A stretch of DNA of 39,157 nt from positions 1 through 39,157 of the forward strand of contig NZ_JACUTS010000015.1 of assembly GCF_014859695.1 (NCBI RefSeq), written 5' to 3'. The stretch is from Sulfurimonas sp. GTDB lineage: Bacteria; Campylobacterota; Campylobacteria; Campylobacterales; Sulfurimonadaceae. Every line of letters begins with the position of its first letter. Positions within the stretch are counted from its first letter, which is position 1. The notes below the pieces were generated by a model that saw nothing but the letters and a program-made list of their open reading frames with translations, was not told the DNA's origin and searched no databases. This document shows positions 1 through 39,157 of the stretch, piece by piece. A program made the translations under genes and the position numbers.

Positions 1-51
1 AGAGTGCCTATTTTAGCCAAATAGTAGCGAAATAAAGCTAAAAAATGTATA

Positions 52-314
52 ATACCAAACTCAACTAACTATGCATACGCTAAACGATTGTATTGTATGT
101 CGATGCGAGGCACAACTTTGCAGGAACTACTGGTAGTTTCAAGAAGTTGTAACGACACAGCGGCGTACAATACAATCGCCCGAAGGGTAAAAGAGAAGCT
201 ATTATCTACTTCGTTGTATCTTTTTGGATTAACCGGTTAGTCCTGCAAAGATACGTCTCATAGCTAATAGCTTCTCTTTTATTTATCGTATATATAGTTA
301 GTTGAGCTTGGTAT
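52..314. repeat. Two-armed palindromic (BIME/MITE-like) element upstream of trpS
   Basis: A 263-bp element is bounded by 21-bp inverted repeats, 52-72 and 294-314, with one mismatch. Inside are two long hairpins: arm A (85-102 with 161-178, two G:T mismatches) and arm B (189-204 with 265-280, perfect 16 bp), joined by a mini-hairpin CCC-GAA-GGG (179-187). Each arm has a second stem at its tip: 112-118/144-150 with 125-130/133-138 in A, and 216-223/247-254 with 226-243 in B. The tip of A and the reverse complement of the tip of B are clearly related (both contain CTTTGCAGGA). It is therefore a symmetric pair of related hairpins, like two REP units in a BIME. No ORF is evident in it. An unknown structured RNA is the alternative. 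Confidence 0.75.
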
Positions 315-354
315 AATACCACAAATAAAATTTAGAAATTTTTGGAGTAGCTAC

Positions 355-1320
355 ATGAGAGTTTTGACGGGAATTCAGCCATCGGGAGATCTTCATATCG
401 GGAATTATTTCGGTTCAATAAAGCAGATGGTAGAAGCTCAAAATGAGAGTCAGACTTTTGCTTTTATAGCAAACTACCATGCCATGACAAGCGTGAGCAA
501 CGGCAAACGTCTCGGTGAGCTTACAATGCAGTGTGCTACTGACTTTTTAGCTCTTGGCATTGACCCTAAAAAGTCAGTCTTTTGGGTTCAATCAGACGTA
601 AAAGAGGTGCTTGAACTTTACTGGGTTTTATCCTCCTTTACTCCGATGGGCTTACTTGAGAGAGCGCACAGCTACAAAGATAAAACGGCAAAGGGAATCG
701 CGGCAAACCACTCTCTTTTTTCATACCCTGTTTTAATGGCAGCGGATATACTGCTCTATGGCTCAGAGGTTGTTCCCGTCGGAAAAGACCAGATTCAACA
801 TGTTGAGATTGCCAGAGATATCGCTATCAAATTCAACAACCAATATGGAGATATTTTAACTATTCCAGAGTTTAGAGTTCAAGAAGAGGTACAAACCGTT
901 CCGGGAATTGACGGGCAGAAGATGTCAAAAAGCTACAAGAATGTCGTAAATATCTTCGGAGATGAGAAGAGCCAGCTAAAAACCATCAAAAAAATCGTCA
1001 CCGAAAATGTTGCCGTGGAAGAGCCAAAAGAGTATGAAACATGCAATGTTTACAATATGGCAAAACTCTTTTTAGAGGGAGAAAATCTAAAAGCGTTGCA
1101 AGAGCGCTACAAAAGAGGCGGCGAAGGGCACGGGCATTTTAAAGTCTATTTAGCAGAGGTTATGTGGGAGTACTTTAGAGAGTATAGAGAGAAAAGAGAG
1201 TACTTTGAAGCACATCAAGACGAGGTCAGAGATATTTTAGATATGGGTGCAATCAAGGCAAGAGAGGCAGCACTTCCCACCATCGAGAAGATAAGAAGCG
1301 CTACTGGGATAAAATACTAA
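355..1320 (+). CDS. trpS: Tryptophanyl-tRNA synthetase
   Basis: Class I aminoacyl-tRNA synthetase that charges tRNA-Trp in the cytoplasm. The 321-residue length is normal for bacterial TrpS. The N-terminus carries TGIQPSGDLHIGNYFG, which includes the HIGH-type signature (HIGN), and the KMSKS loop appears as GQKMSKSYKN near residue 190. The segment VGKDQIQHVE is typical of the Trp/Tyr synthetase fold. The ATG at 355 is preceded by GGAG (344-347) at good spacing. The gene is convergent with the cytochrome gene to the right, leaving only 5 bp between the stops. The nearest TATAAT upstream (312-317) straddles the right end of the palindromic element. Confidence 0.97.
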   Translation: MRVLTGIQPSGDLHIGNYFGSIKQMVEAQNESQTFAFIANYHAMTSVSNGKRLGELTMQCATDFLALGIDPKKSVFWVQSDVKEVLELYWVLSSFTPMGLLERAHSYKDKTAKGIAANHSLFSYPVLMAADILLYGSEVVPVGKDQIQHVEIARDIAIKFNNQYGDILTIPEFRVQEEVQTVPGIDGQKMSKSYKNVVNIFGDEKSQLKTIKKIVTENVAVEEPKEYETCNVYNMAKLFLEGENLKALQERYKRGGEGHGHFKVYLAEVMWEYFREYREKREYFEAHQDEVRDILDMGAIKAREAALPTIEKIRSATGIKY

Positions 1321-1325
1321 GTTTG

Positions 1326-2522
1326 CTATTTTAAAGATATTGATTTAGATGCTATAAAGAACTTTTGTGACCAGATAGGCTCTCTTAAATCGAGTAGCGA
1401 GTGGACTTCATTATTTACCAAACGGTAATAGAGTGTCACTTCAACTCTGTCTGCTCCTCTTTGAACCGGAGTTTTTAGCACTCTTTTTCCATTAGCAGGC
1501 ACACTTAAATCATCTGAAGAGCTCACGGCAAGGTGCGGAATTGTCGCTTTGCCTCTTTTGTCTTTATAGTAAGTCGTCAAAGAGAGTGCTTTTGTCTCTA
1601 AAACCTCATCGCTCTTCTTAAAAACAAGTTCTGCTATTATCTCTCTTGAACCAAATCCGCTAGGTATATTGTGTGGATTTGAATTTATTATAGATATAAA
1701 AACCTCTTTTTTCTTCTGCTCTACCTTTAAATCAAGTGCGCCCTCCCACATAGTATCGGTATGTGCGCCCGGAAATGCATGTCCTCTTACTTCTCTCTCT
1801 TTTGGCTTTTTGTTGTCTATTCTTAAAGTTGCCGCGATACCCTGTTTTTTTGACCCCATATGGCAATCAACACAAAGCTTGCCTCCATCAACATACTCTT
1901 TTTCCATATTTACAAAAACAAAATCAGAGGCAGATCTGTCGTTTGCATGACATACGAAACAGAGCTTATTGGGGTCTTTATCCATATACTCCCTATGCTC
2001 AACTTTATGATACGGAGACATTGCGTCGTCAAAAGGTCCTACCATAACACCGGATTTTGTCCACTCTACGCGGTTTATTCCTCTGACCGTCTCATCTTTG
2101 TCAGAGTATATTGCACCTATATTATGACAAACTACACAATTGATACCTTCGCTTATAACATCGCTCTCTAAGGCTTTTTCTACTTCTGAATCTTTATCAA
2201 GCCCCATAACGGCTATGATCTCATGCTCAATACCGGTACTTGTTACAGATATTCTTGGATTGTGACATGTCGCACACTGAACCTGCACACCGCTTAGGCT
2301 TTTTCTTGTTTTCTTGCTTACATAATCCGTAGTCGCTCTAAAGTACTCATTGTTTTCATAATGACTTTTTGCATGCCAAGAGTGCTCCCACTCATTTACT
2401 ATATGAAGATGGCATGCTTTGCATTTTGTAGAATCACTAAATCTATCGTCTACCTCAACCGGCTCTGCTGCGAATAGAGTTGATATCGATATAGCAGCAA
2501 TGATTAATAATTTTTTTTTCAA
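1326..2522 (-). CDS. Periplasmic pentaheme cytochrome c (cytochrome c554-like)
   Basis: A 398-residue secreted multiheme cytochrome c, presumably an electron carrier or reductase in the periplasm. The N-terminus is a clear signal peptide (MKKKLLIIAAISISTLFAAE). Five covalent heme motifs are visible: CKACH, CATCH, CVVCH, CFVCH and CVDCH, with further histidines able to act as axial ligands (for example WEHSWHAKSH). The C-terminal third lacks heme motifs and has the GHAFPG...NPHNIPSGFGSRE pattern seen in cytochrome c554-type proteins with a beta-rich tail. The start is TTG at 2522 with GAGG five bases upstream. It begins one base after the argF stop, so the two are probably co-transcribed, although argF gives no hint of function. 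The electron partner is unknown. Confidence 0.85.
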   Translation of the reverse strand: MKKKLLIIAAISISTLFAAEPVEVDDRFSDSTKCKACHLHIVNEWEHSWHAKSHYENNEYFRATTDYVSKKTRKSLSGVQVQCATCHNPRISVTSTGIEHEIIAVMGLDKDSEVEKALESDVISEGINCVVCHNIGAIYSDKDETVRGINRVEWTKSGVMVGPFDDAMSPYHKVEHREYMDKDPNKLCFVCHANDRSASDFVFVNMEKEYVDGGKLCVDCHMGSKKQGIAATLRIDNKKPKEREVRGHAFPGAHTDTMWEGALDLKVEQKKKEVFISIINSNPHNIPSGFGSREIIAELVFKKSDEVLETKALSLTTYYKDKRGKATIPHLAVSSSDDLSVPANGKRVLKTPVQRGADRVEVTLYYRLVNNEVHSLLDLREPIWSQKFFIASKSISLK

Positions 2523-2523
2523 T

Positions 2524-3447
2524 TTATCCTCTTTTCCTATCTAACCAGACCATCAACCCTTTTTGGGCATGAAGTCTGTTCTCGGCCTCTTTAAAGACTA
2601 TCTCTGAGTGTTTTTCAAAAAGTTCTTCGCTCACCTCTAAACCTCTATAAGCAGGAAGACAGTGTAAAAACCTAGCTCCATCCTGCGCAAGAGACATCAT
2701 CGCATCATCAACCATAAAACCTTTAAAAGTCGTGATGCGCTCCTCTTTTTCACTCTCCTGCCCCATGGAAACCCATGTGTCGGTCGTAACGACAGTCGCA
2801 CCGGCAACTGCCTTTTCTGGGTCATTCATAACTTTTATAACCGCCCCGCTCTCTTTAGCAAAAGCAAGAGTCTCTTCAAGTACTCCGCTATCCGGCTCAT
2901 AACCTTTGGGAGTAGCTATACGAAGCTCAAAACCAAGCTTTGCGGCAAGCATCATCCATGAGTGAGTCATATTGTTTCCATCACCCACGTATGCAGCCAC
3001 TATGTTTTTATCCATACCGTACTCTACTAAAGTCATATAGTCAGCGAGAAGTTGTACGGGATGATATGAGTCTGTAAGTCCATTTATAACAGGAACTTTT
3101 GAGTAGTGTGCAAACTCCTCTATCATGGAGTGCTCGAAGGTTCTTATCATTACCATATCGCACATGCTTGAAATAACACGTGCCGTATCTTTTATGGGCT
3201 CGCCTCTGCCTAGATGGATATCACGGTTTGAGAGAAAAAGTGCATGACCGCCGAGCTGAAACATTCCAGCCTCAAAGCTGACGCGCGTTCTTGTAGAACT
3301 TTTCTCAAATATCATAGCAAGCGTTTGATTTTTAAGCTCTTGATTGTAAATTTTTGCTTTTAAATTTTTCTTGATGGAGAGTCCTGTCTCGATAATCTCA
3401 AGAATCTCCTCTTTTGTAAAATCTTTTAGTGTTAAAAAATGTCTCAA
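2524..3447 (-). CDS. argF: Ornithine carbamoyltransferase
   Basis: Transfers the carbamoyl group from carbamoyl phosphate to ornithine, giving citrulline in arginine biosynthesis. Visible motifs are [12 protein letters not shown] (carbamoyl-phosphate binding STRT), [40 protein letters not shown] and [10 protein letters not shown] (catalytic HCLP). I place the start at TTG 3447, giving 307 residues starting at RHFLTLKDF, the usual family length. An AAGG lies six bases upstream of it. In-frame starts further upstream (ATG 3483, TTG 3492) have no ribosome binding site and would add an atypical N-terminus. The cytochrome gene follows after one base. Confidence 0.95.
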
Positions 3448-3583
3448 AATATGCCTTAAATTTTTTAAGATTTTCTGCCTCATTAGAGGCAAGCTTTAGT
3501 GTCATAGCGACTAGCGTAGCAAAACGGGCTTTGCTCATTTTGCGTTCAATAAGTTGTAAGCCGTAAGTTTATAGTAATTATCT

Positions 3584-4561
3584 TTAAGATTGCTTTTTTA
3601 ACATCTTTGCAACCTCTTTTGCGTGGTAGGAGATGATGATATCCGCACCTGCTCTCTTGAAAGCAATCATTGTCTCCATAACAACTCTCTCATAGTCAAT
3701 AAGCCCGTTCTTACCCGCCATCTTAAGCATCGCATACTCTCCACTTACATTGTAAACTGCCATCGGAAGAGATGTGTTGTCTTTTATCTCTCTTACTATG
3801 TCCAGGTACGCAAGAGCAGGTTTTACCATAAGTATATCAGCGCCCTGAAGCTCATCAGATATACTCTCCGCTACAGCCTCTCTTCTGTTTGCAGGATCCA
3901 TCTGGTAGGATGCACGGTCGCCGAAACTCGGAGTTGATTCTGCCACGTCACGGAAAGGTCCGTAGTACCCTGAAGCAAATTTTGTCGAATAGCTCATAAT
4001 AGGAAGGTTCTCATATCCCGCGCCATCAAGGGCGTCTCTGAGTGTAGCAATGATTCCGTCCATCATGCCAGATGGTGCTATCATGTCGGCACCCGCTTTT
4101 GCATGAACGACAGCCTGTTGTGCGGAAATTTTAAGTGTTGCATCATTGTTTACAGTTTCTAGTTTTTCATCAATAATCCCGCAGTGCCCATGATCCGTAT
4201 ATTCACAAAAACACAAATCGGTTACGACAAACATATCTGGATGTGCCTCTTTTACGGCGCGGATTGCTTTAGCGATGATTCCGTGTTCGCACAAAGAGTC
4301 TGAACCGATGGAGTCTTTTACATCAGGAATACCGAAGAGAATGATGGAGCAGAGTCCCAATTTTTTTATCTCGCCGCACTCTTTTAAAACCTCATCTATA
4401 CTCATCTGAAATACACCCGGCATAGACGCAACCTCTGTTTTAATCCCCTCGCCCGAACGGACAAAAAGCGGATAGATAAAATCATTCACAGTGACGTTCG
4501 TCTCACGCACAAGCGAGCGAAGATGGGAGTTGAGGCGGGTTCTACGAAATCTTTGAAACAT
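3584..4561 (-). CDS. hemB: Delta-aminolevulinic acid dehydratase (porphobilinogen synthase)
   Basis: Condenses two 5-aminolevulinate molecules to porphobilinogen in heme biosynthesis. The 325-residue protein shows the family hallmarks: the metal-binding stretch [15 protein letters not shown], the first Schiff-base lysine in [15 protein letters not shown], and the active-site lysine in [14 protein letters not shown]. It contains the cysteine-bearing (zinc-type) metal site rather than the aspartate-rich one. The start is ATG 4561. It is divergent from ribA, and the 69-bp gap between them must hold both promoters. Heme supply fits a genome that encodes multiheme cytochromes, but no special link to neighbours is visible. 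Confidence 0.97.
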
Positions 4562-4630
4562 TATTAAACCTTTTTAGCTATAATTTTGAAAATATTTTAC
4601 CGTCTTAAAGTAAAAAACAGGGCATTTTAA

Positions 4631-5194
4631 TTGAATATAAAAATTTCAGAAGTAGCAAATTTGCCGACAGAGTTTGGTGATTTTAAAGTTAAAGTCTTCA
4701 AAGAGGGTCACAAAGAGCATCTTGTCATTTTCAAAGAGAAGCTAGAAGAAATTCCAGTAGTAAGAGTACATTCGGAGTGTCTAACCGGCGATGCAATAGG
4801 AAGCCTCAAGTGTGACTGCGGAGCACAGTTAGAGTACGCTCTCATTATGGCGTCTCAAACAAACGGAATGGTTATTTACCTCAGACAAGAGGGAAGAAAC
4901 ATAGGACTTTTAAACAAGATAAACGCCTATGCGCTACAGGACGTGGGGTTCGACACCATAGAGGCAAACCATCAACTTGGGTTTGAAACAGATGAGAGAA
5001 CTTATGAAATGGTAACTTTTATTCTTCACTACTTCAATATAGACAGGATTAAACTCTTAACGAACAACCCAGACAAAATAAAATCGATAAGCGGTATTGA
5101 GATAGTAGAGCGCATTCCAATTATCATGAAATCAAACCCTCACAACGAAGCATATTTAAACGTAAAAAAAGAGGGCATGGGGCATCTGCTTTAA
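4631..5194 (+). CDS. ribA: GTP cyclohydrolase II
   Basis: First committed enzyme of riboflavin synthesis, opening GTP to a diaminopyrimidine with release of formate. The 187-residue protein is a stand-alone RibA without the RibB domain found in bifunctional versions. Motifs: [20 protein letters not shown] with the three zinc-ligand cysteines, [20 protein letters not shown], then a [13 protein letters not shown] segment and LLTNNPDKI. The start is TTG at 4631, preceded by AGGG. A TATAAT at 4579-4584 on the plus strand is a plausible -10 box. It is followed after 16 bp by rsmG and probably heads an operon. Confidence 0.95.
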
Positions 5195-5210
5195 AAAAAA
5201 GGATACATTT

Positions 5211-5792
5211 TTGAATTTAAAATCACTGCTCCTAGAGCAAAAGATTGCGTTGCCCGATAACTTTTTTGACAATATCGCCAAATATAAAGAGCACCTCTTT
5301 AAGTGGAACAAAGTACACAACCTAACGGGTGCCAAAGATGAAAAAACCGTAGATAAGTTTATCTACGACTCCATATTTCCTATAACCTTTTTGCCAAAGT
5401 GCAAAAATCTTCTTGATATCGGCACAGGAGCCGGCTTTCCGGGGTTAATCCTAGCCATGGGACTTCCCAATACTGAAGTTACGCTTGTTGAACCTCTGGC
5501 AAAGAGAGCAAGTTTTTTGCAGTTTATCAAGGCGGATTTGAATCTTGCAAATGTTCGAGTTGTCAAAAAAAGAGTCGAAGAGATGCCGAGTGAAATTTTT
5601 GATCTTGTAACCTCAAGAGCCGTTACCGATACCCAGATGCTTTTAAAGTTGAGCGAGAACTTTAGAGACAAAAACTCAAAACTTCTTTTTTATAAAGGAG
5701 AGAGAGTGTATGATGAAGTTTCACAAAATATAAAACACAGAGTAATAAAAACAGAAAATAGACACTATTTGCTTATTGGGGAAGATGTATGA
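5211..5792 (+). CDS. rsmG: 16S rRNA (guanine-N7) methyltransferase RsmG
   Basis: Uses S-adenosylmethionine to methylate N7 of G527 in 16S rRNA. The 193-residue protein has the N-terminal [10 protein letters not shown] motif and the SAM-binding glycine loop [19 protein letters not shown], followed by [12 protein letters not shown] and SRAV, all typical of RsmG (formerly GidB). The start is TTG 5211 with AAGGA upstream. Its stop overlaps the ATG of the next gene by four bases (ATGA at 5789-5792), which suggests translational coupling in a ribA-rsmG-PP0621 operon. Confidence 0.95.
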
Positions 5793-6019
5793 TACTAAAA
5801 ATTTTACTTGTAGTGGGCGTTATTGCGTTCGTCTACTTTATGTTTATCAAAAAAAGACCGACTATAGCAGAGTCAAAAGATGAGCAAAAAAAAGAGAAAC
5901 CACAAAGTAGTGAGATGGTGGAGTGCCCATCATGCGGCGTCTACTGCTCACTGGATGATGCGATTTTAAGTAGCGGCAAATATTACTGCTCAAAAGAGTG
6001 TGTGGAGAAGAAAAGTTGA
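5789..6019 (+). CDS. Small membrane-anchored zinc-ribbon protein (PP0621-like)
   Basis: A 76-residue protein with one N-terminal membrane helix ([19 protein letters not shown]), a charged linker and a C-terminal Cys-rich module: CPSC...C...YYCSKEC. The pairs of cysteines suggest a small zinc-binding ribbon or treble-clef fold facing the cytoplasm. This matches the general layout of the PP0621 family of uncharacterised proteins. It overlaps rsmG by 4 bp and the next gene by 4 bp, so it sits inside one transcription unit. The biochemical role is unknown. Confidence 0.8.
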
Positions 6020-6411
6020 TATTTTTCGGACATAGATTTTTAAAAAACGAAAACTTCTACCATATTTTTGATATAGACTCCATTCTCCATACTCCGCCCT
6101 CTTCTACCATCTACGTAGAGTTTGATGAAAAAAATCTAGACATCATCAATCATGCCGTTATAAACTCTCTCAAAGTTGCCATATTTGCAAAAAATATAAG
6201 AGAGATACTTTATGCATCTTCTCTTGGCGCTTCATATATCGTGGTAGAAAAAGAGCTTGCAAAGAGCGCCCAAAACATTGCAGAGAACTATCTTTTTGAC
6301 GCAAAAATATTGGCTCTTACAGAAAATGAAGATGAGATTGAGGAGCTTGCTCTTCTGGGTGTTGATGGAGCAATCTTCTCTAACGCAATTATAAAAATTT
6401 CATCTTCATGA
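6016..6411 (+). CDS. Conserved hypothetical protein of the ribA-rsmG operon
   Basis: I do not recognise a named family. From the TTG at 6016 the product is 131 residues starting [20 protein letters not shown]. It has alternating beta and alpha segments and a hydrophobic core reminiscent of a small Rossmann-like or NAD-binding-like fold (VAIFAKNIREILYASSLGASYIVV). There is no signal peptide or membrane helix. I prefer TTG 6016 over GTG 5998 because GGAG lies about nine bases before it and the overlap with the previous stop (TTGA) is of the coupled type seen twice in this operon. The gene ends 28 bp before the sensor-like gene. Confidence 0.7.
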   Translation: MIFFGHRFLKNENFYHIFDIDSILHTPPSSTIYVEFDEKNLDIINHAVINSLKVAIFAKNIREILYASSLGASYIVVEKELAKSAQNIAENYLFDAKILALTENEDEIEELALLGVDGAIFSNAIIKISSS

Positions 6412-6439
6412 TACAAAAATACTAAATACGGGAGGAATT

Positions 6440-6877
6440 GTGAAAAGTTTTTTAAATGACAAAATTTTAAAGACTATCCCCGTTGTATTTTTAATCGCTA
6501 TTCTGCTTAAAATTACCTACTCTTACTTTGAGGCAAAAGAGAGGGAGTACGAATTTGCAAAAAAAGAGGCTGAAGTTTTAAACAGCTATGTAATTGAGAG
6601 CAGATACTACTACCAGAAGCTTTTTTTAAACGGCAATCTTGAGATAAACGAAAAGACTCTTCCGGCACTTCCTGCTTTTAGTTCTCCCATAATATCTGAA
6701 AATTTTTCTAAAAACAATCCTCTCAACATAAGCGTAAAAACAGTCTCAGACAGAGCTAGAAATGCTAAAAATCAAGCCGATAAAGATGAGCTAAAAGCTA
6801 TAGAGTTTTTCAAAAAAAACAGAGATGAGACTGCCTATTTTAGCAATGGAAGGTGGCAGAGAAGACAAAAGAGTTAA
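6440..6877 (+). CDS. Truncated membrane sensor protein, N-terminal part of a split GGDEF/EAL gene
   Basis: A 145-residue product with a membrane helix (residues about 12-30, IPVVFLIAILLKITYSY), then the start of a periplasmic DUF3365/Tll0287-type sensor domain. Characteristic stretches are KTLPALPAFSS and VKTVSDRARNAKNQADKDEL. In the family the domain normally continues to a CxxCH-type segment and a second membrane helix before the signalling domains. Here it stops abruptly after YFSNG, followed by a basic tail (RWQRRQKS). The GGDEF/EAL gene begins 25 bp before this stop in another frame. The GTG start at 6440 has a strong GGAGG. I infer an internal deletion that removed the sensor C-terminus and shifted the frame. 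Domain naming is from memory of the family. Confidence 0.65.
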   Translation: MKSFLNDKILKTIPVVFLIAILLKITYSYFEAKEREYEFAKKEAEVLNSYVIESRYYYQKLFLNGNLEINEKTLPALPAFSSPIISENFSKNNPLNISVKTVSDRARNAKNQADKDELKAIEFFKKNRDETAYFSNGRWQRRQKS

Positions 6878-8112
6878 AAGACTCTTTTTTATATGACAGA
6901 CTGACTCATCTACCAAACAGACTGAAACTAATCGAAGATATTTCACAAAACAAAAATAGCAAATCACTACATCTTGCACTCATCAACGTAGATGCTTTTA
7001 AAGATATAAACGATCTCTACGGCTATGAGATAGGCGATGAGATTCTTATTCAAATAGCAAAACGCATTAGAGAAGTTTGCAAAGGTTCAAACTTTGTCTA
7101 CAAGTTGCCAAATGATGAGTTTGCGATATTTACAACCATGCCCATAAGCGATGAAGAGTTTTTTGTTACGATTAAAAAAATGCTTAGCACAATAAGCGAG
7201 ACAAAGTTTTTCGTAGCGGAGCAGTCAATATTTATAACATTTAGCTGCGGGATTGCCTCAAATCAAGAGTCGCTTTTAATCAAAACAAACACTGCTCTTC
7301 AAATCGCTAAAAAACACTCAAAAAGCATAGTTGTCTACAATGACTCACTTGATGCAAAGGAGCAGATTATAAAAAATATGGATGCTCTTTTGCTCCTTAA
7401 AAATGCCATAAAATACGACCTCATTACTCCATACTACCAACCCATCTATAACACCGGAACAAAAAAGATAGAGAAGTATGAGGCACTGGCAAGAATTATA
7501 ACAAGCAGCGGTGAAGTTATCGCACCTTTTGTCTTTTTGGATATTGCAGTAAAGTCGAAACTATACCCGGAGATAACAAAAGCCATAATTACAAAATCGT
7601 TTGAGTTTTTTAGAGATAAAAATTTAGAATTCTCCATAAATCTCTCTATCGTTGATATTCAAAGTAGAGAAATAATGAAATTTATCTTGAGCAAGATTCA
7701 AGAGTTTAGCCAGCCTCAAAGAGTGGTTTTTGAAATTCTTGAAAGCGACAAAATTGACGACTATGAAGAGATAAAAGGTTTTATAAAAGAGGTTAAAAAG
7801 TATGGCTGCAAAGTGGCGATTGATGATTTTGGAAGCGGATACTCCAACTTTTCGCATATCTTAGAGCTAAATGTTGATTATCTAAAAATTGATGCATCGC
7901 TCGTAAAGTTCGTTACCACCGATGAAAACTCAAGAGTTATAGTAAAAACCATTATAAACTTTGCTTCCAATCTAGGGCTTAAAACAATTGCCGAGTTTGT
8001 GGAAGACAGAGACTCTCTGGAACTTTTAGAGAAGATGGGAGTCGATTTTATTCAAGGATATTACGTCGGAAAACCCCAGAGCGGACTAAATAGCAATTTT
8101 GAATCTATATAA
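6853..8112 (+). CDS. Cyclic-di-GMP phosphodiesterase with degenerate GGDEF and intact EAL domain
   Basis: A 419-residue cytoplasmic protein. Residues about 5-20 hold the usual linker into a GGDEF domain (DSFLYDRLTHLPNR). The GGDEF signature is replaced by PNDEF, so cyclase activity is doubtful. The EAL domain from about residue 180 looks complete: YQPIY, YEALARI, the N of INLS, FEILES, AIDDFGSGYSN, LKID, AEFVE and QGYYVGKP. I therefore expect hydrolysis of c-di-GMP to pGpG. The only start is GTG 6853, with GGAAG directly against it, which is poor spacing. Expression may depend on coupling to the upstream fragment. It has lost its membrane sensor input. The 3' end overlaps alr by 8 bp. Confidence 0.8.
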   Translation: MAEKTKELKDSFLYDRLTHLPNRLKLIEDISQNKNSKSLHLALINVDAFKDINDLYGYEIGDEILIQIAKRIREVCKGSNFVYKLPNDEFAIFTTMPISDEEFFVTIKKMLSTISETKFFVAEQSIFITFSCGIASNQESLLIKTNTALQIAKKHSKSIVVYNDSLDAKEQIIKNMDALLLLKNAIKYDLITPYYQPIYNTGTKKIEKYEALARIITSSGEVIAPFVFLDIAVKSKLYPEITKAIITKSFEFFRDKNLEFSINLSIVDIQSREIMKFILSKIQEFSQPQRVVFEILESDKIDDYEEIKGFIKEVKKYGCKVAIDDFGSGYSNFSHILELNVDYLKIDASLVKFVTTDENSRVIVKTIINFASNLGLKTIAEFVEDRDSLELLEKMGVDFIQGYYVGKPQSGLNSNFESI

Positions 8113-9124
8113 CCACTCTTTTAATCTCAGGTTTTAGAGAGGTTAAAACCTCATAGCTGATTGTTTTTGCATACTTTGCCACCACTCTGGCATCACTAAA
8201 GACCAAAAGCTTCTCTTCGCAGCCGGCAAAAGTGCTATTGTCCATCGATATTCTGCCAAGAAGCTCGATACCCTCAGGCGTCTTGTACCCCTCTTTTGCG
8301 CAACATCTCAAAAAACCATCCCCATAACCAAACTCATAGTTGCCTATAATGCAATCAGATGCAGCGGTATACTCTCCGCCGTAACCTACTCTCTCCCCCA
8401 CCTTTAGCTCTCTTTGAGATATTTTATCTGCCCAAAGAGATAAAACAGGCTTGAGCTTCTCCATATGTAGCGCTTCTGGCAGCTCTAAGCATCCATAAGC
8501 GGCTATGCCGACCCTTGCCATATCTTCGTCAAAACTCTCATGTCTAAAGAGAGAGGCAGAGTTAGAGGAGTGAAACCGAAGCGTGCCAAAACCGTACTTT
8601 TGAGAGAGTCTTTGTGACTCCTCTTTTACTGTTTTAAAGTTCTCTTTTTGCCAAAACCACTCGCTTGTAAGCTCATCGGCGCTTCTGTGGTGGGTAAAGA
8701 CCGCTTCAAGAACCAGTTTTGCATCTTTTATTTTTACAAAAGCCTCTTCAAGCTCATTTATGTCTATGCCGTTGCGGTGCATTCCGGTATCTACTTTTAA
8801 CTCAACCCTGCAGCCCTGAGGGAATCTCTCGATGCTATTTATATCATTGATTGTATATCTTATTTTATCGTTCTTTGAGAGAGGAATCTCTGCCAAGACT
8901 AAGATATATTCAAAAAAATCGCAGACTGCCTCAGCCTCTTTTGCTGTGCGCACGACTGCTTTTTTGACTCCGCCCTCTTTTGCCAAAGATGCCATCTCCA
9001 AAAGTCCATGTCCGTACGCATTATCTTTCAAAACAAGAGCTATTTTATCTCTTCCTTTGGTACTTTTAGCGATAATATCGAGATTATTAAAAAAATTGTT
9101 TTTATTTAAAATTATGTAAGCCAT
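8105..9124 (-). CDS. alr: Alanine racemase
   Basis: PLP enzyme that makes D-alanine for peptidoglycan. The 339-residue length is on the short side, as in Campylobacterota. The PLP lysine lies in LVLKDNAYGHG near residue 33. The substrate-binding segment KVDTGMHRNGID, the second catalytic tyrosine region (VGYGGEYTA) and NYEFGYGDGF are present. The start is ATG 9124. A TATAAT on the minus strand at 9136-9131 lies so close to the ATG that the transcript may be leaderless. It is divergent from aguA across only 16 bp and convergent with the phosphodiesterase gene. Confidence 0.93.
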   Translation of the reverse strand: MAYIILNKNNFFNNLDIIAKSTKGRDKIALVLKDNAYGHGLLEMASLAKEGGVKKAVVRTAKEAEAVCDFFEYILVLAEIPLSKNDKIRYTINDINSIERFPQGCRVELKVDTGMHRNGIDINELEEAFVKIKDAKLVLEAVFTHHRSADELTSEWFWQKENFKTVKEESQRLSQKYGFGTLRFHSSNSASLFRHESFDEDMARVGIAAYGCLELPEALHMEKLKPVLSLWADKISQRELKVGERVGYGGEYTAASDCIIGNYEFGYGDGFLRCCAKEGYKTPEGIELLGRISMDNSTFAGCEEKLLVFSDARVVAKYAKTISYEVLTSLKPEIKRVVI

Positions 9125-9130
9125 AAGGGA

Positions 9131-9136
9131 ATTATA
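9131..9136 (-). promoter_or_regulatory. Putative -10 box of alr, implying a leaderless or near-leaderless mRNA
   Basis: On the minus strand these six bases read TATAAT. A start site about seven bases downstream would fall on or next to the alr ATG at 9124. No ribosome binding site fits between the box and the ATG. The whole alr-aguA intergenic stretch is only 9125-9140. Confidence 0.4.
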
Positions 9137-9140
9137 GCAA

Positions 9141-10136
9141 ATGAGAAGACTAATTGCAGAGTTTGAAGAACAGAGTTTTACACAAATTATATTTCCTCAT
9201 GAAAATAGCGACTGGGCTCCATATCTGCAAGAGGCGCAAGATACTTTTGTAAACATAATTAACGAGATTACAAAGTACCAAGAGTGCCTAGTTGTCTGCA
9301 ACAGTGTAGAGAGCGTAAAGAGCAGACTTAAAAACACTCAAAATCTCTACTTTGTAGAGTATGAAACAAACGACACATGGGCTAGAGACTGCTCTGCTCT
9401 TTGCATCGAAGATGACAACACTACCAAAATGCTCGATTTTACCTTTAGTGGATGGGGCGGAAAGTTTGAGGCTTCAAAAGACAATGAGATGAGTGCAGCG
9501 ATAAAAAGATGCTACGACAAAGAGCTTAAAAAAATAGACCTTAGCTTGGAGGGCGGCGCTATTGAGAGCAACGGAATCGACACTATCCTTACAACCTCGG
9601 CGTGCATGTTAAACAAAAACAGAAACGCCTCTCTAAATAAAGAGCTGATGACAAAAAGGCTTCGAGAAGAGTTTGGGATGAGCAGGATTTTATATCTCAA
9701 CCATGGCTATTTGGCAGGCGACGATACTGACTCACATGTAGATACTCTGGCTAGGTTTATCGATGAAAAGAGCATAATGTACGTTCAGTGCAAAGATGAG
9801 AGCGACGAGCACTTTCATGAACTAAAACTGATGGAAGAGGAGCTAAATGTATTCTCAAAAGAGTACGGATTTAGACTTATAGCACTTCCGATGACAGATG
9901 CATGTTACTTTGATGGGGAGAGACTTCCTGCAACATACGCAAACTTTTTGTTTGTAAACGGCGCTGTGTTAGTCCCTACTTACGGTGTCAAGCAGGATGA
10001 AGAGGCGTTAGAGATTTTTAGAAAAACATTCCCCGACAAAGATATTGTGGGAATCAACTGCTTCTCGCTTATAAAACAGCACGGCTCACTTCACTGCGTC
10101 ACTATGAACTTTGCTCGCGGAGTCCTCCTCAGCTAG
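9141..10136 (+). CDS. aguA: Agmatine deiminase
   Basis: Hydrolyses agmatine to N-carbamoylputrescine and ammonia, a step from arginine to putrescine. The 331-residue protein belongs to the peptidylarginine-deiminase-like guanidine-modifying family. Visible motifs are TNDTWARDCSAL (substrate aspartates), FSGWGGKF, LEGGAIESNG, the histidine motif DSHVDTLARF, and the catalytic cysteine in GSLHCVTMNF (about residue 319). AAGGG lies about ten bases before the ATG at 9141. Its promoter must lie inside or overlap the 5' end of the divergent alr gene. The 3' end overlaps a possible small antisense gene. Confidence 0.92.
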   Translation: MRRLIAEFEEQSFTQIIFPHENSDWAPYLQEAQDTFVNIINEITKYQECLVVCNSVESVKSRLKNTQNLYFVEYETNDTWARDCSALCIEDDNTTKMLDFTFSGWGGKFEASKDNEMSAAIKRCYDKELKKIDLSLEGGAIESNGIDTILTTSACMLNKNRNASLNKELMTKRLREEFGMSRILYLNHGYLAGDDTDSHVDTLARFIDEKSIMYVQCKDESDEHFHELKLMEEELNVFSKEYGFRLIALPMTDACYFDGERLPATYANFLFVNGAVLVPTYGVKQDEEALEIFRKTFPDKDIVGINCFSLIKQHGSLHCVTMNFARGVLLS

Positions 10137-10226
10137 GATGGCAAATCCGCTATACATCAAATAAGCTCCAAGGCTTAACCCAAAAACTATTAAAACTACT
10201 CTTTTTATCTTCTCTATTTTACTCAT
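10086..10226 (-). CDS. Possible small single-helix membrane protein
   Basis: A 46-residue reading frame on the minus strand, starting ATG at 10226. It has a basic N-terminus (SKIEKIKRVV), one hydrophobic helix (VLIVFGLSLGAYLMYSGFAI) and an acidic-to-basic tail. The positive-inside arrangement is convincing for a real membrane protein, and it explains the otherwise unassigned gap after aguA. Its 3' end overlaps aguA by 51 bp. A TAGAAT lies about seven bases upstream of the ATG, with no clear ribosome binding site. The function is unknown. Confidence 0.45.
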   Translation of the reverse strand: MSKIEKIKRVVLIVFGLSLGAYLMYSGFAILAEEDSASKVHSDAVK

Positions 10227-10318
10227 AGTGAAATTCTAGCAAAATTTTGTCAATTCTTAACATTTACGTAACACTATCTTTATATAATACATTAATTTTA
10301 AAAATTAAGGTTGATTAT

Positions 10319-12301
10319 ATGATAAACAGAAAAATCATTTCGCTATCGTTGATAACGGCAGCTCTTTTAAGTGCAAATGAGATAGAGCTCCCTAAAATCA
10401 GTATTGAGTCCACCACAATCACAGAAGTAAGCCAAAATGCCCAGCTCTCTGCCGATTTGGCGCAGGCTCTAAGTTCTAGCGCACCTAGTATCGACATGAA
10501 CAGAAGAAGCGGTATCGCAAATGATATCTACATTCGCGGTCAAAAAAGAGACAATATCTCCGTTGATGTTGACGGTACAAAAGTTTGCGGTGCATGTATT
10601 AACAGAATGGATCCGCCTATCTCACATATCGTTACAAACCAGATTGAAGAAGTAGAAGTAGTCGAGGGACCTTATGACGTTGAAAACTTCGGAACTCTTA
10701 GCGGCGGCTTAAAGATAACGACCAAAAAACCGACAGAAGAGCTCAAGGGAGAGGTAAACTTCGGTCTTGGGAGTTGGGGTTATAAAAAAATAGGTGCTAG
10801 TTTTAGCGGCGGTACGGAGAGAATCCGCGCACTTCTTAACTTTTCACATGAGTCAAGCGGGCAATATGAAGACGGCGACGGAAATACTATAGCAGAGCAG
10901 ATTGACCAAGCTATCTTAGATGGAGCAGCTCCTGCAGCAACTGCTTACCAAGCCAAATACCACGATATTGAAGCTTACACGAAAAAAAGCGTTATGACTA
11001 AAATCTATATAAAGACTCTTGAAGATCAGGAGCTTCGTCTAAGCTATACGGGAAATAGAAGCGATGATGTACTTTATGGAAATTCAAAAATGGATGCTGC
11101 GTACGATGACTCGAATATCTACAGCATTGAGTACAACATTGACAACTTGACAAACAACTACAAAAATCTCAATATACAGTACTACTACTCAGACGTTGAC
11201 CATCCGATGGATACAAAGTTTAGAGTCTCTGGTAAAACAAATTATCAAACAAACCATCTCAAAACATCTATGCAAGGAGTAAAGCTAAAAAACAGCTTTG
11301 AGCTAGACTCTTATAAGTTTTTACTTGGTCTTGATGGAACCAGAAGAACATGGGAGGGTGAAAAATATGGCACTGATGCAACTACGGGAGTTGAGAATGC
11401 ACATGTGGTGAGTCTCACACACACGCAAACAGAAAACAAAGCAATCTTTGCAAAAGCAGAGAAGAGTTTTGGCGATTTAAAAATAGAAACAGGTGCAAGA
11501 TTTGACTCAACTGAGATAACGCCGGATGATCCAAGCAAAAGCGCAAACGACTACAGTGCGCTTAGCGCAAACATCATGACCACGTACACACTTAGTGCGC
11601 AAAACAAAATCTTTTTGGGTATTGGTTCATCATCACGCGTGCCTGATGCAAGAGAGCTCTATCTTGGTACTCCTCAGATAGGAAATGAAAATCTTAAACA
11701 GACAAAGAACAGAGAGATTGACCTTGGATATGAAGCAACATATGAAAGTTTCACTCTTAAAGCAAAGACTTTTTACTCAATGCTTGAAGATTACATCTAC
11801 TACACAAAAAGTACAAACAGCTTCAACAACATTAACGCAAGTGTTTACGGTGCAGAGTTAAGCGGCTCCATCTATGTAACGGACGCTCTTGTAATTAGCA
11901 TGGGAGCATCGTACAAAGTCGGCAAAAAAGATGATGTTGCAGCAGGAGTAGATGAAGATCTCGCAGATATTGCACCTTTAAGAGGAAATATTTCTCTAGA
12001 CTATGAGTATATGAACAATTCGATAGCGACTCTTGAGATGCAGGCTTCGGATAATTGGGATAAGATAGACAGCGACAACGGTGAACAAAAACTTAGCGGC
12101 TGGAGTATCTACAATGCAAAAATCAAACATACCCTCGACAAACATGTGCAAATAAGCGTTGGTGTTAACAACATTTTTGACAAAACATACGCAGCATCAA
12201 ACACTTATGCAGATTTAATTCTCTTAACTGCAGGAGCAGACACTATGCTCCTAAACGAACCGGGAAGATACTTCTACACAAATCTTACTTTTAAATTCTA
12301 A
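10319..12301 (+). CDS. TonB-dependent outer-membrane receptor, possibly a copper receptor of the OprC/NosA type
   Basis: A 660-residue outer-membrane transporter energised by TonB. The signal peptide is MINRKIISLSLITAALLSA. A plug domain follows (DIYIRGQKRDNISVDVDG, VEVVEGPYDVENFGTLSGG). The rest is a beta barrel rich in aromatic strands that ends in the typical C-terminal aromatic residue (YFYTNLTFKF). The plug contains CGACINRMDPP. The CxxxM at residues 93-97 recalls the CxxxM copper site described for Pseudomonas OprC, so copper is a reasonable guess for the ligand. I choose ATG 10319 over the in-frame start at 10247 because AAGG lies before it and the signal peptide then starts properly. 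No TonB/ExbB or metal genes are adjacent. Confidence 0.88.
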   Translation: MINRKIISLSLITAALLSANEIELPKISIESTTITEVSQNAQLSADLAQALSSSAPSIDMNRRSGIANDIYIRGQKRDNISVDVDGTKVCGACINRMDPPISHIVTNQIEEVEVVEGPYDVENFGTLSGGLKITTKKPTEELKGEVNFGLGSWGYKKIGASFSGGTERIRALLNFSHESSGQYEDGDGNTIAEQIDQAILDGAAPAATAYQAKYHDIEAYTKKSVMTKIYIKTLEDQELRLSYTGNRSDDVLYGNSKMDAAYDDSNIYSIEYNIDNLTNNYKNLNIQYYYSDVDHPMDTKFRVSGKTNYQTNHLKTSMQGVKLKNSFELDSYKFLLGLDGTRRTWEGEKYGTDATTGVENAHVVSLTHTQTENKAIFAKAEKSFGDLKIETGARFDSTEITPDDPSKSANDYSALSANIMTTYTLSAQNKIFLGIGSSSRVPDARELYLGTPQIGNENLKQTKNREIDLGYEATYESFTLKAKTFYSMLEDYIYYTKSTNSFNNINASVYGAELSGSIYVTDALVISMGASYKVGKKDDVAAGVDEDLADIAPLRGNISLDYEYMNNSIATLEMQASDNWDKIDSDNGEQKLSGWSIYNAKIKHTLDKHVQISVGVNNIFDKTYAASNTYADLILLTAGADTMLLNEPGRYFYTNLTFKF

Positions 12302-12304
12302 GAC

Positions 12305-12339
12305 TTTTTTTCTACATGCAATCTACATGTAGAAAAAAA
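12305..12339. other. Stem-loop after the TonB receptor gene
   Basis: A perfect 14-bp inverted repeat (12305-12318 with 12326-12339) with a 7-base loop. The stem is T7-CTACATG / CATGTAG-A7. It begins four bases after the receptor stop. In either direction the hairpin is followed by A residues, not by a separate U tract, so it is not a standard intrinsic terminator. It could still end transcription if the lower T/A part acts as the U tract, or serve as an mRNA 3' end or an operator for ispG. Confidence 0.5.
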
Positions 12340-12378
12340 TAAAGCACCTTTTTATCCCAAACAAGCTAAAATCTCTCC

Positions 12379-13440
12379 ATGATAAAAAGAGTCCAAACCA
12401 AACAGATATTTGTCGGCAGTGTTGCGGTAGGCGGTGATGCGCCTATCAGCGTGCAGTCTATGACATTTTCAAAAACTTCAGATGTTGCAGCTACAGTTGA
12501 GCAGATAAAAAGACTTCACTTTGCGGGGTGTGACATAGTCCGTGTGGCAGTTCCCGAGATGGAAGATGCTCTTGCACTCAAGTCAATTAAAGATCAAATT
12601 TCACTTCCGCTTATCGCAGATATTCACTTCAACCATCGTCTCGCGCTTATTGCCGCTGAAGTAGTTGACTGCATACGCATAAATCCGGGAAATATCGGCT
12701 CAAAAGAGCGTGTTAAAGAGGTTGTAAAAGCATGTCAAGCTCGTAATATCCCTATACGAATAGGTGTAAATGCGGGGAGTTTGGAAAAAGAGTTTTTAAA
12801 CAAGTACGGGCAAACTTCTGAGGGTATGGTGGCATCAGCCGAGTACAACATCAAATTTTTAGAGGATCTGGGATTTAATGACATCAAGATCTCTTTAAAA
12901 GCCAGCGATGTGCAGAGAACGGTCGATGCTTATCGCATGCTGCGTCCAAAAAACAGCTACCCATTTCATCTTGGGGTTACAGAGGCAGGAACCCTGTTTC
13001 ATGCAACAGTAAAGAGCTCCATAGGTCTTGGCGCACTTCTTCTTGATGGTATCGGCGATACTATGCGCGTAAGCATTACGGGAGAGCTTGAAGAGGAGAT
13101 AAATGTCGCTCGTGCAATCCTAAAAGACAGCGGAGCGGCAAAGGACGGGCTAAATATTATCTCATGTCCTACATGCGGACGCATAGAGGCTGATTTGGTA
13201 AGTGCCGTTGGCGAAATAGAGAGACGCACCACACATATAAAAACACCGCTTAACGTCTCTGTTATGGGATGCGTCGTAAATGCCATAGGCGAAGCGGCTC
13301 ATGCGGATGTGGCAATAGCGTACGGCAAAGGCAAAGGACTTATTATGGTTAAAGGAGAGGTTGTAGCAAATCTTGATGAGAGCGAACTTGTGGACAGATT
13401 TGTTCAAGAAGTAGAAAAAATGGCGAAAGAGACAGAGTGA
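12379..13440 (+). CDS. ispG: 4-hydroxy-3-methylbut-2-enyl diphosphate synthase (flavodoxin-type)
   Basis: Iron-sulfur enzyme of the MEP isoprenoid pathway that converts methylerythritol cyclodiphosphate to HMBPP. The 353-residue size is normal for the short two-domain bacterial form. The N-terminal TIM barrel has [13 protein letters not shown] and RINPGNIG. The C-terminal 4Fe-4S domain supplies ISCPTCGR and [12 protein letters not shown]. The stop (TGA 13438-13440) overlaps the ATG of dnaB by one base, so the two are translated together. Confidence 0.96.
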
Positions 13441-14891
13441 TGCAGGAAAATTTATACAATCTCGCTTTTGAGCGAAGCATCTTAAGTTCAATCGTTTTTG
13501 AACCAAGCCAGTTTGACGAACTTAGCGTCGCCCTGAGACAGGATGATTTTTACCTTCCTGCTCATCAGGACATCTTTAAAGCGATGACTCTTCTTCTGCA
13601 AAAAGATCAGCCCATTGATGAGGAGTTCATTAAAAAAGAGCTCATTAAGATGAAAAAGTTTGATGAGAGCGTTATGCTGGAGATTCTCTCTGCAAACCCT
13701 ATCTCAAACACCAAAGCGTATGTCGATGAGATAAAAGACAAATCTCTAAAACGCCATCTTTTAACACTGACAACAGAGATAAAAAGAGTGACGGTAGAAG
13801 AGGAGTTCACAAGTGCAGAAGTTATCGACATAGTAGAGAAAAAACTCTATGAGATAACCCAAGACAACCAGACAAGCGACTTCAAAGACTCTCCGAAGAT
13901 GACTTTTGACACGATGGAGTACATCAAAGAGATGAAAGCGCGCGGCAACAACGTGCTTGTCGGGGTTGATACCGGTTTTCATGAGCTAAACAAGATGACG
14001 ACAGGCTTTGGCAAAGGCGACCTTGTTATAATCGCCGCCCGTCCTGCCATGGGAAAAACATCTTTTATACTCAACACCGTAAACAGCCTTATCATGCAAG
14101 GAAAAGGCGTTGCGTTCTTCTCGCTTGAGATGCCCGCTGAACAGCTGATGCTTAGACTTCTCTCCATCCAGACATCCATTCCTCTTCAAATGCTACGTGT
14201 AGGAGACATGAGTGATGATCAGTGGAGTTCACTAAACGGTGCGATTGACAAGATGAATTTTGCAAAACTTTTCGTTGATGACCAAGGTAGCATAAACATT
14301 AACCAGCTCCGCTCAAAACTGCGAAAACTAAAAAACCAGCATCCAGAGATAGAGATAGCAGTAATCGACTACCTCCAAATCATGCAGGGAGTCGGCAAGC
14401 AAGACAGACACCTGCAGGTCTCAGAGATCTCTCGCGGGCTTAAGATGCTTGCTCGTGAACTAAACATGCCTATTGTCGCGCTCTCACAATTAAACCGTGG
14501 TTTAGAGAGCAGGAACGACAAGCGCCCTATGCTTAGCGATATCCGTGAATCGGGTTCTATTGAGCAGGATGCGGATATTATTCTTTTTGTATACCGCGAC
14601 GACGTTTATCTCTACAAAGAGGAAAAAGAGCGCGAAAAAGCGGCAAAAGCAGAGGGCAAAGAGTTTGTACCTACTTATGTTGAGAGGGAAGAGGAGAAGG
14701 CTGAGGTGATTATAGGCAAACAGAGAAATGGACCTACGGGCGTTGTTCATCTTATGTTTCAGAAAAAGCTTACCCGTTTTGTCAATGCAGAATCTTTCTC
14801 AAAAGGGATTGAAACTGTTTTTGAAAATGTGGACACCCGATCTGCAAATATCAATTTTGGCAATGATTCCATATCTATGCCGCCGCTCTAG
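13440..14891 (+). CDS. dnaB: Replicative DNA helicase
   Basis: Hexameric 5'-3' helicase of the replication fork. From ATG 13440 the product is 483 residues. It has the N-terminal DnaB_N domain (ERSILSSIVFEP), a linker, then the RecA-like domain: Walker A ARPAMGKTSF, Walker B VIDYLQIMQG, the SQLNRGLESR segment and the KQRNGPTG arginine-finger region. There is no intein. It is coupled to ispG and followed after four bases by comEC. Confidence 0.96.
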   Translation: MQENLYNLAFERSILSSIVFEPSQFDELSVALRQDDFYLPAHQDIFKAMTLLLQKDQPIDEEFIKKELIKMKKFDESVMLEILSANPISNTKAYVDEIKDKSLKRHLLTLTTEIKRVTVEEEFTSAEVIDIVEKKLYEITQDNQTSDFKDSPKMTFDTMEYIKEMKARGNNVLVGVDTGFHELNKMTTGFGKGDLVIIAARPAMGKTSFILNTVNSLIMQGKGVAFFSLEMPAEQLMLRLLSIQTSIPLQMLRVGDMSDDQWSSLNGAIDKMNFAKLFVDDQGSININQLRSKLRKLKNQHPEIEIAVIDYLQIMQGVGKQDRHLQVSEISRGLKMLARELNMPIVALSQLNRGLESRNDKRPMLSDIRESGSIEQDADIILFVYRDDVYLYKEEKEREKAAKAEGKEFVPTYVEREEEKAEVIIGKQRNGPTGVVHLMFQKKLTRFVNAESFSKGIETVFENVDTRSANINFGNDSISMPPL

Positions 14892-14895
14892 ATAG

Positions 14896-16158
14896 ATGCT
14901 AGAGAGAGTCTCGCTTTTTACCTCAAAGCGAGACTCTCTACACTTTGTCTTACTCTCTTTTTTTATTCTTCTCGTCTCGCTTCTTCTAGAGTACAAAAAT
15001 TACCAAGAGTTTATAGTTTTTGACTCAGCTCTTGTGGATGCAACCGTTTTAAAACAGTACACCAAAACTAAGAGCAACAGAACATATCAAGTGCTAAAAC
15101 TAAAAAGTTCTGAGGGTCTTGTTTTTTATACAACAGCCAAAAAATCGCTTCAAGAGATTAAAAACAAAGAGATTTCTCTTGAAATATGGCCCAAAGATTT
15201 AACCTTTTACACATACCTTACAACATTTTACGGACCGAGTAAAATCATAAACATAAACGAAGGGAAGAGCGCAAAACAGAACCTAAACGCCTATATTTTA
15301 GCCTCACATAAAGAGAAGGAGGTTGCAAATATCTACCAAGCTCTCTATAGCGCAACTCCCCTAGATTACAGACTCCAAAGCGCTTTTTCAACTCTGGGAG
15401 TCTCGCATCTTCTAGCCATTAGCGGTTTTCATCTTGGAGTTCTCAGCGCACTTTTGTTCTTTTTGTTTCGTCCGCTTTACGCTTTTATGCAAAATAGATT
15501 TTTTCCATACAGAAATGCAAAAACCGATCTCTTCCTAGCTGTTGGATTACTGCTTTTTGCCTATACGCTCTTTTTGGATTCGCCGCCATCGCTTATCCGC
15601 GCTTTTGGGATGCTGGTTGTCGGTTTTGTACTTTATGACAGAGGCATTAAAATAGTCTCCATGCAGACTCTGTTTTTAACTATCTTGCTTCTCTTATCTC
15701 TCTTTCCAAGGCTCTTCTTCTCCCTTGGTTTTTGGCTCTCCTCAAGCGGAGTTTTTTACATATTTCTATTTTTAATCTACTTTAAAAACCTGAGCAAAAT
15801 ATGGCAATTTTTACTTCTGCCCATCTGGGTCTATCTCTTGATGCTTCCATTCTCTTTGGCGATATTTGAAAATTTTAGCATCTACCATCCGCTCTCAATT
15901 CTTTGGACGTCGCTTTTTAGCATCTTTTATCCGCTAAGCATATTTCTACATCTCTTAGGAGTGGGAAATCTTTTTGACCCTGCTCTTCTTTGGCTTCTAA
16001 ATCTCGGCAAAGAGGGAGTTTTGGTAAGCTTAAATCAATATCTCTTTTTCTTCTATATCCTGCTGAGTCTCTGGGCAATCTTTAACAGGAGTGCCGTTGT
16101 CGTTATGCTTATCTTTTCCGGCTCTATTTTCATATACGCGATTTATCATGTAGCATAA
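14896..16158 (+). CDS. comEC: ComEC/Rec2-type competence membrane protein
   Basis: Inner-membrane channel candidate for uptake of single-stranded DNA during transformation. The 420-residue protein has an N-terminal helix, a soluble segment of the DUF4131 type (about residues 40-120), and then a block of membrane helices starting at the signature GVSHLLAISGFHLGVL. The C-terminal metallo-beta-lactamase domain of long ComEC proteins is absent, as in many Campylobacterota. It starts four bases after dnaB. Codons about 3-15 contain a perfect 15-bp inverted repeat. Its last 129 bp overlap the convergent YihY-family gene. Confidence 0.88.
   Translation: MLERVSLFTSKRDSLHFVLLSFFILLVSLLLEYKNYQEFIVFDSALVDATVLKQYTKTKSNRTYQVLKLKSSEGLVFYTTAKKSLQEIKNKEISLEIWPKDLTFYTYLTTFYGPSKIININEGKSAKQNLNAYILASHKEKEVANIYQALYSATPLDYRLQSAFSTLGVSHLLAISGFHLGVLSALLFFLFRPLYAFMQNRFFPYRNAKTDLFLAVGLLLFAYTLFLDSPPSLIRAFGMLVVGFVLYDRGIKIVSMQTLFLTILLLLSLFPRLFFSLGFWLSSSGVFYIFLFLIYFKNLSKIWQFLLLPIWVYLLMLPFSLAIFENFSIYHPLSILWTSLFSIFYPLSIFLHLLGVGNLFDPALLWLLNLGKEGVLVSLNQYLFFFYILLSLWAIFNRSAVVVMLIFSGSIFIYAIYHVA
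14904..14940 (+). promoter_or_regulatory. Strong hairpin just after the comEC start codon
   Basis: A perfect 15-bp inverted repeat (14904-14918 with 14926-14940), loop of seven bases, begins five bases after the comEC ATG. In the mRNA it would place a very stable stem where the initiating ribosome sits, so it could reduce comEC translation or protect the dnaB mRNA end. It is not followed by a U tract. Confidence 0.55.
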
Positions 16159-16938
16159 CTTTAATCCATATACAAAGACAATCCATGATGCATAGATCCA
16201 CAAAAACAGAAACATAACGATAGAGAAGGAGCCGTACATGGTTGCATACGCTTTATTGTAAAAAACATAGTAGATAAAACCACTTTTGGCGACGCTAAAA
16301 GCTACCGATGTAACAAATGAGCTTATTAGCGAAGCCCTTGCGTGGATCTTTGTATTTGCCGCAATTTGAAATATCAGAAAAAAGAGTGCCCAAATGATGA
16401 GGTATGGAACATAGGGCAAAATATTGATACCTGCCATATACTCGCTGCTTGACATTAAAGAAGCAACATAACCGGTTATATAAAAAGAGACCCCAAGCCC
16501 TATTGGAGTAAGCGTTATAAGTGTCCAAAAGGTGGTTACGGACTGCCAAAACCCTCTCTTTTTTGCATGAAAAATCTTATTTGCAATATACTCGAAATTT
16601 TGAAAAAACAGAAGTGAAGAGACGATTATAACGGCAAAACTGATTATGCTCATCTTAACCGAGTTTTGCAAAAATGAGTTTATCTGCCCCATTAGAGCCT
16701 CAGATTGAACCAGCATAATGTTTGAGAAGATGAACTCCTGAATCTTCTCATAGTGCTCTGAGAAGTTTGGCATGGAGGTAAATAGAGTAAGCGTAATTAC
16801 GAGAAGCGGGATAAGCGTAAAAATCGTATAGAAACTAAGACTTGCGGCATAAAAAGTAAGATCTTCATCTATAAATGCAGTTATAAAAAACTTCAAATGT
16901 TTATAGAGTTTAAAAACTTTACTTTTTATCTCTTGCAT
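16030..16938 (-). CDS. YihY/BrkB-family inner-membrane protein
   Basis: A 302-residue protein of the YihY/virulence factor BrkB family. It has about six membrane helices beginning after the DLTFYAASLSFYTIFTLIPLLVI motif region, which is the family's recognisable N-terminus (fragments LTFYAASLSFYTIF, TLIPLLV). The middle holds FWTLITLTPIGLGVSF, and the last helices IVMFLFLWIYASWIVFVYG. The C-terminal 40 residues are hydrophilic and are encoded opposite the end of comEC. Some relatives are annotated as ribonuclease BN, but that assignment was an error for this family. The true function is unknown. The start is ATG 16938, six bases from the GlcD-like gene's stop. Confidence 0.88.
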   Translation of the reverse strand: MQEIKSKVFKLYKHLKFFITAFIDEDLTFYAASLSFYTIFTLIPLLVITLTLFTSMPNFSEHYEKIQEFIFSNIMLVQSEALMGQINSFLQNSVKMSIISFAVIIVSSLLFFQNFEYIANKIFHAKKRGFWQSVTTFWTLITLTPIGLGVSFYITGYVASLMSSSEYMAGINILPYVPYLIIWALFFLIFQIAANTKIHARASLISSFVTSVAFSVAKSGFIYYVFYNKAYATMYGSFSIVMFLFLWIYASWIVFVYGLKLCYMINRVYENRAGKDKHNDNGTPVKDCPETQQDIEEKEILI

Positions 16939-16944
16939 TGTCTT

Positions 16945-18330
16945 TTAATTCAATCCCATCTTTGCGGGGTTTAAAATATTGTTTGGATCAAACGCCATTT
17001 TTATCGACCTAAAAAGCGCTATCTCTTCGGGCGTAAACGCCATCGACATATAAGGCGCTTTTGCAAGACCTATACCATGTTCACCGCTCAGAGTTCCGCC
17101 TAAATCAATAGTCGCTTGAAACACCTCTTCTATTGCCTGATAAGCGATTTTTACCTGCTCCGGGTCTTTGCCGTCTACCATTACGTTTGTATGCACGTTG
17201 CCGTCTCCGGTATGCCCAAAACATGGGATTTTAACATTGTATTTATCGGCTATGGCATAAAACTTCTCTAAAAGTTCAGGCAGAGCGGAACGCGGAACCG
17301 TAACATCCTCGTTTAGTTTCTTGCTCCCATAAACACTGAGCGCCGGCGAAGCATTGCGTCTTGCAAACCAAAGATCAGCCGCCTCTTTTTTATCTTTTGC
17401 GATTTTAAACTCATAACAACCATTCTCTTTAAAAACTTTCTCAATTTGAGCAAGCTGAAAATCAAGATCATCCTCCAAGTTTCCATCAACATCAGTCACC
17501 AAAAGCGCGCCCGCATCCACAGGAAGTCCTTTGTTAAAAGTCTGCTCGACAGCACGGATAGTCAAGTTGTCCAAAAACTCCATAGCAACAGGCGTTATGC
17601 CGCTCGCCATAGTTTTATATACCGCATTCATAGCATCGCTGACACTGTTAAAAACTCCCATTGCAGTTTTTGTCATTTTAGGTTTTGGAATAAGTCTTAG
17701 AGTTATTTCGCTAAGCACAGCCAAAGTCCCCTCAGAAGCTATCAAGATACCGCTTATGTTATAGCCTGCCACATCTTTTATGGTTCTTTTTCCCGCCTTG
17801 ATGATATCGCCGTTTGGAAGCACCGCGCGCGTTGCCATGACATAATCTTTTGTGATGCCATACTTTGCAGCTCTCATTCCGCCTGCATTTTCACTTACGT
17901 TTCCGCCGATGCTTGAGTACTCTTGGCTTGCCGGGTCCGGCGGATAGAAGAGTCCGACCTCTTCAACTGCGCGTTGCAAGTCCATGTTTATAACACCCGG
18001 CTGAACGACTGCGACCATGTTTTTCATATCTATCTCTAAGATTTTGTTCATGTGCTTTTCCATAGCAAGGACGACTCCGCCGCTGCTGGGAAGTGCTCCG
18101 CCTGTAAAACCACTTCCTGCACCGCGGGGAACTATGACAATTCTATGCTCATTGCAGTACTTTAGAATATTGCTTATATCATCTTCATCTCTTGGAAATA
18201 TAACGGCATCAGGCTCAAAATGCTCACGTGTTGCATCGTAAGAGTATGCTATGAGATGTGCTTTGTCACTATAGATATTTTCATTGCCGACAACTTGACT
18301 AAAATAGTCCAAATGTTTTTTTTCTATCAT
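16945..18330 (-). CDS. FAD-linked 2-hydroxyacid oxidase, GlcD-like (glycolate or D-lactate)
   Basis: A 461-residue flavoprotein oxidising a 2-hydroxyacid such as glycolate or D-lactate. The N-terminal PCMH-type FAD domain has VPRGAGSGFTGGALPSSGG and PPDPASQEYSSIGGN. The C-terminal oxidase domain has FGHTGDGNVHTN and SGEHGIGLAKAPYM with conserved His residues. I place the start at ATG 18330, with AAGGG seven bases before it. The ten upstream in-frame residues look extraneous. The first 32 bp overlap the 3' end of the PgbA-like gene, which suggests coupling. The partner subunits GlcE and GlcF are not adjacent. Confidence 0.85.
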   Translation of the reverse strand: MIEKKHLDYFSQVVGNENIYSDKAHLIAYSYDATREHFEPDAVIFPRDEDDISNILKYCNEHRIVIVPRGAGSGFTGGALPSSGGVVLAMEKHMNKILEIDMKNMVAVVQPGVINMDLQRAVEEVGLFYPPDPASQEYSSIGGNVSENAGGMRAAKYGITKDYVMATRAVLPNGDIIKAGKRTIKDVAGYNISGILIASEGTLAVLSEITLRLIPKPKMTKTAMGVFNSVSDAMNAVYKTMASGITPVAMEFLDNLTIRAVEQTFNKGLPVDAGALLVTDVDGNLEDDLDFQLAQIEKVFKENGCYEFKIAKDKKEAADLWFARRNASPALSVYGSKKLNEDVTVPRSALPELLEKFYAIADKYNVKIPCFGHTGDGNVHTNVMVDGKDPEQVKIAYQAIEEVFQATIDLGGTLSGEHGIGLAKAPYMSMAFTPEEIALFRSIKMAFDPNNILNPAKMGLN

Positions 18331-19132
18331 CTTTTTTCCCTTCAAAATCAAATTCTTCAACTATATCTTCGAGCTTTTCGCCGCCGCTTTTTACTATTTC
18401 GTAAAGCTCTTTGTTGTTTGGGTTTGCTTTTGCCATCAGTTCATAGTAGTGAGGCTCATACTCTTCGAGCTCGTCACTTCCCTCTCCCCACCAATTGGCA
18501 TCGATTTCAGGAACTCTCATATAAAAAGGAAGATTCAGCTCTTTTTGCTCTAACTTTGCATCTGTAATAGCCAATATTTTAAAACTTTTTGCATCTAATG
18601 TATAAACTCTCTCATCCAAATAGATAAAGACTAAACCCACAGACGTACTCGAACTCATCTCGGTAAAATCACTTCTAAGTGGTGTAGGGTGTCCGTTAAA
18701 TGAGAGTATGGTAGCAAAAATATCAGGGTGTATCCACTGAATATTGGAGCTTTTTATGACCCTATAGTAAATATCTTCGTTTGGAGCAATCAGAAGAGCT
18801 CTAGTATATCCAAAAGCCAAAACAGCCGTATCGCCTACTTTAACATCCCATCTTCCGCTTGGAAGAGCACTGCTGCTTAGTGCATTAAACTCGCTAAGAG
18901 CTACTTTTGCAATTTTACTATTCTCATCAAAACTCTTCACTACGGCATTTTTTAAGATGGTAGTATGCTCATCATTAATCCCATGAACAATAAAGCCGCT
19001 CACTCCTACGTCAATCTTCTCAATTTCAATCGTAACTTCGGTTGCATCCTCATTAATTCCCACGACAGGGGATTTTACAACAACTCCAAAAAGCTCTAAG
19101 GCTATAATTAAAAAAACAATTATCTGCTTCAT
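18299..19132 (-). CDS. PgbA-like plasminogen-binding N-terminal domain protein
   Basis: A 277-residue exported protein resembling the N-terminal domain of Helicobacter PgbA. The N-terminus is a signal peptide (MKQIIVFLIIALELFGVVVK). The first 190 residues are beta-rich, with VGVSGFIVHGIND and GDTAVLAFGYTRALLIAPNED, a conserved pattern in Campylobacterota members. The C-terminus is acidic then lysine-rich (EGKKDDRKK). The plasminogen-binding role known from H. pylori should not be assumed in a probably free-living organism. The 3' end overlaps the GlcD-like gene, and the gene is divergent from the M23 peptidase gene. Confidence 0.75.
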   Translation of the reverse strand: MKQIIVFLIIALELFGVVVKSPVVGINEDATEVTIEIEKIDVGVSGFIVHGINDEHTTILKNAVVKSFDENSKIAKVALSEFNALSSSALPSGRWDVKVGDTAVLAFGYTRALLIAPNEDIYYRVIKSSNIQWIHPDIFATILSFNGHPTPLRSDFTEMSSSTSVGLVFIYLDERVYTLDAKSFKILAITDAKLEQKELNLPFYMRVPEIDANWWGEGSDELEEYEPHYYELMAKANPNNKELYEIVKSGGEKLEDIVEEFDFEGKKDDRKKTFGLF

Positions 19133-19246
19133 TTTTCTACTTTATAAATAATATAGTGCGATTATAGCAAACAAACCTCACACTAAGGCAAATTTTGTTA
19201 GAGTTTTAAAATTATTTTGAAAAATTTTATATTTACGGTTATATTT

Positions 19247-20455
19247 ATGAGACAATTATTTATCTTTTTTTTATTTGTGACATCTATTTTTGGGGCAGAG
19301 GTTGAGACTTCCCGTTGGAGCAGCGGAGAGACATACCTGATGTTTTTAGAGAAAAACTCACTTCCCCTAAGACCTCTTTACTACAACTTAGACCAAGATG
19401 AACAACAACTTACCGAGGAGATCTATTCGGGTGTTCACTACCAAATCTCAAAAGAGAAAAGCGGTGAAATTTCTCAGATTTTTATACCTCTAAACGATGA
19501 GTTGCAAATCCATATATACAAACATAACGGGGAGTACTTTTTTGAAACTGTGCCCATTGTCAGTGAAACAAGAACAGAAGCGTTTACGCTTAAAATAGAG
19601 CACTCTCCCTATCTTGACATCGTAAGAGAGACTGGTTCCGTAAAGCTTGCGACAATCTTTGTCTCAAGTTTTAAACACTCGCTCAACTTCAAAAGAGACC
19701 TTCGCAAAGGCGACAGACTTGCTATGGTATATGAACAGAAATATCGTCTTGGAAAACCTTTTTCAATGCCTACTCTAAAAGCTGCCATGATAGAGATGAG
19801 AGGTAAACAACACTACATCTACTTAAATGATGATGGCAGATTTTACAACCAAGATGCCAATGAAATAGAAGGTTTTTTACTTGGAAATCCGGTTAGAGGA
19901 GCTAGAATATCTTCGTACTTTACAAAAAGAAGATTTCACCCCATTTTAAAAAAATATCGTGCGCATTCGGGAGTTGATTATGCCGCTTCAAGAGGCACTC
20001 CGATTGCAGCGGCCGGAAGCGGAAGAGTCGTCTTTATAGGATATACTAGAGGATATGGAAAACTGATAAAAGTGCAACATGAAGATGGTTATATGACTCT
20101 CTATGCTCATCAAAACTCATTTAGAAAAGGGTTAAAAAACGGCTCTTACGTGAAAAAAGGGCAGATCATCGGTTATGTCGGAAGTACTGGTCTCTCGACA
20201 GGTCCGCATCTGCATTTTGGACTCTATAAAAACAATCAAGCCATTGATCCTCTTCGCGTTGTTCAAGTGGCAACCAAAAAGCTCTCCGGCAAAGACAAAA
20301 CAGCCTTCTTGCAGCTAAAATCAAACTATGACGAGAGCATAAATCTGCATATTGCCAATGAGACAAAACATGCAAAACTCGGAGTACCTCAGAGTGTTTG
20401 TTACTTTTACAATGGAGAGTTTTGTGTACAAGATAGACTCAATTCAGACTCTTAA
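19247..20455 (+). CDS. M23-family peptidoglycan endopeptidase, Csd3/Pgp3-like
   Basis: Secreted zinc metallopeptidase that cleaves peptidoglycan crosslinks. From ATG 19247 the product is 402 residues with a signal peptide (MRQLFIFFLFVTSIFGAE). An N-terminal regulatory region follows, with an OapA-like middle part. The C-terminal LytM domain has metal ligands in YRAHSGVDYAASRG (HxxxD) and GPHLHFGLY (HxH). The size and layout fit Helicobacter Csd3/HdpA, which affects helical cell shape; this equivalence is inference. An in-frame TTG at 19217 would lengthen the signal peptide by ten residues. The 3' end overlaps the NUDIX gene by 44 bp. Confidence 0.85.
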   Translation: MRQLFIFFLFVTSIFGAEVETSRWSSGETYLMFLEKNSLPLRPLYYNLDQDEQQLTEEIYSGVHYQISKEKSGEISQIFIPLNDELQIHIYKHNGEYFFETVPIVSETRTEAFTLKIEHSPYLDIVRETGSVKLATIFVSSFKHSLNFKRDLRKGDRLAMVYEQKYRLGKPFSMPTLKAAMIEMRGKQHYIYLNDDGRFYNQDANEIEGFLLGNPVRGARISSYFTKRRFHPILKKYRAHSGVDYAASRGTPIAAAGSGRVVFIGYTRGYGKLIKVQHEDGYMTLYAHQNSFRKGLKNGSYVKKGQIIGYVGSTGLSTGPHLHFGLYKNNQAIDPLRVVQVATKKLSGKDKTAFLQLKSNYDESINLHIANETKHAKLGVPQSVCYFYNGEFCVQDRLNSDS

Positions 20456-20990
20456 AGAGCCAAGCTTCGTAAAACCCATATTGATAAACTACTCAGCTAA
20501 GGGCATTAACAGAAAATGGGAAGCCGTTGTAACACATGACAGCGTTGCCGTTTTGCTTTGGCATAGAGACAGAGATGCTTTTGTTTTGGTAAAACAGCTT
20601 CGAGCAACGGTGCTTAACAAAAATCCAGACAACGGCATAATGTACGAACTGTGCGCGGGCATAGTAGATAAAAACAAAAGCCTTGTCGAGATTGCCAGAG
20701 AAGAAGTTTTAGAGGAGTGTGGTTACGATATACCCGCAGAGAGTCTCACAAAAATCAGCTCTTTCTACACAAGCGTGGGAATATCCGGAACCTTTCAAAC
20801 ACTCTACTATGCGCTCTGTGATGACTCCATGAAGGTAAACGAGGGCGGCGGATTGGACGAGGAAGATATTGAGGTCGTCTATGTTCCTACCAAAGAGGCA
20901 AAAGAGTTTATGTTTAATGAGAGCTGCCAAAAAACTACGGGCGTTATGATGGCGTTTTACTGGTTTTTTGACAATCAACACTCTCTCTAA
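20412..20990 (+). CDS. NUDIX hydrolase resembling UDP-sugar pyrophosphatase
   Basis: A 192-residue NUDIX enzyme. The box region is GIVDKNKSLVEIAREEVLEE, followed by CGY. Compared with the classic GX5EX7REUXEEXGU, the first Glu is Lys and the Arg position is shifted. This variant box recalls human NUDT14 (UDP-glucose pyrophosphatase), whose motif also departs from the consensus there. The catalytic EE pair is kept. The start ATG 20412 (MESFVYKIDS) lies inside the end of the M23 gene. The substrate is probably a nucleotide sugar such as UDP-glucose or ADP-ribose. No terminator is clear in the 71 bp before the end of priA. Confidence 0.83.
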   Translation: MESFVYKIDSIQTLKEPSFVKPILINYSAKGINRKWEAVVTHDSVAVLLWHRDRDAFVLVKQLRATVLNKNPDNGIMYELCAGIVDKNKSLVEIAREEVLEECGYDIPAESLTKISSFYTSVGISGTFQTLYYALCDDSMKVNEGGGLDEEDIEVVYVPTKEAKEFMFNESCQKTTGVMMAFYWFFDNQHSL

Positions 20991-21061
20991 AAAAAATAAA
21001 AAGATTTATGTAAATTCTAGGCGCAGACAAGAAAGAATACTTTAGAAAAACTTTTATTTTT

Positions 21062-23032
21062 TTATCCAAATTCAATAGGGTCCATATCTATCTCTGCCAG
21101 CTCTATCTTGCAGGCAGAGACTGCTTTGATGATGTCGGTGCTTTTGTCAGAGCGCAGAAGTATCTCAAATCTGTACTTATCCGCAACCCGCTCAATGCCG
21201 CACTTTCCAAACCCGACTATCTCTACATTTGAAAACGCTCTCAAAGAGTCCTGCATCTGCTGCATCGCCTCCTGCGCTTTTATACCGTTTTTGTGTGAAA
21301 AGAGAATACGGCACAATTTTTTATAGGGCGGATAGAGCTCTTTTCTGTACTCTTTCTCGTCCTCTAAAAAATCCTCATATCTACCTACAAATGCGCTAAA
21401 AAAACTCTCGTTAAATGTTTGAACAAGCACTTTTGCACTCTCTTTTCTACCACTTCTTCCCGCTACTTGAACAAGCGTGGAGAGTGCTTTTTCTCTAGCT
21501 CTGTAGTCACTCATGCCCAGAATATTGTCAAGCCCCAAAACAACGGCTAAAGAGACACCGTGGTAGTCATGTCCTTTGCTGATCATCTGCGTTCCGACAA
21601 GTATATCCGTCTCTTTGTCGTTAAATCTCTTAAGAGCACGCTTGAGCTTGTTTGCGGTTGTAATGACATCTCTGTCAAACTGCTCTACATTCACCGCATC
21701 AAACTCGTTTTGTATCTCTTTGACAACCTCCGCCGTTCCAAGTCTTGAACTAACAAGATTTGGACTTTTGCACTCAGAACACTCCTGCGGTATTGCCTGA
21801 GCGAAGTTGCAGTAGTGGCACTTTAGCGATCTTGATTTTTGATGAATACTCATCCCCACGCTGCAAAATGGACACTTGTGTGTGTGTCCGCAATCAGAGC
21901 AGATAAGGTACTTAAAGTTTGCACGTGTCGGAAGAAAGACAATGACTTGCTCTTTTGCTTTGAGTGTCTCTTGCAGACTTGTCAGAATCATGGGGGAGAG
22001 TTTTTCGCTTGAGCGCTCATACACAAACTCTTTCTTTGAGCTAAAGTGTCCGCCTCTGAGTCTCACATACGGAAATTTTACGTAGGTTGTCAAACTCGGT
22101 GTCGCACTCCCCAAAACAACGCCAATATTGTGTATCTTTCCCATATAAATTGCAATGTCTCTTGCATTGTAACGCGGACGCGAAGATGATTTATAGCTCT
22201 CATCATGCTCCTCATCTACAACAATCAGTCCTAAATCTTTTACGGGCAGAAACAGAGCAGAGCGAGGACCTGCGATGATTTTTGCACTTCCGTCATGAAT
22301 TTTTCTTAGAGCCTCTTTTTTCTGTTTTGGAGTAAGTTTTGAGTGCCACATGACGACAGCATCGCCAAAGTGCTTATGGAGCCTCTGGTTCATCTGCGGA
22401 GTAAGAGAGATTTCGGGCATAAGAAATATAGAACGCTTCTTCTGCTCTATCATCTCCTCAAAATACTTCATATAAATCTCTGTTTTTCCGCTTCCCGTAT
22501 CGCCAAAAAGGAGTGAGGTTTTATGCTTTTTTAAAAATTCCAGTGCTTCGTTTTGTTTGGCTGAGAGAGTAATAGCAGAGTCCGTCACTGTGAGGAGCGT
22601 AGCGACGTGGCAGTCTCTGGGCGTTATGTCACTGTGAGATTGCCACGCTTCGCTCGCAATGACGGTGGATGCGTCATTATGAACAAGCAACACGTCATCC
22701 TGAACTTGATTCAGGATCTCATCATTTACATACCCAAGCATAACCCCAAGCGCTTCGCCGAGTGAGCAAAAATAGTATGCAGAGATAAATCGGGCAAGTG
22801 TTATCTGTTTTTGTGAGTAAGTCGAGTCGCAAACTTCTAAGATTTCGCTTGTTTTAAAATCAGGCTCTTTGCAAGAAGCAAGTAAAACCCCATAAACCTC
22901 TCTGTTTCTTACTTTTACTTTTACTTTTGTGCCGATAGCTATGGCACTTTGACTCTGGTAGGTAAAAGGCTCTAAGGGAGAGTTAAGAAGTGCTATGTTG
23001 TAGTAGTGCAATGTTTTAAAATTTTCATTCAA
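21062..23032 (-). CDS. priA: Primosomal protein N' (replication restart helicase) with repeat-derived insertion
   Basis: Helicase that reloads the replisome at collapsed forks. The N-terminal DNA-binding domain is recognisable by ALLNSPLEPFTYQS and NREVYGVLL. The helicase has Walker A LFGDTGSGKTEIY, VVDEEHDESYK (DEEH box), GSATPSL, and the zinc-binding cysteines CSDCGHTHKCPFC, CHYCNFAQ and CSEC. The protein is 656 residues. Roughly residues 104-151 are foreign: they are the in-frame translation of two palindromic repeats at 22582-22717, placed between the DNA-binding and helicase domains. The start is TTG 23032. A second in-frame TTG at 23011 would fit the family N-terminus equally well. Confidence 0.94.
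   Translation of the reverse strand: MNENFKTLHYYNIALLNSPLEPFTYQSQSAIAIGTKVKVKVRNREVYGVLLASCKEPDFKTSEILEVCDSTYSQKQITLARFISAYYFCSLGEALGVMLGYVNDEILNQVQDDVLLVHNDASTVIASEAWQSHSDITPRDCHVATLLTVTDSAITLSAKQNEALEFLKKHKTSLLFGDTGSGKTEIYMKYFEEMIEQKKRSIFLMPEISLTPQMNQRLHKHFGDAVVMWHSKLTPKQKKEALRKIHDGSAKIIAGPRSALFLPVKDLGLIVVDEEHDESYKSSSRPRYNARDIAIYMGKIHNIGVVLGSATPSLTTYVKFPYVRLRGGHFSSKKEFVYERSSEKLSPMILTSLQETLKAKEQVIVFLPTRANFKYLICSDCGHTHKCPFCSVGMSIHQKSRSLKCHYCNFAQAIPQECSECKSPNLVSSRLGTAEVVKEIQNEFDAVNVEQFDRDVITTANKLKRALKRFNDKETDILVGTQMISKGHDYHGVSLAVVLGLDNILGMSDYRAREKALSTLVQVAGRSGRKESAKVLVQTFNESFFSAFVGRYEDFLEDEKEYRKELYPPYKKLCRILFSHKNGIKAQEAMQQMQDSLRAFSNVEIVGFGKCGIERVADKYRFEILLRSDKSTDIIKAVSACKIELAEIDMDPIEFG
22582..22665. 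repeat. 84-bp palindromic repeat inserted in frame in priA
   Basis: Both ends read CCGTCA/TGACGG (22582-22587 and 22660-22665), and the arms are imperfect inverted copies with the AGCGAAGCGTGGCA-type core familiar from dispersed palindromic repeats in many genomes. At 84 bp (28 codons) it keeps the reading frame. On the coding strand it encodes a stretch including VIASEAWQSH and ITPRDCHVATLLT, residues with no counterpart expected in PriA. Confidence 0.75.
22697..22717. repeat. Second short palindromic repeat inside priA
   Basis: An 8-bp stem, ATCCTGAA with TTCAGGAT, and a 5-base loop. Together with flanking bases it matches a second common dispersed-repeat core (GTCATCCTGAAC). It lies 31 bp from the larger repeat in the same low-conservation linker and is translated in frame as EILNQVQDD. 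Confidence 0.6.
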
Positions 23033-23047
23033 TTATGGAAAGAATTT

Positions 23048-23332
23048 TTACGCAGCTCTATTGGAGTGATCACCCAATGGCTCGATATTTTTGTTTTCAT
23101 AGAGATCGGTGATCGCAAAACACAAATCATAATCATTCCACTCTAAATCACCATCTGTTATAGAAAAGGTCTTAAAGAGTTCTAAATCTTTATACTTTGA
23201 TATAGCAGGAATACGTGATAAAAATATAAAATTTTTAAAATCTATAACCCTCACCAGTCCGTCATTGAACTCTAGGCGAATTTGATAATCTTTGATATAT
23301 TCAGCTTTGACAACTTTTAATACTTGACACAT
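23048..23332 (-). CDS. DUF2442 domain protein
   Basis: A 94-residue protein matching the DUF2442 pattern: a beta-hairpin start (VLKVVKAEYIKDYQIRLEFN), DGLVRVIDF, then FKTFSITDGDLEWNDYDLCF and a terminal DLYEN. DUF2442 proteins often pair with a DUF4160 partner in toxin-antitoxin-like loci, but no partner is visible here. The start is ATG 23332 with GAGG eight bases upstream. It lies between priA and the pilin genes and may be co-transcribed with priA (15-bp gap). The function is unknown. Confidence 0.75.
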   Translation of the reverse strand: MCQVLKVVKAEYIKDYQIRLEFNDGLVRVIDFKNFIFLSRIPAISKYKDLELFKTFSITDGDLEWNDYDLCFAITDLYENKNIEPLGDHSNRAA

Positions 23333-23372
23333 TACTTAATCCTCCCCTCTATTTTAAATTACTGATATACTC

Positions 23373-23401
23373 TGCATTCCCACGGAGACCGTGGGAACGA
23401 G
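23373..23401. repeat. Short palindromic repeat, copy 1
   Basis: Stem TTCCCACGG (23377-23385) with CCGTGGGAA (23389-23397), loop AGA, flanked by TGCA and CGAG as in copy 2. It lies four bases beyond the stop of the pilin gene at 23406. A REP-like dispersed repeat; in pilin transcripts it may act as a 3'-end stabiliser or terminator. Confidence 0.75.
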
Positions 23402-23405
23402 AAAA

Positions 23406-23900
23406 TTAGTTAATTAAGAGTTTGCACATTTCCCCATAAGTACCGTTTGTTGTACTGCATGTAAACGTGCCTCTTTTAGATACATCAGCCTCTGTGCTAT
23501 CATAGTATGTAAAGACAACATCTATATTATTCACTCTAAATTTATATGTACCAGCAGCTGAACTGCTCCACTTTCCGTTTACCCCGGCTCTGTTTTCTAT
23601 GGGATACATAAGAACGCCGCCGAAGAGTCCACCGTTGTCCATCTGATTATATGTATTTCCATTACATGTATAAGTACCTGTTCCATTTGGTATATAATCA
23701 GGACAACCTATTATTAATCTTGATTGTCTCTCAGTAATGATAGCAGAACGAACAGACGCGACATCCGCAATCCCTTTGGAGATCTCAGCATCAGTTCTTG
23801 TAGCTGCTAATTTTGGTACTGCTATGGCAGCTAAAATACCCAAAACTACAATAACAAAAATCATCTCAATCATGGTAAAAGCATTTTTTGATTTTTTCAT
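23406..23900 (-). CDS. Type IV pilin-like / pseudopilin protein 1
   Basis: A 164-residue protein with a class III signal: short basic leader (MKKSKNA), then the prepilin helix FTMIEMIFVIVVLGILAAIA with Glu5 conserved. The residue before the cleavage site is Ala rather than the usual Gly. The globular part is larger than in the two upstream paralogs and has four cysteines (IIGCPDYIP, YTCNGN, FTCSTT, EMCKLL), which could form disulfides. It is the last of three tandem genes, 21 bp after the second. An AGAGG precedes the ATG at 23900. A role in type IV pilus or type II-like secretion assembly is inferred from the helix alone. Confidence 0.83.
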   Translation of the reverse strand: MKKSKNAFTMIEMIFVIVVLGILAAIAVPKLAATRTDAEISKGIADVASVRSAIITERQSRLIIGCPDYIPNGTGTYTCNGNTYNQMDNGGLFGGVLMYPIENRAGVNGKWSSSAAGTYKFRVNNIDVVFTYYDSTEADVSKRGTFTCSTTNGTYGEMCKLLIN

Positions 23901-23921
23901 AACACCTCTTTTTTATAAAGA

Positions 23922-24347
23922 TTAACGAGCAACACTTTCACCTAACAATTTGGTTACGCCTTCTTCTACATCTGCGAACAACGAACATCCGACAAGAGTT
24001 CCATCAACGTCGCTTATGGTTAAAGTAGCGTTTTCATCCTGCGTAACTGTAGCTACTGCACATACGTTTGTATTTCCGGCTGTAACAACCTGCGCTGTAA
24101 TTGTAGTTGGTGTTACAATTAAAGTATCACTTGCCTCCACAAAAGTATCTAGGTCAGGAACTCTTCCTTTTGCAGTAGCGGTAGCCTGAATCTGATTTAC
24201 AGCAATTTTCCAGTTAGCTAACGATGCTGTAGCCTTTGCGTCGTTACGCGTTACAGCTATTTTTGGAATAGCCACAGCCGCTAAAATACCTAAAATAACG
24301 ATGACAAATATCAGCTCTATCATGGTAAAACCGCGAGAAAATTTCAT
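23922..24347 (-). CDS. Type IV pilin-like / pseudopilin protein 2
   Basis: A 141-residue protein with leader MKFSRG and helix FTMIELIFVIVILGILAAVA, cleavable by prepilin peptidase after Gly. It is a clear paralog of pilin-like gene 3: the shared stretch runs from RNDAKATASLANWK through AVNQIQATATAKG, VPDL and SDTL, with changes spread along it. Two cysteines (TNVCAVATV, VGCSLF) occur at the same places in both. The pair therefore arose by tandem duplication. AAGG precedes the ATG at 24347. Whether it is a major or minor pilin cannot be told. Confidence 0.83.
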   Translation of the reverse strand: MKFSRGFTMIELIFVIVILGILAAVAIPKIAVTRNDAKATASLANWKIAVNQIQATATAKGRVPDLDTFVEASDTLIVTPTTITAQVVTAGNTNVCAVATVTQDENATLTISDVDGTLVGCSLFADVEEGVTKLLGESVAR

Positions 24348-24411
24348 AAAAAACCTTCGGTACCAACTTTAAAATCATCCTAAGATAACTTAAAAATAAC
24401 TACTTTATATA

Positions 24412-24440
24412 TGCATTCCCACGCAGAGCGTGGGAACGAG
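24412..24440. repeat. Short palindromic repeat, copy 2
   Basis: Stem TTCCCACGC (24416-24424) with GCGTGGGAA (24428-24436), loop AGA. It lies five bases beyond the stop of pilin-like gene 3, the same position relative to a pilin gene as copy 1. It separates pilin genes 3 and 2 in the transcript. Confidence 0.75.
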
Positions 24441-24445
24441 AGAAA

Positions 24446-24874
24446 TCAACGAGTTACACTTGAACCTGTTAATTTTATATCTCCTTCAGTAACCGTTTTA
24501 AACAATATACATGGACCAACACCAGTAACATCTACATCACTTATTGTCAAAGTACTTCCATTAGCATCAGTTACAACCGCACCTTCAGCACAAACACTTG
24601 TAACTCCACCACTTACAATTTGAGCAGTTATAGACTCAGTGCCAACAACTAAAGTATCACTTCCATCAATAAGAGTTGTCAAATCAGGAACAGTTCCAGT
24701 TGCAGTTGCAGTAGCTTGAATCTGATTTACAGCATTTTTCCAGTTTGCCATCGCTGCAGTAGCTTTCGCATCATCACGCGTAGCAGCCAACTTTGGAACT
24801 GCAACCGCAGCCAAAATACCTAAAATAACGATAACAAAAATCAACTCAATCATAGTAAAACCAGCTCTTTTCAT
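24446..24874 (-). CDS. Type IV pilin-like / pseudopilin protein 3
   Basis: First gene of the tandem pilin-like cluster, 142 residues: leader MKRAG, helix FTMIELIFVIVILGILAAVA, and a globular domain strongly similar to protein 2 (ANWKNAVNQIQATATATG). AAGGAG lies at good spacing before the ATG at 24874. A promoter should lie in 24875-24960, a stretch shared with the divergent flagellar side. No assembly ATPase, peptidase or platform gene is adjacent, so the machinery must be encoded elsewhere. Confidence 0.83.
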   Translation of the reverse strand: MKRAGFTMIELIFVIVILGILAAVAVPKLAATRDDAKATAAMANWKNAVNQIQATATATGTVPDLTTLIDGSDTLVVGTESITAQIVSGGVTSVCAEGAVVTDANGSTLTISDVDVTGVGPCILFKTVTEGDIKLTGSSVTR

Positions 24875-24984
24875 AAGAACTCCTTGTATATAAAAAATTT
24901 GGTCACTCTTGTAACCTTAGAGAATATTATGAGGCATATAAGATTAATAGTTGCTTAAGAGATTTGGAAGTGGGACTTTTTTCT

Positions 24985-25010
24985 CATTCCCATCGAGGAC
25001 GATGGGAATG
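24985..25010. repeat. Short palindromic repeat, copy 3
   Basis: An 11-bp stem CATTCCCATCG / CGATGGGAATG with a four-base loop AGGA. It belongs to the same repeat family as copies 1 and 2 (ATTCCCA...TGGGAA) but has a changed core. It ends 12 bp before the sigma-54 promoter of flgB. Confidence 0.7.
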
Positions 25011-25021
25011 CATACTCAATC

Positions 25022-25038
25022 TGGAACTTTAATTGCTT
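25022..25038 (+). promoter_or_regulatory. Sigma-54 promoter of the flgB operon
   Basis: TGGAACTTTAATTGCTT has GG at 25023-25024 and GC at 25035-25036 with exactly ten bases between. It matches the RpoN flagellar promoter form known in Campylobacter (TTGGAAC-N-TTGCTT). It lies 33 bp before the flgB ATG, fitting a -24/-12 promoter with a short leader. Control by the FlgSR-type system is inferred from the family. Confidence 0.85.
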
Positions 25039-25070
25039 GTAGAGCTACAGATAAACAAAAAGGAGTTCCC

Positions 25071-25502
25071 ATGAGCATAGAGATTTCAGCTTCACATCAT
25101 CTTGCCGCAAAAGCGCTTGACTACAGAGCGATCCGTCAGGATATGATATCTTCAAACATTGCAAATGCCGACACTCCTTACTATAGACCAAGAGATATTC
25201 GTTTTGAAGATGCGCTCTCAGAGCAGAGAGAAAAAATCTTAAACCAGAGCACTCCAAAGTTGCAGATGGCTCAGACGAACGCTACTCATCTGCCACTGCC
25301 CGATGAGAAGAGCTCATCTATGCCAAAGAGATTCTTTAGAGACGGGCACATGGCAAGAAACGACGGAAACAGCGTGGATCTTGATGTTGAGACGACAGAG
25401 ATGAGCAAAAACTCAATTATGTTTAACGCTCTGATTAGTTCCATGAAGAAAAATTCAGAGATCTTCAAAAGCGTTATAGACTCATCTTCAAAAGTTAGTT
25501 AA
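25071..25502 (+). CDS. flgB: Flagellar basal-body rod protein FlgB
   Basis: Proximal rod subunit, secreted by the flagellar export apparatus. From ATG 25071 the product is 143 residues. The N-terminus has the rod-protein signature DMISSNIANADTPYYRPRDI, and the C-terminus has VDLDVETTEMSKNSIMFNAL, both typical of FlgB. AAGGAG precedes the ATG. Upstream in-frame starts (back to 24951) would run through the palindromic repeat and promoter and are rejected. First gene of flgB-flgC-fliE-ftsI. Confidence 0.95.
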   Translation: MSIEISASHHLAAKALDYRAIRQDMISSNIANADTPYYRPRDIRFEDALSEQREKILNQSTPKLQMAQTNATHLPLPDEKSSSMPKRFFRDGHMARNDGNSVDLDVETTEMSKNSIMFNALISSMKKNSEIFKSVIDSSSKVS

Positions 25503-25511
25503 AGGTAAATT

Positions 25512-26006
25512 ATGTCAAATTTTTTAAGCAGTTTTGATATCAGCGGTTACGGTCTATCTGCACAGAGAGTTCGTGTAAATACAATCTCTCAAAACATTGC
25601 AAACGCTCAGACGACGAGAACTGACGAAGGCGGACCATACAGAAGAAAAGAGGTAGTATTTAAGGCAATCAACTTCAATGAAGAGTTCAACAAAGCAATC
25701 AATGGAATGAGCGAGGGTGCAAAATACCAAGACCCGCTAAACGAGGGTGCGTTTGGCAAAAAGGTGAATCCTGCTATAATGAGCGTTATAGTTGACAAAA
25801 TCTCACGTGATGACAGAGAGCCAAACCTAAAGTTCGAGCCTTCTCACCCAGATGCGGATGCAAATGGTTATGTGGCGTACCCTAACATTAATCCAGTTAT
25901 CGAAATGGCCGATTTAGTAGAAGCAACTAGAAGTTATCAGGCGAATGTCGCCGCCTTTGAGAGTTCTAAAAACATGGCAAACAGCGCAATTTCGCTGTTG
26001 CAATAA
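25512..26006 (+). CDS. flgC: Flagellar basal-body rod protein FlgC
   Basis: Rod subunit, 164 residues. The N-terminal rod motif is GLSAQRVRVNTISQNIANAQ, and the C-terminal coiled region is VEATRSYQANVAAFESSK, with YPNINPVIEMADL before it, as in the FlgC family. An AAGG precedes the ATG by six bases, nine bases after flgB ends. No internal secretion peptide can be pointed out. Confidence 0.95.
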   Translation: MSNFLSSFDISGYGLSAQRVRVNTISQNIANAQTTRTDEGGPYRRKEVVFKAINFNEEFNKAINGMSEGAKYQDPLNEGAFGKKVNPAIMSVIVDKISRDDREPNLKFEPSHPDADANGYVAYPNINPVIEMADLVEATRSYQANVAAFESSKNMANSAISLLQ

Positions 26007-26019
26007 GTAGAGGTATAAC

Positions 26020-26319
26020 ATGAGTAGTATTGAGAACATTTCAGGCATCTCCTCCGCCGATCTGTTAAAACAAAAAAGCAAGATAGAGGGTGCTGGCGGC
26101 GAAGATTTTGCCAAAACACTTAAATCTGCCATCAATGAAGTTAACGAACTTCAAGAAAAGGGTGACAAAGCCGTCGGCGATATAGCAACTGGGCAGGTAA
26201 AAGATCTGCACCAAGCCGCACTTGCCATCGGAAAAGCAGAAACTAGCATGAAGCTTATGCTAGAGATTCGCAACAAAGCGCTTAGCGCCTACAAAGAGTT
26301 GGGAAGAACACAGCTTTAA
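26020..26319 (+). CDS. fliE: Flagellar hook-basal body protein FliE
   Basis: Adapter between the MS ring and the rod, 99 residues. The family C-terminus is well kept: DLHQAALAIGKAETSMKLML and EIRNKALSAYKEL. AGAGG precedes the ATG at 26020. The next gene, ftsI, is 188 bp away, with a palindromic repeat and its own -10-like TATAAT between them. Confidence 0.94.
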   Translation: MSSIENISGISSADLLKQKSKIEGAGGEDFAKTLKSAINEVNELQEKGDKAVGDIATGQVKDLHQAALAIGKAETSMKLMLEIRNKALSAYKELGRTQL

Positions 26320-26353
26320 GGGCAACTTTTAGCTACAAAAAAACTCACAAGTT

Positions 26354-26425
26354 CGTCACCCTGAGTGAAACGAAGGGTCTACTTTGGTCTTTCAAGCTAG
26401 ATTCTTCACTATGTTCAGAATGACG
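26354..26425. repeat. Palindromic dispersed repeat between fliE and ftsI
   Basis: Two 27-base arms (26354-26380 and 26399-26425) are imperfect inverted copies, both starting CGTCA from the outside. The consensus recalls widespread intergenic palindromes with CGTCACCCTGAG and ATTCTTCACTATG cores. It lies in the 188-bp gap, so it may separate flagellar from cell-division transcription. Confidence 0.65.
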
Positions 26426-26507
26426 AGGTTTTGCTTAGAATGAGCATTAACACTCTTCATCAGCATAAAATGCTATAATCCATTTAAAAACCAAGACAGC
26501 CTAAAAT

Positions 26508-28283
26508 ATGAATAGCAAAAACACAAACAAAGAGAACAAAAGCAAAAAAATATTCATACTCTACTCACTCCTCGTGCTTGGTTTTTTACTCTTTTTAAGC
26601 GTTATGCTTTTAACAACCCTAAAAACGCGTGACCTTCCCTCCCTCTACACAAAAGAGAGCTCCAAAGCAGTCAGAGGCTCCATCATAAGTGCGGACGGTT
26701 TCCATATAGCATCTACCGCAAAACTTTACAAAGCAGTCGTAAATACACACTATATAGACCCAAAGAAGAGAGAGCTTTTTGTAGAGCTTTTTAGCATCTA
26801 CTCAGGGATTGATGCCAAAGAGATAAGAGAGAAGATAAGCAAACAAAAAGGGGTTGTGGTTCTTAGCTATAACATTGAGCAAAAAGCGGCACAATATCTC
26901 AAGCAACTTGCCTATGAGCTTAGACGGCTCAATGTTTTCATTGAGAGAAAAAACCCGGCAACAGGCAAAACTTCACTGCACGGTCTTAGCATTATAGAGA
27001 GCGGAGAGAGCAGAGAGTACCCTTATGGGAAACTTTTAACACCCATCATAGGCTATCCGCATAAAATTGAAGATGACGGTTATACATATGTCAAAGGCGT
27101 CAAAGGGGTAGAGAAAAAGTTTGAATATGAACTTCAGGCAAAGCAAGATGCGCTAAGCCAAGGCAAAAGAGATGTGAACGGCTACATCATCCTAAACAAA
27201 GAGAGTTTTACAAAACCCGACATTAAAGGGCTTGACGTAAAACTAAATATACCCATTGCCCTTCAGCTTAGAATTGAGAAGATGCTTGATAAAATGAAGA
27301 TTGAACTAGAGGCAAGAGAGATAATAGCTGCGGTGATGGATACCAAAAGCGGCAAAGTTATCGCCATGGCAAGTTCAAACAGATATCTGCCAAAAGCAAT
27401 ACAAAAAAGTGATTACCCCTCTCTGAACAGCTCTATGATTGAGTACAGTTTTGAACCGGGGAGTGTTATTAAGACTATCACTTTTGCTCTTCTTTTGGAT
27501 CAAGGGCTTGTCAACCCGTATGATCTGGTAAACGGACATAACGGGCGCTTTAAAATCGGAAGAAAAGTTATAACGGATGAGCATAAGTTTGATTGGCTGA
27601 GTGCCGAGAACGTAATCGTGCACTCATCAAACATCGGAATTGCGCAACTTGCACAAAAACTCTCAGGAGTAGCTTTCAATCAAGGTCTGCTTGATTTTGG
27701 TTTTGCGTCCAAATCTACCCCTGACCTTGTCTATGAAAAAGTGGGCTCCGTTCCTCATATAATGCAACTCGAAAATGAGATATATAAGGCTACATGCTCC
27801 TACGGATACGGCATGCGTGCAAATTTGATGCAGCTTATCCGTGCCTACAGCGTATTTAACAACAACGGAAGAATGGTTACTCCAAGGGTTATAGAGCATT
27901 TTATCGACCAATACGACAGAGAAATCACTATTCCCGAACAGGAGCAGCCTCAGGTAATCAAAAGCTCAACTGCTCACAGGGTAAAAAAGATTTTAATCAA
28001 GACGGTCAATGAGGGAACGGGTGTAAAAGCCAAAACAGAAGGTTTAGAGGTAGGCGGCAAAACCGGAACGGCGCATATAGTCGAAGACAGAAAGTATGTA
28101 AACGAATACAATACCGCCTTTATCGGTTTTGCAAATGACCAACAAAGCAGATACACCATCGGGGCAATTGTTATTCGACCTAAAAAGAGCCAGTTTGCAG
28201 CTCAAACAGCAGTACCGGTCTTTAAAAATATAGTAGATACGCTGGTTGGAGATGGTTACTTAAAGCCAGATATTGTCAAGTAA
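26508..28283 (+). CDS. ftsI: Class B penicillin-binding protein (FtsI/PbpB-like transpeptidase)
   Basis: Peptidoglycan transpeptidase of septal growth. The 591-residue protein has a short cytoplasmic start, one membrane helix (IFILYSLLVLGFLLFLSVML), a dimerisation domain (RGSIISADG) and the transpeptidase domain. Active-site motifs are present: SVIK (SxxK) in FEPGSVIKTIT, SSN (SxN) in VHSSNIGIAQ, and KTG in GGKTGTAH. The position after flgB-flgC-fliE matches Campylobacter jejuni pbpB. A TATAAT at 26474-26479 may give it its own promoter. The 3' end overlaps panC by 24 bp. Confidence 0.92.
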   Translation: MNSKNTNKENKSKKIFILYSLLVLGFLLFLSVMLLTTLKTRDLPSLYTKESSKAVRGSIISADGFHIASTAKLYKAVVNTHYIDPKKRELFVELFSIYSGIDAKEIREKISKQKGVVVLSYNIEQKAAQYLKQLAYELRRLNVFIERKNPATGKTSLHGLSIIESGESREYPYGKLLTPIIGYPHKIEDDGYTYVKGVKGVEKKFEYELQAKQDALSQGKRDVNGYIILNKESFTKPDIKGLDVKLNIPIALQLRIEKMLDKMKIELEAREIIAAVMDTKSGKVIAMASSNRYLPKAIQKSDYPSLNSSMIEYSFEPGSVIKTITFALLLDQGLVNPYDLVNGHNGRFKIGRKVITDEHKFDWLSAENVIVHSSNIGIAQLAQKLSGVAFNQGLLDFGFASKSTPDLVYEKVGSVPHIMQLENEIYKATCSYGYGMRANLMQLIRAYSVFNNNGRMVTPRVIEHFIDQYDREITIPEQEQPQVIKSSTAHRVKKILIKTVNEGTGVKAKTEGLEVGGKTGTAHIVEDRKYVNEYNTAFIGFANDQQSRYTIGAIVIRPKKSQFAAQTAVPVFKNIVDTLVGDGYLKPDIVK

Positions 28284-29081
28284 TCTTGTCGTTGCTACTT
28301 TAACCTCAACCAAAATCAGCGTATTGCCAATCTCAACTCGCTCAAGCCGGTTAAATTCGCGGTCTAAAATCTCTACATAAAAAATCTCTAAGGGTGCTAA
28401 AACTTCTCTCATGGCAGCTCTAATCTCTTTAGAATCAACAACTCCCTTGCTTACCATGGCACTTGAGAGTCTAAGGGAGGATGAGATTTTAAGAGCTTCT
28501 ACCCTCTCATCTTTACTTAGATATGCATTTCTGCTGCTAAGAGCCAAACCATCTTTTTCGCGAACCGTATCGACCGGAACTATCTCAACGCTCATAAAAA
28601 GCTGCTTTGCCATTAAAGAGATAAGGTTTAGCTGCTGCGCATCCTTCTTTCCAAAATATGCTCTTGTCGGATTTACAATGTTTAAGAGCTTCATAACTAC
28701 GGTTAAAACGCCGTTAAAGTGTCCCGGTCTGCTTTGGCCTTCTAAGACATATCCTCTTACTTTTGGTGAGAGGATTGAGACTTCATCCACTCCGTAAATG
28801 TCTCTTGAATTAGGAAAAAAAAGAACATCAACGCCGCTAAAGGAGCATATCTTCTTATCTGCTTCATCTTTTTTTGGGTACTTTTCTAAATCTTCACCCT
28901 TTAAAAACTGCGTAGGATTTAAAAATATGGAGACAACTACCATCTCGTTTTGCTCTTTTGCTTTTTTTATAAGCGAGATATGCCCCTCATGCAAAGCACC
29001 CATTGTCGGCACGAAACCAACGGATAGTTTTATGTTTTTAAGGTGCTCTTTTAACTCTAAGGGACTAGAAATAATCTTCAT
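28260..29081 (-). CDS. panC: Pantoate--beta-alanine ligase
   Basis: Joins pantoate and beta-alanine using ATP, the last step of pantothenate synthesis. From ATG 29081 the product is 273 residues. Motifs: [16 protein letters not shown] with the HxGH nucleotide-binding histidines, [30 protein letters not shown] and SSRNAYLS (KMSKS-like). GAGG lies about seven bases before ATG 29081. An in-frame upstream start at 29117 is unlikely. It is convergent with ftsI and divergent from prfB. Confidence 0.95.
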
Positions 29082-29132
29082 TTTAAGCCTCAATTTAATA
29101 TAATCGCAATTATACACTATTGGATTGATTTT

Positions 29133-30230
29133 ATGGATAATTACGAATATACGGAACTTTTAAAGAACCTTTCAAAAAAGATGAGCAATATTACGGGTGT
29201 AGTTGAACCGCATAAACTTCAAGCACGCCTAGATGAGATTACCGAGCTTGAAAACTCTCAAGACTTTTGGACTGATGCTTCGCATGCTGCACTGATTCAA
29301 AAAGAAAAAATACAGTGCGAGAGAAAACTTAAAAAATATGCCGTTGCAAAAAATGCCATAGATGATGCCCAAGAGCTTTACGAGATGGCTAAAGACGAAA
29401 ATGATGAAGACACCATCAATGAGTGTTTTAAAAGTGCCCAACAACTTGAGGATTTTATCCGTGACATGGAGATTGAAGTACTGCTAAACGAAGAGACGGA
29501 TGCTAACAATGCCATCCTCTCCATTCATCCCGGTGCAGGAGGCACGGAGTCTCAAGATTGGGCCTCTATGCTTCTTAGAATGTATAAAAGATTTGCAGAG
29601 AGACGCGGATGGAGCGTTGAAGTTCTTGACTATCAAGCGGGCGATGAAGCTGGCATAAAAGATGTCTCACTGCTTATAAAGGGTGAGAATGCCTATGGAT
29701 ACCTCAAAGTCGAAAACGGAATCCATAGACTTGTGCGCATATCGCCCTTTGATTCTAACGCCAAAAGACATACATCATTTAGCTCAGTAATGGTCTCTCC
29801 CGAAGTTGATGATGATATAAATATAGAGATAGAAGATAAAGATATTCGTGTTGACACATACCGCTCAAGCGGCGCAGGAGGGCAACATGTCAACAAAACA
29901 GAGTCCGCAATTCGTATAACGCATATAGCAACAGGCGTAGTAGTTCAGTGCCAAAACGATAGAAGTCAACATAAAAACAGGGCAACGGCTATGAAGATGT
30001 TAAAATCACGACTTTATGAACTCGAACTTGAACATCAAAAAGCAGAAGCAGCCGGTGTCACTAAAAGTGAAATAGGATGGGGACATCAAATCCGCTCTTA
30101 TGTTATGCAGCCGTATCAGCAGATTAAAGATACGAGAAGCAACATAGCCTACTCAAACATCAGCGCCATACTAGATGGTGACATCGACAAGATGATTGAA
30201 GATGTGCTTATTTCTCAGAATCGCGCTTAG
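29133..30230 (+). CDS. prfB: Peptide chain release factor 2
   Basis: Terminates translation at UGA and UAA. The 365-residue protein has the [14 protein letters not shown] motif and the peptidyl-hydrolysis loop [16 protein letters not shown] with GGQ. The reading frame is continuous from the ATG at 29133; the programmed +1 frameshift of many prfB genes is not used here. The last 23 bp overlap the convergent small membrane gene. Confidence 0.96.
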
Positions 30231-30549
30231 GCTTAGGGATAAAACTGTAGCCTAAAAAAAGGATTCCAAAAATCATACTAAGTATGGTTAGATACTGGAT
30301 TTGTGCCTTTTGCGCATTTTTGAGCTCTTCGACAAACTTGGAGGCTGAAGGCTCTTGATTTTTCTTTGCAGACGATGAACTGCCGCGAACACTCGCCTCC
30401 ATTCTTGCAACATTCGCAGCCGCTATCTCATTTTCGCTTACCACCTCTTTTGGAGAGATCCAAAAGTACAACATAAAGCCGACAACTAACATGACGACAC
30501 CCGCAGTTCTAAAAATTATAATTTTATATTTTTTAAATATCTCTTTCAT
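30208..30549 (-). CDS. Hypothetical protein with two membrane helices
   Basis: A 113-residue protein I do not recognise by name. Helix 1 is [20 protein letters not shown], followed by a Ser/Ala/Lys-rich loop of about 50 residues and helix 2, [18 protein letters not shown], then a basic tail. Both ends should face the cytoplasm and the loop the periplasm. It is the last recognisable core-genome gene before the accessory region. The 3' end overlaps prfB by 23 bp. Confidence 0.7.
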
Positions 30550-30605
30550 TCACATCCCTTTGTCTTATATATTTCTTTTTTAGCCCAATTAATTATTTAC
30601 TGACC

Positions 30606-30736
30606 TTACGCACTTTTGTAAAAAAGTTTGTAAAATACCTTATAATTCTCGAAAAAGATACTTTTTCGTAGCTTTAGGGGGTTGTAGGGACATCTGTCCC
30701 TGCCACTAGAACGGACGAGTTCGTTTTAGTGCGTAA
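30606..30736. repeat. Multi-hairpin (MITE-like) element at the left side of the mobile region
   Basis: A 131-bp unit with 9-bp inverted ends, TTACGCACT (30606-30614) and AGTGCGTAA (30728-30736). Inside are perfect hairpins at 30650-30668 (8-bp stem) and 30686-30701 (7-bp stem, loop TC), plus a third at 30704-30713/30722-30731 (9 of 10 bases). It holds no ORF. The rest of the gene-free interval 30550-31034 is AT-rich with no tRNA or clear attachment repeat that I can see. Confidence 0.6.
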
Positions 30737-31034
30737 CATCAGTTATTTAGAATAAATTATAAAAGAAGTCTAATGATTATTATGTCAAACTTCGCGTATG
30801 AATATACTTAAAGTAGTCATAATTGTATAAATTCTTTTTCAAAGTGAAAGACTTCACTAATCCCCCTATTATAGGGCTTTAATAACTATATTTATAAATT
30901 ATTTGAAATTGATAAATTAATGTTTTGGCACTATTTACCCTCATCTGATGCTATCTAATGGGTCAAAAAGGGGTTGAATTTGATTTTTTACTGCTATACT
31001 TTTTTAATTAAATCATGAAAGGTTTCTAACTGTA

Positions 31035-32261
31035 ATGAAAGAAGAAGTGAAAAGTTATGCTGGCATAAGAACAAAAATCATGAAAGACGGAACTAAAAAC
31101 ATAATGGTTCGATTAAGACATGACGGAACTAAATATCATGAAATGAATTATACTAAATTATTTGAGTGTGAAACAGAAGAAGACGCATACAAAGAAACAA
31201 TTATTGTAAAAAGAAGAATTGACAATGGAGAAACTGACCCTTTTGGAAAAAAGAAGTCTGTTATCTTAAATGATATTTGGGAAAAATATAGTACAGAAAA
31301 ATTAGAAGATGACACATGGAAAAAATCTAGTTATACAACTTATACAACTAATTATAACAAACGCATAAGAAATTCTATTGGTTGGAAACAAGTTCATTTA
31401 ATAACATATAATAATATAGATAGTATTGTAAAATCAATGAAAGGTCTAGGAAAATCTAGCAAAAGTTTTATTAAATTGATATTGCTACCAGTTTTTGAAG
31501 AGTGTAGGAAAAATAAACTTATCAAAGAGAATATTATTCTTGATTTGAAATTAAAAAAGAGGAAGAAAGAAGAGAACAGAAAAATTAGTGATATAAGTCA
31601 TGACGAGCCTCTTGATATAGTTAGAAAACTTTATAATACTATTCCTAAATATGAAAACATACATAAAAAAGATACTACTAATGAAGTTAGAGCTATATTT
31701 TATTTATTGCTTTTGACAGCTCATAGACTTCAAGAAATGATGGATTTAAAACAAGAACATATAATTCTTAAAAAAGATTTAATTATAACAACAGAGGATA
31801 TCACTAAGACAAGAGAAGATTATCATTTTCCACTTCCTCCAGAAGTGAAAGATTATTTAACTAACAATGCAGATAATGAAGGAAGATTTTTCCCTAATAT
31901 GATACAAAAAACTTTATTAAATAGGTGGAAACAATTAGTTCAACTTGCAGATGTTGGATTGAAGAATGGAAAAACTTTAACTATTCATGACACAAGAAGA
32001 TTGATGTTATATGTAATGATTCATGATTGTGAGATTGATGTAGTAATTGCAGATGCTTGTTTAAATCATAAAGTTCAAGGAACAATAAAAAATTATATTG
32101 ATATACCATATCCTATTATTGAAAAGTCTTTCACTAAATTTTGGAAAATAGTTAGAAACGATAAAGACCAAGAAGAAGAAGAGGAATTCACTTTAAACGA
32201 TATTCCTCAAGACGTAATTGAAATGTATAAAAAAATGAAACAATCAAAGGTATTACAATGA
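31035..32261 (+). CDS. Tyrosine recombinase (integrase) of the mobile element
   Basis: A 408-residue phage-type integrase that would catalyse site-specific integration and excision. The N-terminal half has an arm/core-binding layout (SAM-like helices about residues 90-175). The catalytic set can be placed: Arg231 (LTAHRLQEMMDL), Lys258 (DITKTREDYHFPLP), His318 and Arg321 (IHDTRRLM), His345 (CLNHKVQG) and Tyr354 (NYIDIPY). The C-terminal tail FTLNDIPQDVIEM reappears in decayed form at 34113. The base composition is clearly more AT-rich than in the core genes. The left flank has no tRNA gene, so the target is unknown. Confidence 0.88.
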   Translation: MKEEVKSYAGIRTKIMKDGTKNIMVRLRHDGTKYHEMNYTKLFECETEEDAYKETIIVKRRIDNGETDPFGKKKSVILNDIWEKYSTEKLEDDTWKKSSYTTYTTNYNKRIRNSIGWKQVHLITYNNIDSIVKSMKGLGKSSKSFIKLILLPVFEECRKNKLIKENIILDLKLKKRKKEENRKISDISHDEPLDIVRKLYNTIPKYENIHKKDTTNEVRAIFYLLLLTAHRLQEMMDLKQEHIILKKDLIITTEDITKTREDYHFPLPPEVKDYLTNNADNEGRFFPNMIQKTLLNRWKQLVQLADVGLKNGKTLTIHDTRRLMLYVMIHDCEIDVVIADACLNHKVQGTIKNYIDIPYPIIEKSFTKFWKIVRNDKDQEEEEEFTLNDIPQDVIEMYKKMKQSKVLQ

Positions 32262-32351
32262 GGCTTGAATTTTTTTTATTTCAATTTGACATATTACTTG
32301 GCAAAGGATTTATAGACTGCTATAATTCACAAAAAAATAGGTTCTTACTTG

Positions 32352-33245
32352 ATGAAATTAAATAAAAAATATAAATTCATAGATTTATTTGCTGGAATAG
32401 GTGGCTTTCATATAGGAATGAGCAATCAAGGGGCACAGTGTGTATTTGTATCAGAGATTGATAATCATGCCAGAGCAACATATAAAGAAAATTTTTATAA
32501 AGAAGTTCCTGAAATATTTGATAATGACTTATTTAATAATGATATCACAGAGATAGACCACAGTACGATACCAGACTTTGATATTTTATGCGGAGGTTTT
32601 CCTTGCCAGCCATTTAGCCAAGCTGGTTATAAAAAAGGATTTGATGATGATAGAGGAAATCTTTTTTTCCATATAGCTAATATTATTGATTTGAAACGAC
32701 CAAAAGCATTTTTTCTAGAAAATGTTAGACATTTGTTGAAACACGATGATGGTAAAACATTCGATACAATTAAAAATATTATAGAAAAGGAACTTGGGTA
32801 TTCTATATATTTCAAAATAGTCAAAGCTTCAGACTTTGGTCTCCCTCAACACAGAGCAAGAATATTTATCGTAGGTTTTAAAAATGACACACTACAATCA
32901 TTTAAATTTCCAGAACCAATACCTCTTAAAATGACTATGAGTGATATATGGGATGCAGAGTGTAGTAAAAAAGTAGGATATACGTTAAGAGTTGGAGGTC
33001 GTGGTTCTTCAATAAACGACAGAAGAAATTGGGATAGTTATTTAGTAAATGGAGAAGTAAAAAGAATAAGTTCTGTTCAAGGTAAAAAAATGCAAGGTTT
33101 CCCTGATGATTTTGTATTCCCAGTTTCTGAAACCCAAGCAATGAAACAACTTGGAAATAGTGTTGCTATTCCAGCAATTGAGGCAACGGCGGAGAGTATC
33201 ATTAAGTATTTGGAAGAACTTGAAAAGACTTCTCCTTCTCACTAG
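32352..33245 (+). CDS. Type II DNA cytosine-5 methyltransferase
   Basis: Modifies cytosine C5 within a specific site and protects the host from its partner nuclease. From ATG 32352 the product is 297 residues. Motif I is FIDLFAGIGGFHIG, motif IV the catalytic GGFPCQPFSQAGY, motif VI FFLENVRH, motif VIII QHRARIFIVGF, and motif X KQLGNSVAIPAI. The short target region contains TLRVGGRGSSINDRRNWDSY, a type seen in several small m5C enzymes; I cannot deduce the site. An in-frame TTG immediately upstream (32349) is possible. It is convergent with the putative endonuclease gene, with a 41-bp gap. Confidence 0.93.
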   Translation: MKLNKKYKFIDLFAGIGGFHIGMSNQGAQCVFVSEIDNHARATYKENFYKEVPEIFDNDLFNNDITEIDHSTIPDFDILCGGFPCQPFSQAGYKKGFDDDRGNLFFHIANIIDLKRPKAFFLENVRHLLKHDDGKTFDTIKNIIEKELGYSIYFKIVKASDFGLPQHRARIFIVGFKNDTLQSFKFPEPIPLKMTMSDIWDAECSKKVGYTLRVGGRGSSINDRRNWDSYLVNGEVKRISSVQGKKMQGFPDDFVFPVSETQAMKQLGNSVAIPAIEATAESIIKYLEELEKTSPSH

Positions 33246-33286
33246 AAACCAAAATAAAAAACAATAAATCAATCAGTTGGAGATAT

Positions 33287-34063
33287 TTAGCCTCGAATGT
33301 GAAGTGCTCCCCTATAATGTCCGTCAATAAACCTTGTCCATTTTTTAATTGACTTGTCTTCTTCAGTAGTAGGATTATCATTATAGTTCTTGGGCATACC
33401 TTTTTTACTTCTGATACTAACAACTGTTTTATCAATGATACTTTCTGCAACCTCATTTGGTAATAAGTTTTTCCATGTTGCAAAATCAGTTGGATTATCA
33501 AATTCCCATAAACTGTCTGCTTGAATTTTACTATCAGAACTTCCAGTGCCCTTAAATAAAAAATATGCTAGTAATGGTACCATTGTAATATTCTTTATCG
33601 ACTTAAAAGGACTTGTGTCATGACTCATTTTAATATCTTCTTGAATAATTTTATTTAATCGTTTGTTCCAATAATCATCAATAGCATTATCTAAGGGTTC
33701 TATGTCAAGCTTTATTCTATCAAAAACTTTTTTAATACCAATTCTATTTGTATGATTGATAAGGGCAGGTAAAGCACCTCTTTTCGATTTTAAAGACACA
33801 TTGATATTGTTTATAGATACGTCAGCTTTTATTATACTTGGTGCTTTGTCTATTTTCAATAAACTACAATTTTTTTGAAGTTCAGTAATACCCATATTAC
33901 ATATATCTAATAGTGAATAGTTATGCGATGGATACTCAATATAATCCATTGTTTTTAGATTGTAAAATCCAACTTTCTCGATATTGTGTAATTTGTTATC
34001 TCTCCAATAAATCAAACTAAGTTTCGCTTTTAGTTCGTCAATTTCACCTTTATTTATCGCCAT
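33287..34063 (-). CDS. Putative type II restriction endonuclease
   Basis: A 258-residue protein with no family I can name for certain. Its place next to a convergent C5 methyltransferase, and the stretch KADVSINNINVSLKSKRGA followed by LPALINHTNRIG, suggest a PD-(D/E)xK-type nuclease. In this reading Asp is the first acidic residue and SLK supplies the xK. Similar SxK-RGA-PALxNHT patterns occur in uncharacterised restriction enzymes. The start ATG 34063 has AGGA upstream, and TATACT further up may be a -10 box. A different restriction-linked role remains possible. Confidence 0.65.
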   Translation of the reverse strand: MAINKGEIDELKAKLSLIYWRDNKLHNIEKVGFYNLKTMDYIEYPSHNYSLLDICNMGITELQKNCSLLKIDKAPSIIKADVSINNINVSLKSKRGALPALINHTNRIGIKKVFDRIKLDIEPLDNAIDDYWNKRLNKIIQEDIKMSHDTSPFKSIKNITMVPLLAYFLFKGTGSSDSKIQADSLWEFDNPTDFATWKNLLPNEVAESIIDKTVVSIRSKKGMPKNYNDNPTTEEDKSIKKWTRFIDGHYRGALHIRG

Positions 34064-34106
34064 TGATTATCCTAAAATATAATTTAACAAAGTATAGCAA
34101 TAAATT

Positions 34107-34253
34107 ATTCACTTTACAAATCTAAACGATATTCCTGCTGAAGTTGTTGAAATGGATAAAGAAAAGAAGAAGGAAATAGTAAGGGCAGAGATAAAATCTC
34201 TTGAAAATAAAGATTTTGCCCCCACCCTTAAAAGGTTTTTTTTCTATAGGTAA
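34107..34253 (+). pseudogene. Decayed 3' end of a second recombinase gene
   Basis: The plus strand reads HFTNLNDIPAEVVEMDKEKK in one frame and stays open to TAA at 34251-34253. It aligns with the C-terminus of the intact recombinase (FTLNDIPQDVIEMYKK), and the DNA shares ACTTTA and AACGATATTCCT. No start or catalytic part remains; the frame is closed by TAA at 34101-34103. The stop codon lies within the first iteron. Confidence 0.6.
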
Positions 34254-34337
34254 AAAGGTATAAAACTATAGGTAAAAAGGTATTTTTATTTTATCAACTA
34301 TAGGTAAAAAGGTATAAAACTATAGGTAAAAAGGTAT
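34244..34337 (+). repeat. Four iterons of a plasmid-type replication origin
   Basis: Four identical 18-bp direct repeats, CTATAGGTAAAAAGGTAT, start at 34244, 34266, 34298 and 34320. Spacing is 22, 32 and 22 bp, close to two and three helical turns, so all face one side of the DNA. This is typical of Rep_3-family iteron origins, and a Rep_3-type gene lies 430 bp downstream. Perfect identity argues for recent function. Confidence 0.9.
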
Positions 34338-34401
34338 TTTTTTACTTTTTGAAATCTTCTACATTACCCTAAAAACCTTTGTTGTGAGGAATCACTAAAA
34401 A

Positions 34402-34446
34402 TCTCTATTATATATTATATTATAGAGAAGAGAGTCTCTATTATAT
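34402..34446. other. AT-rich candidate unwinding region of the origin
   Basis: Just beyond the iterons lies TCTCTATTATAT twice (34402-34413 and 34435-34446). The first is part of an inverted repeat with ATAGAGA at 34422-34428. The stretch is nearly pure A/T. It is positioned as the duplex unwinding element of an iteron origin. No convincing DnaA box is seen; TTATTCACT at 34105-34113 is the closest. Confidence 0.45.
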
Positions 34447-34500
34447 CTCTACGCAGTCATTTTTGAAAATGCTTGTTTTTATAAAAACTAAGTATACCTC

Positions 34501-34522
34501 ATAATTTTCTGAAGAAAATTAT
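34501..34522. other. Hairpin in the origin region
   Basis: A perfect 9-bp stem ATAATTTTC / GAAAATTAT with a four-base loop. The stretch 34447-34690 otherwise holds no gene that I can support. It may be a single-strand initiation or termination structure. Confidence 0.35.
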
Positions 34523-34636
34523 TCCACCCTCCGATTATTTTTCTTTTCGAAACAAGTTTCTCATTGAAAAATATATCGTTCCCCCTATTTATATTTTTAA
34601 TGCCCTGCAGCAAAACTTATATCTATTCATATTTTT

Positions 34637-34656
34637 TCCACCTCTAAAGAGGTGGA
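34637..34656. terminator. Hairpin upstream of rep, possible terminator
   Basis: A perfect 9-bp stem TCCACCTCT / AGAGGTGGA with a two-base loop, followed on the plus strand by TGATTCCTTTT. It is GC-richer than its surroundings. It could stop read-through into rep, or belong to an antisense RNA control of the kind found in plasmids. The tail is a weak U tract. Confidence 0.4.
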
Positions 34657-34690
34657 TGATTCCTTTTAATCTAGGAGTGATTTTCTTATA

Positions 34691-34741
34691 TTTTTTTAAA
34701 AATACCTTTTTTTTTGACTTAGTATAAAAAAGACTTAAAAT
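34691..34741 (+). promoter_or_regulatory. rep promoter with inverted half-iteron operator
   Basis: An inverted half-iteron ATACCTTTTT (34702-34711) runs into -35 TTGACT (34714-34719); after 16 bases comes -10 TAAAAT (34736-34741). The half site is the reverse complement of the AAAAAGGTAT part of the iterons. Rep proteins of this family commonly repress their own promoter through such inverted copies. Nearly the same 28 bases recur after rep. Confidence 0.75.
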
Positions 34742-34768
34742 AGTTTATATAACAAATAAGGATTTAAA

Positions 34769-35794
34769 ATGAATATTTCAAACGGAGATTATGCGAAAAG
34801 CAATAAACTAATAAATAGAATGGATTATATGGACGAAAAAAACAATAAGGTATCAATTACATTAAAAGAAGAAAAACTATTGGAATACTTCTTCTATTCA
34901 CTTCAAAAAAGACATATTATTCGTAAAGAGATAAAAAAAGAAGATTTTTTTTGGACTAGTAAAGGAGTTTTTCATTTTAGTTTAAATGAAGAAGAGAATA
35001 GAACTGAACATCTTTTTTTAAAGACCGAAGAAGGAAATGTTAGTTTCGTTGATTTTGAAATGGATGTTAGACATTTAAAAAAGTTTATGAGAGTTGAAGA
35101 AGGAAATTATATTCAAGACCTTGAAGAAGTCTTAGGAAAATTATTTACTAAAAAAGTAGTTTATATTAGAACTACAAAAGACAGCATTGAAAATAGAAAT
35201 GTTTCTCCTCTTAAAAACTTTGTTATTAAAAAAATGAATGTAGAGAAAAAATATAGATGTAATGTTTCTATAGATGTTGAATTTTTATATTTAGCAATTT
35301 TTCAAAATGGTCAATTTACTCCTCTAAACATAAATATTGTTAAAAATCTTCGTTCTAAATATTCATTAAGAATATATCAAGAAATAGAAAAAGCATTGAG
35401 TTTGAGACACGAAAATTTAACTTTGAGAAGCTTAAAATCCATGAATGATTTTTTTGGAACTACTCATATTATAAAATCTAAAATGGATCAAATTATTCTA
35501 AGAACTAAACAAGAGCTGTTATTAAATAAAATGTATTCATTCAAATATGAAGTTTATCAAAATGATAGTAAAGAATGGGTATTCAAAATCACAGATATTA
35601 TAAAATTATTTGAAAATGACATTATATTTGATTATATATACAATTATTTAGATTTTAGACTATTGACACCAGAGATGCAGGAAGTGTTCAAATTAGAGTA
35701 TTCAAATGACTATTTGGAAATGATTGATATTGATTCGAAAGAGATTAAAACTGCTACTTCAAGAACGACACATATTCAAAGAAAGCAAAACTAA
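34769..35794 (+). CDS. Rep_3/RepB-family plasmid replication initiator
   Basis: A 341-residue initiator that should bind the iterons and open the origin. It has two winged-helix domains: WH1 around residues 20-150 and WH2 from about 170, with the family's recognisable NLRSKYSLRIYQEIEKAL and SLKSMNDFFG helices. AAGG lies before the ATG at 34769. The upstream promoter carries inverted half-iterons, so autoregulation is likely. An intact initiator in a chromosomally inserted element is notable. The host factor interface is unknown. Confidence 0.85.
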   Translation: MNISNGDYAKSNKLINRMDYMDEKNNKVSITLKEEKLLEYFFYSLQKRHIIRKEIKKEDFFWTSKGVFHFSLNEEENRTEHLFLKTEEGNVSFVDFEMDVRHLKKFMRVEEGNYIQDLEEVLGKLFTKKVVYIRTTKDSIENRNVSPLKNFVIKKMNVEKKYRCNVSIDVEFLYLAIFQNGQFTPLNINIVKNLRSKYSLRIYQEIEKALSLRHENLTLRSLKSMNDFFGTTHIIKSKMDQIILRTKQELLLNKMYSFKYEVYQNDSKEWVFKITDIIKLFENDIIFDYIYNYLDFRLLTPEMQEVFKLEYSNDYLEMIDIDSKEIKTATSRTTHIQRKQN

Positions 35795-35846
35795 TTTTTT
35801 TAAAAATACCTTTTTTTTTTGACAAGGTATTTTTATTTTATAAAAT
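35795..35846 (+). promoter_or_regulatory. Second Rep-type promoter after rep, driving the small-gene operon
   Basis: A repeat of the rep promoter starts directly after the rep stop codon. It has the inverted half-iteron ATACCTTTTT (35806-35815), -35 TTGACA (35819-35824), 16 bases, and -10 TAAAAT (35841-35846). The spacer adds a direct half site AAGGTAT (35824-35830), so ATACCTT and AAGGTAT form an inverted repeat over the -35 box. Confidence 0.75.
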
Positions 35847-35874
35847 ATATGAATATGACAATAAAGGATTTAAA

Positions 35875-36168
35875 GTGAAAAATGAAAAGTTAAAAGATTT
35901 TAAAAATATGTTGATTAAAAGATTAGAAAATAGAACAAAAATATTAAATGAAAAAACAAGTGAATTAAACGAATTAAAAAAAGATAATGAATATATCAAA
36001 GGTTATTTAACTTGTCAAATAAACACATTAAAAAGTGATTTAGACACTATAAAAAATGACATTGAAATTATTAAATTATTAGAGAAACAAAATCAAATTC
36101 AAGTAAGAGAAATGAACGGGAATTTAAGAATTTTAGATTGTAAAGAATTTAAAATAGAGGTTTTATAA
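35875..36168 (+). CDS. Small coiled-coil protein
   Basis: A 97-residue, highly charged protein predicted to be a long helix or coiled coil (RLENRTKILNEKTSELNELK, then SDLDTIKNDIEIIKLLEKQ) with a short beta-like C-terminus. It starts GTG 35875 with AAGGA at good spacing and is the first gene behind the Rep-type promoter. Its stop overlaps the ATG of the next small gene by one base. The role is unknown; a regulatory, partition or accessory function would fit the context but nothing proves it. Confidence 0.6.
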   Translation: MKNEKLKDFKNMLIKRLENRTKILNEKTSELNELKKDNEYIKGYLTCQINTLKSDLDTIKNDIEIIKLLEKQNQIQVREMNGNLRILDCKEFKIEVL

Positions 36169-36308
36169 TGATTGAAAATTTTTTAATAAATTATTTATTT
36201 TGGATTGAAAATAACTTCTATTTATTTATGTTTATAAATTTAGTTTCGTTTATTGGTTGTGTTATTTTTTTTAAAGAGTTCTTGAAGAAAAGAAGAAAAA
36301 ATGATTGA
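36168..36308 (+). CDS. Tiny membrane protein of the mobile element
   Basis: A 46-residue product with a hydrophobic centre (NNFYLFMFINLVSFIGCVIF) and a strongly basic C-terminus (KEFLKKRRKND), thus one membrane helix with its tail in the cytoplasm. It starts at ATG 36168, overlapping the previous stop (TAATG) by one base. Its end overlaps the next ATG by 8 bp (ATGATTGA). Coupling on both sides makes it convincing despite its size. I know no relative; small phage or plasmid membrane proteins look like this. Confidence 0.6.
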   Translation: MIENFLINYLFWIENNFYLFMFINLVSFIGCVIFFKEFLKKRRKND

Positions 36309-36621
36309 TTTGATAGATATAAATCTCTTTAATTTCATTGATTTTGATTTTACAAATATTTTAATTGAAGAAAAAAAAGAAGATTGGTGGAAAGAAAAAA
36401 TGTTCAAGTGGATAGAAGATTTCGGACAAAGATTTTTTGATAAAAAAATTTGGTTTATTCCCGATTTCATCGTCGATTTAGTTAAATCTTTTTTAGGATT
36501 GATTTTATTTATTTTTGGAATTGTTGTTGTTTTTTTTCTTATTTCTTTAAGTCCATTTATCTACACTGTTTATAAACTTTTTAGAATGATAAAACCAAAG
36601 AAAACAGATATAACGAATTAA
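36301..36621 (+). CDS. Membrane protein with amphipathic N-terminus
   Basis: A 106-residue protein. The first 70 residues are acidic and tryptophan/phenylalanine-rich (KKEDWWKEKMFKWIEDFG); the C-terminal part is a long hydrophobic stretch (FLGLILFIFGIVVVFFLISL), then a basic end. It is coupled to the tiny membrane gene by an 8-bp overlap. The three-gene set (coiled coil, tiny membrane protein, this protein) may form a complex. No toxin, lysis or secretion motif is recognised, though immunity, exclusion or holin-like roles cannot be excluded. Confidence 0.6.
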   Translation: MIDLIDINLFNFIDFDFTNILIEEKKEDWWKEKMFKWIEDFGQRFFDKKIWFIPDFIVDLVKSFLGLILFIFGIVVVFFLISLSPFIYTVYKLFRMIKPKKTDITN

Positions 36622-36798
36622 AAGAGAAAGAGAGTATCAAGCAGGAAAAAGGTATTACTCGGTTGCCCTACGGGAAACACGATAATACAAGGGGGAACTA
36701 CTTTTGACAAAGGGTCTTTTATGGCAAAAAAACTATTAGTTATTTTTCTTTTGATTTATTTTTTATAATTTATAAGAATAAAAATTAAAAGGATTAAA
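36622..36798 (+). other. Candidate transfer origin (oriT) and promoter region for mobilization genes
   Basis: A 177-bp gene-free gap just before the mobilization genes. It contains a half-iteron AAAAAGGTAT (36646-36655), then an imperfect hairpin GTTGCCC-TAC-GGGAAAC (36662-36678), and GC-rich bases unlike the surroundings. A nick site next to a hairpin, close to the accessory and relaxase genes, is the usual oriT layout. A possible -10 TATAAT lies near 36765. No known nick sequence can be matched with certainty. Confidence 0.4.
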
Positions 36799-37263
36799 AT
36801 GAAATATGATACTGAAAGAAAGAGATTTACTTTTAAGACAGAAATAGCGGAGATATTAGAGAGAGAAGCAAAGAAAGTTTTAAAGACTGAAAGCGAATTC
36901 ATAGAGGATTTAATTTATAAAAATTCAGTCGAGAGAGATAATCGCTTATCAAATAAAATAGCAAGAGATACAGAAAATTTAATGTTATTAAACATATTAA
37001 ATAAAGAAGATTTAAGTGAATTATCTATTGAAGAGATATATAAAAAATGTAATGTTATAAACAATGACAAGAAAATCTATCTTGCTGAAAAAAGAAGCAA
37101 AGAAGTAGGATTTTATAAAGAAGTTAAAAAAATTGTAAATGCTGAAAACTTTGAAGAACTTATTGATAACTTGAAAAAAAGTGACAAAGATTATTTAAAA
37201 CAATTAAGATTATTTGGTGCTGTATTTAAAGAATTAAATCTATTGGTGAAAAAGTATGAGTAA
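36799..37263 (+). CDS. Mobilization accessory protein, MobC-like, possible ribbon-helix-helix
   Basis: A 154-residue protein whose start (RKRFTFKTEIAEILEREAKK) resembles a ribbon-helix-helix DNA-binding fold with a beta strand followed by helices. The remainder is helical and charged. Its place directly before the relaxase, with an 8-bp overlap (ATGAGTAA), is the usual location of relaxosome accessory proteins that bind oriT and help nicking. AAAGGA lies six bases before ATG 36799. The name rests mainly on position; sequence similarity to MobC was not established. Confidence 0.55.
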   Translation: MKYDTERKRFTFKTEIAEILEREAKKVLKTESEFIEDLIYKNSVERDNRLSNKIARDTENLMLLNILNKEDLSELSIEEIYKKCNVINNDKKIYLAEKRSKEVGFYKEVKKIVNAENFEELIDNLKKSDKDYLKQLRLFGAVFKELNLLVKKYE

Positions 37264-39088
37264 GAATTTTAAAAATGGTTTTAAAGCTCGTGAGAGTTTA
37301 AATCTTAAAAATGTTAAAACTGTATTTAAAGACATGCAGAAATCTTACGAGGGAGCAAATAAGACAAGACTTGTTAAATATATTCAAAAAGAAGATAATG
37401 TTTTTCAATCTGATAAATCTATTGAGAAAATGAATTTAAAGCACTTTATAATTTCTCCAATTGAACCAGAGCTGTATAAGAAACTTACAAAAGAGCAAAA
37501 GAAACAAGTTCAAGAAGTAACAAAGGAATGGACACATAAAACATTTAATAAATGGGGTTATATCGCGGGGATAGAAGATAATGAAAACAAAAGCGGTTTA
37601 GGTGTTAAAGAAGGGTTTCATGTTCACGCAGGAGTAAATGATAAATATTCAATAAAAGGAAGCATCGACTTATTAAGATTGAGAGAGGGGTTAGTTAGGG
37701 ATTTATCTGAAAAATTACCTATTTCGATAAGAAAAAAACTTGGTTTGAAGAACAAAAAAGAAAGACAACAAGAAAAAAATGAAAGTAATTCTAAAAAACA
37801 AAAGTTCAATCATTTAAATAAAGTTAAAAATTCTGCTGAATATCAAAAAGAGATGTCAACTATTAAAGATATGACTGGTCAAATATCTAATATTTTTAAA
37901 GTCATGAATTTTCATAATGAAAAAAAAGAAGAGCTATCTGAAATACATAAATTGGATAAACACCATATTCTGAAAAAACAAGAACCTCTAAAAAATGAAA
38001 TTGAACATTATAATAAATCAATAAAAAAAAGAGATGATGACATTGAATATATTGAGAAAAATATTTCTCAAAAAGATGAGCGGATAGGACAAGTTGAAAG
38101 TTATTACAATAATGAAATCAAACATTTAAAGTATTTCTTAGAAGACGAAGAAAGTAGTTTAAATTTTTATGCTGATGGGCAACATTCATTTTTTAAGAAG
38201 CTTATGAAAGATAAAAAAAAGGATGGTCAAATTTCAACTGCTGAATTTTTAGGACAAGTTGCTAGAAATAAATCTTATTGGAAAATGATAAAAGACGATA
38301 AGAGAAAAGAGCATGAAAATTATGTTAAATACAAACAAGAGCAAATGAAATCTGAAATAAAAGGTATTGAAAAGGATATCAAATTATTTGAATCTGATAA
38401 AAATTTATTGCGTAGATTAAAAGATTCAGATAATAAATCATTGAATATATCTCGTAAAGAGTATAAATCAACTAATGAAGAAATGACTAATCATTTAGAT
38501 ATTTTTAATGAGAATATAAATGAAATTACTGAAAAATTAAAAGTTTTTCAACAGGCTAAAACTGAAATGAGTGAAAAGAAAAAACAATCTATTAATAAAA
38601 AGAAAGATATGATTGAACAAGCTTTAAATTATGAAGATACACAATATCATAAGAAAAACCACATTGTGGACGGTTTTGCAGACGATATATCAGAAAAAGC
38701 AAAATTAAAAATTAGAACTGCTAGTGGAGAACATAAAGATGGTTTTCATTTTAATGAAACAAATCAAGAAATTCATATCCCTTATAGAAAAAATAATCAA
38801 GAAATTAGAGGAACTGTAATATTTGCTAATCTTGTTCGTTTAGTTAAAGAACAAACTAATTTATCAAAAGCTGAAATTATTGATATGTATGACGAAAAAA
38901 CATTATTAAGACAACTAAAAGAAGTGATGAAAGAAGATAGAAAAATCAACAAAGTATCTATTCCAAACCTACGAACATTAGAAGAAGCACTTGCTAAATG
39001 TTATAACATAGAGATAGAACAAGAGAACACCTATGAATATATTACTAAATCAGAAGAAGAGGAAGATTATTCGTATATGGGTATGTAA
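37256..39088 (+). CDS. MOBP-like relaxase
   Basis: A 610-residue protein that should nick oriT and lead the strand during conjugation. The first 150 residues resemble MOBP relaxases such as RP4 TraI: candidate motif I tyrosine Tyr42 in RLVKYIQKED, His63 in LKHFIISP, and the histidine motif at 122-124 (GFHVHAGVN). The extra upstream His/Asp of motif III seen in RP4 is missing. Residues about 200-480 are a long, very charged coiled coil. A compact C-terminal domain follows (KLKIRTASGEHKDGFHF, RGTVIFANLVRLV). No primase or helicase is apparent. The size and coiled coil are unusual for the family. Confidence 0.68.
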   Translation: MSKNFKNGFKARESLNLKNVKTVFKDMQKSYEGANKTRLVKYIQKEDNVFQSDKSIEKMNLKHFIISPIEPELYKKLTKEQKKQVQEVTKEWTHKTFNKWGYIAGIEDNENKSGLGVKEGFHVHAGVNDKYSIKGSIDLLRLREGLVRDLSEKLPISIRKKLGLKNKKERQQEKNESNSKKQKFNHLNKVKNSAEYQKEMSTIKDMTGQISNIFKVMNFHNEKKEELSEIHKLDKHHILKKQEPLKNEIEHYNKSIKKRDDDIEYIEKNISQKDERIGQVESYYNNEIKHLKYFLEDEESSLNFYADGQHSFFKKLMKDKKKDGQISTAEFLGQVARNKSYWKMIKDDKRKEHENYVKYKQEQMKSEIKGIEKDIKLFESDKNLLRRLKDSDNKSLNISRKEYKSTNEEMTNHLDIFNENINEITEKLKVFQQAKTEMSEKKKQSINKKKDMIEQALNYEDTQYHKKNHIVDGFADDISEKAKLKIRTASGEHKDGFHFNETNQEIHIPYRKNNQEIRGTVIFANLVRLVKEQTNLSKAEIIDMYDEKTLLRQLKEVMKEDRKINKVSIPNLRTLEEALAKCYNIEIEQENTYEYITKSEEEEDYSYMGM

Positions 39089-39134
39089 TACGCCATTGTG
39101 ACGTTCACGGCTGATTCATACAAAGGAATAAAAA

Positions 39135-39157
39135 ATGCTTTATAGGGAGCATGAAAG
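39135..39157 (+). CDS. Start of a further gene, cut by the window edge
   Basis: ATG at 39135 is preceded by AAAGGA eight bases upstream and opens a frame (MLYREHE) that continues past the last base. It follows the relaxase by 46 bp and could be the next mobilization gene. Too little is present for any function. Confidence 0.35.

Follow-up and report, generated by a model that had tools for sequence, protein, structure and literature searches.

A promoter-operator repeated on both sides of rep in a Sulfurimonas mobilizable element, and its predicted control by Rep

The element and its genes

The window, i.e., the whole stretch of DNA analysed here (39,157 nucleotides), constitutes an entire contig (C126) of a 2.37-Mb Sulfurimonas genome; its nearest named relative, judged by Rep, is Sulfurimonas sp. 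KA11. At 31 kb, the GC content falls from ~0.40 to ~0.25, and a tyrosine integrase gene begins there. From this point to the contig end, the order is integrase, cytosine methylase, a reverse-strand gene, iterons and rep; three small genes come next, then the oriT-like sequence and the genes for a mobC-like protein and a putative relaxase. The following features were assigned, all on the plus strand:

30801..30816, plus strand: attL core ATGAATATACTTAAAG, matching the first codons of the gene for arginyl-tRNA-protein transferase at the KA11 element's right end
31035..32261, plus strand: tyrosine integrase (PF00589, phrog_216)
34244..34341, plus strand: iterons, four copies of CTATAGGTAAAAAGGTAT, starting at 34244, 34266, 34298 and 34320
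34691..34741, plus strand: predicted operator/promoter A, inverted half-iteron AAAAATACCTT followed by TTGACT-N16-TAAAAT
34769..35794, plus strand: rep, Rep_3 initiator of 341 aa (PF01051)
35795..35846, plus strand: predicted operator/promoter B, perfect 11-bp half-iteron dyad overlapping TTGACA-N16-TAAAAT
35875..36168, plus strand: small gene 1, 97 aa, GTG start, RBS AAAGGA, hydrophilic, coiled-coil-like
36168..36308, plus strand: small gene 2, 46 aa, one hydrophobic segment; its ATG overlaps the gene 1 stop codon
36301..36621, plus strand: small gene 3, 106 aa, membrane-protein-like, overlapping gene 2; homologue in the G149 element
36640..36720, plus strand: probable oriT, AGCAGGAAAAAGGT...GGGGGAACTAC, assigned by eye; also upstream of mobC in KA11 and G149
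36799..37263, plus strand: gene for a mobC-like accessory protein, 64% identical to the G149 protein
37256..39088, plus strand: putative relaxase with an HxH motif (FHVHAG)

The sequence points to an integrative mobilizable element with a Rep_3-type replicon. Its integrase belongs to PF00589, and att repeats are present in the related elements of KA11 and of a further genome, G149; the window contig stops before attR. The KA11 element is complete, being flanked by direct repeats of ATGAATATACTTAAAGAA (K13387 / K20906), the right one of which supplies the opening codons of a gene for arginyl-tRNA-protein transferase, with Pfam matches to ATE_N and ATE_C. The G149 element, ~8.5 kb in length, lies at tRNA-Arg(gcg) and has a different integrase and att site. 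The cytosine methylase gene and the reverse-strand gene beside it (32349-33245 and 33287-34063), the latter without family matches, are missing from the KA11 element and are possibly restriction-modification cargo.

Rep matched PF01051 with an E-value of 1.8e-9, exceeding the curated cut-off, and its G149 homologue also matched this family. The AlphaFold model of Rep had a pLDDT of 36, too poor for use in fold comparison. Relatives of Rep were sought in plasmid records, phage records and viral contigs, and relatives of the relaxase in plasmid records, and none were found. The iterons are 18-nt direct repeats with a spacing of 22/32/22, and a search for DnaA boxes near them returned one box with one mismatch, at 34105. 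The iteron 18-mer also matched five viral contigs, once each, and these single copies were taken as chance matches. Between the iterons and the rep promoter, a noncoding stretch (34495-34615), reading CCTCATAATTTTC...GAAAATTATTC.ACCCTCCGATTATTT.TCTTTTC...ATATATCGTTCC.CCTATT, is far better conserved with G149 than its flanks. An Rfam search around rep, with this stretch included, gave no match; it could be a primer or assembly site or a small RNA.

The three small genes overlap, TAATG joining genes 1 and 2 and gene 3 beginning within gene 2, and thus form one operon. Strongly hydrophobic segments are found in the products of genes 2 and 3 and are absent from that of gene 1. A terminator-like site between this operon and the mobilization genes was sought in the window and none was found, so that read-through from B into the mob genes is possible there. 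In G149, a reverse-strand gene resembling those of chemotaxis receptors lies between the small operon and the mob genes and thus precludes read-through.

In the mobilization region, the mobC-mobA pair is conserved and accompanied by the oriT-like sequence, which has AGCAGGAAAAGGT...GGRGGAACTAC in common between the window, KA11 and G149. The putative relaxase gave no relaxase family match in Pfam, NCBIfam or PHROGs, and its relatives were confined to a few Campylobacterota genomes. GGGGGAAC, as in the probable oriT, is also present on the reverse strand near 34585. The sequence AAAAGGTATT near 36648 resembled a further half-iteron and was rejected, as it is part of the conserved oriT-like sequence and reads AAAAGGTGCG in G149.

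The promoter-operator copies flanking rep

The initial annotation had described one 28/29-bp block starting before rep and again right after its stop codon, each time leading into TTGACW-N16-TAAAAT. Both the blocks and the promoters, which are near-consensus, were confirmed at these places. Block A reads T7-A5-TACC-T9-GAC (34691-34718) and leads into TTGACT(34714)-N16-TAAAAT(34741); block B reads T7-A5-TACC-T10-GAC (35795-35823), its first base directly following the rep stop codon TAA (35792-35794), and leads into TTGACA(35819)-N16-TAAAAT(35846). The repeat of 28-29 bp stands as described, but the similarity is longer, running on through the leader and the RBS to the start codon with 77/96 identical positions.

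An inverted half-iteron had been assigned to each copy, and the second copy had been called palindromic. The left arm is indeed present in both, and the full dyad is found in B only, where AAAAATACCTT (35802-35812) and AAGGTATTTTT (35824-35834) are perfect 11-bp arms separated by 11 nt. In A, the left arm alone is intact and the right arm is lost to degeneration (TTAGTAT). Against their own iteron, A and B reached at best 14/14 in a 14-nt comparison (p 0.007 and 0.003, respectively), whereas against the G149 iteron they reached 11/14, the null level.

Chance as the origin of the A/B likeness is excluded, its probability being negligible. Local alignment of the sequences upstream and downstream of rep gave z = 10 against dinucleotide shuffles; the 16-mer core AAAAATACCTTTTTTT has exactly two copies in 2.37 Mb, both beside rep (reversed control, 0); and the five occurrences of AAGGTATTTTT or its complement in 39 kb are accounted for by two iterons, A (once) and B (twice).

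The mobC promoter (window 36728-36799 and its equivalents in KA11 and G149) was revealed to be a third, degenerate relative of A and B (z about 10 in G149). The mobC promoters share the -10 box and leader with A and B and are without operator arms. This implies that a shared leader alone does not bring the operator, and that Rep control, as predicted below, probably stops at the small operon and does not reach mobC.

Related elements and a survey of Rep_3 loci

Between the window and KA11, the segment comprising the iterons, A, rep and B is conserved almost base for base (97.75% over 34221-35900, BLAST), whereas elsewhere the integrases are 72% and the relaxase/mob regions 70% identical. The near-identity begins at the T-run preceding iteron 1 and ends sharply at 35850, just past the -10 box of B and inside the leader of gene 1. 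Promoter B, therefore, travels together with rep rather than with the gene under its control. The genes downstream of B in KA11 differ from those in the window, and the KA11 operon is followed by a remnant resembling a Mutator-family transposase (below the Pfam cut-off).

The G149 Rep is 58% identical to that of the window, and its four iterons read CTATAGTATAAAAGGATA where the window has CTATAGGTAAAAAGGTAT. An 84-bp segment of promoter, leader and RBS is present on both sides of rep as an almost perfect repeat (z = 41): the sequence before rep, TTATCTTTTTTATTTGACAAGGTTATTTTTTTTCTTATAATAGTTATATAAC plus RBS, is found again behind it, differing by one indel and a few changes close to the start codon. 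Searched with up to two mismatches, the 29-mer was found at the two rep-flanking places only in that genome. The G149 promoter, TTGACA-N16-TATAAT, is full consensus. The match of the G149 operators to the iterons of that element was weak (12/14, p 0.08-0.12), and none of the palindrome tests on the G149 operators was significant, the dyad being weak.

A stretch of ~110 nt before G149 rep recurs, inverted and nearly identical, upstream of mobC (M 15005-15113; L017/L018, G149:C1 about 1620005-1620113 and before 1623960). In the window, no second copy of such a stretch was noticed.

In a four-way alignment of the A and B copies from the window and G149, 11 columns were concerted (separating the elements, with both copies agreeing), one was of the paralogue type (separating A from B across elements) and none was crossed. 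The 11 concerted columns indicate concerted evolution of the A and B copies, whether through conversion, recurrent duplication or selection imposed by a common reader.

The duplication is kept in all three related elements found (window, KA11 and G149). With the rep units of the window and KA11 being 98% identical, these represent two independent lineages only. An RBS and a start codon follow B at normal spacing in all three. The genes under B vary between elements: gene 3 was the sole small gene of the window with a detectable homologue in G149 (29% identity, E 1e-7), genes 1 and 2 not being recognisably homologous between elements. The comparison of relatives proposed in the initial annotation was run and showed both operators to be kept and to have changed together in a relative whose Rep is 58% identical. 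A relative keeping the small genes without the second site was not seen among those found.

For the survey, 93 Rep_3 loci were assembled from the class, of which 76, including the three of this clade, were scorable. The three clade members ranked first; of the remaining loci, all but the next two scored z <= 3.4, and a duplicated promoter was present in 0/73 of the other Campylobacterota Rep_3 loci.

The two high-scoring loci outside the clade were inspected by hand and rejected. L072 is a 7.5-kb contig with the iteron array on both sides of rep, probably due to a circular overlap, and has no duplicated promoter. L101 (917-936 and 2110-2214), on a Rep_3 plasmid (G108), carries iterons after rep and, within the rep promoter, sites resembling them, again without a duplicated promoter; its arrangement is ordinary, yet it is the closest formal analogue in the survey. 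In a more distantly related element (G456), which has the mob genes in common, a related MobA (36%) is combined with another Rep_3 protein, and there is neither a small operon nor a second promoter.

Predicted Rep control, alternatives and known systems

The favoured reading is that Rep would repress both promoters; it is suggested by half-iterons matching the element's own iterons at the -35 boxes, by the dimer model of RepE and by the co-change of the two copies. The RepE dimer of plasmid F binds inverted repeats at the repE promoter (PMC13028717). In the proposed mechanism, one Rep-operated promoter would be used twice, for rep itself (autorepression) and, directly after rep, for the small operon. 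Binding of Rep, probably dimeric like RepE of F, to the inverted half-iterons flanking the -35 box would keep RNA polymerase off A and B alike, so that both would be held low at steady state. Repression of both would imply induction on entry into a Rep-free cell, where A and B would fire together until Rep accumulates. Induction on excision, which had also been proposed, was not supported, as an excising element does not lose the resident Rep pool; titration of Rep by extra origin copies is possible. On this basis, we consider it likely that rep and the operon behind it, with one gene for a soluble and two for membrane-protein-like products, make up a Rep regulon of two promoters.

A further-reaching proposal, that the initiator is a dedicated two-promoter regulator which, on arrival in a new host, couples establishment of the replicon to a surge of small membrane proteins (e.g., for entry exclusion or establishment functions), with recombination keeping the operators matched as Rep specificity drifts, is tentative and less likely than not.

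The arrangement might instead be a recombination scar, left when a promoter-rep circle underwent homologous recombination with a resident promoter-operon or when a tandem rep lost its second copy, with B driving the operon under no meaningful Rep control. The direct repeats extend over leader and RBS, the rep unit clearly travels as one block whose border is at promoter B, and the G149 copies are nearly identical, as if from a recent event. However, the window copies have diverged to 80% while the operator block has remained exact, the better dyad is found in B, and the arrangement is present in two lineages with 58% Rep identity. Such an event accounts for the origin of B but not for the retained half-iterons, and as the full explanation, we regard it as rather unlikely.

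Slightly less probable still is that site B serves mainly in copy-number control like incC of F, its half-iterons titrating Rep or pairing with the origin (handcuffing) and its promoter being incidental. Five iterons directly downstream of F repE lower copy number (PMC13028717), and site B, with its two half-iterons, occupies the corresponding position. Yet these are inverted half-sites around a -35 box, within a near-consensus promoter followed by leader, RBS and start codon; B copies promoter A rather than the iterons, and G149 repeats the entire promoter plus leader.

That another regulator, such as the product of small gene 1 or some host protein, reads the shared block, the iteron likeness being an AT-rich by-product, is very improbable: the sequence is very AT-rich and the G149 operator-iteron match alone is not significant, but all five copies of AAGGTATTTTT in 39 kb of window lie at iterons or A/B, and B is retained across elements whose gene 1 differs.

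If control of both promoters by Rep holds true, copy control would be tied to an accessory programme with no need for a dedicated regulator, and a handle on the role of the small genes would be gained. It would also provide a clean case of operator-iteron co-evolution, because both copies travel with the initiator and change along with it.

Rep_3 initiators are classical autorepressors. In the open-access text searched, an initiator controlling a second operon via a copied promoter was not found. The new aspect is probably the second copy of a Rep-operated promoter right behind rep, driving another operon, as a variant of iteron-plasmid autoregulation. Iteron-containing integrative mobilizable elements with Rep_3 are already known (PMC5704250). 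Precedents exist for induction on entry into a Rep-free cell: zygotic induction is documented for RP4 (PMC7314908), and establishment of R1 and pMV158 needs relief of rep repression (PMC5717011).

The closest parallels are found in several known systems. Common to F and the present element are an initiator of the Rep_3 family, iterons ahead of rep and, as predictions here, inverted half-sites resembling iterons at the rep promoter (with the left one alone intact in A) and further Rep sites directly after rep (PMC13028717); the sites behind F repE are direct iterons serving copy control, whereas here they would form a second promoter-operator before an operon. SGI1 and other Rep_3-type elements are likewise integrated, mobilizable and equipped with their own iteron replicon (PMC5704250, PMC7826253), but in SGI1, the helper plasmid activator AcaCD turns rep on and oriV is located behind repA, in contrast to the predicted control by Rep itself at two promoters. 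In IncP plasmids (RK2/RP4), KorA/KorB act as one repressor set over replication and other operons, which fire together in a new host (PMC7314908); unlike Rep, they are dedicated regulators and not the initiator. In RA3 (IncU), the DR1/DR2 repeats flank repA-repB (PMC9455977), but these are long tandem repeat arrays and not duplicated promoters.
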